DNA of 64,000 nucleotides from Flavobacterium sp. ACN6 (GTDB lineage Bacteria; Bacteroidota; Bacteroidia; Flavobacteriales; Flavobacteriaceae): positions 124,001 through 188,000 of the forward strand of contig NZ_MRCQ01000009.1 in NCBI RefSeq assembly GCF_002304005.1, written 5' to 3'. A model generated the notes under the pieces. The model was not told the origin of the DNA, made no database searches, and was given only the letters and a program-made list of their open reading frames with translations. Below are positions 1-64,000 of this stretch, piece after piece (the stretch's first letter is position 1; each line of letters starts with the position of its first letter). The translations under genes were made by a program, and so were the position numbers.

Positions 1-102
1 ACCAAAGTTAAAAAAATAATGATTATTCGATAATATGCAGTCGCAGTCTCAGTTTTCGGTATTCAGTTTAAAAATGACATCAGATTTTAGTATTCAAAAA
101 AT

Positions 103-130
103 CTAAAATCTAAAATCTAAAATCTAAAAT
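103..130. repeat. Tandem 7-bp repeat abutting recO
   Basis: Four perfect copies of CTAAAAT run head to tail and end on the first base of the TTG start codon of recO. The rest of 1-129 is AT-rich, with no gene visible. A change in copy number would alter the 5' leader of recO without changing the protein. Confidence 0.85.
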
Positions 131-843
131 TGTTAGTCAAAACCAAAGCCATAGTAATTTCCTCTTTAAAATTTCAGGAGAAAAGCTTGATCGTAAAATG
201 TTTTACGCTCTCAAGCGGATTGAAATCTTATTTTGTGCGCGATGCTTTCTCAAGTAAAAAAGCAAGTCAGAAGATTGCGTATTTTCAGCCTTTTTCGATT
301 TTAGAAATTGAAGCCGTTCATAAAAATAAAGGTACGCTGGAAAACTTTAAAGAAATTAAAAGCGCTGTTCCATTTCAGAGTATTCACACAGATATTATAA
401 AAGGTACAATGGTGATGTTTCTTTCAGAAATGCTTCATTATTCTATTCAGGAAGAAGAAAAAAACGAGCCGCTTTTTGTTTTTTTAGAAACGGCCTTAAC
501 TTGGCTGGATCATCATGATGAAATTTCTAATTTCCATTTAATCATGTTGTTAGAAATTACCAAATACCTTGGTTTTTATCCCGATCTTTCAGAAAGAGAT
601 CTGCCATTTTTTGAAATGAATGAAGGCGTTTTTACGCTTTTTCAAAATGGAACTGTGCTCTCTGAACATGAAACCAATTTATTTAAAAAATTATTGGATT
701 TAAGATTTGATAATGATCAAAAAGTCTTTCATGTTTTAGAAAGACAAATACTGCTTAAAATCCTGATTGATTATTACAGTCTGCACTTAGATGGATTTAA
801 AAAGCCTAAATCTTTAGATATTTTAAAAGAAGTTTTCTCTTAA
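130..843 (+). CDS. recO: DNA repair protein RecO
   Basis: RecO loads RecA onto SSB-coated single-stranded DNA together with RecR in the RecF pathway of recombinational repair. The N-terminus MLVKTKAIVISSLKF followed by a basic OB-fold-like segment (about residues 1-80) and a helical C-terminal half fits the family, as does the length of 237 aa. The start is TTG; no ATG gives a better RecO N-terminus, and the family normally begins at exactly this motif. No zinc-binding cysteine cluster is visible, which is common in RecO proteins of this phylum. The gene stands alone ahead of ileS. Confidence 0.9.
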   Translation: MLVKTKAIVISSLKFQEKSLIVKCFTLSSGLKSYFVRDAFSSKKASQKIAYFQPFSILEIEAVHKNKGTLENFKEIKSAVPFQSIHTDIIKGTMVMFLSEMLHYSIQEEEKNEPLFVFLETALTWLDHHDEISNFHLIMLLEITKYLGFYPDLSERDLPFFEMNEGVFTLFQNGTVLSEHETNLFKKLLDLRFDNDQKVFHVLERQILLKILIDYYSLHLDGFKKPKSLDILKEVFS

Positions 844-941
844 ATCATGCAAAAGACCAATATTTGTTGAAAAATCTATTATATATTTCCAGATATTAGT
901 CTTTTTTCTGTCATCTTTTATCTATTTTCCTCAAAATTCCT

Positions 942-949
942 TACTTTCG
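942..949 (+). promoter_or_regulatory. Weak -7-like element before ileS
   Basis: TACTTTCG matches the Bacteroidota TAnnTTTG element at seven of eight positions and lies 24 bases before the ileS ATG. No convincing -33 element is seen. No T-box-like leader is apparent in 844-973. Confidence 0.35.
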
Positions 950-973
950 CACCTCGTTTAAGAAAAGGATAAA

Positions 974-3900
974 ATGAGCACAAAATTTACTGAATACAAA
1001 GGACTTGACCTGCCAGCTGCAGCGTCTGAAGTTCTTGATTTTTGGAAGAAAGAAAATATATTTGAAAAGAGTGTAACAACTCGCGAAGGTGCTGAGCCTT
1101 TCGTGTTTTTTGAAGGTCCGCCTTCAGCAAACGGATTACCAGGAATTCACCACGTAATGGCGCGTGCGATTAAAGATATTTTTTGCAGATATAAAACTCA
1201 AAAAGGTTTTCAGGTAAAAAGAAAAGCGGGTTGGGATACTCACGGTTTACCTGTAGAATTGGGTACCGAAAAAGAACTTGGAATTACAAAAGAAGATATT
1301 GGAAAAACCATTTCCATCGAAGAATATAACGAAGCGTGTAAAAAAACAGTTATGCGTTATACGGATGTATGGAATGATTTGACCGAAAAAATGGGATATT
1401 GGGTTGATATGGAAGATCCATATGTTACTTATAAACCAAAATACATGGAATCTGTTTGGTGGCTTTTGAAACAAATCTACGATAAAGGTTTGTTGTACAA
1501 AGGTTATACGATTCAACCCTATTCTCCAAAAGCAGGAACTGGATTATCTTCTCACGAAGTAAATCAGCCAGGAGCTTACAGAGATGTTACAGATACTACG
1601 ATCGTAGCGCAATTCAAAACTTTGCCAGAAACTTTGCCAAGCTTTTTACAAGGTTTTGGAGATGTTCATATCTTGGCCTGGACAACAACTCCCTGGACAT
1701 TACCCTCGAATACAGCTTTAACAGTTGGACCAAAAATCGATTACGTTTTAGTAAAAACATTCAATCAATATACTTTTGAGCCAGTTAATGTTGTTTTGGC
1801 TAAAAACTTAGTTGGAAAACAATTCGGAAAAGGGTTTTTCTTAAGCGAAGATGATGCTGATTTTGACAATGTTAAAAACGGAGATAAAAAACTGCCGTAC
1901 AAAATTTTAGCAGAAGCAAAAGGAGCTGATTTAGTTGAGATCCGTTACGAACAATTATTGCCTTATGTTTTACCATATCAAAATGCTGAAAATGCATTTA
2001 GAGTAATTGCAGGAGATTTCGTTACGACAGAAGACGGAACAGGAATTGTACATACAGCGCCTACTTTTGGTGCAGATGATGCTAAAGTAGCAAAAGAAGC
2101 AAAACCAGAAGTACCGCCAATGTTGGTTTTGGATGAAGAAGAAAATGCAGTTCCATTGGTTGATTTACAAGGAAAATTTACTGCTCACTTAGGTGATTTA
2201 GCAGGCAAATACGTTAAAAACGAATATTACGAGGCAGGGCAGGCACCAGAGAAATCTGTGGATGTTGAAATTGCAATTCGATTAAAAGAAGAAAATAAAG
2301 CCTTTAAGGTTGAGAAATACGTGCACAGTTACCCACACAGCTGGAGAACTGATGAGCCGTTATTATATTATCCACTAGATTCTTGGTTCATTAAAGTAAC
2401 CGATGTAAAAGATAGAATGTTCGACCTGAACGAAACTATCAACTGGAAACCTAAATCTACTGGTGAGGGACGTTTTGGAAACTGGCTTAAAAATGCCAAC
2501 GACTGGAATTTATCTCGTTCTAGATATTGGGGAATTCCGTTGCCAATCTGGAGAACAGAAGATAAAAAAGAAGAAATTCTTATCGGCTCTGTTGAAGAAT
2601 TGTACAATGCTATTGAGAAATCTATCGAAGCTGGTTTTCAAAAAGAAAATCCGTTCAAAGGTTTCGAAATCGGAAACATGTCTGAATCAAATTATGATTT
2701 AATTGATTTGCACAAAAATGTAGTTGATCAAATTACTTTGGTTTCAGCTTCTGGCCAGCCAATGAAACGCGAAAGCGATTTAATTGACGTTTGGTTCGAT
2801 TCGGGAGCAATGCCGTATGCACAATGGCATTATCCTTTTGAAAACAAAGATAAAATCGACGAGAATAAAGATTTTCCTGCGAATTTTATTGCAGAAGGAG
2901 TAGATCAAACTCGTGGATGGTTTTATACGTTACACGCTATCGGAACTTTGGTTTTTGATAAAGTAGCTTATAAAAACGTAGTTTCAAACGGTCTGGTTCT
3001 GGATAAAAACGGAATCAAAATGTCTAAGAGTAAAGGAAATACGATTGACCCGTTTAAAACTATTGAAGAATACGGTCCAGATGCCACGCGCTGGTATATG
3101 ATCATGAATGCAAATCCGTGGGACAACTTGAAGTTTGACCTTGAAGGAATTGCTGAGGTGCGTCGTAAATTCTTTGGAACTTTATACAACACCTATTCAT
3201 TCTTTTCGTTATATGCGAATATCGACGGATTCAAATACGCTGAAGCAGAAATTCCATTAAACGAAAGACCTGAAATTGATCAATGGATTATTTCTGAATT
3301 ACATTCTTTAATCAAATTTGTTGATGAATGTTATGAAGATTACGAGCCGACAAAAGCAACAAGAGCCATTTCTGACTTCGTTCAGGAAAACTTAAGTAAC
3401 TGGTACGTTCGTTTATGCCGCCGTCGTTTCTGGAAAGGGGAATATGCTAAAGATAAAATTGCAGCTTACCAGACGCTTTATACTTGTTTGTTAACGATCA
3501 GTAAATTAAGCGCTCCTGTAGCTCCTTTTTTTATGGATAAATTGTACCGAGATTTAACAGCTTCTACGGGAACTGAGGATTTTGCTAGTGTTCACTTGGC
3601 TGAATTCCCAAAATTTGTCGAAAACTTTGTTAATAAAACGTTGGAAAGCAAAATGCAGAAGGCGCAGACGATCTCATCTTTGGTTTTATCATTGCGTAAA
3701 AAGGAGATGATTAAAGTACGACAACCTCTGCAAAAGGTAATGATTCCAGTACTTGACGAGAATCAGAGAGCTGAAATTGAAGCGATATCTGACCTTGTAA
3801 AAGCCGAAGTAAACGTTAAAGAAATTGAACTTTTAGACGATGCTTCAGGTATTTTGGTGAAGCAGATTAAGCCTAATTTTAAAGCTCTTGGACCACGTTT

Positions 3901-4375
3901 CGGGAAGGATATGGGGCTGATTTCTAAGGAAATACAGGCTTTTTCTGTAGATCAGATCAATCAGTTGGATAAACAGGGAACGTTAGATATTGTTATTTCT
4001 GGAAATAATGTAACTTTATCATTAGAAGACGTCGAGATAACATCACAGGATATTGAAGGTTGGCTGGTTGCTAATTCAAACGGAATTACAGTTGCGCTTG
4101 ACATTACAATATCTGAAGAATTAAAAAATGAAGGTATTGCGAGAGAGTTGGTAAACAGAATTCAGAATATCCGTAAAGATTCAGGATTTGAAGTTACTGA
4201 TAAAATTAAAGTACAAATTAAAAGAGACGGTAATTTAGAAGAAGCCGTTTCAAAAAATGAAGACTATATTAAGTCTGAAACACTAACAGACGACTTGGTT
4301 TTTGTAGACGCTTTAGAAAACGGCACAGAAATTGAGTTTGATGATATTAAAACAATGATATTAATTTCAAAATAA
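974..4375 (+). CDS. ileS: Isoleucyl-tRNA synthetase, IleRS2 type with GIHH signature
   Basis: Class I synthetase that charges tRNA-Ile with isoleucine in the cytosol. At 1133 aa it is longer than the common bacterial IleRS1. The motif GWDTHGLPVE, the lack of a C-terminal zinc-finger cysteine set and the length all point to the eukaryote-like IleRS2 group. The KMSKS loop is intact (KMSKSKGN). The class I HXGH signature is altered: residues 57-60 read Gly-Ile-His-His (codons at 1142-1153). The editing domain occupies roughly residues 200-400 and the anticodon-binding domain the last third. The DksA-like gene follows after 7 bp, so the two are probably co-transcribed. The matching minor tRNA-Ile2 lies at 44477-44550. 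Confidence 0.97.
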   Translation: MSTKFTEYKGLDLPAAASEVLDFWKKENIFEKSVTTREGAEPFVFFEGPPSANGLPGIHHVMARAIKDIFCRYKTQKGFQVKRKAGWDTHGLPVELGTEKELGITKEDIGKTISIEEYNEACKKTVMRYTDVWNDLTEKMGYWVDMEDPYVTYKPKYMESVWWLLKQIYDKGLLYKGYTIQPYSPKAGTGLSSHEVNQPGAYRDVTDTTIVAQFKTLPETLPSFLQGFGDVHILAWTTTPWTLPSNTALTVGPKIDYVLVKTFNQYTFEPVNVVLAKNLVGKQFGKGFFLSEDDADFDNVKNGDKKLPYKILAEAKGADLVEIRYEQLLPYVLPYQNAENAFRVIAGDFVTTEDGTGIVHTAPTFGADDAKVAKEAKPEVPPMLVLDEEENAVPLVDLQGKFTAHLGDLAGKYVKNEYYEAGQAPEKSVDVEIAIRLKEENKAFKVEKYVHSYPHSWRTDEPLLYYPLDSWFIKVTDVKDRMFDLNETINWKPKSTGEGRFGNWLKNANDWNLSRSRYWGIPLPIWRTEDKKEEILIGSVEELYNAIEKSIEAGFQKENPFKGFEIGNMSESNYDLIDLHKNVVDQITLVSASGQPMKRESDLIDVWFDSGAMPYAQWHYPFENKDKIDENKDFPANFIAEGVDQTRGWFYTLHAIGTLVFDKVAYKNVVSNGLVLDKNGIKMSKSKGNTIDPFKTIEEYGPDATRWYMIMNANPWDNLKFDLEGIAEVRRKFFGTLYNTYSFFSLYANIDGFKYAEAEIPLNERPEIDQWIISELHSLIKFVDECYEDYEPTKATRAISDFVQENLSNWYVRLCRRRFWKGEYAKDKIAAYQTLYTCLLTISKLSAPVAPFFMDKLYRDLTASTGTEDFASVHLAEFPKFVENFVNKTLESKMQKAQTISSLVLSLRKKEMIKVRQPLQKVMIPVLDENQRAEIEAISDLVKAEVNVKEIELLDDASGILVKQIKPNFKALGPRFGKDMGLISKEIQAFSVDQINQLDKQGTLDIVISGNNVTLSLEDVEITSQDIEGWLVANSNGITVALDITISEELKNEGIARELVNRIQNIRKDSGFEVTDKIKVQIKRDGNLEEAVSKNEDYIKSETLTDDLVFVDALENGTEIEFDDIKTMILISK

Positions 4376-4382
4376 TTATAAA

Positions 4383-4763
4383 ATGATAGATGAAATTACA
4401 AGATACTCTGACGCAGATTTAGCAGAGTTCAAAGAGATAATCCAAGCAAAAATACAAAAAGCGCAGGCAGATCTTGATTTAATCAAGAGTGCTTATATGA
4501 ACGATTTGAATAACGGAACAGACGATACTTCTCCAACTTTTAAAGCTTTTGAAGAAGGAAGTGAAACAATGTCAAAAGAAGCAAACTCTCAGTTGGCTAT
4601 CAGACAAGAGAAATTCATTCGTGATTTAAAAAACGCGCTTTTCCGTGTAGAAAACAAAACATACGGTATCTGCAAAGTAACAGGTAAATTGATTGGCAAA
4701 GAAAGGCTTAAAATCGTTCCTCATGCAACAATGAGTATCGAGGCTAAAAATTTACAAAGATAA
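4383..4763 (+). CDS. TraR/DksA-family protein with degenerate zinc finger
   Basis: DksA-family proteins enter the secondary channel of RNA polymerase and modulate transcription with ppGpp. This 126-aa protein has the coiled-coil N-terminal half (residues about 10-85) and the conserved C-terminal segment YGICKVTGKLIGKERLKIVP seen across Flavobacteria. Only one cysteine of the usual C4 zinc finger remains, at YGIC; the partner positions are Thr and others. It sits 7 bp after ileS and is followed by a terminator. The family assignment is firm; a DksA-like role is inferred. Confidence 0.85.
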   Translation: MIDEITRYSDADLAEFKEIIQAKIQKAQADLDLIKSAYMNDLNNGTDDTSPTFKAFEEGSETMSKEANSQLAIRQEKFIRDLKNALFRVENKTYGICKVTGKLIGKERLKIVPHATMSIEAKNLQR

Positions 4764-4785
4764 AATTCACTGAAATAAAAAAATA

Positions 4786-4812
4786 AGCGCTCCTTTCAGG
4801 GGCGTTTTTTTT
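4786..4812 (+). terminator. Rho-independent terminator after the DksA-like gene
   Basis: CGCTCC pairs with GGGGCG (one T.G wobble) across a five-base loop and is followed by eight T. It ends the ileS-dksA-like unit. Confidence 0.8.
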
Positions 4813-4950
4813 GTTTAATGTTTTAGAATTAGTCTAAGTAAGGACTTGTTTTTGATTTGAAAGAAATGGATTATTTTTTAAAGAAACACTTCCAAAACAA
4901 GGACTGATTTTTTGTAAGAATAAAAAAGGCAGTCGATTTGGGGCCGCGAA

Positions 4951-4987
4951 AGAAAAAAATAGAACCGTCTCGTTAAGAGACAGTTCT
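4951..4987 (-). terminator. Terminator of the first roadblock operon
   Basis: On the minus strand AGAACTGTCTC pairs with GAGACGGTTCT (one wobble) and runs into a stretch of T (the A run at 4953-4959). It lies just beyond the stop of the gene at 5004. Confidence 0.75.
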
Positions 4988-5003
4988 ACAATGGAGTAAT
5001 TTT

Positions 5004-5384
5004 TTATGCTAGGTTTTTTTCAACTTCAGCTTTGTGCTTTCTTAAAATGGCTCTAGTCATACCTAGGTTTGCTTTTGAAGCATCTGCAGCAAGGTAGATC
5101 ATAAATTTTTTGTTCGGAGAAATATCGATAATGTGGATTTGATTCGATAAAGTAATCAAAATATCTTCGATGTCTTGGTTGAGGTTTAAGGCTTTTACCG
5201 CATTTAATTTGGCTTTTACAACTTCTAAGTTATAAGCCGCTGCAAGTTCTGGGTCAAAACCTGGATCGATTGTTAAATTTCCAAAGCTTAATCCAGATTC
5301 AATTTCTGTTACAGCGACAGCGATAAAGCCGTTTACGTTTGTTTTCATTTCATTTAAAAACACGTTTAAAAAATCATTACTCAT
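5004..5384 (-). CDS. Roadblock/LC7-like protein, copy 1 (large partner)
   Basis: A 126-aa soluble protein with no signal peptide. It is about 60 percent identical by eye to the 124-aa protein at 17632-18006; shared blocks include NVNGFIAV, FDPELA, AYNLEVVKAKLNA, DILITL and QIHIID. The alternating strands and single long helix suggest a roadblock/LC7 (profilin-like) fold. Such proteins typically dimerise and act on small Ras-like GTPases, as MglB does on MglA, but no GTPase gene is in the window. It is the second gene of a two-gene operon, 32 bp after the gene starting at 5773. Its biological role is unknown. Confidence 0.7.
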   Translation of the reverse strand: MSNDFLNVFLNEMKTNVNGFIAVAVTEIESGLSFGNLTIDPGFDPELAAAYNLEVVKAKLNAVKALNLNQDIEDILITLSNQIHIIDISPNKKFMIYLAADASKANLGMTRAILRKHKAEVEKNLA

Positions 5385-5416
5385 AGTTTGTGGGTTTGTT
5401 TGTTAATAGATTTATG

Positions 5417-5773
5417 TTATTTCAGTAGGGAATTTTTGCTTAATTCAGCAGATACTTCTTCTGTTGAGCGCATCAATAATGCAAGATTGCTTCCTTCTTT
5501 CGAAAAAGCAACAATAAAATTAGAGCCGCTAATTTTGTTTCCAACAATAACGCCTTCTGCACTTTTTAAATATAGTTGTTTTAATGAGCCTTTTTCTAAG
5601 TCAATTAAGAACTTTTCGCTCATTGATAAAATTGCGGCACTCATTGCGGCAATACTGTCTCCGTAGTCTAGGTTTAAGGAAGTGATTAGTTTTCCTTTTC
5701 CGTTTAAGATTAATGCTGCGGTCGATTTTGTGCTGACAAGAAAGTCATTTAAGGTAGTTGTAATTTCATTCAT
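5417..5773 (-). CDS. Roadblock/LC7-like protein, copy 1 (small partner)
   Basis: A 118-aa soluble protein with the roadblock/LC7 pattern: an N-terminal helix, a strand with AALILNGKGKLI, a helix around AAMSAAILSMSEK, then GSLKQLYLKSAEGVIV. The GxLKQ..xK..xGIVV block and the AAM...IL.M helix are shared with the protein at 17288-17608. It is first in a two-gene minus-strand operon. The tiny gene at 5955 is divergent from it across 181 bp. The function is not known. A GTPase-regulatory or scaffold role is inference from the fold only. Confidence 0.7.
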   Translation of the reverse strand: MNEITTTLNDFLVSTKSTAALILNGKGKLITSLNLDYGDSIAAMSAAILSMSEKFLIDLEKGSLKQLYLKSAEGVIVGNKISGSNFIVAFSKEGSNLALLMRSTEEVSAELSKNSLLK

Positions 5774-5954
5774 GATTTTGTAGGATTTTGGGAAGAATGT
5801 TAAATTCAGTTCATTTTGGTATTTGTTTGAGAAATTAATAGCGAATCATCCTAAACAAGTGTTAATTTTAATTAACAAATATAAATTAATTTATGTATCA
5901 TTGTAATACCAAATCATTAATAATTTAAATTATTTACTGTAAAAAACTTACATT

Positions 5955-6170
5955 ATGGGTAAAGTATTGAAATTCAAAGAAGTAAACTCTGACGTAGAGC
6001 GCAGAATGAAAGATTTTGAAAAACTGCGTATCAAGTTTAAAGCAGATGTAAAAAAGGGCGAAGCGAAAAAGCTTGCTGCCGGAAAAGAGAGCAAAGGAAT
6101 ATTCAAATCGATTTCAGATTTTTTCTCCGACAGTCCAAAAACACCCGCAAAAGTGCCTGTGAAAAAGTAA
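5955..6170 (+). CDS. Tiny basic protein divergent from roadblock operon, copy 1
   Basis: A 71-aa Lys-rich protein without signal peptide or membrane segment. It has a charged amphipathic helix (VERRMKDFEKLRIKFK) followed by a basic linker and KGIFKSISDFF, and ends in a Pro/Lys tail. It is divergent from the roadblock/LC7 pair. A 47-aa protein at 16857-17000 has the same relation to the second roadblock pair and shares the pattern F-x-[KR]-[LF]-R-I, then K-[GR]-x-F-K-x-I. Both are probably members of one small family that works with the roadblock proteins. An imperfect -7 element (TATCATTG) lies about 55 bases upstream. Confidence 0.65.
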   Translation: MGKVLKFKEVNSDVERRMKDFEKLRIKFKADVKKGEAKKLAAGKESKGIFKSISDFFSDSPKTPAKVPVKK

Positions 6171-6227
6171 ACTTTCATGGGTTTAAAGTGGCAGATAAAC
6201 TTTCTGCAGTTTATTACAAAACAATTA

Positions 6228-6252
6228 ACGTTCCATAAGGAGCGTTTTTTTT
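6228..6252 (+). terminator. Terminator after the 71-aa gene
   Basis: AACGTTCC pairs with GGAGCGTT (one wobble) over a four-base loop and is followed by eight T. Confidence 0.75.
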
Positions 6253-6263
6253 GATTTAATTGT

Positions 6264-6271
6264 TATTTTTG
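6264..6271 (+). promoter_or_regulatory. -7 element for lspA
   Basis: TATTTTTG fits TAnnTTTG and lies 19 bases before the lspA ATG, directly behind the upstream terminator. No good -33 element is visible. Confidence 0.45.
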
Positions 6272-6290
6272 CCCATCAAAAAATCAGAAA

Positions 6291-6893
6291 ATGTCATTAC
6301 GAAAAGCGTACTTCCTTATATTTTTAGTTTTAATTGTTGATCAGCTTTCTAAAATCTATGTCAAAACAAATTTTATTCTTGGAGAAGAAGTAAAAGTGAT
6401 GGGGGCTGAGTGGTTCAAAATTCATTTTATTGAAAATGAAGGTATGGCTTGGGGAACAAAAATACCTGGAGAATACGGAAAATTGATTTTAACCGTTTTT
6501 AGAATTTTTGCTGTTTTCGGAATTGGCTGGTGGCTTTCTGACTCCATAAAGAAGCGTCATTCTACATATTTGATAGTGGCTATTGCTTTAATCTTTGCTG
6601 GAGCGGCAGGAAATATAATTGATTCTGTTTTTTACGGAGTTATTTTTGATGACAGTACTCATAATTTGGCAACAATTTTTTCGCCAGTTCCGTACGGAAC
6701 TTGGTTTCATGGTTTAGTGGTGGATATGTTTTATTTTCCTATTTGGGAAGGAAATCTTCCAACTTGGCTTCCCTTTTTCGGTGGAAAACACTTTGCTTTT
6801 TTTAATGCTATTTTTAACGTTGCCGATATGGCAATTTCTACAGGCGTAGGTATACTTTTGGTTTTCAATAAAAGAGCGTTTCCAAAACATTAA
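6291..6893 (+). CDS. lspA: Lipoprotein signal peptidase (signal peptidase II)
   Basis: An inner-membrane aspartyl protease that removes signal peptides from diacylglyceryl-modified prolipoproteins. It is 200 aa with four hydrophobic segments. The first holds LIVDQLSKIYV, the second is near GIGWWLS, and the catalytic Asp motifs are in GLVVDMFYF and FNVADM. Extra loop sequence between the second and third helices (SVFYGVIFDDSTHN) is typical of Bacteroidota LspA. It would process the many lipoproteins of this organism, including those at 38730 and 40593. Confidence 0.95.
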   Translation: MSLRKAYFLIFLVLIVDQLSKIYVKTNFILGEEVKVMGAEWFKIHFIENEGMAWGTKIPGEYGKLILTVFRIFAVFGIGWWLSDSIKKRHSTYLIVAIALIFAGAAGNIIDSVFYGVIFDDSTHNLATIFSPVPYGTWFHGLVVDMFYFPIWEGNLPTWLPFFGGKHFAFFNAIFNVADMAISTGVGILLVFNKRAFPKH

Positions 6894-6915
6894 TTATTTT
6901 TAAAAATACAATATT

Positions 6916-6979
6916 AAAAATTCCAAATTCGAATATTTGTTTGCAATTAGTGCTTCAAAAATTGGAATTTGGAATTTTT
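6916..6979. repeat. ATTCCAA-family inverted repeat
   Basis: A 15-bp arm (AAAAATTCCAAATTC, 6916-6930) is perfectly repeated in inverse at 6965-6979 with a 34-base spacer. It could act as a terminator of lspA. The same motif recurs near 24835, 50888, 52365 and 60400-60740. Confidence 0.8.
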
Positions 6980-7035
6980 CTTTATTGGGATTTAATATTT
7001 AATTGTGCTATTTTTACAATACTAAAACCAAACTT

Positions 7036-10000
7036 ATGCAAAGTCCGTCTTTCTCTATTTATGATGCTTCTGCAGGATCAGGAAAGACTTATACTCTGGT
7101 AAAAGAATACCTGAAAATTATTCTTTCTTCTCCAAAAAACGATGCCTATCGAAATATTCTTGCCATAACTTTTACCAATAAAGCGGTTCATGAAATGAAA
7201 AGCCGTATTGTTGGAAGTTTATCTGAATTTGCAAAAGATGATCCTTCTTTAAAAGCTGCAGATCTAATGGAAGATCTTTCGCGCGATACCGGACTTTCAA
7301 TTATCAAAATTAAAACCAAATCGCAGCAGATTATTAAGCACTTAATTCATAATTATGCTGCTTTTGATATTTCTACCATTGATAAATTTACCCATAAAGT
7401 TATTCGTGCTTTTGCACATGATTTAAATCTTCCAATGACTTTTGAGGTTACGCTTGATACCGAGAATTTATTGGTTGAAGCTGTTGATGCTATTATTGCT
7501 CAAGCGGGAGAAGATGAAACATTGACAAAATTACTCATCGATTTTACAATGGAAAAAACCGATGATGATAAAAGCTGGGATGTTTCTCGTGAGATTCTGG
7601 ATACGGGAAGATTGGTTTTGAATGAAAATAATCGAAATGAGATTTTGCATTTTCAAGACAAAAGCATTGAAGAGTTTGTTGAGATTAAACAAAAAATGCA
7701 GGCGCTTTGCAAAGAATTAGAATCTAAGAATGAAGCATTGGCTTCTAACGCAATTGAATTAATTGATAAAAACGGAATTGATTCAAAATCATTTTCCAGA
7801 GGAACTTTTCCGAATCATTTAGAAAGTATTCGAGATGGAAAGTTTAATCCAAAGAATAAAACCTTTCATGAATTTGAGGATATTGCAATTAACAAAACGG
7901 CAAAAGACCGAGCGTTAATAGAAAATATTATTCCCGAACTGCTTCAAATGTTAAAAGAGGTTTATCAAAATTTTGAAAAAAGAGATTTTTATAAAGCCTT
8001 CTTAAAAAATATTACGCCGCTTTCATTGCTGAATACAGTAAGTAATGAGTTGGCAAAAATTCAATCGGAACAAAATATATTATCGATTTCAGAATTCAAT
8101 GCTATTATTCATAGGGAAATTCAAAATCAGCCGGCGCCATTTATTTATGAGCGTTTAGGAGAGCGTTACCGTCATTTTTTTATTGATGAATTTCAGGATA
8201 CATCAGAAATGCAATGGCAGAACTTAATTCCTTTAATTGATAATTCGCTTTCGGGGTTAGATGATTATGGAAATAAAGGAACGCTGATGATTGTGGGAGA
8301 TCCAAAGCAGTCTATCTATCGCTGGCGCGGCGGAAAAGCAGAGCAGTTTATAGAATTAAGTAAAGATGTAAATCCGTTTAATAATCCAGATAAAGCAATC
8401 AAGCATTTAAATACCAATTATCGCAGTTTTAGCGAAGTTATTGATTTTAACAATGCTTTTTTTAAATTGATTTCCGCGGAATTTTCAAATGAAGATTATA
8501 AAGATTTGTATGAAAATCATAGTTTTCAAAATACAAATTCAAAAAAAGGCGGTTATGTAAATATTTCTTTTCTTCCAATTGTAGATAAAAATGAATTTCT
8601 TGATGAAGACGAGGTTGTAGAAAAATCGGATTTGTATGTTTTGGCGACTTTAAATACAATTCAGGAAGTGGTTAGGCAGGGTTTTGAATATAAAGATATT
8701 GTGATTCTGACCCGAAAAAGAGATCAAGGAATTGCAATCGCGAATTATTTAACCGAACAGGGGATTCCGCTTTTGTCTTCGGAAACCTTGATGATTCAAA
8801 ATGCAGCAGAAGTTCGTTTGGTTATTCATTTACTTCGATACTTAAATAACAGTGCAAATTTAGAAGCGAAAGCTAATTTTTTGCATTTCTTGGCTTCAAA
8901 TACAGATTTGAATACGCCTGTTCATGATTTTATTGCAAAAGGAATGAGTTACAGGTTGGAAAAAGAATTCGAAGAGTGGCTTTTGACTTTTGATGTTTCT
9001 TTTTCATTTGAAGATGTTCGGAAAAAATCTTTATATGAAGCAGTTGAAATTATTATTTCGAAGTTTATTCTGCCTTCGGAAGGAAATGCTTATGTGCAGT
9101 TTTTTTTAGATATTGTTTTAGAACGAGATATTAGAAATCAATCTGGAGTCGCAGATTTTTTAGTTTTCTGGGATAAGAATGCTCATAAATTTAGTATTCC
9201 TTCTCCAGAAGGGAACAACGCAGTTCGAATTATGACCATTCATAAATCGAAAGGATTGGAATTTCCCGTTGTAATTATGCCTTTTGCTGACGAAGATTAT
9301 AATCGAAAACCAAAAGATAAATTATGGCTCGACACTGAAGAAACCGATTTAGGTGTTCCGAAAGCGCTGGTTGATAACAGTAGTGTTGTTGAAAGTTTTG
9401 GTGAAAGTGCTTCGGCGGTCTTTAATTTGAAAAAACAAGAAGAATTATTAGATAATATAAATGTTTTATACGTGGCTCTAACGCGCGCAGAAGAACAATT
9501 GTATGTGATTTCCCAATCGCTGAAGGCAAAAAACGATGGAGAATATCCAAATAATATGGCTTCCTTTTTTATTAAGTTTTTGATCAATGAAGGTGTTTAT
9601 GATGAGGAGAAATTGAATTATGAATTCGGTGATAAAATGAGGCTTTCAAAAAATACAAAAACAGTCGATTTGGTAAAATCAATTCCAATTGTAAAAGAAG
9701 TCTTAAATCCTAAAAGTATTAAGATTGCACAGCGCGAAGCTTTGATGTGGGGAACACATCAGCAGGAAGCAATTTCTTATGGGAATATTGTTCATGAGAT
9801 TTTGGCGTTTGTAAAAGATAAGTCAGATATTGATTTAGCGGTAACAAAAGCTCTCGAAAATGGATTGATAACCTACGACCAAGTTGATATGGTATTGCAG
9901 ACCTTGCGTGAAATTGTAAATCATCCTGAATTAGCTCTTTGTTTTGATGGAAATCATACGGTTTTGAACGAGCAGACAATTGTGCAAAAAGAAGGAAGAA

Positions 10001-10194
10001 TTTTAAAACCGGATAGAGTTGTGTTTTTAGAAAGCAAAGAAGCTTTTTTATTAGATTATAAAACAGGGGCTGTGAATAGTAAATATCAGCAGCAAATTCA
10101 AGAATATCAAGATGCAATTGAAGATTTGGGATACAAAGTGTTAAAAAAGGCATTGGTATATATAGGGTCGGAAATTGAAGTGGTAAATTTGTGA
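7036..10194 (+). CDS. UvrD/RecB-like helicase-nuclease, AddA type
   Basis: Subunit of a double-strand-break processing exonuclease/helicase. The 1052-aa protein has all UvrD-family motifs in order: Walker A DASAGSGKTYT near residue 10, IDEFQDTSEMQW, VGDPKQSIYRWRGG, NYRS, TIHKSKGLEFPVV and YVALTRAEEQLY. A C-terminal PD-(D/E)XK nuclease follows, seen as GNIVHEILA and LLDYKTG...QIQEYQ. The ATG at 7036 is chosen because the upstream in-frame extension gives an unlikely N-terminus. The AddB-like partner lies at 13114, separated by kbl and an ompA-type gene. Confidence 0.88.
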   Translation: MQSPSFSIYDASAGSGKTYTLVKEYLKIILSSPKNDAYRNILAITFTNKAVHEMKSRIVGSLSEFAKDDPSLKAADLMEDLSRDTGLSIIKIKTKSQQIIKHLIHNYAAFDISTIDKFTHKVIRAFAHDLNLPMTFEVTLDTENLLVEAVDAIIAQAGEDETLTKLLIDFTMEKTDDDKSWDVSREILDTGRLVLNENNRNEILHFQDKSIEEFVEIKQKMQALCKELESKNEALASNAIELIDKNGIDSKSFSRGTFPNHLESIRDGKFNPKNKTFHEFEDIAINKTAKDRALIENIIPELLQMLKEVYQNFEKRDFYKAFLKNITPLSLLNTVSNELAKIQSEQNILSISEFNAIIHREIQNQPAPFIYERLGERYRHFFIDEFQDTSEMQWQNLIPLIDNSLSGLDDYGNKGTLMIVGDPKQSIYRWRGGKAEQFIELSKDVNPFNNPDKAIKHLNTNYRSFSEVIDFNNAFFKLISAEFSNEDYKDLYENHSFQNTNSKKGGYVNISFLPIVDKNEFLDEDEVVEKSDLYVLATLNTIQEVVRQGFEYKDIVILTRKRDQGIAIANYLTEQGIPLLSSETLMIQNAAEVRLVIHLLRYLNNSANLEAKANFLHFLASNTDLNTPVHDFIAKGMSYRLEKEFEEWLLTFDVSFSFEDVRKKSLYEAVEIIISKFILPSEGNAYVQFFLDIVLERDIRNQSGVADFLVFWDKNAHKFSIPSPEGNNAVRIMTIHKSKGLEFPVVIMPFADEDYNRKPKDKLWLDTEETDLGVPKALVDNSSVVESFGESASAVFNLKKQEELLDNINVLYVALTRAEEQLYVISQSLKAKNDGEYPNNMASFFIKFLINEGVYDEEKLNYEFGDKMRLSKNTKTVDLVKSIPIVKEVLNPKSIKIAQREALMWGTHQQEAISYGNIVHEILAFVKDKSDIDLAVTKALENGLITYDQVDMVLQTLREIVNHPELALCFDGNHTVLNEQTIVQKEGRILKPDRVVFLESKEAFLLDYKTGAVNSKYQQQIQEYQDAIEDLGYKVLKKALVYIGSEIEVVNL

Positions 10195-10276
10195 AAAAAT
10201 TAATCAGATGTTAAAGAAATAACGAAGCTTTATTTTGGTTAAGTTGTTAATTTTTAACGTTTTAAATATATAAAAA

Positions 10277-11470
10277 ATGTACGGTAAAATTAAAGAACAT
10301 CTGCAAAGTGAGTTGCAGACCATAGAAGAAAATGGAATTTTCAAAAAAGAACGAATTATTACATCACCTCAAGGTGCTGAGATTAAAATTTCAACTGGTG
10401 AAACAGTTTTAAATTTTTGTGCTAATAATTATTTAGGGCTTTCATCACATCCAGAAGTAGTTCAGGCGGCGAAAGATGCTATGGATACTCATGGTTTCGG
10501 AATGTCTTCTGTTCGTTTTATCTGCGGTACACAGGATATTCATAAAACATTAGAGCAAAAAATAGCTGATTTTTACGGTACAGAGGATACTATTTTATAT
10601 GCGGCGGCTTTTGATGCAAACGGAGGTGTTTTTGAGCCATTACTTGGTGAAAATGATGCAATTATTTCGGATAGTTTAAATCATGCTTCTATTATTGATG
10701 GCGTTCGTCTTTGTAAAGCGGCACGCTATCGCTATGAGAATAACAATATGCAAGATCTAGAACAACAGTTAATTAAGGCTAATGAAGCTGGAACTCGTTT
10801 TAAATTAATTGTAACAGATGGTGTTTTCTCTATGGACGGCTTAGTGGCGCCACTTGATAAAATTTGTGATCTAGCAGATAAATACGATGCAATGGTAATG
10901 GTAGATGAATGCCATGCTGCAGGATTTATTGGTGCTACAGGAAAAGGAACTCTTGAGGCAAAGGGAGTGATGGGGAGAGTGGATATTATTACAGGAACTC
11001 TTGGTAAAGCTTTAGGAGGTGCAATGGGAGGATATACTACAGCAAAGAAAGAGATAATTGAGTTGCTTCGTCAAAGATCAAGACCATATTTGTTTTCAAA
11101 TTCTTTAGCGCCTGCAATTGTTGGAGCTTCAATTAAAGTTTTTGAATTATTAGAAAAAGATACCACATTACGCGATAAACTGGAGTGGAATACCAACTAT
11201 TTTAAAGATGGAATGAAAAAGGCTGGTTTTGACATTATAGATGGAGATTCTGCAATTGTTCCTGTTATGTTATATGACGCAAAATTGTCACAAACTATGG
11301 CAGATGAACTTTTGAAACAAGGAATTTATGTTATTGGTTTCTTTTTTCCGGTTGTGCCGAAAGAAAAGGCCAGAATACGCGTCCAGCTGTCTGCAGCGCA
11401 TGAAAAAGAACACTTGGATAAGGCGATTAATGCCTTCACAGTTGTCGGTAAAATGTTAAAAGTTATATAA
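10277..11470 (+). CDS. kbl: Glycine C-acetyltransferase (2-amino-3-ketobutyrate CoA ligase)
   Basis: A PLP enzyme that converts 2-amino-3-oxobutyrate plus CoA to glycine and acetyl-CoA, the second step of threonine breakdown through threonine dehydrogenase. It is 397 aa and belongs to the alpha-oxoamine synthase family. Key motifs are [25 protein letters not shown] with the cofactor-binding Asp and His, and TLGKALGG with the PLP lysine. Related enzymes (BioF, serine palmitoyltransferase) are alternatives, but near-continuous Kbl-like motifs favour kbl. No threonine dehydrogenase gene is adjacent. Confidence 0.9.
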
Positions 11471-11515
11471 TTACCACTTTGGTCAAATTTTTGTAGGTTT
11501 TTTTTAACATTTCAT

Positions 11516-11546
11516 TTTGTATTTAAAAAATTTGGTGTTACTTTTG
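11516..11546 (+). promoter_or_regulatory. Strong Bacteroidota-type promoter of the OmpA gene
   Basis: TTTG at 11516-11519 and TACTTTTG at 11539-11546 are separated by 19 bp. This matches the TTTG-N19-TAnnTTTG primary sigma consensus of the phylum. The expected start site leaves about 30 bases of leader before the ATG at 11584. Confidence 0.8.
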
Positions 11547-11583
11547 CTTGTAATTAACTAAATTGTAATTAAAAAAATTAAGT

Positions 11584-13050
11584 ATGAAACATCTTAACAA
11601 ACTTTTAGTTGCTGTGTTGATGGCGATGGGTTTAAGTTCTCACGCACAAGACAGTAACAATCCATGGGCGATCTCTTTCGGGGTTAATGCTGTGGATACC
11701 AGAACTAGTGCAAGTCCGGACCATGTTGACTTTTTTCCTGCACACTTTTCTCAGCCATTTGATGCAAAAGATAACTGGAATATTCTTCCTTCTTTATCTT
11801 ACATTGGAGTGTCTAGATATGTTGGGAGCGGTTTCTCTGTAGGTTTACAAGGATCTGTGAATAAAATCGACAAGTATGTTACTTTTAATCCATCTGCTGC
11901 AGGTAGTGATGGAAGAGGTATGGTTGTAACTAATCCTGGTGACTTAATGTACTACGGAATTGATGCTACTATCAAATACAGCTTCCAAGAATTAATCAAA
12001 TCTAAAGTGATTGATCCTTCGTTATCTGTTGGTGGAGGTTATACTTTCTTCGGAGATAGCAGTTACGGAACTGTTAATCCAGGTGCTGGTATTACTTTCT
12101 GGTTTACAGATGCTATTGGTCTTGAGTTAGCTACAAGATACAAATGGTCTGTTAGTGGTGATAGAGAAGATGCAGCTGGTGTTCCAGATGCTCCATCTCA
12201 CTTCCAACACACTGCAGGTTTAGTTTTCAAATTCGGAGGTAAAGATACTGACGGAGACGGAATCTATGACAAAGACGATGCTTGTCCAGATGTTGCTGGT
12301 TTAAAACAATTCAACGGATGTCCTGATACTGACGGAGACGGAATCGTTGATGCTTCTGACGCTTGTCCAGATGTATTCGGTTTAGCAGCTTTAAACGGTT
12401 GTCCTGATACTGACGGAGACGGAATTGCTGATAAAGATGATGCTTGTCCAGATGTTGCTGGTTTAGCTGCTTTAAAAGGTTGTCCTGATACTGATGGAGA
12501 CGGAATCGCTGATAAAGACGATAAATGTCCTACAGTTGCTGGTCCTAAAGAAAACGGTGGTTGCCCATTCTTAGATGCTGATAAAGATGGTGTTGCTGAT
12601 AAAGATGATGACTGTCCAACAGTTTATGGTCCTGCAAGTAACAGAGGATGTCCAGAAGTAACTTCTGAAGCATTAGAAGATCTTAAAGTTCAAGCTAGAG
12701 CAATCTACTTCAACTCAGGAAAAGCTACTTTCAAATCAGGAGACAAAGAAACTCCAGCAAGATTAGACGCTATTAAAGAAATCCTTAAAAACTATCCAAA
12801 CGCGAAATTCAGCATTGAAGGTCACACAGATAGCGATGGTTCTGATAAATTGAACCAAAAACTTTCTGAAGATAGAGCTGCTGCTGTTATGAACGCTTTG
12901 ATCGAAAGAGGAGTAAATGTTGATAACTTAGTATCTAAAGGTTTTGGTGAGTCTCAACCAGTTGCAAGCAACAAAACTGCTGCAGGTAAAGCTCAAAACA
13001 GAAGAACAGAAATTAGACACATTGGTTCTAAATACCAAGGTAAAATCTAA
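11584..13050 (+). CDS. OmpA-family outer membrane protein with TSP3 repeats
   Basis: A 488-aa secreted protein with signal peptide (cleavage after SSHAQ or nearby). An N-terminal beta-barrel-like domain spans about residues 25-215. Then come five thrombospondin type 3 Ca-binding repeats ([17 protein letters not shown]...NGCP, about 220-360). The C-terminal OmpA peptidoglycan-binding domain carries IEGHTDSDG and LSEDRAAAV, with NRRTEI near the end. It probably links the outer membrane to peptidoglycan. It has a strong promoter and its own terminator, so it is likely abundantly expressed. At DNA level the TSP3 units at 12241-12650 are near-identical tandem repeats. Confidence 0.92.
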
Positions 13051-13071
13051 TTTACTTTCTAAATAAAAAGG

Positions 13072-13103
13072 AAAAGCCATTCTTAATTGAATGGCTTTTT
13101 TTA
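13072..13103 (+). terminator. Terminator after the OmpA gene
   Basis: AAAAGCCATTC and GAATGGCTTTT form an 11-bp perfect stem with a six-base loop and a T run. An alternative upstream start of the next gene (TTG at 13087) would lie inside this hairpin and is rejected. Confidence 0.9.
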
Positions 13104-13113
13104 TTTTTATACT

Positions 13114-15876
13114 ATGATAAATACTTCTTTTCTTCAAAAAATTGCTGGTGTCGTAATTCAAGATTATGCGGAGAAACTGTCTCAAATAACGATAATTCTT
13201 CCTAACAAAAGAGCTAAAGTTTTTTTGATTGATGCTCTTAAAAAGGAAACTAATAAAACTATTATTGCTCCTGAAATTACTAGTATTGAAGATTTTGTGC
13301 AAGACGTCGCGTCCATACGTTCTATAGATTCAATTGAACTTTTATTTGAATTCTATGAAGTTTATTTATCGATTACCGAAAAAAAGAATCAGCAGTCATT
13401 TGAGTTATTTGCTAACTGGGCAAAAACGCTGTTGCAGGATTTTAATGAAATTGATCGTTATCTTTTAGATCCTTCGCATGTTTTATCCTATCTGAAAGAT
13501 ATTGAGGATATAAAAAAATGGGGACTGGAAGTAGATCAAAAAACAAAACTTCTAGAAAATTATATTGATTTCTGGAAATTACTTCCCTTGTATTATGATT
13601 CCCTCTATAATCATTTGTTGTTTAAATCTATAGGCTACCAAGGTTTGGTATATAGAGAGGCTGTAAATAATTTGAATCATTTCTCAAATACAATTGGCAA
13701 TCGTATTTTTATTTTTGCAGGATTTAATGCTCTTAACGCTGCAGAGGAAAAAATAGTACAGCATTTATTAGCTTTAGATCAGGCTAAAATTTATTGGGAT
13801 GCTGACCAAACTTTCCTAAATGATCCTTATCATGATGCCGGACTTTTTTTAAGACGTTTTAAAGAGAGTTGGAAACATTACAAATCAAATATTTTTGAAT
13901 GGATTGTAGATGATTTTTCGCAGTCAAAAAATATTCAGATTATTGGAACTCCTAAAACAATTGGGCAGGCAAAATTAACGGGAAGTATAATTGAAAATTT
14001 AATTGATCAAGACCCTGGCACATCTTTAGATAAAGTAGCCGTCGTGCTTGGTGAAGAGAATTTATTAGTTCCGGTTCTATATTCGCTTCCTTCTTCTGTT
14101 GGATTTTTGAATATCACGATGGGATATTCGGGAAAAAATAATCCATCTCAAATTTTGGTTGCTAAGTTATTTAAAATGCATACTAATGCACTTTCTCGTA
14201 AAGGAGGCAGTTATGTTTTTTATTATAAAGATGTGCTGGATGTTTTAACGCATCCTTTAGTTGAGCCTTATGCAAATGCTCAGGCGTTAGTAAAAATTAT
14301 TAAAGAGAATAATTATACTTTTATTACGCATTATAAAATTTTGGAACTTCATTCTAATCCTTCTTCCTTTTTTGATCTCTTATTTGAAAAATGGGAAAGT
14401 GGTTCTGTTGCTGTTTTAAAGAATATTTCGGCTTTGCTTATTGCAATTAAAGAACATTTTAGCAACGATAATGAACAAGAGAAAATTGCAAAGGCATTTG
14501 TTTATGGGGTTTTTAAAGTAATTAATAAACTTATAAATTACTATTCAAAACACAACCATATCGATAATATTGATACACTTCATGCTATTTATAAACAGAT
14601 TATAGATCTTGCCGAAGTATCTTTTGAAGGTGAGCCGTTAAGAGGCTTGCAGATTATGGGGGTTTTGGAAAGCCGTGTTTTAGATTTTGAAACCGTTATT
14701 ATAACGTCAATGAATGAAGGCAAATTCCCTGCTGGAAAATCTCAGAATTCTTTTATCCCGTATGATGTAAAACGCGAATTAGGTCTTCCGACTTTTAAGG
14801 AAAAAGATGCAATTTATACGTATCACTTTTATCATTTACTGCAAAGGGCAAAGAATATTTATCTAATTTATAATACTGAAAACGACGGACTAGATGCGGG
14901 TGAAAGAAGCCGTTTCATCACCCAATTAGAAGTAGAAAAACAAAGAAAGCATAATATCACTTTCGATATTTATAATCCAGTGCTTCCAAATACCGCTTAC
15001 GAACCTATTTCTGTTACGAAATCGGAAGCAGTTATGGAACGTTTGAAAGAAATAGCCGCAACAGGTTTTTCTCCGTCGGCATTAACGAGTTACATTCGGA
15101 ATCCGATTGATTTTTATTTTCAAAAAATACTGCGAATTCGTGAAGTGGAAGAAGTAGAAGAAAATATCGCTTTAAATACTTTGGGAACTATTATCCATGA
15201 AACTTTGAAAGCTTTATACGAGCCTTTTATTGGGAAATTTATTGCTGAAAATGATCTTTTAAATTGTTTTAAATTATTGGATGATGAAGTTTTAAAGCAA
15301 TTTAAATTAGTTTACAAAGAGGGAGAAATCAAGAAAGGACGAAATCTTTTGGCTTTTGAAGTTGCGAAACGAAATGTTGCCAATTTCTTAAGAATGGAAC
15401 TAGAATCCATAAAAAATGATGAGGCGATTCAGATCATTGCTTTGGAACAGACTTTTCAACGCGAATTTGTTCATCCGAAACTGCCTTTTCCGGTTTTGAT
15501 TAAGGGAAATGTCGATCGTATTGAGCGACGTGACGGGAAAATTAGAATTATCGACTATAAGACGGGAAAATTAGAAAAAGCGAGTGTAGTGCTGAAAACA
15601 TGGAATGGTTTAACACAGGAGCTTAAAAACGATAAAATTATCCAAGTATTGGCGTATGCATATATGTTTGAGAAAGAAGCTGGAAATCTGCCAATTGAAG
15701 TGGGGATTATTTCATTTAAAAATTTAAAATCTGGTTTCCTGCCTTTTGGGTTTAAAGAAGAGAAAGAGTTAAATACAACCGTAACACCCGAAATGTTAAA
15801 TTCTTATCTAGATGAAATTGCTAATTTGTTAGCCGAAATTTTTAATCCTGCTATCCCTTTCGAGGAAAAAATATAA
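13114..15876 (+). CDS. AddB-like PD-(D/E)XK nuclease / inactivated helicase
   Basis: Probable partner of the AddA-like protein at 7036 in break resection. The 920-aa protein starts with a helicase-like half in which the Walker A is degenerate (IILPNKRAKVFLIDAL), as in AddB. It ends with a PD-(D/E)XK nuclease: SPSALTSYIRNP near residue 650, LGTIIHETLKALY, and IDYKTGKLE in the catalytic core. The AddB iron-sulfur cysteine normally found in the S..Y...CP motif is Asn here (RNP), so the cluster is probably absent. The ATG at 13114 is used because the upstream TTG lies in a terminator stem. Confidence 0.82.
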   Translation: MINTSFLQKIAGVVIQDYAEKLSQITIILPNKRAKVFLIDALKKETNKTIIAPEITSIEDFVQDVASIRSIDSIELLFEFYEVYLSITEKKNQQSFELFANWAKTLLQDFNEIDRYLLDPSHVLSYLKDIEDIKKWGLEVDQKTKLLENYIDFWKLLPLYYDSLYNHLLFKSIGYQGLVYREAVNNLNHFSNTIGNRIFIFAGFNALNAAEEKIVQHLLALDQAKIYWDADQTFLNDPYHDAGLFLRRFKESWKHYKSNIFEWIVDDFSQSKNIQIIGTPKTIGQAKLTGSIIENLIDQDPGTSLDKVAVVLGEENLLVPVLYSLPSSVGFLNITMGYSGKNNPSQILVAKLFKMHTNALSRKGGSYVFYYKDVLDVLTHPLVEPYANAQALVKIIKENNYTFITHYKILELHSNPSSFFDLLFEKWESGSVAVLKNISALLIAIKEHFSNDNEQEKIAKAFVYGVFKVINKLINYYSKHNHIDNIDTLHAIYKQIIDLAEVSFEGEPLRGLQIMGVLESRVLDFETVIITSMNEGKFPAGKSQNSFIPYDVKRELGLPTFKEKDAIYTYHFYHLLQRAKNIYLIYNTENDGLDAGERSRFITQLEVEKQRKHNITFDIYNPVLPNTAYEPISVTKSEAVMERLKEIAATGFSPSALTSYIRNPIDFYFQKILRIREVEEVEENIALNTLGTIIHETLKALYEPFIGKFIAENDLLNCFKLLDDEVLKQFKLVYKEGEIKKGRNLLAFEVAKRNVANFLRMELESIKNDEAIQIIALEQTFQREFVHPKLPFPVLIKGNVDRIERRDGKIRIIDYKTGKLEKASVVLKTWNGLTQELKNDKIIQVLAYAYMFEKEAGNLPIEVGIISFKNLKSGFLPFGFKEEKELNTTVTPEMLNSYLDEIANLLAEIFNPAIPFEEKI

Positions 15877-15959
15877 ATTGCTTTATCAGAAAATTTCAAA
15901 ACATATTCGAATTCTATAAGACAACTTTAATTATAAATTTAGTTGTTTCTGTTCTTGCG

Positions 15960-16178
15960 TTGTTTTTCGGAAGCGTTAATTATTTTTTATTTTTGTTCGT
16001 TACAATTGGTTTTTTGTCAAGTCTTGGCTTTAAAGAATTATACCGTAAAAACGAATATTGGTTTTATGCTAATAACGGAATTTCAAAAAACAAACTTATT
16101 TTTTATAGTTTTTTAATGAATGCTTTTGTTGTTGTTCTGGCGGGAATTGTATTAATCTTTATTCAAAAAATATATTGA
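15960..16178 (+). CDS. Small membrane protein of an ABC module; true start unclear
   Basis: A 72-aa highly hydrophobic protein that overlaps the downstream ABC ATPase by 4 bp. It is probably the membrane partner or a remnant of it. The first standard start codon, TTG at 15960, falls inside a transmembrane segment. The frame stays open upstream to about 15876 and encodes FEFYKTTLIINLVVSVLAL, which completes that helix, but it lacks ATG, GTG or TTG. A TTG at 15878 in another frame (LLYQKIS) would join this frame if one base of the A runs near 15891-15900 were removed. So the gene either uses a rare start codon or carries a +1 frameshift or sequence error. Confidence 0.6.
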   Translation: MFFGSVNYFLFLFVTIGFLSSLGFKELYRKNEYWFYANNGISKNKLIFYSFLMNAFVVVLAGIVLIFIQKIY

Positions 16179-16849
16179 AAAAACATATTCTCGAGATTAG
16201 CGGTATTCAAAAGAAGTTTAAAAATAGGTTTATACTTTCAGATATTTACTTGAAAATTGAAACAGGTAATATTGTAGGTTTGCTAGGGCATAACGGTTCT
16301 GGTAAATCAACTTTACTAAAAATTGCATGCGGCAATTTAGCGGCTTTAGACAAAAGCATATTTATTGATGGAATTTCAAAAAATAATTCTTCAGATTTGG
16401 TAAATGAAATTAGTTATCTGTGTCAAGATCAATTTGTTCCAAATCATTTGTCCGTAGTAAGGACAATTATGTTATCAGTCGATAAACAAAAAGCAATTCT
16501 TTTTTGTGAAGATGGTTTTCTCAAACCTCTTTTAAAAGAAAAAATTAAGAATCTATCGTTTGGAGAATTGCGTTATCTCCAAGTAAAATTGATTCTTTTT
16601 AATACTTCTAAATTTGTTCTTCTGGACGAACCTTTTAGTGGATTGTCTCCTAAAATGATTGAAATTATATCGCAGTTAATTAAAGAAAATTCCGAAGAAA
16701 AAGGAATTATTATAACAGATCATCAATATGAAAATGTTATGAAAATTTCAACAGGTTTGTTATTGTTGAAAGAAGGCAAGTTGCATAAAATCAATGGAAA
16801 AGACGAACTTATACAAAAAGGTTATCTGACAAGTTCGTCTCTTCAATAG
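16175..16849 (+). CDS. ABC transporter ATP-binding protein
   Basis: A 224-aa ABC ATPase. Motifs: Walker A GHNGSGKST (about residues 38-46), signature LSFGELR, Walker B FVLLDEPFSGLS and switch His in ITDHQ. The start is TTG, overlapping the stop of the small membrane protein, so the two are translationally coupled. The substrate is unknown. Because the membrane partner is very small, this may be a reduced export or immunity-type system rather than a standard importer. It is followed by a convergent tiny gene at 16857-17000. Confidence 0.88.
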   Translation: MKKHILEISGIQKKFKNRFILSDIYLKIETGNIVGLLGHNGSGKSTLLKIACGNLAALDKSIFIDGISKNNSSDLVNEISYLCQDQFVPNHLSVVRTIMLSVDKQKAILFCEDGFLKPLLKEKIKNLSFGELRYLQVKLILFNTSKFVLLDEPFSGLSPKMIEIISQLIKENSEEKGIIITDHQYENVMKISTGLLLLKEGKLHKINGKDELIQKGYLTSSSLQ

Positions 16850-16856
16850 GTTGTTT

Positions 16857-17000
16857 TTAACTGAATATTTTTTTGAAAAAACCTCTCTTGGTCTTATCTC
16901 CAGAATTTGTGGTATTGATGTTTCCGTTTTCAATACGAAATCTTCTAAATTTCTCCAGTTTTACATTTAGGTCAAAGCGTAATTCGTCAACAGTTTTCAT
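16857..17000 (-). CDS. Tiny basic protein divergent from roadblock operon, copy 2
   Basis: A 47-aa ORF, too short for most gene callers. It begins MKTVDELRFDLNVKLEKFRR, continues with FRIENGN and ends with KRGFFKKIFS. It has a matching promoter: TAGATTTG at 17017-17024 and TTG about 21 bp upstream of that. It lies divergent to the second roadblock/LC7 pair, exactly as the 71-aa gene at 5955 does to the first. The two share a D..V..[KR][ML]..F.[KR][LF]RI helix and a K[GR].FK.I ending. No membrane segment or signal is present. A role with the roadblock proteins is inferred from context. Confidence 0.65.
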   Translation of the reverse strand: MKTVDELRFDLNVKLEKFRRFRIENGNINTTNSGDKTKRGFFKKIFS

Positions 17001-17016
17001 TTGAATAAATTTTTTA

Positions 17017-17048
17017 CAAATCTATATAAAAACTTTTGGGTAATGCAA
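17017..17048 (-). promoter_or_regulatory. Promoter of the 47-aa gene
   Basis: On the minus strand TAGATTTG (17017-17024) fits TAnnTTTG and a TTG lies at 17046-17048, 21 bp upstream. The predicted leader is about 10 bases. This supports the tiny ORF as a real gene. Confidence 0.6.
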
Positions 17049-17250
17049 CAATCTAGAAATGTTAATTTTAGATTTGAATTTTATGAAGCGAAATGTTATG
17101 ATTTTAGAATTATATGTTTTTTCTGTTAATTTTTTTTAAATATTTCATCCAAAAAAAGACGATTAATTAAGCGATAAATAAAAGTGATTCAGGATGTTAT
17201 ACGTGTCTTTTTTTTAACAAGTGTTTATCGCGCAATTGTTAATATTGAAA

Positions 17251-17258
17251 TATCTTTG
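17251..17258 (+). promoter_or_regulatory. -7 element of the second roadblock operon
   Basis: TATCTTTG is a full match to TAnnTTTG and lies 29 bases before the ATG at 17288. A clear -33 TTTG at standard spacing is not seen. The 17049-17250 stretch between the divergent promoters holds no other gene. Confidence 0.6.
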
Positions 17259-17287
17259 ACCCTTCCAAAACATGACAAATAAAGAAT

Positions 17288-17608
17288 ATGATTGATTTAC
17301 AAACACTAGTAGAAGAGACTGGAGCAGAGTCTGGATTGAGTTTTAATATTGATGGAATCTTAAACGAGTCGGTTAATTTAGAATACGACGGAAATGTTGC
17401 AGCAATGATAGGAATGATCTTGAAAATGTGCCTCGAAATGTCTGAAGACGTTAACAACGGAGATCTTAAACAAGTAATGATTAAGAATAATGACGGAATT
17501 GTAGTGGCAAGCAAAGATCAAGATGATAATTGTATTGCGCTGCTTTCTAAAGATTTAAGCAAAATGGGACTATTACTTCGTAAAATGGATTCTATTTTTA
17601 ATAATTAA
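17288..17608 (+). CDS. Roadblock/LC7-like protein, copy 2 (small partner)
   Basis: A 106-aa soluble protein with the roadblock/LC7 layout: an N-terminal helix, SGLSFNIDGIL strand, long helix NVAAMIGMILKMCLEMSE, then GDLKQVMIKNNDGIVVAS. It matches the protein at 5417-5773 in the AAM...IL.M helix and the G.LKQ...K...GIVV strands, but is more diverged than the large partners are. It is followed after 23 bp by the large partner, reproducing the gene order of the 5 kb locus. The function is unknown; family knowledge suggests homo- or heterodimers that regulate small GTPases. Confidence 0.7.
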   Translation: MIDLQTLVEETGAESGLSFNIDGILNESVNLEYDGNVAAMIGMILKMCLEMSEDVNNGDLKQVMIKNNDGIVVASKDQDDNCIALLSKDLSKMGLLLRKMDSIFNN

Positions 17609-17631
17609 TTTAAAACCAACATTTAATAAAC

Positions 17632-18006
17632 ATGTCAGATTTTTTACAAAATTTTCAAAACGATTTAAAAGAGAATGTTAACGGATTTATCGCTGTTTCA
17701 GTAACTGAGGTTGAGACAGGAATGTCTTACTGCTCACTAACTGTAAATCCTGATTTTGATCCAGAATTAGCATCTGCTTACAATTTAGAAGTAGTTAAAG
17801 CTAAACTAAACGCAATTAAAGCTTTAGGATTAGACCAAAAAATCAATGATATCTTAATTACATTAACAGATCAGATCCATATTATTGATGTTTCTGAAGA
17901 CGGAAGATATTTTATCTATTTGGCTGTAGATTCTACAAAAGCAAATCTTGGTTTAACAAGAGCTACTTTGTCTAAATACAAAAAAGATATTACTTCAAAG
18001 TTATAA
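17632..18006 (+). CDS. Roadblock/LC7-like protein, copy 2 (large partner)
   Basis: A 124-aa soluble protein, about 60 percent identical by eye to the 126-aa protein at 5004-5384, with conserved NVNGFIAV.VTE, FDPELA.AYNLEVVKAKLNA, DILITL..QIHIID and KANLG.TRA. It is the second gene of a two-gene operon closed by a good terminator. Strong conservation of this partner compared with the small one suggests that it carries the shared function or interface. No GTPase, gliding or polarity gene is adjacent. Confidence 0.7.
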   Translation: MSDFLQNFQNDLKENVNGFIAVSVTEVETGMSYCSLTVNPDFDPELASAYNLEVVKAKLNAIKALGLDQKINDILITLTDQIHIIDVSEDGRYFIYLAVDSTKANLGLTRATLSKYKKDITSKL

Positions 18007-18028
18007 TAACATTTGCCCCCAAAAATGA

Positions 18029-18069
18029 GAAAAAGGCTATTTCAACCTCGGTTAGAAACGGCCTTTTTT
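18029..18069 (+). terminator. Terminator of the second roadblock operon
   Basis: AAAAAGGC pairs with the GCCTTTTT side, continued inward by TTTC/GAAA and AACC/GGTT, and is followed by six T. Confidence 0.8.
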
Positions 18070-18088
18070 GGTTTTTATGATTTAATTT

Positions 18089-18865
18089 TTAAGCGAAGAA
18101 ATCTAATAATATAAGTTTCAAAGCTTCTTTGTTTTCGATGTGGCTCATATGTCCGTCTTCAAAAGAAACTAATTCGGCTGTAGTGTCTTTAATTTGCGCA
18201 AGATTTTCTTCGTAATTTAAAACAGGATCTTTTTTGCCTAAAATCAATAAAAGCGGAAATCTATTTTCTTTTAAAAGCCATTCTCTGTCTTTTCGTATTT
18301 TCATTCCTTCAAGCGAAGCCACAATTCCCTGCAAAGGCGTTTTTAAAGCCTGCTCTTTTACTTTTTCGATTTCGGCAGCTAAACGTGTTCTATTGTTTTC
18401 GCTGAATAAATTAGCAATTGCAAGACTTACAAAGCTTATGTAATTTTGTTTTACTGCTTTTATAGCGCGGGTTCTATTTAGTTTTTTTTCTTCGTTATCC
18501 TCTTTAGAGGTTGAATTCTGTAAAACTAACTTTTGAATTTTCTGCGGATATAATTCGGCGAAAGCCAAACCAACATAACCACCCATGGAATGCCCGACAA
18601 TTATAGCTTTTTCTATTTTTAAATGTTCCAAAACTTCATTAACAGCATTGGCATTTTCTTCCATTTCGTGAACATAACCTAAAGAATCAGATTCCCCATG
18701 GCCCAATAAATCGATTGTTACAACGCGATATTGTTCTGAAAGAAGAGCAACATATTCTGTCCACATTGTTTTGTTTTCCAAAAAGCCGTGAAGCAGCACA
18801 ACTGCATTTCCTTTTCCTGAATCTGTAAAAGAGATCTTGGTGTTTTTATAGAGAATATTTTCCAA
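18089..18865 (-). CDS. Alpha/beta hydrolase
   Basis: A 258-aa soluble alpha/beta-fold hydrolase. The oxyanion region is VVLLHGFLENKTMW, the nucleophile elbow is GHSMGGY with Ser about residue 93, the acid is in LGKKDPVL and the base is in DGHMSHIENKE. It resembles MhpC/BioH-like esterases; the substrate is unknown. The TTG at 18865 (MENILYKN) is preferred over a TTG 36 bases upstream because a perfect -7 element sits inside the longer reading frame, leaving the short form with a normal leader. Confidence 0.85.
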   Translation of the reverse strand: MENILYKNTKISFTDSGKGNAVVLLHGFLENKTMWTEYVALLSEQYRVVTIDLLGHGESDSLGYVHEMEENANAVNEVLEHLKIEKAIIVGHSMGGYVGLAFAELYPQKIQKLVLQNSTSKEDNEEKKLNRTRAIKAVKQNYISFVSLAIANLFSENNRTRLAAEIEKVKEQALKTPLQGIVASLEGMKIRKDREWLLKENRFPLLLILGKKDPVLNYEENLAQIKDTTAELVSFEDGHMSHIENKEALKLILLDFFA

Positions 18866-18889
18866 AATAATGTTTTTAAAGTGTGACTG

Positions 18890-18897
18890 CAAAGATA
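18890..18897 (-). promoter_or_regulatory. -7 element of the hydrolase gene
   Basis: TATCTTTG on the minus strand fits TAnnTTTG and lies 25 bases before the chosen TTG start. It decides the start site of the gene. Confidence 0.6.
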
Positions 18898-19002
18898 ACA
18901 AAAGGCAAAAGCATATAAAAAGTATACGTTTATTCGAGTTAAAGAAAAAGTTTATTCAGTTCAAATTTAAAAGAACAAACATTGCTTGTAACCTTCAAAA
19001 CA

Positions 19003-19027
19003 AACGGCCAGCATTTCTGCCAGCCGT
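19003..19027 (-). terminator. Hairpin after the M24 peptidase gene
   Basis: On the minus strand ACGGCTGGCA pairs with TGCTGGCCGT allowing two G.U pairs, followed by an interrupted T run (TTTGTTTT). Confidence 0.6.
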
Positions 19028-19053
19028 CTTGATTCTATAATCTTTTCTATTCT

Positions 19054-20346
19054 TTATTCATTCATCAAAGTTTCGATCTCGTCAACTTCAACTGGAATGT
19101 TTCTCATTAAGTTAAAAGGTTCTCCTTTTTCTTGAACCACAATATTATCTTCCAAACGAATTCCGAATTTTTCACCTGGAATATAAATTCCTGGCTCAAC
19201 GGTAAACACCATATTTGGTTTCATTGGCTCGTGAAGTAATCCGTAATCGTGCGTGTCTAATCCCATGTGGTGAGACGTTCCGTGCATGAAATATTTTTTG
19301 TAAGCAGGCCATTCTGGATTTTCGTTCTGAACATCGGCTTTGTCTAGTAACCCTAAACCAAGCAATTCAGAAGTCATAATTTTACCCACTTCAATATGAT
19401 ATTGTTTCCAAAGTGTTCCTGGAGTCAGCATTTTCGTAGCTTCGTTTTTAACATTCAAAACCGCTTTGTAAACCGCTTTTTGACGATCAGAGAATTTTCC
19501 AGAAACTGGAATTGTTCTCGTCATATCGCTTGAATAATTCGCATATTCTGCCGCAACGTCTAATAAAATCAAATCGCCGGCTTTACATTGCTGATTGTTT
19601 TCGATGTAATGCAAAACATTCGCATTGTTTCCAGAAGCGATAATTGGCGTGTAAGCAAAACCTTTAGAACGGTTACGAATGAATTCGTGAGCCAATTCAG
19701 CTTCGATTTCATATTCCGTAACATTTGGTTTTACAAACGAAAGCAATCTGCGGAAACCTTTCTCTGTGATATCACAAGCATGCTGAATCAAATCGATTTC
19801 TTCGCTTTCTTTTACAGAACGAATGCGTTGTAAAATAGGGTTACTTTTCGCCACATTATGCGCTGGGTAACGCTCTTTCCACCATTTTACAAAACGAGCT
19901 TCGCGAGTTTCCGTTTCAACGCTTGCACGGTAATGTTCGTTGGTGTTAATGTACATCGTATCGGCGTATGTCATCATTTCGTTCAAAACTTTATGAAAAT
20001 CCTGTAACCAATAAACCGTTCTAATTCCAGAAACCTGAAAAGCACGTTCTTTAGTTAGTTTTTCACCTTCCCAAACCGCAATATGATCGTTAGTTTCTCT
20101 CAAGAAAAGAATTTCTCTTTGGTTTTCGTAAGGCGCATCTGGAAACAAAAGCAAAACGCTTTCTTCCTGATCTACACCGCTCAGGTAAAAAATATCTCTG
20201 TGTTGTGCAAACGGTAATGTACTGTCGGCACTAATTGGGTAAATGTCATTAGAGTTGAAAACGGCAACACTGTTAGGTTTCATTTCTGCCGTGAATTTTC
20301 TGCGATTTTTTACAAAAAGAGCGCTGTTTATTTGATGATATTTCAT
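19054..20346 (-). CDS. Aminopeptidase P family (M24) metallopeptidase
   Basis: A cytosolic dinuclear-metal peptidase that removes N-terminal residues before proline. It is 430 aa, with an N-terminal creatinase-like domain and a C-terminal pita-bread domain. The metal ligands are visible as LLDVAAEYANYSSDMTR (two Asp), HGTSHHMGLDTHD (His), FTVEPGIY (Glu) and IRLEDNIVV (Glu). The length fits PepP-type enzymes. It is transcribed alone, with a hairpin downstream. X-Pro specificity is inferred from the family. Confidence 0.92.
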   Translation of the reverse strand: MKYHQINSALFVKNRRKFTAEMKPNSVAVFNSNDIYPISADSTLPFAQHRDIFYLSGVDQEESVLLLFPDAPYENQREILFLRETNDHIAVWEGEKLTKERAFQVSGIRTVYWLQDFHKVLNEMMTYADTMYINTNEHYRASVETETREARFVKWWKERYPAHNVAKSNPILQRIRSVKESEEIDLIQHACDITEKGFRRLLSFVKPNVTEYEIEAELAHEFIRNRSKGFAYTPIIASGNNANVLHYIENNQQCKAGDLILLDVAAEYANYSSDMTRTIPVSGKFSDRQKAVYKAVLNVKNEATKMLTPGTLWKQYHIEVGKIMTSELLGLGLLDKADVQNENPEWPAYKKYFMHGTSHHMGLDTHDYGLLHEPMKPNMVFTVEPGIYIPGEKFGIRLEDNIVVQEKGEPFNLMRNIPVEVDEIETLMNE

Positions 20347-20442
20347 AATTATTTCGTTTTTGAACTTCGAATTTCAAAATTACTAATTTTTGAAGAAGTG
20401 ACGTATAATTGATTTATTAAAGTTTTCTTATTTGTTTTCAGG

Positions 20443-20470
20443 TTTGCCACGAAGGCGCTAAGGCTCGAAG
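20443..20470. repeat. TTTGCC-CGAAGGCGCTAAGG type dispersed repeat
   Basis: The periodic string TTTGCCACGAAGGCGCTAAG followed by GCTCGAAG has a spaced AAG/TAAG pattern. Related copies are near 24569-24591 and 63604-63633. No coding sense is seen. Confidence 0.55.
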
Positions 20471-20540
20471 TTTTTTTAATTGAAAAGTGCGTATAGGTTT
20501 ACCGAAAGTTTGTTAATGCTATTTTTACTCGTATAATTTT

Positions 20541-20590
20541 GTCATCTTGACCAAGGAAAGATCACACTAGTAATTCTACAAAGAAAATCT
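20541..20590. repeat. Half copy of the GTCATTTCGAC intergenic repeat
   Basis: In inverse orientation this matches the right half of the element at 21878-21982, including GTAGAATTACTAGTGTGAT and the diverged GTCAAGATGAC end. Confidence 0.7.
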
Positions 20591-20601
20591 TCAATCTTAT
20601 T

Positions 20602-20634
20602 AAACCTGACAGGTTTTTAAAACCTGTCAGGTTT
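20602..20634. repeat. Nested palindrome with AACCTGACAGGTT arms
   Basis: Two perfect 16-bp arms (20602-20617 and 20619-20634) surround a single base. Each arm is itself near-palindromic (CCTGACAGG), so the element can fold as one long or two short hairpins. A sequence-unrelated element with the same geometry lies at 24653-24685. Confidence 0.85.
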
Positions 20635-20660
20635 GTTTGCCGAAATTAGAATCTTAATAT

Positions 20661-20745
20661 GGGCGTGTCCCTCTGGGTCGGGCTTTCGGCTATATCTTTT
20701 ATTCCGCTCTGCTCCATAAAAGGATACCGCCTCTATCCCTCACGC
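20661..20745. repeat. GGGCGTG...CACGC structured intergenic element
   Basis: An 85-bp GC-richer island in AT-rich DNA. Its ends pair (GCGTG with CACGC) and an inner stem pairs ATCTTTTAT with ATAAAAGGAT. The string CCCTCTGGGTCGGGCTTTC and its partner ending CTATCCCTCACGC resemble a dispersed element that I recall from many Bacteroidota genomes. Its function is unknown. It is part of the 482-bp gene-free stretch 20347-20828. Confidence 0.65.
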
Positions 20746-20828
20746 TTGGGGGTTTAGAAGAAATTTAATGGTTGAAATAATGTTTAATTATCCAATTTTG
20801 TATATTGTGATGAATTACTTGGGTAAAA

Positions 20829-21404
20829 ATGAAAGAGCTATTAATTGAAAGCAAAGGAATAAGAACGGATCAATATTTTATACCACCGTTTGAGTTAAGG
20901 GAAGGAGAGTTGGTTATTTTGTATTTGTATGGAGGAGGTCATTTTCAAGGCATCAAAACGGAATTGGTTAATATTTTTACTGGAAAAATAAAAAATGAAA
21001 ATGTGATTGTTACTAAGTCTTTGACTCACGTAGATTATTTTAAAGAATCAAAATTTAGAAGTTTGTTTTTTCCAGTAAGAGTTGAAAAATATTTAAAGAA
21101 AAGAGCAAATCTAGAAAGTGAATTTATCCAAAAAATTTATGAAATTCCATGGATTAATAAAAAGACTAAATTAAATGAACTTTATTGGAAATCTAATCGA
21201 CTACTTTCATTATACGCAACATTTTCCAAGACAAAATATATTGTGTTTGAATTAGCGGGATTAGGACCTGTTGATGCAAAAGAAAACTACAATATAGTTA
21301 GAAATGAAATTAGAAAAGGCGGCGCTGCAATACTTATTGATTGGGCTTCTGATATGAAAGATGATTGTGATAAATTTATAACCTTAAAATGGCTGTCAGT
21401 TTAA
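20829..21404 (+). CDS. Degenerate ABC-ATPase-like protein
   Basis: A 191-aa protein that I cannot name. It resembles an ABC ATPase that lost catalysis. FELREGELVILYLYGGGHFQ sits where the Walker A strand and loop belong, but the GxxGxGKS/T motif is replaced by YGGGHFQGIK (residues 34-43). YIVFELAGLGPVDA near residue 140 looks like a Walker B/D-loop with the catalytic Glu position unclear. No ABC signature is evident. It lies in a repeat-rich accessory stretch, 15 bp before a GNAT gene. It could be a regulatory or sensor protein; its ATPase ancestry is an inference. Confidence 0.55.
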   Translation: MKELLIESKGIRTDQYFIPPFELREGELVILYLYGGGHFQGIKTELVNIFTGKIKNENVIVTKSLTHVDYFKESKFRSLFFPVRVEKYLKKRANLESEFIQKIYEIPWINKKTKLNELYWKSNRLLSLYATFSKTKYIVFELAGLGPVDAKENYNIVRNEIRKGGAAILIDWASDMKDDCDKFITLKWLSV

Positions 21405-21419
21405 ATTGATGTAGAAAAC

Positions 21420-21863
21420 ATGAACTCAAACCTGAAAATCAGAAAAATCCAAAACCAAGATTTAGACTTCGTTTACAAAGCAATCTGCGAGCTCGAAAAT
21501 GAAATTTTAGATTTTGAAGTTTTTGAAACAATATTTAATGAAAATATTTCAAACCCGAAAAATCTTTATCTAATTGCCGAAAACGAAAATGAAGGTTTAG
21601 GATTTATCAGCTTTCATACCCAAAATCTTTTGCATCACTGCGGAGTTGTCGGCGAAATTCAGGAATTTTTTATTCATCAAAATTATCGAGGAAAAGGCGT
21701 TGGGCGGTTATTGATCAATGAAATCAAGAATTTTGCAGATCAGAATAACTTAAAAAGTATTGAAGTAACCACAAATAAAAAACGAGTAGAGAATGTGGCG
21801 ATTTACGAAAATCTAGGTTTTACTCTAAGTCATAATAAATTTACGATTTATAGGAATCATTGA
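21420..21863 (+). CDS. GNAT family N-acetyltransferase
   Basis: A 147-aa acetyl-CoA-dependent acyltransferase. The acetyl-CoA pyrophosphate loop is visible as RGKGVGRLLINE (about residues 95-106), followed by the beta-bulge and VAIYENLGF near the C-terminus. The C-terminal YENLGF motif is typical. The substrate cannot be deduced. It follows the degenerate ATPase gene closely and may be co-transcribed with it. Confidence 0.85.
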   Translation: MNSNLKIRKIQNQDLDFVYKAICELENEILDFEVFETIFNENISNPKNLYLIAENENEGLGFISFHTQNLLHHCGVVGEIQEFFIHQNYRGKGVGRLLINEIKNFADQNNLKSIEVTTNKKRVENVAIYENLGFTLSHNKFTIYRNH

Positions 21864-21877
21864 TGTATTCACTTGAT

Positions 21878-21982
21878 TTGTCATTTCGACCGAAGGGAGA
21901 AATCACATAAGAGAATCCGCATGCAAATCGCCAATCTTTGTAGAATTACTAGTGTGATTTCTCCCTTCGGTCGAAATGACAA
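21878..21982. repeat. GTCATTTCGAC inverted-repeat element, intact copy
   Basis: Perfect 30-bp arms (21878-21907 and 21953-21982) flank a 45-base loop; the arms begin TTGTCATTTCGACCGAAGGG. It lies between two GNAT genes. Related copies: 20541-20590 (half), 24699-24801 (degenerate) and 63689-63740 (half). It looks like a REP- or MITE-like unit; no ORF is present in it. Confidence 0.9.
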
Positions 21983-22020
21983 GGTTCCTAAGAGACTTTA
22001 TCTTTTTTAATTTTAAATCA

Positions 22021-22470
22021 ATGATAATAGAAAAAGCCAAAATAACCGACAACGAAATCCTCACAGTAATAACCAAAAAGTCAAAAGCCTATTGGCGATA
22101 TTCTGCGGAGCAAATGCTAAAATGGGATAAAAATTTAACTATTTCTCAAGATTATATTGCAGAACATAACGTGTTCAAATTAATTGATAATGATTTAATT
22201 ATAGGTTACTATTCGTATATTTTTGAAAATGAAAACATTGTAGAATTGGACAATTTATTTATCTTGCCCGAATATATTGGTCGCGGATTGGGAAAATATT
22301 TGCTTTTAGATTTCTTAAACCGAATGAAAGAAGAAAAAATAGAAAAAGTAAGACTCAATTCAGAACCAAATGCAGAGAACTTTTACTTCAAAATGGGATT
22401 TGTAAAAATTGGAGAGTTCGAAACTTCCATAAAAAACCGTTTCATGCCCATTATGGAAATGAAACTATAA
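22021..22470 (+). CDS. GNAT family N-acetyltransferase
   Basis: A 149-aa acetyltransferase with the acetyl-CoA loop GRGLGKYLLLDFL (about residues 89-101) and the late motif ENFYFKMGF. The ATG at 22021 (MIIEKAKITDNE) is used because the longer in-frame version reads through the flanking repeat. A substrate is not evident. The LytTR gene begins 17 bp downstream and may be co-transcribed. Confidence 0.85.
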   Translation: MIIEKAKITDNEILTVITKKSKAYWRYSAEQMLKWDKNLTISQDYIAEHNVFKLIDNDLIIGYYSYIFENENIVELDNLFILPEYIGRGLGKYLLLDFLNRMKEEKIEKVRLNSEPNAENFYFKMGFVKIGEFETSIKNRFMPIMEMKL

Positions 22471-22487
22471 AATCTAACTACAACCAA

Positions 22488-23228
22488 GTGAAACAGCTCA
22501 ATATATCTATAAAATTTAATCTAATAGTTGGTTTGCTGATTGGTGTATGGATTTTCATTTTCGCTTTTATCATAAAACCTTTTGACGACGGAACTTTAAA
22601 TTTTCGTTCTTGGCTTTTAATTAGTCTTGGCTTTAGTTTGCTGGCATTCTTTTGTTATGTGATTTTGAGTTTTCTACAAAAAATAATGTACAATAAAATC
22701 TCAAAATGGAATCTCGGTTTAGAAACAGCCAGTGTTATTTTCTTTTTTGCAATCTATTTGTTTGGAATTTATGCGTTTTATAAAAGTCCAATTTTAGGCG
22801 GAGGTTATAGCTTTACAGAGTTCTTCTCAATAATTTTTGTTAAAGTTGCTTTGATTTTAGCTCCCGTCATTATTTTGGCAAGACGATATTTAATCAAATT
22901 GATTCCAATAAAAGATGATGTTCTCACATTTGTAGGAGAAAACAAATTAGATATTTTAAAAATCAAAAAAGCCGATTTGGTTTGTATTTCTAATGCTCAA
23001 AATTATGTAGAGATTTTTTATTTGGAAAACGGAAAACTGCATTCCAAATTGCTTCGTTCTTCGCTCAAAAAAGTTCAAGACGATTTTGCTTTTCTACTGC
23101 AAATTCATCGTTCTCATTTAATAAATCCGATGCATTTTAAATCTTGGCGGAATTCAAGTACCATTATTTTAACTCAAATAGAACTTCCCGTTTCTAAGAA
23201 TTATAAGGAATCTGTATTGACTTTGTAA
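22488..23228 (+). CDS. Membrane-bound LytTR transcriptional regulator
   Basis: A 246-aa protein with four predicted transmembrane helices (about residues 10-32, 42-64, 78-98 and 112-134) and a C-terminal LytTR DNA-binding domain (about 150-246). In the LytTR part, the strand KADLVCISNAQNYVEIFYLE, then LLRSSLKKV, FLQIHRSHLINP and LPVSKNYKE are diagnostic. There is no receiver domain, so signalling is probably direct from the membrane. The start is GTG. Two 9-bp direct repeats right after its stop codon are a likely binding site. Confidence 0.88.
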   Translation: MKQLNISIKFNLIVGLLIGVWIFIFAFIIKPFDDGTLNFRSWLLISLGFSLLAFFCYVILSFLQKIMYNKISKWNLGLETASVIFFFAIYLFGIYAFYKSPILGGGYSFTEFFSIIFVKVALILAPVIILARRYLIKLIPIKDDVLTFVGENKLDILKIKKADLVCISNAQNYVEIFYLENGKLHSKLLRSSLKKVQDDFAFLLQIHRSHLINPMHFKSWRNSSTIILTQIELPVSKNYKESVLTL

Positions 23229-23258
23229 TTTCGTACCTAAAACAATAGGTTTCGTACC
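23229..23258 (+). promoter_or_regulatory. Candidate LytTR binding site
   Basis: TTTCGTACC occurs at 23229-23237 and again at 23250-23258, 21 bp apart (two helical turns). LytTR proteins such as AgrA, AlgR and ComE bind paired roughly 9-bp direct repeats with 12-13 bp between. The site is 20 bp upstream of the -33 element of the next gene, a position for activation. Confidence 0.7.
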
Positions 23259-23277
23259 AAAGTCAATGATACTGGTA

Positions 23278-23305
23278 TTTGCAGGAGTTTTTCGTTTTAG
23301 TTTTG
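23278..23305 (+). promoter_or_regulatory. Promoter of the 183-aa membrane protein gene
   Basis: TTTG at 23278-23281 and TAGTTTTG at 23298-23305 are separated by 16 bp, slightly shorter than the usual 19. A short spacer fits a promoter that needs an activator. Confidence 0.55.
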
Positions 23306-23329
23306 TTTCAATCAATTTTAAAATTAATT

Positions 23330-23881
23330 ATGAAAACAAAACACTTTTGCCTCATCGGACTTTTATTTTTTACTGCGAGTTATCTATTATTTTCTAAAGT
23401 TTTACCCGAATTTCAGCAACCAATCGATTTTGCGCATTGGTTCAATATAATCGGAGCTTGTTTCTTGTTGTCGTTTAATGATGTTTTTCCTAAAAACAAA
23501 TTGAATGTAGCAGCTTCAATACTAACAATTTTAGGCGTTATAGCCCACATCGGACTTTGTACAATCGATTTTATCATGACAAGTTATGGGAATAATGATT
23601 TTGCCCGAGAACAATTAAGTCAACAAATTAGCAATACGCCATCGATTTTGTATCCGTTTGTTATTGTTGGTCCGTCTTTGCTTTTTCTAGGATTGTCAAT
23701 TCATGCTTTAAATTTTATTAAAACTAATACAACAAGTGTTATAATGGTAATTCTTGGTGCTTTGTCAACAGGTTTCTCCTTTTTTATAATGAAAGATGGA
23801 CTTTATATGTTGTTGAGCTGTATTCTTTTTTGTTTTGGATTGGGTTTTCTGCTTTTTAGAAATCAACAAACTTTAAAATAA
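23330..23881 (+). CDS. Multi-pass membrane protein, likely LytTR target
   Basis: A 183-aa protein with about six hydrophobic segments and few charged loops; I do not recognise a family. The ATG at 23330 (MKTKHFCLIGLLF) is preferred to an upstream in-frame start, which would place the -7 element inside the coding region. The layout (LytTR gene, direct repeats, promoter, membrane gene) suggests that it is controlled by the regulator at 22488. It may also be the membrane partner that the regulator senses, as in LytTR regulator-inhibitor pairs, but this is speculative. Confidence 0.65.
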   Translation: MKTKHFCLIGLLFFTASYLLFSKVLPEFQQPIDFAHWFNIIGACFLLSFNDVFPKNKLNVAASILTILGVIAHIGLCTIDFIMTSYGNNDFAREQLSQQISNTPSILYPFVIVGPSLLFLGLSIHALNFIKTNTTSVIMVILGALSTGFSFFIMKDGLYMLLSCILFCFGLGFLLFRNQQTLK

Positions 23882-23912
23882 CTTTTCTAGAAAATGAAGT
23901 TGTTGATTTAAT

Positions 23913-24326
23913 TTGTATTTTCGTTTGAAAGAAATAGTATACAATCAAAACAAATTGAATAAGCACTTAAAATACCTAATCGCACTCTTTCTGGCTTTTG
24001 TCGTGATTGCGGGTGATGGTACTTTAGTTTCTCAATCCAAATCAGCATCTTATTACCAATCTTCGGTTGTAGTTTTAAAGAGAGAATTGAATCTTAAAAG
24101 TGCTCGTTTCTACAAATTTGGTCAGGTTTATTCTTGTAGTAAAACAAGGTTTTCAATTGTTATGAATTTTCTTAAAATCGAAAATGTTTTTACTTTCCAA
24201 ATTAAGAAACTACTTAAACAGCAAGATTTACTGCATCAAAAACTAATATCGTTTATAAATCAATCTATTTTTATAAATGAAATAATCATTTCAAATCACT
24301 TCAGTAAAAGTTTATACAACGTTTAA
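23913..24326 (+). CDS. Orphan protein with one N-terminal membrane segment
   Basis: A 137-aa ORF of unknown family. It has a basic N-terminus, one hydrophobic helix (LKYLIALFLAFVVIAG, about residues 20-36) and a Lys-rich C-terminal half. The start is TTG at 23913; a TTG four codons later is equally possible. It is not overlapped by a better ORF. Coding status is moderate because no homology is recognised and the composition is AT-biased. Confidence 0.4.
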   Translation: MYFRLKEIVYNQNKLNKHLKYLIALFLAFVVIAGDGTLVSQSKSASYYQSSVVVLKRELNLKSARFYKFGQVYSCSKTRFSIVMNFLKIENVFTFQIKKLLKQQDLLHQKLISFINQSIFINEIIISNHFSKSLYNV

Positions 24327-24359
24327 GGAAATATATTTCTAGGCACAGATGATGTAATA

Positions 24360-24557
24360 ATGTCTAATCATTTATCATTTTCAAAATGTATAAATAACAC
24401 ACGTTTAGAGCAATCTAAGCGACCTCTTCATTGGATAAAAAGAAAACTAATAGTAATTATAACCGCCTTCATGCTCGGGATGTCAAACGGAATGAATGTG
24501 CATGATGAAGCGCTTAAAGGAAATCAGAACTACACGGAACAGCATAAAAAAGATTAA
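24360..24557 (+). CDS. Orphan small membrane-anchored peptide
   Basis: A 65-aa ORF with ATG start, a basic stretch (RLEQSKRPLHWIKRK) and one hydrophobic helix (LIVIITAFMLGMSNGM). The architecture echoes the preceding orphan: basic segment, one helix, then a short polar tail. The function is unknown. It is followed by the repeat-rich gene-free stretch 24558-24872. Confidence 0.4.
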   Translation: MSNHLSFSKCINNTRLEQSKRPLHWIKRKLIVIITAFMLGMSNGMNVHDEALKGNQNYTEQHKKD

Positions 24558-24652
24558 TTTGCTGCTGTTTAACCGCCAAGTTCGCTAAGGTTTTTTCTGT
24601 GCATTTTCTTAAAAAAGTTCGCAAAGCTTTGGATCCATTGCTTTACGCTGTG

Positions 24653-24685
24653 ACCTTTGTCAAAGTTTAAAACTTTGACAAAGGT
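24653..24685. repeat. Nested palindrome with CTTTGTCAAAG arms
   Basis: Perfect 16-bp arms (24653-24668 and 24670-24685) around one base. Each arm contains its own palindrome (CTTTGTCAAAG). The geometry equals that of 20602-20634, but the sequence differs. Confidence 0.85.
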
Positions 24686-24698
24686 TTTTAACACAATC

Positions 24699-24801
24699 TT
24701 GTCATTCTAAAGGAGGAACGAAGCATCACACTCGAAACTCGACAAATATTGGCGATTCTCTTTGCGGAATTCCTAGTGTGATTCTTCATTCAGAATGACA
24801 A
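24699..24801. repeat. GTCATTTCGAC-type repeat, degenerate copy
   Basis: The ends TTGTCATTCT and AGAATGACAA are inverted repeats, and the interior shares ATCACACT, TTGGCGATTCT and CTAGTGTGATT with the copy at 21878. The length of 103 bp matches the 105 bp of the intact copy. Confidence 0.75.
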
Positions 24802-24806
24802 ATAAA

Positions 24807-24833
24807 AAAACCGAAGCAAAATACTTCGGTTTT
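24807..24833 (-). terminator. Terminator of the HMG-CoA synthase gene
   Basis: CCGAAG and CTTCGG form a stem flanked by A and T runs on both sides, so it can work in both directions. It lies 40 bases beyond the stop of the minus-strand gene. An ATTCCAA-type repeat (TTGGAATTTGGAATTT) fills the remaining gap. Confidence 0.75.
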
Positions 24834-24872
24834 CTATTGGAATTTGGAATTTCTATATTGGAATTTAAAAAT

Positions 24873-26234
24873 TTAATCAATCCATTTATAATATCTAGCC
24901 CCAATCAAAACAGGAATTTCTTTTTCAATTCGGTCTAAAACCCATTCGTTTTTTGGAGTTCTCACACTTTGTTTTTGTTCTTTTTTATGAAGACTTTCGT
25001 AAGTGTTGAAATCAATTTCTACGCTTTCGGCTAAATTTTCAAAAAGTTTGACATTTTCCAAAGCCGATTTCCATTCGGGTTGAATTGTTCCTTCAAAAAC
25101 TTTCGATTTCGATCCGCTTCCGTAAGCTAAAAAACCGAATTTAGTTCCTGAAATTTCTCTGTTTGTGTCATAAAAATGAGCCAAAGTAGATAACAATCCC
25201 ATGAAAATAGATCCAGTATAAAGGTTTCCAATTAAAGAAGAAGCCAATTCAGCAGGTTGTAATTTCTCAGTTACAAAACTTCTGTAATCATCAGATTTTG
25301 CCACTTCCTTAATTTTAGTCTGATAATCTGCAGGAGCAATATTGTCAGCAATAATTTTCTCGGCGCTGTCTAATGCATAGATTTCAGATAACATTCTGCG
25401 TCCTTGAAAAGAATAAGGCAAATGCATCACAATACTGTGCCAAGTATTGTAAAGAGTTTCGGTTTTGTTTTTTAATTTTTTGAATAAAAAGTAAGCATTA
25501 CGCGTACGATCCATATAACATTGATTTGAATATTGACCATCAAAAACCGGTTGGTCTTTATGGATTTCAATTTCGGCTTCTAAATTATCAAACCAAGAAT
25601 CGTTGTTATTGTTTTTTGTGATGTCGCCTTTAGAAATAGTTCTGTATGGTTTAAAAAAATCAAAAACACCTTTTGTGCTTGTTGCCCAATCATTATCAAA
25701 AGCGATAATTTTTGGATCTGCTGTAATCAACATTGCCACGGCACCGGCACCTTGCGTATATTCTCCACCAGAATTTAAATCGTATTTTGCAAAATCTGTT
25801 GTAACGACAATTGCTTTTTTAGTTGGATTTAATTTTACAAAATCAAGACAGTTTTGCAAAGCGTCAACACCGCCAATACAGGCAAAAGTGAAATCAACAA
25901 CATCACATTCGGCTAAAGAATCTTCACCAAACTTTTGCTCCATTAAGTTAATTAAGTAAGAAGCAATTGGTTTTGAGCTGTCGATACCGCTTTCAGTACC
26001 AACATAGATTCGGCTTATTTCGTTAAGGTTGATTTTGTTATCAGTGATAAGTTTCGTTAAAGCGTTTGCTCCAAAAACAACAGCGTCTTGATGAACGTCT
26101 GGAAAAGTCATTTTTAGCAATCCGAGACCTTTTTCTAATTTTTCGGGTTCAATATTTCTGGCGTCTGCCAAAGTTTTTATGGGTAAATGTATGTTTGCTA
26201 CATCAAAAGAAATAGCATCAATTCCTGTTTTCAT
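24873..26234 (-). CDS. mvaS: Hydroxymethylglutaryl-CoA synthase
   Basis: Condenses acetyl-CoA and acetoacetyl-CoA to HMG-CoA in the mevalonate pathway for isoprenoids, which Flavobacteria use. It is 453 aa with the thiolase-like fold. The catalytic Cys is in VDFTFACIGGVDAL (residue 119), and GIDAISFDVANIHLP at the N-terminus is characteristic. The general-acid Glu region is near YVGTESGIDSSKP. The 347-bp upstream stretch 26235-26581 holds the sdhC promoter and no gene. No other mevalonate gene is nearby. Confidence 0.88.
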   Translation of the reverse strand: MKTGIDAISFDVANIHLPIKTLADARNIEPEKLEKGLGLLKMTFPDVHQDAVVFGANALTKLITDNKINLNEISRIYVGTESGIDSSKPIASYLINLMEQKFGEDSLAECDVVDFTFACIGGVDALQNCLDFVKLNPTKKAIVVTTDFAKYDLNSGGEYTQGAGAVAMLITADPKIIAFDNDWATSTKGVFDFFKPYRTISKGDITKNNNNDSWFDNLEAEIEIHKDQPVFDGQYSNQCYMDRTRNAYFLFKKLKNKTETLYNTWHSIVMHLPYSFQGRRMLSEIYALDSAEKIIADNIAPADYQTKIKEVAKSDDYRSFVTEKLQPAELASSLIGNLYTGSIFMGLLSTLAHFYDTNREISGTKFGFLAYGSGSKSKVFEGTIQPEWKSALENVKLFENLAESVEIDFNTYESLHKKEQKQSVRTPKNEWVLDRIEKEIPVLIGARYYKWID

Positions 26235-26517
26235 TCTTATTTTTTTGAGCCGCTAAAGGTAAAACTATGTTGTGGAATGACAATTTTTTACTTAGACAAA
26301 ATTTATAGGCAGAGACACTTTTGAAGAAAATAAATCAAAACTTTGAATAAAATAACAATATGATAAATTTTTGGTAATCCCGTACGTATTGAAATTGAAG
26401 CAAAACGGCTCTAAAGCAATTTTTTATACTAAATTATTTATTATTAAAAGCAAGCTTGTACGTAAAAATACTTATACGTAGTCTATTTTAAAATCATTAT
26501 AAATAACAGCGAAATGG

Positions 26518-26548
26518 TTGTAGTTCTTTTGTAATTGCGTTATTTTTG
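26518..26548 (+). promoter_or_regulatory. Promoter of the sdh operon
   Basis: TTG at 26518-26520 and TATTTTTG at 26541-26548 are 20 bp apart, matching the Bacteroidota promoter pattern. The leader to the sdhC ATG is about 27 bases. Confidence 0.65.
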
Positions 26549-26581
26549 TCTAATTTTTTAAAACAAACTACTTAAACACTT

Positions 26582-27247
26582 ATGGCACAATCTGCACTAT
26601 TGAATGCTTCCATCTTAAAGAAAGTAGCTATGGCTCTTTCGGGAATATTCTTAATCACGTTTTTAGCGCTGCATGTTTCCTTAAATTTCATTTCTATTAT
26701 TAGTGAAGACGTTTTTAATGAAGCTTCTCACTTTATGGGATACAATCCGCTAATACAATATGTAATGCAGCCAGTTTTGGCATTCGGGGTAATTTTCCAT
26801 TTCATAATGGGATTTGTACTTACGGCTCAAAACAGCGCGGCACGACCAATTGCATATGCAAAATACAATGGAGCAGCAAATGCTTCTTGGAGTTCTAGAA
26901 ATATGATTATTTCTGGATTGGTTATTTTAGCATTCTTAGGATTGCATTTTTATGATTTTTGGTTTCCTGAAGTTAACTATAAATATATAGCAGGAGAGGT
27001 ACCAAATGCTACAAGGTATTATGGGGAGTTAGTTCACAAATTTCACGATCCAATTCGTACAGCATTGTACTGTGTGTCTTTTGTCCTTTTAGGATTCCAC
27101 TTATGGCACGGGTTTGCATCTTCTCTTCAATCTGTAGGGATGCACAATAAATATTCAAGATTTTTAGCAAAAGTAGGTTATGGGTTCGCAGTTGTTGTTC
27201 CGGCTGCTTTCGTAATTATCGCATTATTTCATCATTTCAATAATTAA
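26582..27247 (+). CDS. sdhC: Succinate dehydrogenase cytochrome b subunit
   Basis: A membrane anchor of the single-subunit, b-type (diheme) succinate:menaquinone oxidoreductase. It is 221 aa with five hydrophobic helices and conserved His positions in [34 protein letters not shown] and LGFHLWHG that can ligate two hemes. It starts the sdhCAB operon, with sdhA 11 bp downstream. Confidence 0.93.
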
Positions 27248-27258
27248 TATCAATTATA

Positions 27259-29259
27259 ATGGCATTAGATTCAAAAATTCCAAATGGTCCTATAGCGGAT
27301 AAATGGACAAATTATAAAGATCATATTAATTTAGTAAATCCTGCTAACAAGCGTAATTTAGATATTATTGTAGTTGGTACAGGTTTGGCTGGAGGTTCTG
27401 CTGCTGCTACTCTGGCTGAGTTAGGATATAACGTAAAAGCATTTTGTTTCCAAGATTCTCCGCGTCGTGCGCACTCTATTGCGGCACAAGGAGGTATCAA
27501 CGCAGCAAAAAATTATAAAGGTGACGGTGACTCAGTTTACAGATTGTTCTACGATACTGTAAAAGGTGGTGACTACCGTGCACGTGAGGCAAACGTTCAC
27601 CGTTTGGCTGAAGTTTCTGCTAATATTATTGACCAATGTGTGGCTCAAGGGGTGCCATTGGCTCGTGAATATGGCGGACTTTTAGATAACCGTTCTTTTG
27701 GAGGAACTTTGGTTTCTCGTACATTTTATGCACAAGGGCAAACTGGACAACAGTTATTGTTAGGAGCTTATTCTGCAATGAACCGTCAAATTGGTCGTGG
27801 AAAAATTAAAATGTACAACCGTCACGAAATGCTTGACATTGTAATCGTTGATGGAAAAGCGAGAGGTATTATCGCTCGTAACTTAATCACTGGAGAAATA
27901 GAAAGACATTCTGCTCACGCGGTAGTAGTTGGTTCTGGAGGATACGGAAACGTATTTTTCCTTTCAACAAATGCTATGGGAAGTAACGCAACAGCAGCTT
28001 GGAAAATTCATAAAAAAGGAGCGTTTTTCGCAAATCCTTGCTACACACAAATTCACCCAACATGTATTCCGGTTTCAGGAGATCACCAGTCAAAACTGAC
28101 TTTGATGTCTGAATCTTTGCGTAATGACGGTCGTATTTGGGTTCCTGCAAAATTAGAAGATGCTCAGGCAATTCGTGAAGGAAAGAAAAAAGCAACTGAT
28201 TTAGCTGAAGCGGATAGAGATTATTTCTTAGAAAGAAGATATCCTGCATTTGGTAACTTAGTTCCTCGTGACGTTGCGTCTCGTGCAGCTAAAGAAAGAT
28301 GTGATGCTGGTTTTGGAGTTAACAAAACAGGTGAAGCAGTTTACTTAGATTTCGCAGCGGCAATTAAGCGTTACGGAACTGAAGATGCTTACGTAAAAGG
28401 TTTAGATGATAAAGATGCTGCTTTGGTAACAAAATTAGGAGCTGCAATCGTGAAAAGTAAATACGGAAACTTATTCCAAATGTATTACAAAATCGTTGAT
28501 GAGGATCCTTATACAACACCAATGATGATTTACCCAGCGGTTCACTACACAATGGGAGGAACTTGGGTTGATTATAACTTGATGACTACAATTCCTGGAT
28601 GTTTCTCAATTGGAGAATCTAATTTCTCTGATCACGGAGCAAACAGACTTGGAGCTTCTGCTTTAATGCAAGGTTTAGCTGATGGATATTTCGTATTACC
28701 TTATACTATTGGAGATTATTTAGCTCCAGATATTAAAATGGGAGAAATTTCAACAGATTTACCAGAATTCGTTGAAGCTGAGAAAGCAGTTGTTGATCAA
28801 ATTAATAAATTTATCAATAATAACGGTAAACATTCTGTAGATTATTTCCACAAAAAATTAGGAAAAATCATGTGGGATAAAGTAGGTATGGCTCGTAATG
28901 CTAAAGGTTTAAATGAAGCTATCGAGGAAATTGCTGCTTTACGTGAAGAGTTTTATAAAGATGTAAAAGTTCCTGGAAGCGCTTTCGAATTTAATCAGGA
29001 ATTAGAAAAAGCGACTCGTGTTGCCGATTTCTTAGAATTAGGAGAATTGTTCGCGAAAGATGCTTTACACCGTAACGAATCTTGTGGTGGTCACTTCCGT
29101 GAGGAATACCAAACAGAAGAAGGAGAAGCACTTCGTGATGATGATAACTTTGCATACGTTGCAGCTTGGGAATACAAAGGAAAACCAAGTGATGCCGTAT
29201 TACACAAAGAACCTCTTAATTACGAAAACATTAAATTAGTTCAAAGAAGCTATAAATAA
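27259..29259 (+). CDS. sdhA: Succinate dehydrogenase/fumarate reductase flavoprotein
   Basis: Catalytic subunit oxidising succinate to fumarate in the TCA cycle and respiratory chain. It is 666 aa. The FAD dinucleotide-binding motif [11 protein letters not shown] is at about residue 39, and the His that binds FAD covalently is in [11 protein letters not shown] (His72). The Arg/His substrate site is in [10 protein letters not shown] and in the later region around [15 protein letters not shown]. The length and motifs match the b-type (FrdA-like) group of Bacteroidota. It is co-transcribed with sdhC and sdhB. Confidence 0.97.
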
Positions 29260-29266
29260 GAAATTG

Positions 29267-29329
29267 GTCGAAAGTCCAAAGTCTTAAAGTCAAAAGACAA
29301 AATGTCTCAAGCGACTTCCGACTTTCGAC
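29267..29329 (+). repeat. Intercistronic inverted repeat between sdhA and sdhB
   Basis: GTCGAAAGTC (29267-29276) is inverted as GACTTTCGAC (29320-29329), and AAAGTC-like words repeat inside. It could form an mRNA hairpin that adjusts the sdhB level or stability, or be a dispersed repeat. Confidence 0.7.
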
Positions 29330-29354
29330 TCTATGACTTTCAAACTAAAACGGT

Positions 29355-30101
29355 ATGAAACTTACATTAAAAATATGGCGTCAAAAAAACGCCCAAGATA
29401 AAGGAGGGATTGTAGAATATCCTATCGATGGAATCGAACCAGATATGTCTTTCCTTGAAATGCTTGACGTTCTTAACGAACAATTAATCAACAAAGGAGA
29501 AGAGCCTGTAGCATTTGACCACGATTGTCGTGAAGGAATCTGCGGAATGTGTTCTTTGTTTATTAACGGAGAAGCGCACGGACCAGACAGAGGAGTTACA
29601 ACTTGTCAATTACACATGCGTATGTTTAAAGATGGTGATACGATTTTTATCGAGCCATTTAGAGCAAAAGCTTTCCCTGTAATTAAAGATTTAGTGGTTG
29701 ACAGAAGTTCTTTTGACAGAATTCAACACGCTGGTGGATTTATCTCTGTAAACACTTCAGGAAATACAATCGATGCGAATACGATTCCAGTCAACAAACA
29801 TGATGCAGATAAATCATTTGATGCTGCTGCTTGTATTGGTTGCGGAGCTTGTGTTGCAACTTGTAAAAACTCTTCAGCAATGTTATTCGTTTCTGCAAAA
29901 GTTTCTCAATATGCATTATTACCACAAGGTAAAGTTGAAGCAGTTGACCGTGTATTAAACATGGTTCACCAAATGGATTTAGAAGGTTTCGGAAACTGTA
30001 CAAATACAGGAGCTTGCGAAATCGAATGTCCAAAAGGAATTTCACTTGAGAATATCGCACGTATGAACCGTGAGTATTTAGCAGCAAGTTTAAAAGGGTA
30101 A
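29355..30101 (+). CDS. sdhB: Succinate dehydrogenase iron-sulfur subunit
   Basis: Carries electrons from FAD to the membrane quinone site. The 248-aa protein has an N-terminal plant-type ferredoxin domain with [2Fe-2S] ligands in [11 protein letters not shown] and TTCQLH (Cys58, 63, 66, 84). The C-terminal part has two further cluster motifs, [11 protein letters not shown] and [14 protein letters not shown]. The start ATG is 96 bp after the sdhA stop, an unusually large gap filled by a hairpin. A strong terminator follows. Confidence 0.96.
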
Positions 30102-30123
30102 TTTATCTTTTTTATATACAATC

Positions 30124-30159
30124 AAGGAGCTTTCTCAAAAGGATAGCTCCTTTTTTTTT
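30124..30159 (+). terminator. Terminator of the sdh operon
   Basis: AAGGAGCT and AGCTCCTT form an 8-bp perfect stem followed by nine T. Confidence 0.9.
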
Positions 30160-30214
30160 GGGTAAGCTTCGGAGAAGCGAAATATTTATAGCTAAGAATA
30201 AAGTTTATAATATA

Positions 30215-30276
30215 AAGCTCCAGCGGAGCGACATATTTTTTGCAATTTACAACATATGTCGCTCCGCTGGAGCTTT
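30215..30276. repeat. GCTCCAGCGGAGC inverted repeat with 23-bp arms
   Basis: Perfect arms at 30215-30237 and 30254-30276 with a 16-base loop. Each arm contains the inner palindrome GCTCCAGCGGAGC. Weaker relatives lie alongside at about 30163-30190 (AGCTTCGGAGAAGCG) and 30308-30330 (ACCCCGCTGGGATTT). It is part of a GC-rich dispersed family set in AT-rich DNA; no gene is present in 30160-30386. Confidence 0.9.
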
Positions 30277-30386
30277 TTCTATATGTCTTATTATCTATAA
30301 ATATTGTACCCCGCTGGGATTTTTGCGAATAGAATAATTCTGTCCAATCAAAAGAGTTATTCTTTTAATCAAGCCCTTTATTATTT

Positions 30387-32681
30387 CTACTCATGATATA
30401 ATTGCGAAGCTGTGATTTCTTCTTTCTTTTGACCTTCTTTCTGAATAAAGCAGTTTAAAATTGTACCGCCTGTCAAGTCAAAGTAGCTGATGTTGAGTTT
30501 ATGAAAACCTTTTTCCAATTTAACAGCCCTATAAGCTTCATTCGCCCAATGAATGCCGTCATTATTTACAATTAACTCGTCATCTATAAAAAGCTTTGAT
30601 CCGTCGTCTGAAAGCGTTGAAAAAGTGTAATTTCCTGTTTCTTGAATAAAGATATATCCGCTGAATTTTAAACCTATATAACGCTCTAATTTCGTTTTCC
30701 ATTTTTCAGCACTTATTTTGCCTTCTAAAATGCCAGAATTAACAGGTTTTGAAAGTTCTAAATCCTGAACTTGCTTAAATGTGCCTGTGAAATATTCATA
30801 TTTCAAACCATTTTTCTTCGGCTGAATGTCTAAATCGGGTTTCAAATCTGGATTGCGAACAATGATTTTGTTAATTGAACTTCTTTTGCCGCTTTCGCTG
30901 ATTTGAATCGTTTTGATGATTCTGTATTCTCCTTTTGGAATATGTATCGCTATAGGTTTTTGGTATAATTCTGCCGTTTCATCAGGATTATAACCGTCAA
31001 TAGTATAAAAAATCTTTCCGTTTTTTATAGTCGGTTTTAAATCCAAAAGGTACTTTGATGCAATTAATGCCGCTTCATCGGAACCAAAAGGTGTCGGAAC
31101 TTTATACAATCGATTTTCCAATTCCAGTTTCTCTAGATGATATGGTAATTGATTTTGAATAAAATGGTTATAATTTTTATTCGGAGTTTCGGTCCAAGCG
31201 ATTTCTGCTAAAGCGAAAATTCTTGGATACAGCATATAATTTAATTTTGCAGGACTAGTCAAATATTCCGACCAAAGATTGGCCTGAACTCCAATAATAT
31301 ACTTTTGCTCCTCAACACTTAAACTGTCGACGGGAGTTGGATTGTAATTGTAAACTTTATCTAAAGTGCTCAATCTTCCAACTGTAAGCGGTTCGTTTGG
31401 CGAATACCCTTGATTGTAATCAAAATATACGGTGCCTTCTGGAGTCATCACAACGGGATGTTTCAATTTTGCAGCATGAATCCCGCCCGATTCTCCACGC
31501 CAAGACATAACTGCTGCATTTGGCGCAAGGCCGCCTTCCAGAATTTCGTCCCAGCCAAAAATCTGTCTTCCATTGGCATTTAAGAATTTTTCAATTCTTT
31601 TAATGAAATAACTCTGCAATTCGTGTTCCTCTTTCAAGCCTAAAGCTGCAATTCGTTTTTGGCAGTTTGGGCAGACCTTCCATCTGGTTTTTGGGCATTC
31701 GTCTCCGCCGACATGAATGTTTTTACTTGGAAACAATGCCATTACTTCCGTTAAAACGTCTTCTAAAAAAGTAAAAGTTTCCTCTTTTCCTGCGCAGAAA
31801 ACATCTTCAAAAACACCCCAAGATTCTACAACTTTATAATTTCGATCTGGAAAACAGGCCAGATTTGGGTAAGCTGTTATTGCTGCAGAAGCGTGTCCCG
31901 GCATTTCGATTTCTGGAATAATATTCACATAATTTTCTTCCGCAAATTTTACTACCTCTTTGATTTCTTCTTGAGTATAAAAACTACCATATGGATTTCC
32001 GTCAAAGAAAAATGGTGCTCTTTCGAATTTATTTCCCACTAATGTCTGTGCTCTTTTTGAACCGATTTCGGTAAGTTGTGGATACTTTTTGATTTCAATT
32101 CTCCAGCCTTGATCGTCTGTTAGATGCCAATGAAAGTTGTTTAATTTATAGCTGGACATTTGTCTGATAAAATCTTTTATAACAGCAACAGAGAAAAAAT
32201 GTCGGGAGACGTCTAAATGCAGGCCTCGGTAAGAATATCGGGGTTGATCTTCGATATTTATGCAAGGAAGTTTTATTTCGCCGCCTGAAATTTTATTTGG
32301 AAGAAGCTGTAGTAAAGTTTGTACCGCATAAAATAGTCCTTCTTCTTTTCCAGCAACAGTAATTTTGTTCGAAGTAATTTCAATTTTATACGCTTCTTTT
32401 GAATTGAAATTTACATTCGTATTAAATTCAACTTTGATATTTGATTTCTTGGAAGCGGTTGGAGAATTGAATGCGGATTCTAAAATTTTAGCCGATTTGA
32501 ATTCCTTTTCGCTGTAATTTTTATTTATAAAACTGACTTGAATTTTTCCATTTACGCGAATGCTGTCTCCTGTTAATTTATACGAATTTGGTGCTGGAAT
32601 TATAGTTTTGTTTTCTGGAAGATTTTGAGCACTTCCGTTTAAAAAAGACAGCGTAAAAAGTAAAAGAAGAAATTTTTTCAT
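30387..32681 (-). CDS. Secreted beta-N-acetylhexosaminidase (GH20) with PA14 domain
   Basis: Removes terminal GlcNAc/GalNAc from glycans such as chitin fragments or peptidoglycan-derived sugars. It is 764 aa: signal peptide (cleavage after NGSAQ), GH20b N-terminal domain (about 25-145) and GH20 barrel (about 148-500). The catalytic Asp-Glu pair is in HVGGDECPKTRW (Asp327-Glu328). A C-terminal PA14-like carbohydrate-binding domain (about 625-760) carries YFTGTF and FSTLSDDGSKLFIDD. It is divergent from the DeoR gene, which may regulate it. Confidence 0.93.
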   Translation of the reverse strand: MKKFLLLLFTLSFLNGSAQNLPENKTIIPAPNSYKLTGDSIRVNGKIQVSFINKNYSEKEFKSAKILESAFNSPTASKKSNIKVEFNTNVNFNSKEAYKIEITSNKITVAGKEEGLFYAVQTLLQLLPNKISGGEIKLPCINIEDQPRYSYRGLHLDVSRHFFSVAVIKDFIRQMSSYKLNNFHWHLTDDQGWRIEIKKYPQLTEIGSKRAQTLVGNKFERAPFFFDGNPYGSFYTQEEIKEVVKFAEENYVNIIPEIEMPGHASAAITAYPNLACFPDRNYKVVESWGVFEDVFCAGKEETFTFLEDVLTEVMALFPSKNIHVGGDECPKTRWKVCPNCQKRIAALGLKEEHELQSYFIKRIEKFLNANGRQIFGWDEILEGGLAPNAAVMSWRGESGGIHAAKLKHPVVMTPEGTVYFDYNQGYSPNEPLTVGRLSTLDKVYNYNPTPVDSLSVEEQKYIIGVQANLWSEYLTSPAKLNYMLYPRIFALAEIAWTETPNKNYNHFIQNQLPYHLEKLELENRLYKVPTPFGSDEAALIASKYLLDLKPTIKNGKIFYTIDGYNPDETAELYQKPIAIHIPKGEYRIIKTIQISESGKRSSINKIIVRNPDLKPDLDIQPKKNGLKYEYFTGTFKQVQDLELSKPVNSGILEGKISAEKWKTKLERYIGLKFSGYIFIQETGNYTFSTLSDDGSKLFIDDELIVNNDGIHWANEAYRAVKLEKGFHKLNISYFDLTGGTILNCFIQKEGQKKEEITASQLYHE

Positions 32682-32808
32682 AAGAGAAAAACTTTAGATT
32701 TTAGTAAAAAGGAATTTTAAAGATAGATAAAAGGTCTTAAAACGTAATTATTTAGAATTTTTATTGTCAATAGAGCTTTTGGTTTCGATGAATTATTACT
32801 GAAATGTT

Positions 32809-32816
32809 TATTTTTG
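32809..32816 (+). promoter_or_regulatory. -7 element of the DeoR gene
   Basis: TATTTTTG fits TAnnTTTG 23 bases before the ATG. The 157-bp divergent region 32682-32838 is shared with the GH20 gene. No clear operator is visible in it. Confidence 0.5.
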
Positions 32817-32838
32817 TAAATAGAAAAAAACAATCGGC

Positions 32839-33615
32839 ATGAGCACAGAAAATGAAGTTTTAAATTACAGTAAGGAAGAACGTAAAAATCATATTCTAAA
32901 AGAGATCAATCTGCACACACGTGTGAGTTTTGAAACTCTTTCTGCTAAGCTTGGCGTTTCAGAAGATACTGTACGCCGTGATATTAATGAACTTGATGCT
33001 GATTTACTTTTAATTAAGGTAAAAGGCGGTGCGATGACTAAAGGTTATCATTATTCTTCGTCGAACCAGACTTATGCTGTCGAAGCAAAACAGGTTATTG
33101 CGCAAAAAGCGGTCGGCCTTCTTCATGACGGAATGGTTTTAATCGTTGATGGAGGAACTACCATTCGCGAATTCATTCGATTAATTCCGAACGACCTTAA
33201 TTTGACCGTTTTTACTATTACTGCTTTAACAGCGGTACAACTTTTAGATAAACCAAATATCAAAACCATCATGATTGGTGGCAGCATTTCTTCATACAGT
33301 CAAATGTGTGTGAGCGGAGAAGCTTTTCATCAATTGGCTAACATAAAAGCAGATCTTTTGGTTCTTGGAACAAATGCTTTAGATATAGATGGCGGTTATT
33401 CTGATTCTGACTGGGAAACGGTTCAGGTTAAAAAAGCAATGATTCAGGCGTCTAAAAAAACAGCGGTTTTAACGATTACAGAGAAATTAAATACGGTTCT
33501 TAAAATGAAAATCGCTAGTTTGTCTGAGATAAATTATGTTATTACCGAAGAAGAACCAAATGATAAAAAACTAAAATCATACAAAGAAAACTTTCCAAGT
33601 CTGACTGTAATTTAA
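32839..33615 (+). CDS. DeoR/GlpR-family transcriptional regulator
   Basis: A 258-aa regulator. The N-terminal DeoR winged helix (about residues 15-70) shows RKNHILKEINLHTRVSFETL and LGVSEDTVRRDINELD. The C-terminal sugar-phosphate-isomerase-like sensor domain has VDGGTTIREF and LGTNALDIDGGYSD. DeoR proteins usually repress sugar or amino-sugar catabolism until a phosphorylated intermediate binds. Its stop overlaps the convergent dipeptidase gene by 4 bp. It is flanked by GH20 and a catabolic cluster; the direct repeats at 37855-37889 are a candidate target. Confidence 0.9.
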   Translation: MSTENEVLNYSKEERKNHILKEINLHTRVSFETLSAKLGVSEDTVRRDINELDADLLLIKVKGGAMTKGYHYSSSNQTYAVEAKQVIAQKAVGLLHDGMVLIVDGGTTIREFIRLIPNDLNLTVFTITALTAVQLLDKPNIKTIMIGGSISSYSQMCVSGEAFHQLANIKADLLVLGTNALDIDGGYSDSDWETVQVKKAMIQASKKTAVLTITEKLNTVLKMKIASLSEINYVITEEEPNDKKLKSYKENFPSLTVI

Positions 33616-34682
33616 TCCCAATTCTTTACTAGAAAATCAATCCAATTTTGATGAAAGATCTTTTTTAAATCTTCATCAGCATAACCATGATTTTTAAATA
33701 GCAATACCAACTTTTGCAAGTCAGCAATGGTGTCTAAATCGTATGGACATTGTTCAGTTCCAAAAGCGCCGTCAAGATCAGAACCAATGCCGATATGATT
33801 GGCATTTCCGGCAAGCTGGCAAATGTGATCCATGTGTCTAAAAGCGGTTTCCAGACTGCAGTTCATTTTCTTCGGATCAGAAATGCCTCTTTCCCAATTC
33901 GGAACCATCATCCAAGCGTCTAAAGCGCCTCCAATAACCCCTCCTCTCGAAACCAAAGCTTTAATCATTTCATCACTGTATTGACGATTATGATTGACTA
34001 ATGCCCTGCAATTGTTATGGCTTGCCCAAACGGCGCCGTTAAAATGATCCAAAGCCTGCCAAAAAGCGTCATCGCATAAATGGGTTGCATCGAGAATAAT
34101 GTTCAAACGCTCCATTTCTTTTAGTAAATCAATACCGTTTTGATTCATTTTTCCAGTTGCATCGGTTCCGTTTGCATATCTTCCAGGGCCGTAATGTGCG
34201 GGACCAACAGCTCTTAATCCGTAATTATAGGCTTTTTCCAAATAAGAAATATCAACAATTGAGTCGGCTCCTTCCAAACTCAAAATATATCCAATTGGTT
34301 TATTGTCGTTTGGAGTTCCGTCGTTCCATAAATCAAAATGTTTTAAGAGTGATTTTTTGTCTGTAATTGACGTCAGTTCTCCCGCTTCTTCCATCGCTTT
34401 GTACCAAGCGATTTGTCCTTGAGTCTGCGCCCAAGCTTGTTCTGGCGAATTCCATCCTGGAATTATACTATCTGGTTTTACAAATCGTGCAATTTGAGTC
34501 GCAACTACAATGCCGATATTGCCGCGACGAAGATCAGGAAAAGAAACCGTTGCACGCTCGCGGTCTGGTTTGTCTGTCATTCCTTTTTCTAACCGGCGTA
34601 AAGTTGTAACATTGTTTCTCAAATCCCGATTCCATTCCATCGCATTCATGCTGAGATCTAAATGAGCGTCTAGTATAAACAT
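33612..34682 (-). CDS. Membrane dipeptidase (M19, renal dipeptidase family)
   Basis: A zinc dipeptidase. Many bacterial members cleave dipeptides with a C-terminal D-residue. The 356-aa protein has the dinuclear metal motif DAHLDLS (His7, Asp9), bridging Glu in LSLEGADSI, His in DATHLCD, ASHNNC and the late GIGSDLDGAFGTE. No signal peptide is visible, so it acts in the cytosol. It ends a minus-strand cluster after the D-serine dehydratase-like gene, 11 bp apart, which suggests release of D-amino acids from dipeptides. Confidence 0.88.
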   Translation of the reverse strand: MFILDAHLDLSMNAMEWNRDLRNNVTTLRRLEKGMTDKPDRERATVSFPDLRRGNIGIVVATQIARFVKPDSIIPGWNSPEQAWAQTQGQIAWYKAMEEAGELTSITDKKSLLKHFDLWNDGTPNDNKPIGYILSLEGADSIVDISYLEKAYNYGLRAVGPAHYGPGRYANGTDATGKMNQNGIDLLKEMERLNIILDATHLCDDAFWQALDHFNGAVWASHNNCRALVNHNRQYSDEMIKALVSRGGVIGGALDAWMMVPNWERGISDPKKMNCSLETAFRHMDHICQLAGNANHIGIGSDLDGAFGTEQCPYDLDTIADLQKLVLLFKNHGYADEDLKKIFHQNWIDFLVKNWD

Positions 34683-34693
34683 AGCGTTTTAAT

Positions 34694-35809
34694 TTATATT
34701 GTGTTTTTTTGACCTCGTGCATCCACAGGCCATTGGGTATAAAGCTGCTGTTTTTTATTGACCACTTGAAGAGTATCATATAAAGCCACGGTCGGACAGA
34801 CATGATAGGGTTCTGCATAAATAATATCTCCAATTTCATATTCGTTTTCCCCCTTATTTTCTAAAATCAGATGTTCTTCAGAATGTGCGGTTGGAATTAA
34901 ACTTTCATCATTTAAAATAACCAGTCTTTTATCAATCGGATTTTCTGATGAAACAGCTTTATAACCAATGTCTACACAAAATGTATTTTTTGTTGGTTTA
35001 GAAATAACGGTTCCAACAATTACTAAAGCGGCTTTAAAATCTTGTTCCGGAAGATGAATTTCATAATTGGAATCCCAAAAAACAAAAGTACCTGGACTGC
35101 ATTCTACATTTTTCTGCAAGGCGTAAAACGGAAAAGTATTGGAACCGCCGGCAACAATTTTCAAATCATAATCAAATTCATTTTGTGTCTTTTCAACTTT
35201 GCTTAAAATCTGTTCAAATGCTTTTGAAGCTTCTAAATTCCTCTCTTCTAGATTTCCTTTTAGGTGACCGTCATAAATATGAAAGCCTTTAAAATGCAAG
35301 TTTTCGAGTTTTGAAATAACATGAATTAACTCCGTCCAATCTTCTGAAATCGGAAAACCAGTTCGGTTCATTCCAGTATTCAAATCCAAATAAACAGATA
35401 AAACAAGATTATTTCTTTTGGCAGTTTCATTTAAAGCGAAAGCCGTTTTTTGATTGTCTATGATAGTTGAAAAATGAATTTCGGGAAATTTTTTAATTAG
35501 CAAAATCCATCTTTCTGCTTTTAATCCAACTGGCTGATACGCCAAAAGAATGTCTTCAATTTTTTGATTGGCGGCAAGTTCGGCTTCACAAATGGTAGCG
35601 CATTTAATTTTCTTAATATTATAAATCTTAAAAAGCTCTAAAATCGCAGCATTTTTATGTGTCTTAATATGCGGACGTAATTTTTGAGTGTCGCCTTTAA
35701 CGTAAGAAATCAGACGTTCAATATTAGTTCGCACACGATCTTCATAAACTGCTAAAAACGGTGTGTCGATAAGCGTTTCGGAGTTAATTTCCCACCAGTT
35801 CTTTTGCAT
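34694..35809 (-). CDS. D-serine dehydratase / D-threonine aldolase-like PLP enzyme
   Basis: A fold-type III PLP enzyme of 371 aa. The PLP lysine is in RPHIKTHK (Lys49). The alanine-racemase-like barrel fills the first two thirds. The C-terminal domain has PYHVCPTVALYD with the His-x-Cys zinc ligands (His336, Cys338) that define the DSD1/D-threonine aldolase group. Family knowledge gives two options: D-Ser to pyruvate and ammonia, or retro-aldol cleavage of D-Thr. The RidA gene beside it, whose family removes 2-aminoacrylate made by Ser dehydratases, favours D-serine dehydration. Confidence 0.82.
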   Translation of the reverse strand: MQKNWWEINSETLIDTPFLAVYEDRVRTNIERLISYVKGDTQKLRPHIKTHKNAAILELFKIYNIKKIKCATICEAELAANQKIEDILLAYQPVGLKAERWILLIKKFPEIHFSTIIDNQKTAFALNETAKRNNLVLSVYLDLNTGMNRTGFPISEDWTELIHVISKLENLHFKGFHIYDGHLKGNLEERNLEASKAFEQILSKVEKTQNEFDYDLKIVAGGSNTFPFYALQKNVECSPGTFVFWDSNYEIHLPEQDFKAALVIVGTVISKPTKNTFCVDIGYKAVSSENPIDKRLVILNDESLIPTAHSEEHLILENKGENEYEIGDIIYAEPYHVCPTVALYDTLQVVNKKQQLYTQWPVDARGQKNTI

Positions 35810-35849
35810 AATTCTTGGTTTTTAGCAATTTATAAATGTTATTTTTTTT

Positions 35850-35980
35850 AAACACATAGAGACATAGATTTTGGATGCTTTTGAAAGGCGTTTCACTTGT
35901 TTTAATAAACATAGTCTTTGTGTAAATGATTTGTTATTTATTTTAATCTTTTAAACTAAAAACTATATTTCTACGTGTTT
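35850..35980. repeat. Imperfect inverted repeat with AAACACATAGA arms
   Basis: The left arm begins AAACACATAGAGACATAG at 35850 and the right arm ends CTACGTGTTT at 35980, pairing over about 22 bp with a few mismatches. It fills the 181-bp gap between two operon genes and may contain an internal promoter or processing hairpin. Confidence 0.55.
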
Positions 35981-35990
35981 AAAAACTAAA

Positions 35991-36458
35991 TTAATACAAT
36001 TCAAAAAGTGCTTCAACTTCCACTGGAATATTATCGGGAAGCGATCCCATTCCGACAGCGCTTCTAACTCCAATTCCGTTTTCTTGTCCCCATACTTCTG
36101 CAAATAATTCGCTGCAGCCATTGATAACATAAGGATGTCTAAGGAAATCAGAAGTACAATTGACCATTCCGAGTACTTTTATAACTCTTTTTACTTTAGA
36201 TAAACTTCCAAAATTGGTTACAATGGTTGATAACATGGTAAGGCCGACTTGTCTCGCAGCTAATTTTCCTGCTTCAATATCCATATCGTCTCCAACACGG
36301 CCAATAATTAAAGAGTTGTCCTCTTGAACAGGTCCGTGACCAGACAGATATAAATATTTTCCGTCTACTAAATAGGGTTTGTAAATTCCTAAAGGCTGTG
36401 GAGCAGGGGGTAAAGACAAACCAAGACTTTCGAATTTTTCTTGTGGATTTAAGCTCAT
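35991..36458 (-). CDS. RidA/YjgF family protein
   Basis: RidA-family enzymes hydrolyse reactive enamines/imines such as 2-aminoacrylate, releasing ammonia. This 155-aa protein belongs to the longer YjgF subgroup (motifs YLSGHGPVQ, AARQVGLTMLSTI, VLGMVNCT, NGCSELFAEVWG, GIGVRSAVGMGSLP). The Arg of the active site is retained in GVRSAVG. It is 4 bp downstream of the permease gene and so is translationally linked. It would detoxify intermediates from the adjacent PLP enzyme. Confidence 0.88.
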   Translation of the reverse strand: MSLNPQEKFESLGLSLPPAPQPLGIYKPYLVDGKYLYLSGHGPVQEDNSLIIGRVGDDMDIEAGKLAARQVGLTMLSTIVTNFGSLSKVKRVIKVLGMVNCTSDFLRHPYVINGCSELFAEVWGQENGIGVRSAVGMGSLPDNIPVEVEALFELY

Positions 36459-36462
36459 AATT

Positions 36463-37782
36463 TTAATGTATTAAAGCGTTCAAAATAAAAATAAATACAA
36501 TTCCTAAAACAGAAACCATTGATTCCATTACTGTCCAGGATTTAAAAGTGTCTTTTAGGCTGATATTGAAATATTCTTTGAACATCCAGAAACTGGGGTC
36601 GTTAACATGAGAACACATTAAACTTCCTGCTCCTACAGATAGTACAAAGAGATTGGGGTCTAGATCGTTTGATTGTAGTAAAGGTAGTAAAACGCTGGCA
36701 GTCATTAAACCAGCCGCTGTTGCAGAACCTACGCAGATACGAATAATAGCTGCCATAATCCAAGCTAATAAGAAGGGGTGAATAGTAACTTGTTTTAAAG
36801 CGGCAACTATCGTTTCGTTTACACCGCTTACAATCATAACTTCTTTGAGACAGCCGGCGCCTCCAACTATTAAAACAATTAAAGCAACATCTTTTATGGC
36901 CTGCGTATAATCATCCATAACAGAAGACATGCTTCGATTCATTCTAATTCCTAAAGTATAGGTGCACAAAAGCAGTGACAGCAGCATAATAATACTTGGA
37001 TCTCCAATAATTTTGCAGATAGCTATTAATTTTTCATTATCTGAAATAAGCGGAAGTAAAGACGTAATTGTTAATCCGAAAACGGGAAACAGGGCAGAGA
37101 ATAGGCTTATGCCAAAACCAGGCAGTTTTCCTTCATTCGTTATTTCTTCGACATTTAAGATTTCGTGATCCGATTCTGTTTTTATATTTTTAAAACGGGT
37201 AGAAAACCATAAACCCGCAATTAAGATGGTCGGAATGGCGATTATAATTCCGTATATCAAAACTAAACCAATATCTGCTTTTAAAATACTGCTCAATGCC
37301 ATAGGAGAAGGATGCGGCGGAAGAAAACCGTGCGCAACAGAAAGTGAAGCCAGCATTGGAATTCCCAAATAAACTTTTGATAATTTAAATTGATGTGCAA
37401 CCGAAAATATCAGCGGGACTAAAAGCACAAAACCAACGCTGTAAAAAAGCGGAATTCCGATAATAAATCCAGTTATCATTAATCCTAACCGAACATATTT
37501 TCTTCCAGTCCAATTCATAACCGTTTTAGCGATCACTTTTGCGGCTCCAGACGAAACGGCAAGTTTGCCAATACAAGTTCCAAAAACAATAATTAAAGTA
37601 ATTGAACCCAGCATTTCGCCAAGTCCTTTTTGCAAAACGGGAGAAATGGTTTCTATTGGTAAACCGAGAAAAAGCGCTGCTAAAAGTGAGGTGATAATAA
37701 ACGCGATAAAAGGATTTATTTTAAACCAGGCAATCTGTAAAATCAAGAAAACAATGCATGCTGTGAGAATAAGAATGCTCAT
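36463..37782 (-). CDS. GntP-family permease (gluconate / D-serine type)
   Basis: A 439-aa inner-membrane proton symporter with about 12 hydrophobic helices. The GntP family includes gluconate (GntT), fructuronate and D-serine (DsdX) transporters. Motifs such as GLGEMLGSITLIIVFG, HGFLPPHPSPMA and CVGSATAAGLMTAS mark the family. Because RidA and a D-serine dehydratase-like enzyme follow in the same operon, a DsdX-like D-serine role is more likely than gluconate uptake, though sequence alone does not settle this. Confidence 0.87.
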   Translation of the reverse strand: MSILILTACIVFLILQIAWFKINPFIAFIITSLLAALFLGLPIETISPVLQKGLGEMLGSITLIIVFGTCIGKLAVSSGAAKVIAKTVMNWTGRKYVRLGLMITGFIIGIPLFYSVGFVLLVPLIFSVAHQFKLSKVYLGIPMLASLSVAHGFLPPHPSPMALSSILKADIGLVLIYGIIIAIPTILIAGLWFSTRFKNIKTESDHEILNVEEITNEGKLPGFGISLFSALFPVFGLTITSLLPLISDNEKLIAICKIIGDPSIIMLLSLLLCTYTLGIRMNRSMSSVMDDYTQAIKDVALIVLIVGGAGCLKEVMIVSGVNETIVAALKQVTIHPFLLAWIMAAIIRICVGSATAAGLMTASVLLPLLQSNDLDPNLFVLSVGAGSLMCSHVNDPSFWMFKEYFNISLKDTFKSWTVMESMVSVLGIVFIFILNALIH

Positions 37783-37827
37783 GGTTTGTGGTTGGTTTTT
37801 AGTTACTTATAATTGTGGTTGGAATTT

Positions 37828-37835
37828 CAAATATA
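37828..37835 (-). promoter_or_regulatory. -7 element of the permease operon
   Basis: TATATTTG on the minus strand fits TAnnTTTG, 45 bases before the permease ATG. Confidence 0.55.
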
Positions 37836-37854
37836 TAAAATATTTTTACATATC

Positions 37855-37889
37855 GCATTTTTTTTGCAAAAATTGCGTTTTTTTTGCAA
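37855..37889. promoter_or_regulatory. Candidate operator: two GCR-T8-GCAA direct repeats
   Basis: GCATTTTTTTTGCAA (37855-37869) and GCGTTTTTTTTGCAA (37875-37889) are direct repeats exactly 20 bp apart, two helical turns. They lie just upstream of the expected -33 position of the permease operon, and 77 bp before the divergent amidase gene. A DeoR-type or other dimeric regulator is the likely ligand. Confidence 0.6.
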
Positions 37890-37965
37890 TATTAATGTTA
37901 AAATTACCGAATGGTACACAAAGAATACAGTGATGTTTTCTACCTTTATGTAAAAATATACTGAA

Positions 37966-38733
37966 ATGAAAATTGCTTTAATCCAAACGGAACTCTTCTG
38001 GGAAAATGCTTCTAAAAATCGAGAAAACTTTGATTTAAAAATAGCTGAAATTGTTTCAGAAGTAAATTTAATTGTACTTCCCGAAATGTTTTCGACTGGA
38101 TTTACCATGAATCCGTCTGCAATTGCAGAAACCATGCAGGGAGAAACGATCGAATGGATGAAAATAAAAGCAAAGCAAAAAAATGCTGCGATAACAGGAA
38201 GTTTAGTTATTACAGAAAATGGAAACTATTACAATCGTATGGTTTTTGTTTTTCCTTCGGGCGAAATTCAATATTACGATAAAAGACATTCTTTTTCTTT
38301 AGCAGGAGAAGACAAGGTTTATAGCCGAGGGAACGAAAAGGTGATTGTGGAATATTTGGATTGGAAAATCTGTCTGCAGGTTTGTTACGATTTACGATTT
38401 CCTGTTTTTGTGCGAAATGTAGAAAATTATGATCTGATCCTATATGTTGCCAATTGGCCAAAAGTGCGAATTAATGCTTGGGATGCTATGTTAAAAGCGC
38501 GTGCGATAGAAAATTTATCTTTTGTAATCGGGGTAAATAGAGTTGGATTGGATGCAAATGATTACGAACATAATGGCCATTCTCAGGCAATCGATTTTTT
38601 AGGGAATTATATCGTAGAACCACAAGAAAAAAATGGTGTTTTTATCTTGGAATTAGATAAAAACACCATGTATGAAACCCGCAGTAAATTGGATTTTTTA
38701 AGCGATAAAGATCAATTTGAAATTAAGCTTTAA
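37966..38733 (+). CDS. Nitrilase-superfamily omega-amidase (YafV/Nit2-like)
   Basis: A C-N hydrolase of 255 aa. The catalytic triad is visible: Glu40 in VLPEMFSTGF, Lys106 in YDKRHSF and Cys140 in CLQVCYDLRFPV. The DLRFP and YDKRHSFSLAGE motifs match the YafV/Nit2 branch, which hydrolyses alpha-ketoglutaramate or alpha-ketosuccinamate to the keto acid and ammonia. It is divergent from the permease operon across 183 bp. Its stop overlaps the convergent lipoprotein gene by 4 bp. Confidence 0.9.
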   Translation: MKIALIQTELFWENASKNRENFDLKIAEIVSEVNLIVLPEMFSTGFTMNPSAIAETMQGETIEWMKIKAKQKNAAITGSLVITENGNYYNRMVFVFPSGEIQYYDKRHSFSLAGEDKVYSRGNEKVIVEYLDWKICLQVCYDLRFPVFVRNVENYDLILYVANWPKVRINAWDAMLKARAIENLSFVIGVNRVGLDANDYEHNGHSQAIDFLGNYIVEPQEKNGVFILELDKNTMYETRSKLDFLSDKDQFEIKL

Positions 38734-40418
38734 AACGCTTTCCGTTTCTTTTCTGCGTCTTTTTTCTTTTTGTCGTCTATTTTTTTCTCGACCTCTGGGT
38801 TAAACGGAATACTTAAATCAATTGTTTCGTTTCGATCCCAGTTTGCGCGCACATCAAATTCTTCCTGATTATAATACACTTCTTCAGAATATCGTTTTTC
38901 TAGGAAGCTACCCGTGTCATAAAGTTTGTTTTTATTATCATCATAAATTATACGAACGGTAAAAATTTCAGGCTGTAATAAGTTGAATTCTAATGTTGTT
39001 GCTCCTTCAGAATATTCGCTGGCCAAAACAACATCTCCTTTTTTATTGGTCAATTCGACAATTATAGGAAAACGTTTTACATTCTTTAGATTCAAAATTA
39101 TATTTCCGTAATCGGCTACTTCTTTGGTCGTCAGTTTGATTGATAAAGTATCATTTGTCTTTTCGTAGAAATCAGTCAAAGCACCTGGTAAGAAGGTGAA
39201 ATTGTATTTTTCTAAAGGTTCTTTTTTGAAATCAACATACAATTTTTGATCAAATTCATCGTATTCGGTTGTGTATTCCACAGCAGTAGAATCTTTGTTG
39301 ACAAGCAGGATTTTAGATTTATCAAATTTTACCAATGGAGTTTCTGTTTCCAAAGTAAAACGTTCTCTAAAATTAATTGTTCCGTTTTGTACTGGTTTAA
39401 TATTAAGAGTATCCTTTTTAAGATCTTTAATTTTAAATGTGAATTTCTTATTGTATTTGTCTTTATCAACTTCCAGAGATAAAGAATCTACTTTTAAAGG
39501 TTTATACCAAACTTGAAGCGAGTCTTTCTTTGGAAATTGCGTAACAATAGTTTCTAAAACTTCAGTATTATTTCTTAGAACAATTTTTGGTTTGTTATTT
39601 TTAAAATTCTGCTTTCCTTCATACGGAAGTAATAATCTGTTTCCCGAAGCCTGAATTGGTTTAAATGTCTTTAAAGGAAGTGTTTCTTTAAATAATTCTA
39701 CATCATAAACCGAATCTGTTGGAATAGTAATATAGTTTTTTAAGAAACCAATTTTATCATCTTTTGGATTAAATTTATTGTTGCTGCCTTTGTCTTTTAA
39801 GGCAACCAAAAGATATTTTCCCTCTTTAAGATTTTCAAATTGGAAAGTTCTCATACTGTCCAAAGTATTGGTGATATAGCTAGGAAAATCTTTGTAAATA
39901 ACAGAATCTTTAAATTTATCATTAACCTCATAAAGCATTACCGAAACAAAATTATCTACATGTTTTTCGTAAGAATCCTTGATGCGCCCATTAAGTTTAA
40001 GCGAATCAATATGCGATCCAGTCGAGAAAACATACTTAAATTGATTCAAAGCATTTCCTTCGTTGTTGTCTTGAATTGCCTGTCCAAAATTTAAACTGTA
40101 AGTTGTGTTTGGCAGTAAAGTATCTCGAATCTCAATCTTTATAAATTTGCTTACGGTCTGAGGTGTGATTAAAGGCTCGTTTTTAAACGGCGGCGAAATA
40201 ATCAGCTGTTTATTGGTGTTTTTCAGTTTAATATATTCATCAAAATTTAAAGTGATAGTGTTTCCTTTAAAATTGGTACTGTAATTTTCAGGAAAACTCG
40301 ATACCAAAACGGGTGCTAAAGTATCTTTTAAACCGCCGGTAATACTGCCTCTTTTAGCGCAGCTTATCATTGAGATTAGAATTATAAAGGAAATATATTT
40401 TAGAGTGTTTTTCAACAT
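38730..40418 (-). CDS. Large lipoprotein with N-terminal Ig-like domain
   Basis: A 562-aa surface or periplasmic lipoprotein. The signal peptide ends in the lipobox LISMISC. Right after it comes a bacterial Ig-like (Big_5/SbsA) domain with DTLAPVLVSSFPE and ITLNFDEYIKLKN (about residues 30-130). The rest is beta-rich with repeated strands, and the end is a Lys-rich tail. The ATG at 40418 is used; a GTG eight codons upstream only adds polar residues before the signal. The function is unknown; a conserved role in the Bacteroidota cell envelope is likely. Confidence 0.75.
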   Translation of the reverse strand: MLKNTLKYISFIILISMISCAKRGSITGGLKDTLAPVLVSSFPENYSTNFKGNTITLNFDEYIKLKNTNKQLIISPPFKNEPLITPQTVSKFIKIEIRDTLLPNTTYSLNFGQAIQDNNEGNALNQFKYVFSTGSHIDSLKLNGRIKDSYEKHVDNFVSVMLYEVNDKFKDSVIYKDFPSYITNTLDSMRTFQFENLKEGKYLLVALKDKGSNNKFNPKDDKIGFLKNYITIPTDSVYDVELFKETLPLKTFKPIQASGNRLLLPYEGKQNFKNNKPKIVLRNNTEVLETIVTQFPKKDSLQVWYKPLKVDSLSLEVDKDKYNKKFTFKIKDLKKDTLNIKPVQNGTINFRERFTLETETPLVKFDKSKILLVNKDSTAVEYTTEYDEFDQKLYVDFKKEPLEKYNFTFLPGALTDFYEKTNDTLSIKLTTKEVADYGNIILNLKNVKRFPIIVELTNKKGDVVLASEYSEGATTLEFNLLQPEIFTVRIIYDDNKNKLYDTGSFLEKRYSEEVYYNQEEFDVRANWDRNETIDLSIPFNPEVEKKIDDKKKKDAEKKRKAF

Positions 40419-40592
40419 AACGGTTTTCAAATTTGATTGCACAAAATAACGATTATATTTGCTTTAATTGAAATTTTTTATCGATTTATTAGGATTTACA
40501 ACTTTTGCATTTCTTCTGTATTTTTTAGGGTTTTGAATATTTTAGACAGTCATAATTTCTTACTTTTGATTTCAAATGTAATTTTCTAAGTT

Positions 40593-41597
40593 TTGTTAAA
40601 GCGATTTTTTTCAATTTTATGCCTCTTTTTACTGCTTTCTTGCAGTAATAGCGAAAAGCCAGTTATATCCTTTTATTATTGGAAAACAATATTCAAGCTT
40701 TCAAAAACGGAGAAAGAAGTTTTGACTGAAAACAATGTTCAAAAGCTTTATATTAGATATTTTGATATCGGACTTCATCCAGAAACAAAATTCCCAATTC
40801 CGATTAGTCCAATACGTTTTGAAGAAAATCCGCAAAAATATACGATTGTCCCAATTGTCTTTATTCAGAATAAAGTAATGCTGCAGCCAAAATTAGATGT
40901 GAATGATTTAGCACAGAAAACATTTAATTTTATTGAACAGATCAACACGAAAAATAAAATTTCTTGTGATGAAATTCAAATTGACTGCGATTGGTCTTTG
41001 AATAGCAAAGACAATTATTTGGAATTTATAGAAGTTTTTAAAAAGCTTTCGAAGAAAAAACTTTCAGCAACAATTCGACTGCATCAGGTGAAATATTTTA
41101 AAAAGACAAAAATTCCAAATGTCGATTCTGGAGTTTTGATGTATTATAATATGGGATCGATTGCACCAGATTCTCTCAATTCTATTTACGATCAGAAAGC
41201 GGCATCAAAATATCTGAAAAGTATAAAGAAATATCCGCTTCATCTGGATCTGGCATTTCCAATTTATTCGTGGGGAGTTCATATTAGAAATAATAAAGTA
41301 ATCGGACTTCGCTCAAAAATAGATGTAAAAGAGCTGATGCAGGATTCAAATTTTGAAAAAACACAGTCCAATTTTTTCACAGTAAAACAATCTAATTATA
41401 AAAATGGTGTTTTTTATGAAGAGAACGATCTGCTGAAAATAGAAGAAATTAAAAAAGACGATTTAAAAGAAATGGCAGAAGATTTGGATGAAAATCTGCC
41501 TGAAAAACCAAACGAAATTATATTTTACGATTTAGACGAATTCAATTTAAACAATTATGAAAAGAATATTTTTGAACAAGTTATTTCTAAGTTTTAG
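40593..41597 (+). CDS. Lipoprotein with TIM-barrel-like domain
   Basis: A 334-aa protein with a lipoprotein signal (LCLFLLLSC) and TTG start. The body resembles a glycoside-hydrolase-like TIM barrel: VQKLYIRYFDIG, IDCDWSLNSKDNYLEFI (acidic end of a barrel strand), LSATIRLHQ, and HLDLAFPIYSWG. I cannot assign a substrate. Its last 41 bp overlap the next gene, so the two are translationally coupled and probably act together at the cell surface. Confidence 0.65.
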   Translation: MLKRFFSILCLFLLLSCSNSEKPVISFYYWKTIFKLSKTEKEVLTENNVQKLYIRYFDIGLHPETKFPIPISPIRFEENPQKYTIVPIVFIQNKVMLQPKLDVNDLAQKTFNFIEQINTKNKISCDEIQIDCDWSLNSKDNYLEFIEVFKKLSKKKLSATIRLHQVKYFKKTKIPNVDSGVLMYYNMGSIAPDSLNSIYDQKAASKYLKSIKKYPLHLDLAFPIYSWGVHIRNNKVIGLRSKIDVKELMQDSNFEKTQSNFFTVKQSNYKNGVFYEENDLLKIEEIKKDDLKEMAEDLDENLPEKPNEIIFYDLDEFNLNNYEKNIFEQVISKF

Positions 41598-43914
41598 CCT
41601 TGCTTTACTTTCCATATATGGAATTATTTATGCCTGCGCCGGCGGAGACGACTGGGATTTCTTTGGATACAATTCTAATTTTACGCCAGAAACTTTTGCC
41701 GACAAATCGTATTCGCCCCTTTTTCTTTCGGGCGGCATTTTTTACGGAATTGGTTTTGATACCCAGCACAATTCCCGTTTTAATGGAAACATAAAATCAG
41801 ACTGGGCAGATTACCTAAAAGGAAAAGCGGATACCACAACGGTAAATTACTTTTTGATTGGAGATGAAAAACCTAGATATTATTCTGACGAGAAAGACAA
41901 GATTAAAAACAAAGAAGAAATAAGCGATCTTCATGTTTTTTATAAAAGCAAAAAGGAGAATAAAAGTTCTCAAAAATGGGGGAAGAAACTTAATTTGAAA
42001 GACGATAAGATTAAAAATTTTATCGAGTTTTTATATTTAGCCCAAAAAATTGAAACCGTTTCTATAGGCGAGGATTATTGGAGTTACGATCCCGTTGTAG
42101 CGAAAACTTTCAACGATGCGAAAATGATTCAGTCTATAGAAAATGTTTACAACACTCTGTCTGATCCTTTTTTGAAAAATAGATATTGGTTTTTGACTAT
42201 GAAAGCTCGTTTTTATAGTAATGACAAACAAAAAGCAATTGACTTTTTTAATAAAACAGAGAGTTCTGCTGCAAAAAACACTTTGTATTATCGTGCGTTG
42301 GCCTATGTTGCGGGAATCAATTACAAGCAGAAAAAATATGCAGTTTCTAATTATTTATATGCGCAGGTTTTTGATAAGTGCCCGGAATTACGTGTCGTAA
42401 CGGCGTATAGTTTTCATCCAAAAAATGAATCGGACTGGAATAAATCTTTGGCAATGGCAAAAAACAACAGTGAAAAAGCAGCGCTTTGGGCAATTCACGG
42501 TTATTATAAAGATGAAAAACAAGCCATTGAAAAGATTTATGAACTGGATCCAAAAAGCGAACATTTAAATTATCTGGCAACCAGATTGGTGAATGCGCTG
42601 GAACAAAAAATCAATAATTCTTTTCAGCAGAATGCAGGAGAAAATCAGCCGATGAAACCGCAGACGATTGCCGAAAATAAAAGTGAAAACAAAGCAAAAA
42701 TTGACAACAGTGCACTTGATTTAATTGCTAAAATAGCTGCAGCAGGAAATACAGAAAAACCATATTTATGGGATATTTCATTGGGATATCTTCAAACGCT
42801 GAAAGGCGATTATGCCAATGCAGATAAGAGTTATACTAAAGCAGTAAAAACACTGCCTAAAACACAATTAGCAACGTACCAAATTCGATTATTACGTTTT
42901 GTAAACAACTTGAGCAAAATCGATAAACTGGATGATACTAACGTAAAAACAGTTTTAGCCGATTTGAATTGGATTTATTTTGAACTGCCAAAGACTTATA
43001 AAGGAAGTGAGTTTCGTTATCAAAATGCTTTTCAGTGGAGTAAAAATTATTTGGCAGCTTTATATAAATCAAAGTCAAATCCTGTAATGGCAGAATTGTT
43101 TAATGAATCTCGTTACAGTTATTGGAACGATGGAAATTCATTTTATGATAATGAAAAAGAACTGCTGGCAATGAAAGCTTTTTTAGAAAAGTCTAATAAA
43201 AATGAAATTGAGAAAATTGGTGCTGGAATTTATAGTTTGAAATTAAAAGACATTAATAATTTTCAGGCAGTTCAAGCGGCTTTTAAAAATAAAATTCCAG
43301 AAGCAATTGAATTTTTGAAACAAGCAGATTCGGTTCAATATTTTAAGTTTTTAGGAAATCCGTTTAACGGAAGTATAAAAGACTGCCACGATTGTGATCA
43401 TGTCGCTTATCAAAAAAGAAAATACACTTATATGGATTTCTTGACGACGATAAAATCAATGCAGGATAAATTAGCTCAAAAAGAAGATGTGTATACCAAC
43501 AGTCTTTTATTAGGAAATGCTTTTTATAATATTTCTCATTTTGGAAACGGAAGAACGTTCTACGAAATTAATATTGTAGGTTACGGATCAAGTCCTTATT
43601 CGTTTAGAAATGCAATGAAAGAAATGATTACGAATAATTCAGTGTCGAAAATGTATTATCAAAAAGCTTTTGAAGCGGCTTCAAACAAAGAACAAAAAGC
43701 AAAATGTTTGTATTTGATTTCAAAATGCGAGCGAAACGATTATTACAATAAAAAGTACAGCGCTATAAATAGTTATTGGGACATTCAAGATGATAAAGTT
43801 AATTTTATTGCCTGGAATTCTTTTAAAGCTTTGAGAAAAGACTACTCAGATACGAAGTATTATCAAGATGTAATTGCAGAATGTGGTTATTTTAATACTT
43901 ATGTAAATCAATAA
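41557..43914 (+). CDS. Large secreted TPR-like protein of unknown function
   Basis: A 785-aa protein with an N-terminal signal (ALLSIYGIIYACAGGD), which may be a lipoprotein (Ala-Cys). The middle and C-terminal parts are helical with TPR-like periods, for example YAVSNYLYAQVFDKCPE, LQTLKGDYANADKSYTKA and MYYQKAFEAASNKEQKAKC. A CHDCDH Cys/His cluster occurs near residue 610. The start ATG at 41557 lies inside the preceding lipoprotein gene. The coupling implies a shared surface complex. I do not recognise the family. Confidence 0.7.
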   Translation: MKRIFLNKLFLSFSLALLSIYGIIYACAGGDDWDFFGYNSNFTPETFADKSYSPLFLSGGIFYGIGFDTQHNSRFNGNIKSDWADYLKGKADTTTVNYFLIGDEKPRYYSDEKDKIKNKEEISDLHVFYKSKKENKSSQKWGKKLNLKDDKIKNFIEFLYLAQKIETVSIGEDYWSYDPVVAKTFNDAKMIQSIENVYNTLSDPFLKNRYWFLTMKARFYSNDKQKAIDFFNKTESSAAKNTLYYRALAYVAGINYKQKKYAVSNYLYAQVFDKCPELRVVTAYSFHPKNESDWNKSLAMAKNNSEKAALWAIHGYYKDEKQAIEKIYELDPKSEHLNYLATRLVNALEQKINNSFQQNAGENQPMKPQTIAENKSENKAKIDNSALDLIAKIAAAGNTEKPYLWDISLGYLQTLKGDYANADKSYTKAVKTLPKTQLATYQIRLLRFVNNLSKIDKLDDTNVKTVLADLNWIYFELPKTYKGSEFRYQNAFQWSKNYLAALYKSKSNPVMAELFNESRYSYWNDGNSFYDNEKELLAMKAFLEKSNKNEIEKIGAGIYSLKLKDINNFQAVQAAFKNKIPEAIEFLKQADSVQYFKFLGNPFNGSIKDCHDCDHVAYQKRKYTYMDFLTTIKSMQDKLAQKEDVYTNSLLLGNAFYNISHFGNGRTFYEINIVGYGSSPYSFRNAMKEMITNNSVSKMYYQKAFEAASNKEQKAKCLYLISKCERNDYYNKKYSAINSYWDIQDDKVNFIAWNSFKALRKDYSDTKYYQDVIAECGYFNTYVNQ

Positions 43915-43925
43915 AATAGAAAGAA

Positions 43926-44330
43926 ATGGTAAACAAAATAGAACATATCGGAATTGCGGTAAAAAATATGGACGATGCCAATATTTTGTTTGAGAAAATG
44001 CTCGGCGTTCCGTCGTATAAAATGGAAGCTGTTGAAAGCGAAGGCGTTTTAACTTCTTTCTTTCAAACCGGAAATAATAAGATTGAACTTTTGGTGGCAA
44101 CAAATTCAGAAAGTCCGATTGCAAAGTTTCTAGAGAAAAAAGGAGAAGGAATTCATCACATTGCATTTGACGTTAATGATATCGAAGCAGAAATTATCCG
44201 CCTGAAAAATGAAGGTTTTGTGTTAATAAATGAAATTCCGAAGAAAGGAGCCGACAATAAATTGGTCGTTTTTCTGCATCCGAAGAACACAAATGGTGTT
44301 TTGGTGGAGCTTTGTCAGGAAATTAAATAA
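43926..44330 (+). CDS. mce: Methylmalonyl-CoA epimerase
   Basis: Interconverts (R)- and (S)-methylmalonyl-CoA for propionate metabolism. It is 134 aa, a single vicinal-oxygen-chelate unit. The metal ligands fit His7 in IEHIGIAV, His in GIHHIAFDV and Glu near GVLVELCQ; the length matches the family. It follows the TPR gene by 11 bp but is functionally unrelated, so co-transcription may be incidental. No mutase gene is in the window. Confidence 0.92.
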   Translation: MVNKIEHIGIAVKNMDDANILFEKMLGVPSYKMEAVESEGVLTSFFQTGNNKIELLVATNSESPIAKFLEKKGEGIHHIAFDVNDIEAEIIRLKNEGFVLINEIPKKGADNKLVVFLHPKNTNGVLVELCQEIK

Positions 44331-44431
44331 AAAAATGTCATTTTAATTTTTAAATAAGATGTTGAAAATCAATTTCGTTTTTGAAATTCGGCAAAAGAAT
44401 TAAAATTAAATACAAATGATGTCTTAAAATA

Positions 44432-44463
44432 TTTGGAGTGAATGAAAAATAGTAGTAATATTG
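44432..44463 (+). promoter_or_regulatory. Promoter of the tRNA gene
   Basis: TTTG at 44432-44435 and TAATATTG at 44456-44463 are 20 bp apart, one mismatch from TAnnTTTG. The tRNA begins 13 bases downstream. Confidence 0.6.
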
Positions 44464-44476
44464 CATCCTCTAAACC

Positions 44477-44550
44477 GGTCCTATAGCTCAGCTGGTTAGA
44501 GCACCTGACTCATAATCAGGTGGTCCCTGGTTCGAGCCCAGGTGGGACCA
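44477..44550 (+). tRNA. tRNA-Ile2 (anticodon CAT, lysidine type)
   Basis: A complete 74-nt cloverleaf: acceptor GGTCCTA/TGGGACC, D arm GCTC...GAGC, anticodon stem CCTGA/TCAGG with loop CTCATAA, and T arm CCTGG/CCAGG. The CAT anticodon could be Met, but the C4-G69 and C5-G68 acceptor pairs and the GACTCATAATC loop context resemble the minor Ile tRNA whose C34 is changed to lysidine by TilS. CCA is not encoded (CTA follows the A73 discriminator). Confidence 0.88.
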
Positions 44551-44565
44551 CTACTTTAGAAATAG

Positions 44566-44596
44566 AAAGCCTTTACAGCAATGTAAAGGCTTTTTT
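44566..44596 (+). terminator. Terminator after the tRNA
   Basis: AAAGCCTTTACA and TGTAAAGGCTTT form a 12-bp perfect stem with a GCAA loop and a T run. Confidence 0.9.
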
Positions 44597-44672
44597 ATTG
44601 CTGTAAATTAAATTTGTAATATTATTCTATCAATTAAAATGTATTTTTACTTTTTGCAGAGAATAGTAAAAC

Positions 44673-45404
44673 ATGAAACTAGAACAAAAGGACAATAATT
44701 ATTTTATTACTTCAAAAAAGACTTTTGAAGAAAATGCTGTTGATACTGCTTTTGTAAAACAAGCTTTTGATTTTGCTTATGAAATGGTTTATGGAGAAGG
44801 ATTTCATCGTATTTGCAGATCGGGCGGACAATTGCACCGATCAGATAAAGAAATTTTTCAAAATACGTTTCAGGGGAAATTAGCAGAAATTGTGCTGTAT
44901 CAAAATTTGAAACTTCAAAATATAGATGTAGAATCTCCAGATTTTAGTATTCATGGAAAAGGAATTTGGGATGAAACCGATTTAAAAGCAAACGGAAGAT
45001 TTATCTGCGTAAAATCAGCCGCTTTCTTTTCTAATCTTTTTCTTTTGGAAACTAAAGATTGGGATTTTGAAGGAAGATATGTTCCCAATCATGATAATTT
45101 AAATATTGCTGTTTATGATTTTTTTGTTTTGGTGAGAATAAAGCCTGATATAAAATTTATTCTAAAAAAAATCACCGAGAGTAAAGAAAATTTATGGCAG
45201 GAAATCGAAAAAACGGTTTGGTTTTATGATATACCTGGATGTTCTTCTATAGTAACAATTCGACATATTATTAAAAATCAATATGTTATTCCTAAAAAAG
45301 CATTGCTGAATGCTAAAACCAAAATGGATGCAGCCAATTATTATATTCAGTCAGGTGATTTACATCATTTGGAAAAATTGTATTCGGGTTTAAAAGAAAA
45401 ATAG
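44673..45404 (+). CDS. Putative PD-(D/E)XK-like nuclease next to Vsr
   Basis: A 243-aa protein that I do not recognise with certainty. A core with GKLAEIVLYQNLK (helix with acidic residue), then ETDLKANGRFICVKSA, looks like the E...D...[V]KS core of PD-(D/E)XK restriction-type nucleases. Near the end it has a His-rich stretch GDLHHLEKLYSG. It is 42 bp upstream of a Vsr-like gene and follows a tRNA gene, a common insertion point. A type II restriction endonuclease or related DNA-processing role is plausible but unproven; no methyltransferase is present. Confidence 0.5.
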   Translation: MKLEQKDNNYFITSKKTFEENAVDTAFVKQAFDFAYEMVYGEGFHRICRSGGQLHRSDKEIFQNTFQGKLAEIVLYQNLKLQNIDVESPDFSIHGKGIWDETDLKANGRFICVKSAAFFSNLFLLETKDWDFEGRYVPNHDNLNIAVYDFFVLVRIKPDIKFILKKITESKENLWQEIEKTVWFYDIPGCSSIVTIRHIIKNQYVIPKKALLNAKTKMDAANYYIQSGDLHHLEKLYSGLKEK

Positions 45405-45446
45405 ATTAAATTTATGTTTTAAAGACAAATTTAATCTTAACGAGTA

Positions 45447-45866
45447 ATGGATAATTTAACTCCCGAACAGCGGAGAAAAAATATGCAGGCTATAAAAAGC
45501 ACCGAGACAAAAGATGAAGTAAGGCTTGCCAGGGCATTATGGAAACTGGGTTATCGATATCGAAAAAACAATAAAAAGATATTTGGAAAACCTGATCTAA
45601 CTTTTGCAAAATACAAACTTGCTATTTTCGTCGACAGCGAATTTTTCCATGGAAAAGATTGGGAAGTGCAGCAACTGCGTATAAAATCAAATCGGGAATA
45701 TTGGATTCCTAAAATTGAAAGAAATATGAGGCGGGACGAACAAGTAAATGCTTATCTGCTTTCTCAAAATTGGACTGTTATACGATTTTGGAGTAAACAG
45801 ATTCAAAAAGAACTAGATCTTTGTCTTGCAAAAATTGAAGAGACGATTCTTCTTTTAAAGAATTGA
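45447..45866 (+). CDS. Very short patch repair (Vsr-like) endonuclease
   Basis: Vsr nicks next to T:G mismatches that arise from deamination of 5-methylcytosine. This 139-aa protein has the family frame: RRKNMQAIKSTETKDEVRLA, LGYRYRKNNKKIFGKPDLTF, FVDSEFFHGKDW, YWIPKIERNMRRDEQVN and WTVIRFW. The usual CFWHGH segment reads EFFHGKDW, so one zinc or catalytic-site position differs. Vsr normally accompanies a cytosine methyltransferase; none is present here. It could act with the nuclease-like gene upstream. Confidence 0.78.
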   Translation: MDNLTPEQRRKNMQAIKSTETKDEVRLARALWKLGYRYRKNNKKIFGKPDLTFAKYKLAIFVDSEFFHGKDWEVQQLRIKSNREYWIPKIERNMRRDEQVNAYLLSQNWTVIRFWSKQIQKELDLCLAKIEETILLLKN

Positions 45867-46240
45867 TTTTTTTTTGCTGTAAATTCTGTACAATAATTTA
45901 GCTGTTTTGAAGTTAATACTTCATCTTTTGATCTTTCTTTTTAATGTAAATATTTGTCAGCTTTTTAGATAAAGATGGTAACTTAATATCTATTAGTCAC
46001 TTAAGATAAAAAATGTAAAAATCTAAACCTTGTTTTTTTTCGTATTTTGGTAAATAGATGTTTTGGTTTGGTTTAAATGTTTCGTTTATTTTTTAAAATC
46101 AGGAAATTCTTATAAGGCTGTTTAGTAATTAAATAGTAGTGAAAATGAGGTTTTTATGAGCTACAACGTTTTCTAAAAAGGCATTCGGCTGTTTAATAAA
46201 AAAAGTGTTAAAATTTGTTGTGTGTTTTTTGTTTTAAAAG
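45867..46240. other. Gene-free AT-rich stretch
   Basis: I see no gene, clear hairpin or repeat family here. It separates the Vsr gene from the CTERM gene promoter and is rich in T runs. Confidence 0.6.
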
Positions 46241-46270
46241 TTGCTTTTCTTCAAAAAACTTATACTTTTG
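46241..46270 (+). promoter_or_regulatory. Promoter of the CTERM protein gene
   Basis: TTG at 46241-46243 and TACTTTTG at 46263-46270 are separated by 19 bp, the ideal spacing. It places the start site near 46277 with about 90 bases of leader. It excludes the longer ORF that would start at 46241. Confidence 0.7.
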
Positions 46271-46366
46271 TCCAAGATTTTGCAGATAAAACAGCGTTTG
46301 TGCGAAATTTCTATTAAAGTAAATTTGTTAATAATTATAGCTTGCTGTTTACAACAGCTTGAATTT

Positions 46367-46624
46367 ATGAAAAATCTTAAAGCCCCCTTTTTAGCAGTTG
46401 CGTTAATACTATTTAATATTTCGTTTGTGTGTGCAGGTACACCCCCACCGCCAACTGCGCGTATGGCCAGCACCGCCGGCACAACTGATCTTGATGATGA
46501 AGACAGTCCTGGAAGTGGAGGAGAAGGATTTCCAATAAATCAAAATATATTAATTCTATTAATAGGCGGTTTAGTTCTTGGAGCGACCGTAATATATAAA
46601 AACACAAAAAAAGCTTCAAATTAA
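46367..46624 (+). CDS. Short CTERM-type sorted protein (PID-CTERM-like)
   Basis: An 85-aa surface-directed peptide. It has a signal peptide (MKNLKAPFLAVALILF...VCAG), a short Pro/Ser/Gly/Asp linker with TPPPPTARM and GSGGEGFPIN, one C-terminal transmembrane helix (ILILLIGGLVLGATVI) and a basic tail (YKNTKKAS). This is the plan of CTERM sorting substrates of Bacteroidota (PID-CTERM-like), which are thought to be handled by exosortase-like enzymes. The ATG at 46367 is chosen over the ORF start at 46241 because of the promoter. The coding end overlaps a terminator. Confidence 0.72.
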   Translation: MKNLKAPFLAVALILFNISFVCAGTPPPPTARMASTAGTTDLDDEDSPGSGGEGFPINQNILILLIGGLVLGATVIYKNTKKASN

Positions 46625-46638
46625 TTTGAAGCTTTTTT
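46607..46638. terminator. Bidirectional terminator between CTERM gene and ribE
   Basis: A 32-bp perfect palindrome (AAAAAAGCTTCAAATT and its mirror) has A and T runs on both sides. It serves both the plus-strand CTERM gene, whose last codons form the left arm, and the minus-strand ribE. Confidence 0.9.
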
Positions 46639-46656
46639 GTTTGAAAACTTAAGTAA

Positions 46657-47247
46657 CTATTTGTTTATCGAATACAGTCTTGAAATGTATTTTCCAACTA
46701 CATCAAATTCAAGGTTGATTTTTGTTCCTACTTTGAAATCTTTAAAATTAGTATGATCGTAAGTGTAAGGAATAATTGAGACGCTAAATTCATTTTCCTT
46801 AGAATTTACAACGGTAAGACTTACGCCGTTTACTGTAATAGAACCTTTTTCTATTGTAATATTATTTAGGTTTTTGTCATATTCAAAAGTGTAATTCCAG
46901 CTTCCGTTGGCTTCTTCAATTTTAGTACAAGTTCCGATTTGATCAACGTGCCCTTGTACAATATGCCCGTCCAGACGATCGCCAAGTTTCATTCCTCTTT
47001 CTAAATTTACTACTTCACCCGCTTTCCAATCGCCGATATTGGTTTTTAAAATAGTTTCATCTATCGCTGTTACAGTATAAAGAGAATCTTTAATGGCTAC
47101 GACTGTTAAGCATATTCCGTTATGCGAAACGCTTTGGTCAATTTTTAATTCGTTAGTGATCGAAGCGTCAACTGTTATGTGAAGATTATTTTGGTCTTTT
47201 TGAATTTCGTGAATCCTGCCGAGTGTTTCTATAATTCCTGTGAACAT
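46657..47247 (-). CDS. ribE: Riboflavin synthase alpha chain
   Basis: Dismutates two 6,7-dimethyl-8-ribityllumazine molecules to riboflavin and 5-amino-6-ribitylaminouracil. The 196-aa protein consists of two lumazine-binding repeats. The first starts MFTGIIETLGRI, with SVSHNGICLTVV; the second has GHIVQGHVDQIGT and GSITVNGVSLTVV. All typical motifs are present. No FMN riboswitch-like leader is evident upstream. It is divergent from pdxA over 57 bp. Confidence 0.95.
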   Translation of the reverse strand: MFTGIIETLGRIHEIQKDQNNLHITVDASITNELKIDQSVSHNGICLTVVAIKDSLYTVTAIDETILKTNIGDWKAGEVVNLERGMKLGDRLDGHIVQGHVDQIGTCTKIEEANGSWNYTFEYDKNLNNITIEKGSITVNGVSLTVVNSKENEFSVSIIPYTYDHTNFKDFKVGTKINLEFDVVGKYISRLYSINK

Positions 47248-47263
47248 TGTAGTTTTATTTTAC

Positions 47264-47271
47264 TAAATTTG
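47264..47271 (+). promoter_or_regulatory. -7 element of pdxA
   Basis: TAAATTTG fits TAnnTTTG, 34 bases before the pdxA ATG. Confidence 0.5.
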
Positions 47272-47304
47272 CACATCAAAATTAGTAATAAATAAACTGA
47301 GCTC

Positions 47305-48354
47305 ATGAATAAAAAAGCAGAAAATATAATTGTTGGAATTTCAGTAGGAGATTTAAACGGTATTGGAAGCGAAGTTATACTAAAAACATTCGAAGATTCT
47401 CGTATGTTAGAATTGTGTACGCCGGTTATTTTTGCTAATGCTAAAATTCTTTCATTCGTTAAAAAAAGTTTTACATCGACAGTTCAATTTCACGGAGTTG
47501 ATAAATTAGATCAAGTTATTCCTGGAAAAGTAAATGTTTTAAATCTTTGGAAAGAAGGAGTAGATATAAATTATGGAGCTAATGATCCTAAAATAGGCGA
47601 GTATGCTATAAAATCTTTCACCGCGGCAACAAAAGCCTTAAAAGATGGAGAAATAGATGTTTTAGTTACAGCGCCAATTAATAAGTATAATATACAGTCT
47701 GAGGATTTTAAATTCCCTGGTCATACCGATTATTTAGATCAGCAATTAGAAGGCAATGCGCTGATGATGATGGTTCAGGATAATTTAAGAGTTGGTCTTA
47801 TTACAGATCATGTGCCATTGAATGAAGTCGCTTCTCATTTAACGGAGGAATTAATTACTAAGAAAATAGAAACCATTAGAAAATCTTTGGTTCAGGATTT
47901 TAGTATTGTGAAACCGAAGATCGCAGTTTTAGGTCTGAATCCACATGCTGGTGATGGCGGTGTAATTGGAAAAGAAGACGATTTGGTTTTAAAACCAACT
48001 TTGAAAAAAATCTTCGAATCGGGAACAATGGTTTTTGGGCCATTTCCTGCTGATGGTTTTTTTGGAAGCGGTCAATTTGAAAAATATGATGCTATTGTAG
48101 CAATGTACCACGATCAAGGATTGATTCCGTTTAAAACATTATCTTTTGGAAAAGGAGTTAATTATACAGCGGGTTTAGATAAGATTAGAACTTCTCCAGA
48201 TCACGGTACAGCCTATGATATTGCTGGAAAAGATATGGCAGATTATAATTCATTTACAGAGGCAGTCTATCTTGCAATAGATATTTTTCGCTCTCGTAAT
48301 CAGTATGAGGAGATTAGTCAAAAACCTCTTAAAATAAAAGAAAAACAGTTATAA
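47305..48354 (+). CDS. pdxA: 4-hydroxythreonine-4-phosphate dehydrogenase
   Basis: NAD-dependent oxidation step in the DXP-dependent route to pyridoxal phosphate. It is 349 aa, with GDLNGIGSEVILK at the N-terminus, APINKYNI, the zinc ligands in FPGHTDYL, VGLITDHVPL and VAMYHDQGLIPFK, and LNPHAGDGG and RTSPDHGTAYDIAGK near the end. All residues expected for the family are visible. It faces away from ribE. Confidence 0.95.
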   Translation: MNKKAENIIVGISVGDLNGIGSEVILKTFEDSRMLELCTPVIFANAKILSFVKKSFTSTVQFHGVDKLDQVIPGKVNVLNLWKEGVDINYGANDPKIGEYAIKSFTAATKALKDGEIDVLVTAPINKYNIQSEDFKFPGHTDYLDQQLEGNALMMMVQDNLRVGLITDHVPLNEVASHLTEELITKKIETIRKSLVQDFSIVKPKIAVLGLNPHAGDGGVIGKEDDLVLKPTLKKIFESGTMVFGPFPADGFFGSGQFEKYDAIVAMYHDQGLIPFKTLSFGKGVNYTAGLDKIRTSPDHGTAYDIAGKDMADYNSFTEAVYLAIDIFRSRNQYEEISQKPLKIKEKQL

Positions 48355-48397
48355 ACAAAAAAAGGTGAATAAGATTATTAGATTTATAATAATTTTA

Positions 48398-48405
48398 TAT
48401 CTTTG
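48398..48405 (+). promoter_or_regulatory. -7 element of the DUF177-rpmF unit
   Basis: TATCTTTG fully matches TAnnTTTG and is 55 bases before the DUF177 start. Confidence 0.6.
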
Positions 48406-48459
48406 CACCCCAATTCAGACATCTAGTTTTAGAACTGAATTGATCAAATTGATGTTGAA

Positions 48460-49002
48460 ATGAGCAAAACAAAAGAATTTTTAATTCCTTTCGTAGGATT
48501 AAAACTAGGAAAACACCATTTTGAGTATCAGATAAATAACACGTTCTTTAAGGACTTTGATTACGATGAGTTTCAAAGTTCAGATATTAAAGTGAGTTTG
48601 GTTTTCGAAAAGAAAAGCAGCATGTTAGAGTTAGAATTCAAACACAAAGGAACTGTAAATGTACCTTGTGATCTAACAGGCGAAGATTTTGATCTTCCTA
48701 TAAAAGGAAAAATGAAATTAATTGTTCGCTTTGGAGATGAATTCAATAATGATAATGAAGAATTGTTGATTTTGCCACACGGAGAACATGAATTAGATGT
48801 GTCACAATACATTTATGAAATGATTGCACTTTCGGTGCCTCTTAAAAGAATTCATCCAGGAGTTAAAGACGGAACTTTACAAACCGAAGCTTTAACAAAA
48901 TTGAATGAATTAAGTGTAAAAGAACAAAAAGAAGAGAGTAATAAAGAAGAAGATATTGACCCGCGTTGGGAAAAATTAAAGAAACTATTAACGGATAAAT
49001 AA
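48460..49002 (+). CDS. DUF177 (YceD-like) protein
   Basis: YceD/DUF177 proteins are almost always encoded next to rpmF and are tied to 23S rRNA/50S biogenesis. This 180-aa version has LIPFVGLKLGKHHFEYQI at the N-terminus, VPCDLTGEDFDLPI where many members have a cysteine pair (only one Cys remains), and the conserved late block IDPRWEKLKKL. It precedes rpmF by 9 bp. The molecular role here is inferred from synteny. Confidence 0.85.
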   Translation: MSKTKEFLIPFVGLKLGKHHFEYQINNTFFKDFDYDEFQSSDIKVSLVFEKKSSMLELEFKHKGTVNVPCDLTGEDFDLPIKGKMKLIVRFGDEFNNDNEELLILPHGEHELDVSQYIYEMIALSVPLKRIHPGVKDGTLQTEALTKLNELSVKEQKEESNKEEDIDPRWEKLKKLLTDK

Positions 49003-49011
49003 TATAGTAAA

Positions 49012-49206
49012 ATGGCACATCCTAAGAGAAAAATCTCGAAAACAAGAAGAGATAAGAGAAGAACACATTATAAAGCTACTGTAGCTCAAATCGCTACATG
49101 TCCTATTACAGGTGAGGCACATTTATACCACAGAGCTTACTGGCATGAAGGTAAAATGTACTACAGAGGGCAAGTTGTTATCGATAAATCTGAAGCGGTT
49201 GCTTAA
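49012..49206 (+). CDS. rpmF: 50S ribosomal protein L32
   Basis: A 64-aa basic ribosomal protein beginning [17 protein letters not shown], followed by the usual [17 protein letters not shown]. The C-terminal half lacks the four-cysteine zinc motif of many L32 proteins; one Cys is present. It is co-transcribed with the DUF177 gene and ended by a terminator. Confidence 0.95.
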
Positions 49207-49229
49207 TACGTTTTTGTAAATTATACTAG

Positions 49230-49257
49230 AACTCTCACATAGTGAGAGTTTTTTTTG
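49230..49257 (+). terminator. Terminator after rpmF
   Basis: AACTCTCAC and GTGAGAGTT form a 9-bp perfect stem with a three-base loop and a T run. It separates rpmF from fabH. Confidence 0.85.
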
Positions 49258-49378
49258 TTGGTTATAATTTTTGTTTTTTAAGAAAATATAGACAAATTCG
49301 CTTCGTTTTTTTTTGTAATTTTCAAGTCTTTTAAAAATTTTTCAAATCGCAGTATTTGAGAGGAAATAATAGAATATA

Positions 49379-50377
49379 ATGAATAAAATCACAGCCGCTA
49401 TTACCGCTGTTGGCGCTTACGTTCCTGACTTTGTACTTTCTAACAAAGTTTTAGAAACAATGGTTGATACCAATGACGAGTGGATTACCACTCGAACAGG
49501 AATTAAAGAAAGAAGAATTCTTAAAGATGCTGATAAAGGAACATCTTACCTTGCTATAAAAGCAGCACAAGATTTAATTGCAAAAGCAAATATTGATCCT
49601 CTTGAGATTGATATGATTATAATGGCAACAGCAACACCAGATATGATGGTGGCTTCTACTGGAGTGTATGTTGCAACAGAAATTGGAGCTACAAATGCAT
49701 TTGCTTACGATTTGCAGGCTGCTTGTTCAAGTTTCTTATACGGAATGTCAACTGCTGCAGCGTATGTTCAGTCAGGACGTTACAAAAAAGTACTTTTAAT
49801 TGGTGCAGATAAAATGTCATCAATTGTAGATTATACAGACAGAGCTACTTGTATTATTTTTGGGGATGGAGCTGGTGCAGTTCTTTTCGAACCAAATTAT
49901 GAAGGCTTAGGTTTACAGGATGAATATTTAAGAAGTGATGGTGTAGGACGTGATTTCCTTAAAATTCCGGCCGGAGGTTCTTTGATTCCGCCTAGTGAAG
50001 AAACTGTAAAAAACAGACAGCACAATATTATGCAAGACGGGAAAACTGTTTTCAAATATGCTGTTACAAATATGGCCGATGCCAGCGAATTGATTTTGCA
50101 AAGAAATAATTTGACAAATGAAGATGTAGACTGGTTAGTGCCACACCAAGCTAATAAACGTATTATTGATGCTACTGCCGGAAGATTAGAATTAGATGAA
50201 TCTAAGGTATTGGTAAATATTGAAAGATATGGTAATACGACTTCTGGAACTTTACCATTAGTATTGGCTGATTTTGAAGATAAGCTTAAAAAAGGAGATA
50301 ATGTTATCTTTGCTGCATTTGGTGGTGGATTCACTTGGGGATCTATCTATTTAAAATGGGCTTACGATAAGAAATAA
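49379..50377 (+). CDS. fabH: Beta-ketoacyl-ACP synthase III
   Basis: Condenses an acyl-CoA primer with malonyl-ACP to start fatty acid synthesis; branched primers are likely in Flavobacteria. The 332-aa protein has the catalytic triad: Cys116 in DLQAACSSFLYG, His in VPHQANKRI and Asn in RYGNTTSGT. The GFTWGS motif is present near the C-terminus. It is followed closely by accB and accC, forming a fatty acid initiation cluster. Confidence 0.95.
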   Translation: MNKITAAITAVGAYVPDFVLSNKVLETMVDTNDEWITTRTGIKERRILKDADKGTSYLAIKAAQDLIAKANIDPLEIDMIIMATATPDMMVASTGVYVATEIGATNAFAYDLQAACSSFLYGMSTAAAYVQSGRYKKVLLIGADKMSSIVDYTDRATCIIFGDGAGAVLFEPNYEGLGLQDEYLRSDGVGRDFLKIPAGGSLIPPSEETVKNRQHNIMQDGKTVFKYAVTNMADASELILQRNNLTNEDVDWLVPHQANKRIIDATAGRLELDESKVLVNIERYGNTTSGTLPLVLADFEDKLKKGDNVIFAAFGGGFTWGSIYLKWAYDKK

Positions 50378-50400
50378 ATTAAAACTAAAAACGAATCATT

Positions 50401-50886
50401 ATGGATTTAAAAGAAATTCAAAACCTAATCAAATTTGTTGCAAATTCGGGCGTTGCAGAAGTGAAGTTAGAAATGGATGATGTAAAAATCACCATCAGAA
50501 CAACTTTAGAAACAAATGTAACTGAAGCAACTTACGTGCAGCAATTACCAACTCAGGCAGCTTTACCACAAGTAGCGGCGCCGCAAGTTACTGCTCCAAC
50601 AGTTGTAAATGTAACTCCAGAAGCACCAGCTGCTAACGATTCTAAATATATTACTATAAAATCTCCAATCATTGGTACTTTTTATAGAAAACCATCTCCA
50701 GACAAATCTGTTTTTACAGAAGTAGGAAGCACTATTTCAAAAGGAGATGTTCTTTGTGTAATTGAAGCAATGAAATTATTCAACGAAATCGAATCTGAAA
50801 TTTCTGGTAAAATTGTAAAAATTCTTGTTGATGATATGTCTCCTGTAGAATTTGACCAACCTTTATTCTTAGTTGATCCATCATAA
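50401..50886 (+). CDS. accB: Biotin carboxyl carrier protein of acetyl-CoA carboxylase
   Basis: Carries biotin for carboxylation of acetyl-CoA to malonyl-CoA. It is 161 aa, with an N-terminal [20 protein letters not shown] segment, an Ala/Pro/Gln-rich linker (about residues 50-78) and a C-terminal biotinyl domain with the target lysine in [11 protein letters not shown] (Lys125). It is 23 bp after fabH and 84 bp before accC. Confidence 0.95.
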
Positions 50887-50960
50887 TTTTTAAAAATTCC
50901 AATAGAGAAATCACAAAATCCAATTGTTGGAATTTGGAGATTGGAATTTGTAATTTTTAA
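50886..50960. repeat. ATTCCAA-type repeat between accB and accC
   Basis: Alternating AATTCCAA and TTGGAATT words fill the gap (for example AAAAATTCCAAT, GTTGGAATTTGG and TTGGAATTTG) and can pair with each other. The same family occurs in at least four other gaps. Confidence 0.65.
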
Positions 50961-50970
50961 TATAAATAAG

Positions 50971-52317
50971 ATGTTTAAAAAAATATTAATTGCGAATAGA
51001 GGAGAAATTGCACTTCGTGTAATTCGTACATGTAAGGAAATGGGAATCAAAACTGTTGCAGTTTACTCTACAGCCGATGCAGAAAGTTTACACGTTAAAT
51101 TTGCTGACGAAGCGGTTTGTATTGGTCCTCCTCCGAGTAACTTATCGTATTTGAAAATGTCAAATATCATTGCAGCTGCAGAAATTACAAATGCAGATGC
51201 AATACACCCAGGATACGGTTTTCTTTCTGAGAATGCTAAATTCTCTAAAATTTGTCAAGAGCACGGAATTAAATTCATCGGTGCTGCTCCAGAAATGATT
51301 GACAGAATGGGTGATAAAGCTTCTGCAAAAGCTACAATGAAAGCAGCAGGAGTTCCATGTGTACCAGGTTCAGACGGATTATTAGATTCTTATGAGCATG
51401 CACTTAAAGTAGCTAAAGAAATTGGTTACCCAGTTATGATGAAAGCTACTGCTGGTGGTGGTGGAAAAGGAATGCGTGCGATCTGGAAAGAAGATGAGCT
51501 TTTAAAAGCTTGGGAAAGTGCGCGTCAGGAAGCTGCTGCAGCATTTGGAAATGACGGAATGTACATGGAGAAACTTATTGAAGAACCACGTCATATCGAA
51601 ATTCAAGTTGTTGGAGATTCTTATGGAAAAGCATGTCACCTTTCTGAAAGAGACTGCTCAGTGCAACGTCGTCACCAAAAACTTACTGAAGAAACACCTT
51701 CACCTTTCATGACAGATGACTTACGTACAAGAATGGGAGAAGCTGCTGTAAAAGCTGCTGAATTCATTAAATACGAAGGAGCTGGAACGGTAGAATTTCT
51801 TGTGGACAAACACAGAAACTTCTATTTCATGGAAATGAATACTCGTATTCAGGTTGAACACCCGATCACAGAACAAGTTATTGATTATGATTTGATCCGT
51901 GAGCAGATTATGGTTGCTGCTGGAATTCCGATTTCAGGTAAAAACTATCTTCCAGAATTACACGCTATCGAATGTCGTATTAATGCTGAAGATCCTTATA
52001 ACGATTTTCGCCCTTCACCAGGAAAGATTACTACGCTTCATATGCCAGGAGGACACGGAGTTCGTTTAGATACTCACGTATATTCAGGTTATAGTATTCC
52101 GCCAAACTACGATTCTATGATTGCAAAGTTAATTACGACAGCGCAGTCTCGTGAAGAAGCTATCAGCAAAATGCGAAGAGCTTTAGATGAGTTCGTAATA
52201 GAAGGTGTAAAAACTACAATACCTTTCCATAGACAATTAATGGACGATCCAAAATATATTGCAGGAGATTATACAACTGCATTTATGGATACATTTAAAA
52301 TGAATGCTCCAGAATAA
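50971..52317 (+). CDS. accC: Acetyl-CoA carboxylase biotin carboxylase subunit
   Basis: ATP-dependent carboxylation of the biotin on AccB with bicarbonate. It is 448 aa, starting [16 protein letters not shown]; the ATP-grasp glycine loop [21 protein letters not shown] and [11 protein letters not shown] are intact. The ATG at 50971 is the standard AccC start; the longer in-frame ORF begins inside the repeat. A terminator follows. Confidence 0.96.
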
Positions 52318-52321
52318 TTAT

Positions 52322-52352
52322 AAAGGCTGTCAATTTTTTGACAGCCTTTTTT
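52322..52352 (+). terminator. Terminator after accC
   Basis: AAAGGCTGTCAA and TTGACAGCCTTT form a 12-bp stem followed by T. Confidence 0.9.
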
Positions 52353-52363
52353 CTTTGTAACCG

Positions 52364-52462
52364 TTTTTTAAAATTCCAAAATTTTAAATTCCAAACTTCA
52401 ATTCAAAAAGTATCAATACTGAAATTGAAACCTCAAACTTAAATTTTGGAATTTGGAACGTT
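52364..52462. repeat. ATTCCAA-type repeat upstream of PepSY array
   Basis: AAAATTCCAAAATTTTAAAT and AAATTCCAAACTT on the left face AAATTTTGGAATTTGGAAC on the right, forming an imperfect inverted repeat. Confidence 0.65.
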
Positions 52463-52497
52463 AAAAATTGAGATTTAAATTGAATATTTCCTCAAGG

Positions 52498-52547
52498 TTA
52501 CACTTTAAGTGTTTACTTATTACACACCTTTTTCGCCTTTTACACAC
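52498..52547 (+). promoter_or_regulatory. Candidate activator site (UAS) with TTACAC repeats
   Basis: TTACAC at 52498-52503 overlaps the palindrome ACACTTTAAGTGT (52500-52512). TTACACAC follows at 52520-52527 and 52540-52547, 20 bp apart. They lie 66-115 bp upstream of the -24 element, the distance typical for enhancer sites of sigma-54 activators. Confidence 0.5.
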
Positions 52548-52612
52548 TTTTTGAATTTTCTTATTTTTTGGCATATTTTAATAAAGCCTTTAAAAATAAG
52601 GGTTTACGGGGT

Positions 52613-52629
52613 TTGGCACGCATCTTTTT
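52613..52629 (+). promoter_or_regulatory. Sigma-54-like -24/-12 promoter of the PepSY array
   Basis: TTGGCACG (52613-52620) is a full match to the -24 element. At the correct spacing the -12 region reads TTTTT in place of TTGCW, so the -12 side is weak. The nearest gene is the first PepSY-like ORF, 65 bp downstream. A sigma-54 activator gene lies just beyond the array. Confidence 0.5.
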
Positions 52630-52694
52630 CATTACGGCATAATAATTTCATTGTCTAAAGCGTAAACAACTATTAATATTAAAATATATACGTT

Positions 52695-52991
52695 ATGAAA
52701 AATTTATTTTTATCAGCCGCAATTGTCTTAGGAAGTTTAACTTCATTCGCTTCAACTACACAAGTAACAAATACAATCGTAAAAACGATTTCTGTTGAAG
52801 AAGAATACACTGAAATCAAATTAGAAGAATTACCAGCTGCTATTACAGAATCTTTGAAAAAAGCATATCCAGAAGCTGTAATTACAAAAGCATATAAAAA
52901 CGAAAAAGCAGAGTACAAACTTGACGTTACTGTAGGTGACAAAGTTGGAAATCTTTTCGCTAATGCAGATGGAACTTGGATTAAAAAATAA
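52695..52991 (+). CDS. Secreted PepSY-like protein 1 of 5
   Basis: A 98-aa secreted protein: signal peptide MKNLFLSAAIVLGSLTSFAS, then a PepSY-like (DUF2874-type) domain with LPAAITESLKKAYPEA and KAYKNEKAEYKLDVTVGD, ending DGTWIKK. It heads an array of five paralogs. It is nearly the same as the second copy, so the two arose by recent duplication. Possibly an extracytoplasmic inhibitor or sensor protein; the role is unknown. The sigma-54-like promoter is 65 bp upstream. Confidence 0.85.
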   Translation: MKNLFLSAAIVLGSLTSFASTTQVTNTIVKTISVEEEYTEIKLEELPAAITESLKKAYPEAVITKAYKNEKAEYKLDVTVGDKVGNLFANADGTWIKK

Positions 52992-53064
52992 TCTAATATA
53001 GATTTTGTGAAAATCCAGATCAAGAATACTAAGATCAAATTAACAATATTAAAATACAACTATC

Positions 53065-53361
53065 ATGAAAAATTTATTTTTATCAGCCGCAATCGTTTTG
53101 GGAGGTTTAACATCATTTGCTTCAACTTCGCCAATTTCAAATACAATCGTTAAAACAATTTCTATTCAAGATGAATATACAGAAGTTAAATTAGAAGAAG
53201 TTCCAGTAGCTGTAACTGATGCTCTTAAAAAAGCATATCCAGACGCTGTGCTTACTAAAGCATTTAAAAACACAAAATCTGAATACAAGCTTGAAGTAAC
53301 TGTTGGAGATAAAACAGGAAATCTTTTTGCTAACGCAGACGGAACTTGGATTAAAAAATAA
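53065..53361 (+). CDS. Secreted PepSY-like protein 2 of 5
   Basis: A 98-aa paralog of copy 1 with an almost identical signal peptide (MKNLFLSAAIVLGGLTSFAS) and the same C-terminus FANADGTWIKK. Core: VPVAVTDALKKAYPDAVLTK and EYKLEVTVGDK. The 73-bp gap before it is the largest in the array. It is the closest relative of copy 1 at both DNA and protein level. Confidence 0.85.
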   Translation: MKNLFLSAAIVLGGLTSFASTSPISNTIVKTISIQDEYTEVKLEEVPVAVTDALKKAYPDAVLTKAFKNTKSEYKLEVTVGDKTGNLFANADGTWIKK

Positions 53362-53390
53362 TCTAAAACTAACCCTTAAAAACTATTACT

Positions 53391-53681
53391 ATGAAAAAGT
53401 TAATCTTATCGGCAGCGATTGTTTTAGGCAGTTTGTCGATGCACGCAGAAACCGCTGCTGTAACCAATTTAATGGTGCAGACAGTTAATGACCAGGATGA
53501 ATATAAAGAAGTAGATGGAGTGCCCGCAGCTGTAAAAAAAGGCTTAGACGAAGCTTATCCTGGTGTAGTGCTTGAAAAAGCATGGGTAAACGACAAAAAG
53601 GAGTACAAAATTGAGATAACAGTTCGAAAAGAAAAATCGATTGTATATACAGATGCTTCGGGTAATATTCTTAAAAAATAA
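53391..53681 (+). CDS. Secreted PepSY-like protein 3 of 5
   Basis: A 96-aa paralog. The signal peptide is MKKLILSAAIVLGSLSMHAE. The core is VPAAVKKGLDEAYPGVVLEK and WVNDKKEYKIEITV, and it ends ASGNILKK. The acidic segment before the helix is shortened compared with copies 1 and 2. It starts 29 bp after copy 2. Confidence 0.85.
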   Translation: MKKLILSAAIVLGSLSMHAETAAVTNLMVQTVNDQDEYKEVDGVPAAVKKGLDEAYPGVVLEKAWVNDKKEYKIEITVRKEKSIVYTDASGNILKK

Positions 53682-53698
53682 TTTTAAAATACAATATT

Positions 53699-53992
53699 AT
53701 GAAAAAGTTAGTCTTATCAGCAGCGATTGTTTTAGGAAGTTTATCGGTAAATGCCGCTATTCTGCCAGCAATTTCAATCTCTCAATCAGTACTTATTCAA
53801 GATGAATTTACTGAAGTAACTGCAGATGCCGTTCCGGCAGCAGTGAAGTCAACAGTTGAAAAATCTTTCCCGAAAACTAAGCTTGAAAAAGCGTATAAAA
53901 ACGAGAAAAACGAGTATAAACTTGAAATTTCAAATGGAGACAAGAAGTATACTATTTTTACAGATGCTTCTGGTAACATCATCAAAAAATAA
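53699..53992 (+). CDS. Secreted PepSY-like protein 4 of 5
   Basis: A 97-aa paralog with signal MKKLVLSAAIVLGSLSVNAA, core VPAAVKSTVEKSFPKTKLEK and KNEKNEYKLEISNGDKKYTI, and the end ASGNIIKK. It is only 17 bp after copy 3, so the later genes form a compact operon. Confidence 0.85.
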   Translation: MKKLVLSAAIVLGSLSVNAAILPAISISQSVLIQDEFTEVTADAVPAAVKSTVEKSFPKTKLEKAYKNEKNEYKLEISNGDKKYTIFTDASGNIIKK

Positions 53993-54006
53993 TTAAAATC
54001 AGCATC

Positions 54007-54300
54007 ATGAAAAAATTAATCTTATCAGCAGTTATCCTTCTTGGAACAATGTCAATTCAGGCAAATATATTGCCAGTTTCAGAAGATATTAAAACTATTG
54101 TGGTTCAATCAGAATACACAGAGGTTACTGCAGATGCTGTGCCTGCAGCTGTAAAAACAGCTTTGCAGACAGCTTATCCGGGAGCAAAACTGGATAAAGC
54201 ATTTGTTAACGAAAAAAAAGAGTATAAACTCGAAATATCAGTTGGAGACCAAAAGGCTACTGTGTACTCAGATGTCAATGGTAACTGGTTGAAAATATAA
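54007..54300 (+). CDS. Secreted PepSY-like protein 5 of 5
   Basis: A 97-aa paralog with signal MKKLILSAVILLGTMSIQAN, core VPAAVKTALQTAYPGAKLDK and VNEKKEYKLEISVGDQKATV, and the end VNGNWLKI. It ends the array and is followed by a strong terminator, which separates it from the response regulator gene. Confidence 0.85.
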   Translation: MKKLILSAVILLGTMSIQANILPVSEDIKTIVVQSEYTEVTADAVPAAVKTALQTAYPGAKLDKAFVNEKKEYKLEISVGDQKATVYSDVNGNWLKI

Positions 54301-54330
54301 TTAGGTGAATTTAGATTTATGTTTTTGGTG

Positions 54331-54365
54331 AAAAAGAGATTGCTGCTTGCAATCTCTTTTTTTTT
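54331..54365 (+). terminator. Terminator of the PepSY array
   Basis: AAAGAGATTGC and GCAATCTCTTT form an 11-bp stem with a five-base loop and a long T run. Confidence 0.9.
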
Positions 54366-54428
54366 GCATAATTTTGTGAAAATCCAATTTTAATAGTCTT
54401 ATTTTAGCAAAAAACTCCCTAAACACAA

Positions 54429-55793
54429 ATGCCTAAGATATTATTGATAGAAGATGACATCGCGTTTTGTAAATTATTAGAAAAATTTCTAGTTAAAAAA
54501 GCGTACGATGTAACGATTGCTTTCTCTGCTGCAGAAGCACGTACAGCGGTTAAAAACGAATCTTTTGATTTGATTTTAACAGATCTTCGTCTGCCTGATT
54601 TTGACGGTATTGCATTGATGTCAGAATTTAAAGATTCATATCCTGATATTCCAGTTATTTTAATGACAGGTTATTCTGATGTAAACACTGCAGTTAAGGC
54701 AATTAAAAATGGAGCAGCAGATTATATATCTAAACCATTTAATCCAGATGAGGTTTTATTGGTTATTACCAATGCACTGCAAACTCCAAAAGAAGAAGAG
54801 GAAGATCTAGTTGAAGTTCCAACGAAAAAGAAAACTGCAAAAAAAGCAGCTTCAACTTCAACGGAAAATGAATTTGTTAGAGGAATTTCGATTGCTTCTA
54901 AAAAATTATTAGATCATATTGAATTAGTAAGTCCGACGGATATGTCTGTTCTAATTATTGGCGAAAGCGGAACTGGAAAAGAAATTATTGCTAAAAGTAT
55001 TCATCAGCAAAGTCAGCGAAAAAACAACAATTTTATTGCGGTTGATTGTGGTGCTATTCCAAAAGAATTGGCTGCAAGTGAATTTTTTGGTCACTTAAAA
55101 GGGTCTTTTACGGGAGCGATTAGTGATAAAATGGGTTATTTTGAAGCGGCAAATGGAGGAACTTTATTTTTGGACGAAATTGGAAACCTTTCGTATGAAA
55201 ACCAAATTCAGTTATTAAGGGCGCTTCAGGAAAGAAAAATTAAACCCGTTGGAAGCAATAAAGAAATAAACGTCGATATCCGCATTATTACAGCTACAAA
55301 TGAAGATTTACGTGAAGCAGTAAAAAACGGTGATTTCAGAGAAGATTTATACCATAGAATCAACGAATTCTCTATTCAGTCTCCATCTTTAAAAGATCGT
55401 GACGAAGATTTAATGGTTTTTGCAGATTATTTCCTTGAAAAAGCCAATCAGCAGTTAAATAAAGATATTATCGGATTCTCTCCAGAGGTAGTTTCTATTT
55501 TTCAAAATTACAACTGGCCGGGGAATTTACGTGAATTACAAAACTGTGTAAAACGTGCGACGCTTTTATCTCGCGGTGATTTTATTGATAGCGATGTCCT
55601 TCCAGCAGAATTTTTCCAGATTCAAAAACAACAGCCAGCTGAGAATGGAGTTTTTTCATTATCTGAAAATGAAAAAGAAACCATTATTCATGCTTTATCT
55701 AAAGCGCAGAATAATAAATCTGAAGCTGCAAAGCTTTTAAAAATTACCAGAAAAACACTTTACAACAAATTGAAACAATATAATATAGAGTAA
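54429..55793 (+). CDS. NtrC-family sigma-54 response regulator
   Basis: A 454-aa transcription activator. Receiver domain (residues 1-120) with phospho-acceptor Asp52 in LILTDLRLPDFDG and the switch Lys in ISKPF. The AAA+ domain (about 150-390) has Walker A GESGTGKE (178-185), the sigma-54 contact loop GSFTGA (225-230; GAFTGA consensus) and Walker B LFLDEIG. The C-terminal Fis-type helix-turn-helix carries NNKSEAAKLLKITRKTLYNK. It probably pairs with the convergent histidine kinase and may control the PepSY array just upstream. Confidence 0.95.
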   Translation: MPKILLIEDDIAFCKLLEKFLVKKAYDVTIAFSAAEARTAVKNESFDLILTDLRLPDFDGIALMSEFKDSYPDIPVILMTGYSDVNTAVKAIKNGAADYISKPFNPDEVLLVITNALQTPKEEEEDLVEVPTKKKTAKKAASTSTENEFVRGISIASKKLLDHIELVSPTDMSVLIIGESGTGKEIIAKSIHQQSQRKNNNFIAVDCGAIPKELAASEFFGHLKGSFTGAISDKMGYFEAANGGTLFLDEIGNLSYENQIQLLRALQERKIKPVGSNKEINVDIRIITATNEDLREAVKNGDFREDLYHRINEFSIQSPSLKDRDEDLMVFADYFLEKANQQLNKDIIGFSPEVVSIFQNYNWPGNLRELQNCVKRATLLSRGDFIDSDVLPAEFFQIQKQQPAENGVFSLSENEKETIIHALSKAQNNKSEAAKLLKITRKTLYNKLKQYNIE

Positions 55794-55822
55794 AGCATTT
55801 TTAAAATGCTTTACTTTTTTTT
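55790..55822. terminator. Shared terminator between response regulator and kinase
   Basis: GTAAAGCATTTT and AAAATGCTTTAC form a 12-bp stem with one loop base. The stem includes the stop codon of the response regulator. T runs allow use on the plus strand, and A-rich flanks on the other side suit the minus-strand kinase gene. Confidence 0.75.
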
Positions 55823-58256
55823 AAACTTCTTGTTTTAATGCTTGAAAAAGAACATTCATTTTTTCTTTTAAATCCGTATACATACTGTCTAAATCTAAGG
55901 TATTCAAATCGTCTTTTTCTAACTTCTTTAAAATCTGACCAATTTCATTTGCTTGAATTTGTTTAAACATCGGTGCAATACGATGTGCAATCGATTTAAT
56001 TTCTTCATGATTATTCTCTTGTATTGCCGTTTTCAAAAGTTCTATATTATCTGCACTGCTGTCAATAAAAGATTTTAGAACCTCTTTTAAAGCAGATTCA
56101 TCATGACCTAGAAAATCTTTTAATGTATCTAAAGAATACATTTGAGAAGATTGATCTTCTGTAATTTCAGAAAATTCTGTGGCAGGGATTTCTTCGTGAT
56201 CTAATATCTGCTGAATGGTTTCCAATAAAATTTTTGGTGAATACGGTTTTTTAACAACAGTGGTAAAACCAGCATTTTTATAAACCGAAAGATCTAAATC
56301 TGTTCGTCCCGTCAGCGCAATCACTGGCTGATTTTTGAATATGTTTTCTGGAAGCTCACGAAGTTTTTCTAAAAACAAAAATCCGTCAATCTCTGGCATT
56401 TGAATATCGCTAATAACAAAATCAAAAGCAGTATGCTGCATTGTTTCTAAAGCTTTAGAAGCGTTTGTAAATGACAAAACCTGATGCTGTTCTTGTTTTA
56501 AAACCCCGCTCGTCAAATTCAAAAGATTGATGTCGTCATCAACAACAATAAAAGTCTGCTTTTTAGTGTTTTTTAAGGATTTGTTTTTTACTTCAGTTGA
56601 ACTTGGCTGACTATTATCAAATAATAATGGCAGTTCAATTTTAAAGGTGCTTCCTTTTCCAAAAATACTTTCTAAGCTTAAACTTCCGCCCAAAATAGAA
56701 ATAATCTTCTGGCAGATTGATAAGCCTAAACCAGTTCCTCCATATTCCTTTTCAATGTTCTCATTTGCTTGGGCAAACTCTTCAAAAACCAATTTTTGGT
56801 TTCCTTTTTCAATACCAATTCCAGTGTCTTGAACAGAAATGGTAAAAGTCTGGTCTTCATTCGCGTAAGCGGCAACTCTAATATGTCCTTCTTCAGTAAA
56901 TTTATAAGCATTACCAATAATATTGGTTAGAATTTGTCTTAGTCTAAATGGATCGCCTACAATACGGTTTTGGAACTTCTCGTCGACATTAATAATAAGA
57001 TCAATATTTTTTTGCTTGTAAACTGTTTGAATATTCTTTGCAACATCTTCAATAATTTCAGGAAGTAAAAAAGGAACTTTTTCGATTGCTATTTTTCCAG
57101 CCTCTATTTTAGAAAAATCCAGTAAATCCTGAACAAGTTGTGTAATATACTCAGAAGAATTTTTAATGTTTTTAATGAAATAAGACTGCTTGGTATTAAC
57201 GTCTGAATTTCCTAAAAGTTCAGAATAGCCGACAATAGTGCTCAAAGGCGTTTTTAAATCGTGACTTACTGTTGAAATTAACTGTTCACGACTTTTAAGC
57301 AGATTTTTTGTTTTGAAATTGGCAATTTCCAGCTGTTTTTTATAAGCTTTTGATTTTGAATAATCGCTCACAATTAAAATAGAGAAAAATACAGTTAACA
57401 GTAAACCAATAACGGCCGAAGCGGTTACAATTTCGTTGACTCTTTTTAATGATTTTTCTTTTAAAGAATTGTTTTTTATCGAATTGATGATGATTTCTCG
57501 CTCAATAATTCGAAGTACTTTTCGAAGCTGATCTGAGATCGCCATTTCGTTTTGGAGCAGTTTGTTTTCTTCAAAATTCAACGATTCTTTCTTCTTTTCA
57601 GCTTTCATTTTTACGGTACTCAACAGCTTTTTAGAATTGGCTAAAATAGAATCCGAAGCTTTTTTACTCAATGTATTGGTGCTGTCGTCGGGAATGTTTT
57701 GATTAAGATAATCTACATATCGCTGTAAAACACCACGCTGGTAACTTCCCAATTGATTTGGGTTTTTGGTAAAATCCTGAAGTTCGAGTTTTCGAAGGTT
57801 AAACTCCATTTTCGTGATTTCGTCAATAGCATTATTTACAGAAGTTTCGTCGTCTGCTTTATTTTTTATTTCCTTTAACTGCTTGATGTTTTTTGTCTTT
57901 TCAGACAAAAGATAAGTGACACTATCCAAAAGTACTTTTTGATATTCTGTAGTAACAATTTGTTTTAAAGTATCGATGCGAAGACGAAGCGAATCTGTTT
58001 CTATCAAATAATTATTGAAATCTTTTTCAGAGTTATTTTGAATAGTCTGCCTTGCTAAACTCTCGGTTTTATAAACATTGGAGAAAAGTTTACTAACCCT
58101 TAGAATTTTAGTTTTTTCAAAAGCAATCTTATCTTCCAGTTTGTTATAAACAACATTTTCAGAATATAGAAACCATCCAACGGTTACCACCAAAGCCAAT
58201 AATGCAACATAGCTGAATAAAACTTTGACTGCGGTGTAACTTCTTTTGCTTTCCAT
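55821..58256 (-). CDS. Hybrid histidine kinase (HisKA-HATPase-REC-HPt)
   Basis: An 811-aa membrane sensor kinase. TM1 is at about residues 11-31. A roughly 240-aa mostly helical periplasmic sensor follows, then TM2 near 278-297. HisKA has phospho-His332 in STVSHDLKTPLSTIVGYSE. The HATPase domain shows IIGNAYKFTEEG, DTGIGIEKGNQ and GGTGLGLSICQKI. A receiver domain has Asp in FVISDIQMPEIDG and an HPt domain has His in KSIAHRIAPMFKQ. The phosphorelay could end on the convergent sigma-54 regulator. The signal sensed is unknown. Confidence 0.94.
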   Translation of the reverse strand: MESKRSYTAVKVLFSYVALLALVVTVGWFLYSENVVYNKLEDKIAFEKTKILRVSKLFSNVYKTESLARQTIQNNSEKDFNNYLIETDSLRLRIDTLKQIVTTEYQKVLLDSVTYLLSEKTKNIKQLKEIKNKADDETSVNNAIDEITKMEFNLRKLELQDFTKNPNQLGSYQRGVLQRYVDYLNQNIPDDSTNTLSKKASDSILANSKKLLSTVKMKAEKKKESLNFEENKLLQNEMAISDQLRKVLRIIEREIIINSIKNNSLKEKSLKRVNEIVTASAVIGLLLTVFFSILIVSDYSKSKAYKKQLEIANFKTKNLLKSREQLISTVSHDLKTPLSTIVGYSELLGNSDVNTKQSYFIKNIKNSSEYITQLVQDLLDFSKIEAGKIAIEKVPFLLPEIIEDVAKNIQTVYKQKNIDLIINVDEKFQNRIVGDPFRLRQILTNIIGNAYKFTEEGHIRVAAYANEDQTFTISVQDTGIGIEKGNQKLVFEEFAQANENIEKEYGGTGLGLSICQKIISILGGSLSLESIFGKGSTFKIELPLLFDNSQPSSTEVKNKSLKNTKKQTFIVVDDDINLLNLTSGVLKQEQHQVLSFTNASKALETMQHTAFDFVISDIQMPEIDGFLFLEKLRELPENIFKNQPVIALTGRTDLDLSVYKNAGFTTVVKKPYSPKILLETIQQILDHEEIPATEFSEITEDQSSQMYSLDTLKDFLGHDESALKEVLKSFIDSSADNIELLKTAIQENNHEEIKSIAHRIAPMFKQIQANEIGQILKKLEKDDLNTLDLDSMYTDLKEKMNVLFQALKQEV

Positions 58257-58377
58257 ATTTTGCTGAAGGATTTGTAAATTGGGGATATTGTAAACTCCTG
58301 CAATTTATCTAAAAAAATCTGTTTACAGAAAAGTAAATTTAGTCAATATGTTACATAATTGTAAGGTATAAAAATAA

Positions 58378-58412
58378 AAACAGCCGTAGATTATATAAAA
58401 TCTACAGCTGTA
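58378..58412 (-). terminator. Terminator of the S9 peptidase gene
   Basis: ACAGCTGTAGATT and AATCTACGGCTGT pair with one wobble on the minus strand and are followed by T-rich DNA. Confidence 0.7.
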
Positions 58413-58431
58413 ATTTTGTACTTTCTATGAA

Positions 58432-60333
58432 TTATAAAGTCTCGTCTAACCATTTAAAGAATTCACCCTGCCAAACCTGAGCATTCTGTGGTTTTAAAAC
58501 CCAGTGATTTTCGTCTGGAAAATAGACAAATCGGCTTTTAATTCCTCTTAACTGGGCAGCTTGAAAAGCTTCCTGTCCTTGTCCGATTGGCACACGGAAA
58601 TCTTTTCCTCCTTGGAAAATCAAAATTGGTTTATTCCAGTTTTGAACCAATGTCGCAGGGTTAAAAGTCGTATACGCTTTTTGTGCTGCGGCATTATCTT
58701 TTTCCCAATATGGGCCGCCAAAATCCCAGTTGTTAAAGAAAACTTCTTCCGTCGTTCCCAACATACTAACAGTGTTGAAAACACCATCGTGAGCGATAAA
58801 AGTTTTGAAACGGTTTTTGTGAATTCCAGCTAAATAAAACACAGAATACCCTCCGTAACTAGCACCAACGCATCCTAAACGGCTTTTGTCAACATAACTT
58901 TCTTTGGCAACATCATCGATAGCAGAAAGGTAATCGTCCATCACTTGTCCGCCCCAGTCTTTACTAATTTGTTCGTTCCATTCAACACCATGTCCTGGCA
59001 TTCCGCGACGGTTTGGCGCTACAACTACATAACCTTTTGCTGCCATTAAAGAGAAATTCCAACGGAAAGAATACGATTGTGTCAATGCACTTTGCGGTCC
59101 GCCTTGACAGAATAATAAAGTTGGATATTTTTTTGAAGCATCAAAATTTGGAGGAAGAATTACCCAAACCAGCATTTTTTTGCCATCAGTAGTAGTAACG
59201 TAACGTTTTTCTGTTTTACTTAATGTCAGAGATTTGTATGTTTCTGTGTTCACATTTGAAAGTTGTTTCCAAGTGTTTTTCTTCAAATTAAAAGAGAAAA
59301 TTTCACCGGCATGATTCATATCACTTCTTGTAACAATAATGTCATCTCCAGAAAAACCTACTAAATCATTTACGTCAAAATCTCCATTTGTCAATTGACG
59401 TACATTAATAGCGATTTTTGTTAAACCTGGAAAATTAACAGAGAAAAGTTGCTTTGTTCCATCAATTGGCGCAACAAAGAAAACCGTTTTTCCATCTTTA
59501 CTCCAGATAAAATTATCTACAGTCCCGTCCCAATTTGCCGTTAAGTTAGTTTTGATTCCTTTAAATTCAACAATAATGTCGTTTTTATCAGACTCGTAAC
59601 CGTCACGTTTCATTTGCAGCCAAGATAAATTTCCAGTTGGAGAAAACTGCGGTGCCGTATCGTAACCTAAATTACCATCTGTTTTGTTGGTCGTTTTTTG
59701 AGTTTCTAAATTATATTCGTAAATATCTGTGTTGGTAGAAATCGCATAAGCAGTTCCTGCTTTTTTCTTGCAAACATAAAAAATACTTTTGCTGTCTGGC
59801 GACCAAATATAATCTTCGTCTCCGCCAAAAGGTTTTTGAGGAGAATCAAAAGTTTCACCTTTTAAAATATCAATTCCTTTTGCGCTATCTTTATTTTCTT
59901 TATAAAAAACATGGTTAAATTTTCCTTCGTTCCAAGTATCCCAATGACGGTAATCTAATCCGTCATAAATTTGAGCGTCAGATTTAGTTAGTTTTGGATA
60001 AAAATCTTTTCCTAAAACTTTATCGATTTTTACTTCTTCATTATACACTAGATATTTTCCGTCAGGAGAAATATTTTTGTCCGCTAAGATGTCTTTCGTG
60101 TCTTTAATTTCTGTTGCATTTCCTCCGTTTACGGGAATTGTGTAAATTTTAGAAGTCGATTTATTTTCTTCTACAGAAGGTGTAGAAACTTTAAAAACAA
60201 CATTTTTCGCATCTTTAGAAATACCAAGAGGTGTCACTCTTCCTAATTTCCATAATAATTCTGGCGACATAACATTCTGTCCGATAGCGTTTAAACTCAT
60301 TACTATTAAGGTTGTTAATAATACTTTTTTCAT
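58432..60333 (-). CDS. Secreted S9 family prolyl oligopeptidase
   Basis: A serine peptidase of the S9 (acylaminoacyl/dipeptidyl peptidase-like) family. It is 633 aa: signal peptide (MKKVLLTTLIVMSLNAIGQ), beta-propeller (about 25-350) and catalytic alpha/beta domain (about 370-633). The nucleophile Ser is in GCVGASYGGYSVFY, the Asp in FQGGKDFRVP and the His in FPDENHWVLKP. The ATG at 60333 is preferred to a TTG two codons upstream. It is probably periplasmic and degrades peptides. Confidence 0.93.
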   Translation of the reverse strand: MKKVLLTTLIVMSLNAIGQNVMSPELLWKLGRVTPLGISKDAKNVVFKVSTPSVEENKSTSKIYTIPVNGGNATEIKDTKDILADKNISPDGKYLVYNEEVKIDKVLGKDFYPKLTKSDAQIYDGLDYRHWDTWNEGKFNHVFYKENKDSAKGIDILKGETFDSPQKPFGGDEDYIWSPDSKSIFYVCKKKAGTAYAISTNTDIYEYNLETQKTTNKTDGNLGYDTAPQFSPTGNLSWLQMKRDGYESDKNDIIVEFKGIKTNLTANWDGTVDNFIWSKDGKTVFFVAPIDGTKQLFSVNFPGLTKIAINVRQLTNGDFDVNDLVGFSGDDIIVTRSDMNHAGEIFSFNLKKNTWKQLSNVNTETYKSLTLSKTEKRYVTTTDGKKMLVWVILPPNFDASKKYPTLLFCQGGPQSALTQSYSFRWNFSLMAAKGYVVVAPNRRGMPGHGVEWNEQISKDWGGQVMDDYLSAIDDVAKESYVDKSRLGCVGASYGGYSVFYLAGIHKNRFKTFIAHDGVFNTVSMLGTTEEVFFNNWDFGGPYWEKDNAAAQKAYTTFNPATLVQNWNKPILIFQGGKDFRVPIGQGQEAFQAAQLRGIKSRFVYFPDENHWVLKPQNAQVWQGEFFKWLDETL

Positions 60334-60389
60334 AATCAAATTATTCTATTTTTTGTGGCGCTAAAAATACAACATTTAAAATCCAATAA

Positions 60390-60740
60390 ATTGTTAAAAT
60401 TCAAATTCCAATTTTGAAATTCCAAATTCCAATGTTGTCAGTTTGAGAGAAGTCGAAGAGTAAGTAGTAAAGGGCTTCGACTCCGCTCAGCCTGACAGCG
60501 AGGTGAAATTCCAAATTCCAATGTTGTCAGTTTGAGCCTGACAAGTGAGGTGAAATTCTATTTCTTACAGTATAATTGTTTTATCACCCTGAGCGAAGTC
60601 GAAGGGCATACAGCAATTGAGTTTGGCAAACGTTTCTAAAATTTGGAATCTGGAATTTTCATTATTGGAATTTTTTATTAGAATTTCTTTCAAATTTATT
60701 TCCTAAATTGGAATTTGGAATTTAAAAGTTTGGAATTTAT
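60390..60740. repeat. Composite repeat stretch (ATTCCAA and GTCAGTTTGAG units)
   Basis: A 413-bp gene-free gap (60340-60752). A 32-bp unit starting GAAATTCCAAATTCC occurs exactly twice, at 60416-60447 and 60505-60536. Between them GTCAGTTTGAG...GTCGAAG faces CTTCGACTCCGCTCAGCCTGA, an inverted repeat. Another GAGCGAAGTCGAAGG unit is at 60591-60605. ATTCCAA words recur up to 60740. No coding sense is seen. Confidence 0.75.
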
Positions 60741-60752
60741 ATAAACAGAGAA

Positions 60753-61865
60753 ATGGAATTAAGCTATTGGGAATTAAAAAACTGGTTCACGAATGTTGAT
60801 TACACAATTGTGGGAAGTGGTATCGTTGGCCTGCATGCTGCATTACGCTTACGCGAAAGATTTCCGGATGCTAAAATTCTTGTTTTAGAAAGAGGAATGT
60901 TACCACAAGGGGCGAGTACGAAAAATGCTGGTTTTGCCTGTTTTGGAAGTCTCTCTGAAATTATGGATGATTTAAAAACGCATTCAGAAGATGATGTAGT
61001 CAATTTGATTGGGAAACGCTGGAAAGGTTTGCAGTTACTTCGAAAAAGACTTGGAGATGCAGCAATTGATTTTAAACCTCACGGCGGTTATGAATTGTTT
61101 TTGAAAGAAGATGAATTGGGATTTAATGAATGTATTTCAAGAATGCCTTTTATCAATGAAATTCTAAAACCGCTTTTTAAAACAGAAGTTTTTGCGAAAG
61201 AAACAGACCGATTTGGATTTGGAAATATTCAAGATTATTTAATTTTTAATCCTTTTGAAGCCCAGATTGATACCGGAAATATGATGCAGGAATTGTTGAA
61301 GCAAGCAGTTTCTGAAAACATTTTAATTCTAAATCAGCAAACCGTAACATCTTATGCAGACGCAGGAAATCATGTTGAAGTTGTCCTGAATGATTTCAGT
61401 TTTAAAACCCATAAATTACTTTTTGCGACAAATGGTTTTGCAAGTGTTTTGACGAGTGGCGCTGTAAAACCTGCAAGGGCTCAAGTTTTAATTACAGAAC
61501 CCATTGATAATTTAGATATAAAAGGAACGTTTCATTTAGATAAAGGGTATTATTATTTCAGAAATGTAAACAATCGTATTTTGTTGGGCGGCGGAAGAAA
61601 TCTGGATTTTGAAGGCGAAACGACAACTGAATTTGGCGAGACGAAAATTATTCAAAATAAATTGGAAGATTTACTGAAAAATGTAATTTTACCAAATCAG
61701 GATTTTCAGATTGCGCACCGATGGAGCGGTATTATGGGAATTGGAAATAGTAAAAACCCTGTTGTTTCTCAACTATCTGAAAACGTGTTTTGTGGAGTGC
61801 GTTTAGGCGGAATGGGAATAGCAATTGGCAGTTTAATAGGAACAGAATTAGCAGATTTAATATAA
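60753..61865 (+). CDS. FAD-dependent oxidoreductase (DAO family)
   Basis: A 370-aa flavoprotein of the DadA/glycine oxidase group. The FAD-binding GxGxxG appears as VGSGIVGLHAAL (about residues 21-32), with ERGMLPQGAS and AGFACFGS near the flavin. The C-terminal GIMGIGNSKNPV...GVRLGGMGIAIGS part closes the site. The substrate is probably an amine or amino acid, unidentified. It is first in a tight operon whose next gene overlaps by one base. Confidence 0.86.
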   Translation: MELSYWELKNWFTNVDYTIVGSGIVGLHAALRLRERFPDAKILVLERGMLPQGASTKNAGFACFGSLSEIMDDLKTHSEDDVVNLIGKRWKGLQLLRKRLGDAAIDFKPHGGYELFLKEDELGFNECISRMPFINEILKPLFKTEVFAKETDRFGFGNIQDYLIFNPFEAQIDTGNMMQELLKQAVSENILILNQQTVTSYADAGNHVEVVLNDFSFKTHKLLFATNGFASVLTSGAVKPARAQVLITEPIDNLDIKGTFHLDKGYYYFRNVNNRILLGGGRNLDFEGETTTEFGETKIIQNKLEDLLKNVILPNQDFQIAHRWSGIMGIGNSKNPVVSQLSENVFCGVRLGGMGIAIGSLIGTELADLI

Positions 61866-62650
61866 TGGCAGCACCCAAAAAACCAGCACCAAAAAAAACA
61901 ACCGCAGCGAAACCAAAACCAAAATCGTCTCCTAAAAAAGGAAATCGATCTTTGGGAGAAAAAATAAAATGGTTTTTTATAAAAGCTGCTTTGTGGTTTT
62001 TCGGATTATCAATTGGTTCGGTTATATTTTTTAAATACGTTCCGGTTCCTTTTACACCTTTGATGATTATTCGCGCTATCGAAAATAAATTTGGTGGAAA
62101 GGAAGTGTATTTTGATCACGACTGGGAACCGATTGAAAAAATTTCCATGAATTTGCAAAAAGCAGTAATTGCGAGCGAAGATGGAACTTTTCTTATTCAT
62201 AATGGTTTCGATTTTAAAGCACTTCAAAAAGCATATAAAAGTAATGAACGCGGAAGGCGAATTCGCGGTGGAAGCACCATTTCACAGCAAACGGCTAAAA
62301 ACGTCTTTTTGTGGCAGGGAAAAAGTTATTTCCGTAAAGGTCTTGAAGCTTATTTTACCGTTTTAATTGAATTGATCTGGGGCAAAGAACGCATCATGGA
62401 AGTTTACCTTAACAGCATCGAAATGGGTGACGGAGTTTACGGCGCTTATGCGGCGACAGAACATTGGTACCGTCGCGATGCTTCGAGTTTAACACCAATG
62501 CAGGCGGCGGGAATTGCGGCGATTTTACCAAATCCGAGAAAATTTAAGGCTACAGGTTCATCAAGTTATATCAATAGAAGAAAAGAGCGTATTGTTCGCG
62601 AGATGCGTTACGTTGGAAAAAAAGTAAATTATAAAGGGAATGAGAAGTAA
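61865..62650 (+). CDS. mtgA: Monofunctional peptidoglycan glycosyltransferase
   Basis: Polymerises lipid II into glycan strands at the inner membrane. The 261-aa protein has a Lys/Pro/Ala-rich N-terminal tail (residues 1-40), one transmembrane helix (about 48-68) and a GT51 domain with AVIASEDGTFLIHNGFD, GGSTISQQTAKN, GKERIMEVYLNSIEMG and AAILPNPRKF. There is no transpeptidase domain. The start ATG overlaps the stop of the FAD gene by one base (TAATG), so the longer in-frame start is rejected. Confidence 0.95.
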   Translation: MAAPKKPAPKKTTAAKPKPKSSPKKGNRSLGEKIKWFFIKAALWFFGLSIGSVIFFKYVPVPFTPLMIIRAIENKFGGKEVYFDHDWEPIEKISMNLQKAVIASEDGTFLIHNGFDFKALQKAYKSNERGRRIRGGSTISQQTAKNVFLWQGKSYFRKGLEAYFTVLIELIWGKERIMEVYLNSIEMGDGVYGAYAATEHWYRRDASSLTPMQAAGIAAILPNPRKFKATGSSSYINRRKERIVREMRYVGKKVNYKGNEK

Positions 62651-63596
62651 AAAGTTATTTTTTGCTTTTCTAATCTTAACAACAACGTTGACTTTTGGAC
62701 AAGGAAAAACTTCAGAAATAGGTTTTATATCAGATAATGATTTATATACTTCGTCTAAAAACGATATGTATTACACCAACGGATTGGAAATTTTTTATCG
62801 ATATATAAGCCGGAATAGCAATGAAAAAATTAGTAAAGAAATAACCGAATTTCGAATTGGGCAATATCTTTATAATCCGCGATTTATCAATGAAGAAGCC
62901 GTCGATATAAACGATCGTCCGTTTGCGGGATATCTTTTTGCAGAAGCGGGGAAAAGCTTTTTCTATAAAAGCGAATCCGTTTTAAAAACCGATTTTCAAT
63001 TGGGTTTTGTGGGACCAAATGCTCTTGGGCAACAATTGCAGGAAGGCTTTCATAAAATTATCGGTTATAAAAAAGTTTTTGGCTGGGAAAATCAAATTCA
63101 TAACGCTTTAGGATTACAAGCGCACGTAATGTATTCTAAAAAAATGTTTCCATCACAGCATAATGATTTTGTAGATCTGCATTTCCAGTCGGAAGCCAAT
63201 TTGGGAACCATTTTTACGGGAATCTCTACAGGATTTATGGCGAGATTTGGATTTAAAAAATTAATTCCGATTTACGATTCTAATATGCATGATGCTTCTA
63301 TAAGTGCAGAAGTACAGCCCAACATTCGAGAGTTTTATTTCTACATAGCGCCAAGCGTTAATTATCAGTTTTACGATGCCACAATCGAGGGCAGTATGTT
63401 TAATAATACCAGTCCAATTACTTTCGATTTAGTGCCGCTTCGCTTTAATGGAGAAGCAGGTTTAAAATACCGCTACAATAATTTCAATATTTCCTATTCT
63501 TTCCTGTACCGCGGAAGAGAATTAAAAGGCGATGTTAATGATACAAATCGCGGGTATTTTTATGGATCGATTCGAATGGGGTTTTTACTGCGATAA
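62640..63596 (+). CDS. LpxR-like lipid A deacylase (DUF2219 family)
   Basis: An outer-membrane beta-barrel hydrolase family that removes 3'-acyl chains of lipid A. The 318-aa protein has a signal peptide (ILTTTLTFGQG) and the family's N-terminal motif: SEIGFISDNDLYTSS, then DMYYTNGLEIFYRY. Alternating barrel strands follow, such as FNISYSFLYRGRELKG. It starts 11 bp before the mtgA stop, so translation is coupled. Lipid A deacylase activity is inferred from the family. Confidence 0.82.
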   Translation: MRSKKLFFAFLILTTTLTFGQGKTSEIGFISDNDLYTSSKNDMYYTNGLEIFYRYISRNSNEKISKEITEFRIGQYLYNPRFINEEAVDINDRPFAGYLFAEAGKSFFYKSESVLKTDFQLGFVGPNALGQQLQEGFHKIIGYKKVFGWENQIHNALGLQAHVMYSKKMFPSQHNDFVDLHFQSEANLGTIFTGISTGFMARFGFKKLIPIYDSNMHDASISAEVQPNIREFYFYIAPSVNYQFYDATIEGSMFNNTSPITFDLVPLRFNGEAGLKYRYNNFNISYSFLYRGRELKGDVNDTNRGYFYGSIRMGFLLR

Positions 63597-63603
63597 AGGT
63601 TAG

Positions 63604-63633
63604 TTTGCCGCAAAGATGCTGAGGCACTAAGTT
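63604..63633. repeat. TTTGCCGCAAAG type dispersed repeat
   Basis: TTTGCCGCAAAGATGCTGAG with GCACTAAG repeats the spaced AAG/TAAG pattern of 20443-20470. The gap 63597-63802 contains this and the next repeat, but no gene. Confidence 0.55.
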
Positions 63634-63688
63634 TTCGCGCTCAATAGCAATCTTATAGCGAGTGAATAATCAAAATTTTCGCAATATA

Positions 63689-63740
63689 TGTCATTTCGAC
63701 GAAGGAGAAATCTCCGCAAGAAGCTCTATAAAGAATTTCA
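63689..63740. repeat. GTCATTTCGAC repeat, half copy
   Basis: TGTCATTTCGACGAAGGAGA and the following AAATCTCCGCAAGAAGCTC match the left half of the element at 21878, with no right arm. Confidence 0.7.
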
Positions 63741-63802
63741 ATTCTAAATGAAATTTGTAAATAATTATACTTCGATTAAAACAGAATTTCAGAGAAGAAA
63801 TT

Positions 63803-64000
63803 TTAATCCATTTCCATATTTTTAGACAAATCCTCCCATTTTTGATCCAGACAAACTATAGTGCTTTCCATTATTACCGCGTTCACGTCAGAAGTGCTTT
63901 TTACTTGCGGACTTAGTACGGCCTTTCCATTTTCAAAATAAATATAAGCATCAACATTGCTGTCTCCCCAAAAGTATGGATAAACAATTGCGCTGTTTTC
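63803..64000 (-). CDS. Partial protein of unknown function (C-terminal 65 aa)
   Basis: An open minus-strand frame runs off the window edge. The visible C-terminus reads ENSAIVYPYFWGDSNVDAYI, then YFENGKAVLSPQVKSTSDV, ending LSKNMEMD. The frame is open with good codon use and no competing gene. The family cannot be named from this part. Confidence 0.6.
   Translation of the reverse strand, partial: ENSAIVYPYFWGDSNVDAYIYFENGKAVLSPQVKSTSDVNAVIMESTIVCLDQKWEDLSKNMEMD

Follow-up and report, generated by a model that had tools for sequence, protein, structure and literature searches.

The window analysed here, a stretch of 64,000 nucleotides from Flavobacterium sp. ACN6, carries two copies of a three-gene locus in which two different roadblock proteins are encoded in tandem and a tiny protein is encoded divergently upstream of them, and this trio is a real unit. 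As the original prediction had stated, both loci are present with the same layout and are mirror images of each other, with the gene for the small roadblock protein followed by that for the large one and the tiny gene diverging upstream (Table 1). The two large proteins, for which an identity of about 60 percent had been claimed, are 63% identical over 123 aa, and the small ones 34% over 93 aa. A third copy of large is found elsewhere in the host genome (5.1 Mb, 44 contigs), where it stands solo, without small or tiny alongside. Named loci with a large protein up to 98% identical to large B all belong to Flavobacterium. The distance of about 12 kb between the two loci recurs in many other genomes of the genus; in the window, the region between the trios (7003-15876) encodes, as judged by eye, AddA- and AddB-like helicase-nuclease subunits, an OmpA-like protein and an aminotransferase-like enzyme.

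Table 1. Features of trio loci A and B, in window positions.
Feature	Position	Strand	Basis
Large A, predicted roadblock-fold protein, 126 aa	5004..5384	-	Fold inferred from copy B model
Small A, roadblock protein, 118 aa	5417..5773	-	Upstream of large A; Pfam Robl_LC7
Divergent intergenic region, tiny A/small A	5774..5954	.	Gene starts
Tiny A, divergent protein, 71 aa	5955..6170	+	A2 profile matches at the same place in genus genomes; pN/pS
Tiny B, divergent protein, 47 aa, tail KRGFFKKIFS	16857..17000	-	Profile matches; pN/pS; tail likeness to MinD membrane-targeting sequence
Divergent intergenic region, tiny B/small B	17001..17287	.	Gene starts
Small B, roadblock protein, 106 aa	17288..17608	+	AF2 model; family profile
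Large B, predicted roadblock-fold protein, 124 aa	17632..18006	+	AF2 model; Foldseek

Both operon proteins had been proposed to be roadblock-like, and for the small protein this follows from several lines of analysis. Small A matches the Pfam family Robl_LC7 with 31.3 bits at a cut-off of 23, small B reaches 20.4 bits and stays under that cut-off, and a profile built from the small proteins retrieves an Asgard roadblock chain from the PDB with an E-value of 4e-9. The best AlphaFold (AF2) model of small B, calculated from 18 sequences, has a pLDDT of 88.5 (76-79 for the other four models) and the element order a-b-b-a-b-b-b-a, and in a structure search its best matches include MglB as well as roadblocks from Asgard archaea. 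On the strength of the family match in copy A, the profile and the model, small is a member of the Roadblock/LC7 superfamily. Large A and B are matched by no Pfam model, Robl_LC7 included, NCBIfam holds no model for any of the six proteins of both loci, and searches with large against the PDB by single sequence and by profile gave nothing of note. The AF2 model of large B (15 sequences) nevertheless reaches a pLDDT of 93.2 and a pTM of 0.87 with the order a-b-b-a-b-b-b-a, and Foldseek places MglB chains (6hjm/6h5b) first by E-value, with E from 2e-7 and TM up to 0.83, and finds the Asgard Roadblock3 with a TM of 0.85. The models of large B and small B both also match LAMTOR chains. As model and Foldseek agree while sequence profiles find nothing, we take large to have, by prediction, a roadblock fold to which none of the sequence libraries searched gives a name. 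Both predicted structures are thus roadblocks, and the proposal stands for either protein.

The original prediction took the trio for a functional module, and its conservation across genomes bears this out. Among 109 distinct large sequences above 130 bits, gathered from the best 80 of 283 relatives and the best matches of genome searches with identical large sequences counted once, 77 are accompanied by small and tiny, 29 by neither and three by small only; in two of these three cases (L067 and L112) the contig ends at the locus, while in the other (L054) no tiny was found. The layout is fixed, with small in the same orientation as large and tiny in the opposite one in 77 of 77 trio loci, 51 of which are B-type orthologues, so that the rows are not independent. 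When, as an independent test, each gene was searched separately in 121 genomes of the genus, host included, large was found in 30, tiny in 26 and small in 25, and neither tiny nor small ever occurred without a large gene or a large remnant. All 26 tiny-bearing genomes are among the 30 large-bearing ones (hypergeometric 1.4e-22, a value that treats related genomes as independent). Of these 30, G046 has a contig-end fragment and G053, G066 and G108 have solo large copies only; G032, where large is a remnant, is the one genome of the genus with tiny but without small. Each of the 47 tiny matches, nine of them stretches that cross a stop codon, is accompanied on the other strand, at a distance of at most 1.5 kb, by large (44 genes and three remnants, the latter at locus B of G006 and of G063 and in G032), and small is nearby for 46. 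Conversely, 24 of the 71 large matches in these genomes have no tiny near, and small is present at none of the 24. In the gathered loci, 111 of 112 tiny profile matches (overlapping loci counted) have a divergent small gene within 800 bp. Tiny goes with small most strictly, more so than with large. In F. luminosum (L123:4526-5978), a tiny-small unit precedes a complete trio. Neither outcome that the original prediction had named as refuting it, a trio not conserved in other genomes or structure predictions lacking the roadblock fold, was observed.

All three genes are under purifying selection, as evidenced by pN/pS values of 0.09 for large, 0.09 for small and 0.19 for tiny at locus B (51 sequences), and of 0.08, 0.21 and 0.34, respectively, at locus A (seven sequences). 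For each gene, pN was lower than pS in 1275 of 1275 pairs of locus B and in 21 of 21 pairs of locus A. A motif TAnnTTTG in the intergenic region was considered as a shared promoter, being present towards small in 64 and towards tiny in 41 of 77 loci, and was set aside as there was no chance control.

The tiny proteins had been said to be basic and to share motifs. Both statements are true of tiny A and tiny B, which have the motif F-x-K/R-x-R in common, but homology of the two is not demonstrable (no significant BLASTP match, E 1.9; hhalign probability 22%) and was dropped, and tiny proteins at large are not all basic, with a net charge from -9 to +15 (median +6) at lengths of 42-115 aa, as calculated from open reading frames as listed, some with extended starts. 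Among the groups of tiny proteins, hhalign links B with C (98%), C with D (89%) and B with D (47%) and leaves A unlinked. Two short parts stand out. At the N-terminus, the pattern KLxxFxKxR has its F and R invariant in 12 diverse tiny proteins, and F-x-[KRSN]-x-R is kept in 73 of 77. At the C-terminus, the tail KGFFKKIFS is similar to KGFLKRLFGG, the membrane tag of MinD (PMC5471200), with the pattern K-G-F-x-K-x-x-F common to tiny and the MinD membrane-targeting sequence as given there; this likeness is one of a short motif and implies no homology. The strict tail pattern is found in 54 of 75 distinct tiny proteins as compared to 11 of 9640 other open reading frames, and the 10 listed of these 11 bear the tiny tail themselves. 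For the tail of tiny B, 49% of shuffled sequences reach a hydrophobic moment as high in an 11-residue window, and the N-terminal helices are likewise unremarkable; the sole raised value belongs to a 14-residue stretch of the tiny A tail (1.1% of shuffles as high). Long tiny proteins end in tails of the GFFGRRR type without clear amphipathicity. A plasmid of Acinetobacter wuhouensis (L221:551-1516) encodes, between a roadblock gene and a large-family gene, a 321-aa protein whose tail, SGFFGKLRKKLGF, is like those of long tiny proteins. This likeness was set aside, the protein being a single case with no other relative in the plasmid collection.

That the two loci arose by a duplication that retained the whole arrangement, as had been suggested, was not upheld. 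A tree of large does not show A and B as sisters and leaves the order of the trio groups open, with A on a long separate branch, so that a simple duplication in situ of A into B finds no support; the two are separate lineages, and nothing shows that either locus was copied from the other. The tree, which has a midpoint root and few columns, includes about nine of the 51 B-type rows and omits L034, L035 and rows that score below 60 bits or are shorter than 100 aa. The trio layout is kept in six trio groups of the tree, and trios at named loci come from Flavobacterium, Aestuariibaculum and an uncultured Aquimarina, among others. Beyond the genus, and counting the own genome in each case, large was found in 5 of 149 genomes at family level, at least 20 of 395 at order level and at least 25 of 395 at phylum level, the last two being lower bounds because at most 11 candidates per genome were scored.

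Roadblock proteins raise the question of an associated small GTPase, and the observation that none is present at the loci can be extended to the host genome, in which none was found either. Profiles for Arf and Ras matched only frames of 304-963 aa there, which we read as the sizes of house-keeping GTPases, with no single-domain Ras/Arf-like GTPase among them, and a query with the small GTPase of genome G272 found no match. The same query was negative in all 15 chosen Flavobacteriaceae genomes with a large match and in G427. With the Ras profile, a Ras-like GTPase of 171-172 aa was detected in two of the 15 (G262 and G156), both trio-bearing and with the gene far from the trio; the other 13 gave no Ras match at E 0.001 in a frame below 290 aa. 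The picture is different in distant relatives, where large, a roadblock gene and a small GTPase occur together in three of the nine non-Flavobacteriaceae genomes with matches in the phylum search, G272 (L150), G538 (L155) and G645 (L161). The G272 protein scores 34 bits with Ras at a cut-off of 21.6, 'MglA-like' being a label only, without comparison to MglA, and adjoining the roadblock and GTPase genes is a receiver domain fused to a large-type roadblock (L150:7680-8501). The G645 neighbourhood includes a protoglobin. On a plasmid of Agarilytica, the genes found with large encode a roadblock, a BLUF protein and a GTPase-like protein that exceeds the cut-off of ATP_bind_1 and falls just short of that of Ras (20.0 bits). 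In favour of the membrane scaffold proposed below, a protein with a carboxypeptidase regulatory domain, in which inspection by eye shows a hydrophobic stretch, is encoded near large in G427 and in Hymenobacter canadensis. The original prediction had called the partner of the roadblock proteins unknown, and the field can be narrowed by the constant partner gene tiny and by the GTPase beside some of the distant relatives of large. Nothing in the analysis points to gliding, polarity or secretion, the processes that the original prediction had put forward for assay.

Our preferred reading, advanced tentatively and with somewhat less than even confidence, is that the trio encodes a membrane-tethered roadblock complex that works with no small GTPase dedicated to it. 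The tandem-encoded small and large proteins would assemble into roadblock dimers, in all likelihood by pairing one with the other. The N-terminal helix of tiny, with its KLxxFxKxR motif, would dock on such a dimer, and its aromatic and basic C-terminal tail (GFFKKIFS, or of the GFFGRRRS type in other branches) would hold the dimer at the inner membrane, where the complex may then recruit or position a client. What the analysis shows is the predicted roadblock folds, the fixed trio, purifying selection and a host genome in which no single-domain Ras/Arf-like GTPase was detected; that small and large pair up, that tiny binds them, that the complex is attached to the membrane and that it serves as a scaffold is inferred. 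The docking partner of tiny is likely small or the small-large dimer, since tiny tracks small more strictly and since a tiny-small pair occurs in L123. We count against the scaffold the unremarkable moment of the tiny B tail, the unclear amphipathicity of the GFFGRRR tails, the lack of demonstrable homology between tiny A and tiny B, the existence of solo large copies, the occurrence of relatives of large in other phyla, and the Ras-like GTPase elsewhere in the trio genomes G156 and G262.

In its workings, the proposed complex would broadly resemble Ragulator, or the binding of MglC by the RomR tail. The roadblock fold is common to the trio and the MglA/MglB system of Myxococcus and Thermus, MglB chains ranking first by E-value among the solved structures similar to the large model; the trio differs in that no small GTPase was found in the host genome and in that it combines two different roadblocks with a tiny divergent protein. 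Comparable in organisation are MglC and the orphan MglB proteins (PMC7949163, PMC12719032, PMC4316618, PMC11112851), which are, like the trio roadblocks, not encoded beside a GTPase, although in the cases studied, from Myxococcus and Snodgrassella, MglA is present in the cell. MglB and MglC bind each other (PMC7949163), and the C-terminal helix of RomR binds MglC with a KD of 2.6 nM (PMC12719032). This short helical segment, RomR 371-420, is what we liken the proposed binding of tiny to, with the difference that the RomR ligand is part of a response regulator whereas the trio has a separate divergent gene. In Ragulator/LAMTOR, p18 tethers roadblock heterodimers to the membrane (PMC5680233), and two different roadblocks with a small membrane-attached protein are also what we propose for the trio, whose gene layout and tail are consistent with such a scaffold. 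As described in that source, p18 carries a lipid at its N-terminus and encloses two heterodimers, and the Rag GTPases are clients; no homology of p18 and tiny is claimed. The conservons, or actinobacterial G protein systems (AGPS), are likewise compact roadblock operons, with accessory proteins in some (PMC13343842), but the conservon set is one of kinase, roadblock, CvnC and GTPase in an operon, and no kinase or small-GTPase gene was seen among the open reading frames at the window loci, inspected by eye. One may go further and see in the trio a bacterial Ragulator-like device of the Flavobacteriaceae, in which a tail-anchored tiny protein would tie a complex of two roadblocks to the membrane and which would descend from GTPase-linked systems after loss of the GTPase, such that the platform and not the switch would be the conserved core; in this extended form we hold the idea to be doubtful.

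The most serious alternative, possible if on the doubtful side, is that small and large regulate in trans an NTPase outside the Ras family, either a house-keeping GTPase or an ATPase of the ParA/MinD type, with tiny as an accessory. The closest folds do include MglB, a GAP, large is found with a roadblock and a small GTPase in G272, G538, G645 and the Agarilytica plasmid, and in G478 (L152:5743-8668) an AAA_31/ParA-type ATPase gene lies between two large-family genes. NTPase genes also stand beside single trios, that for an ABC-transporter ATPase ending 8 bases from tiny B in the window and that for an Obg-like GTPase lying downstream of the trio in L025 (both names read from the sequence). 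However, no NTPase gene recurs beside the trios in the 16 loci read, 10 of them trios, the B orthologue L010 lacks the ABC gene at that place, and the GTPase of the G272 type is unmatched in the 15 Flavobacteriaceae genomes. Divergent genes often regulate one another, and the strict divergent placement of tiny together with the basic character of tiny A and B would suit a DNA- or RNA-binding regulator of the small-large operon in place of a structural partner. We consider this decidedly unlikely, given that tiny has no match to a DNA-binding family in Pfam and NCBIfam and that its conserved parts, a short N-terminal motif and a membrane-anchor-like tail, do not, from their sequence, resemble a DNA-binding fold.

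Two further readings of the trio rank lower still. Its patchy occurrence (30 of 121 genomes at genus, 5 of 149 at family and at least 20 of 395 at order level) and the decayed copies in G032, G006 and G063 would fit a fading relic, or a lineage-specific accessory of little function that is moved and lost freely, but across the genes of the two loci pN/pS ranges from 0.08 to 0.34, pN is below pS in all pairs, the layout is kept in six groups of the tree, and the same gene (DusB-like by eye) is found downstream of the trio in L024, L036 (another genus) and L123, all of which makes this highly improbable. The patchiness would also be expected of a toxin-antitoxin or defence module, as would a two-gene operon flanked by a peptide that is small and basic and has a membrane-like tail; tiny would then be the toxic peptide that the roadblocks neutralise. 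PADLOC gave no match above noise (best E 0.007), large is unmatched in the phage collection at E 1e-5, and the toxin role is disfavoured because in G006 and G032, where its partners have decayed, tiny is still free of internal stops, so that we give this explanation hardly any credence.

In the literature searched, which covers few subscription journals, we found no description of the trio, in agreement with the original prediction, which knew of no described system of this shape. Roadblock genes without MglA as such are not new. A census of 2014 listed 328 of 749 MglB-family proteins as not coupled to MglA, none of these orphans having been characterised by then, and reported MglB-family genes in 238 genomes but both families in 200, so that they were already known as a count (PMC4316618). 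The orphans studied since, MglC and MglB-3 of Snodgrassella, live in cells with MglA as far as seen in the sources cited. New here are the fixed trio and its tiny partner, and the trio adds to this background a genome without a detected Ras/Arf-like single-domain GTPase and a partner gene that is strictly inherited along with the roadblock pair. It could reveal what roadblock proteins do without a small GTPase switch, and such a role is directly testable, as there are a genome in which no such GTPase was found, a co-inherited partner and a workable member of the genus, Flavobacterium johnsoniae CI04, in which locus B is present (L114).

Large is not confined to the trio. Of the 29 solo copies among the gathered loci, 26 cluster (support 83/92) inside a group (98/92) that also includes four trios with long tiny proteins, joint loss of small and tiny from the solo copies being the simplest reading. 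Relatives of large are also found on plasmids of Actinomycetota, Pseudomonadota and Deinococcota, and among nine plasmid regions inspected three have an annotated roadblock neighbour and one a GTPase-like protein. As solo copies persist without small and tiny, and as relatives occur in other phyla (26 plasmid records) with no tiny known there, large can act outside the trio. A plasmid origin was rejected, as none of the 26 matching records reaches 60% identity, and so was a phage origin, large having no match at the threshold given above; PHROGs likewise gave nothing better than E 0.02. In F. covae, F. columnare and F. davisii (L132, L136 and L144), three to four solo large paralogues with near-identical C-terminal halves stand in a row, L132 having an additional copy split in two fragments, in what looks like a recent tandem expansion.
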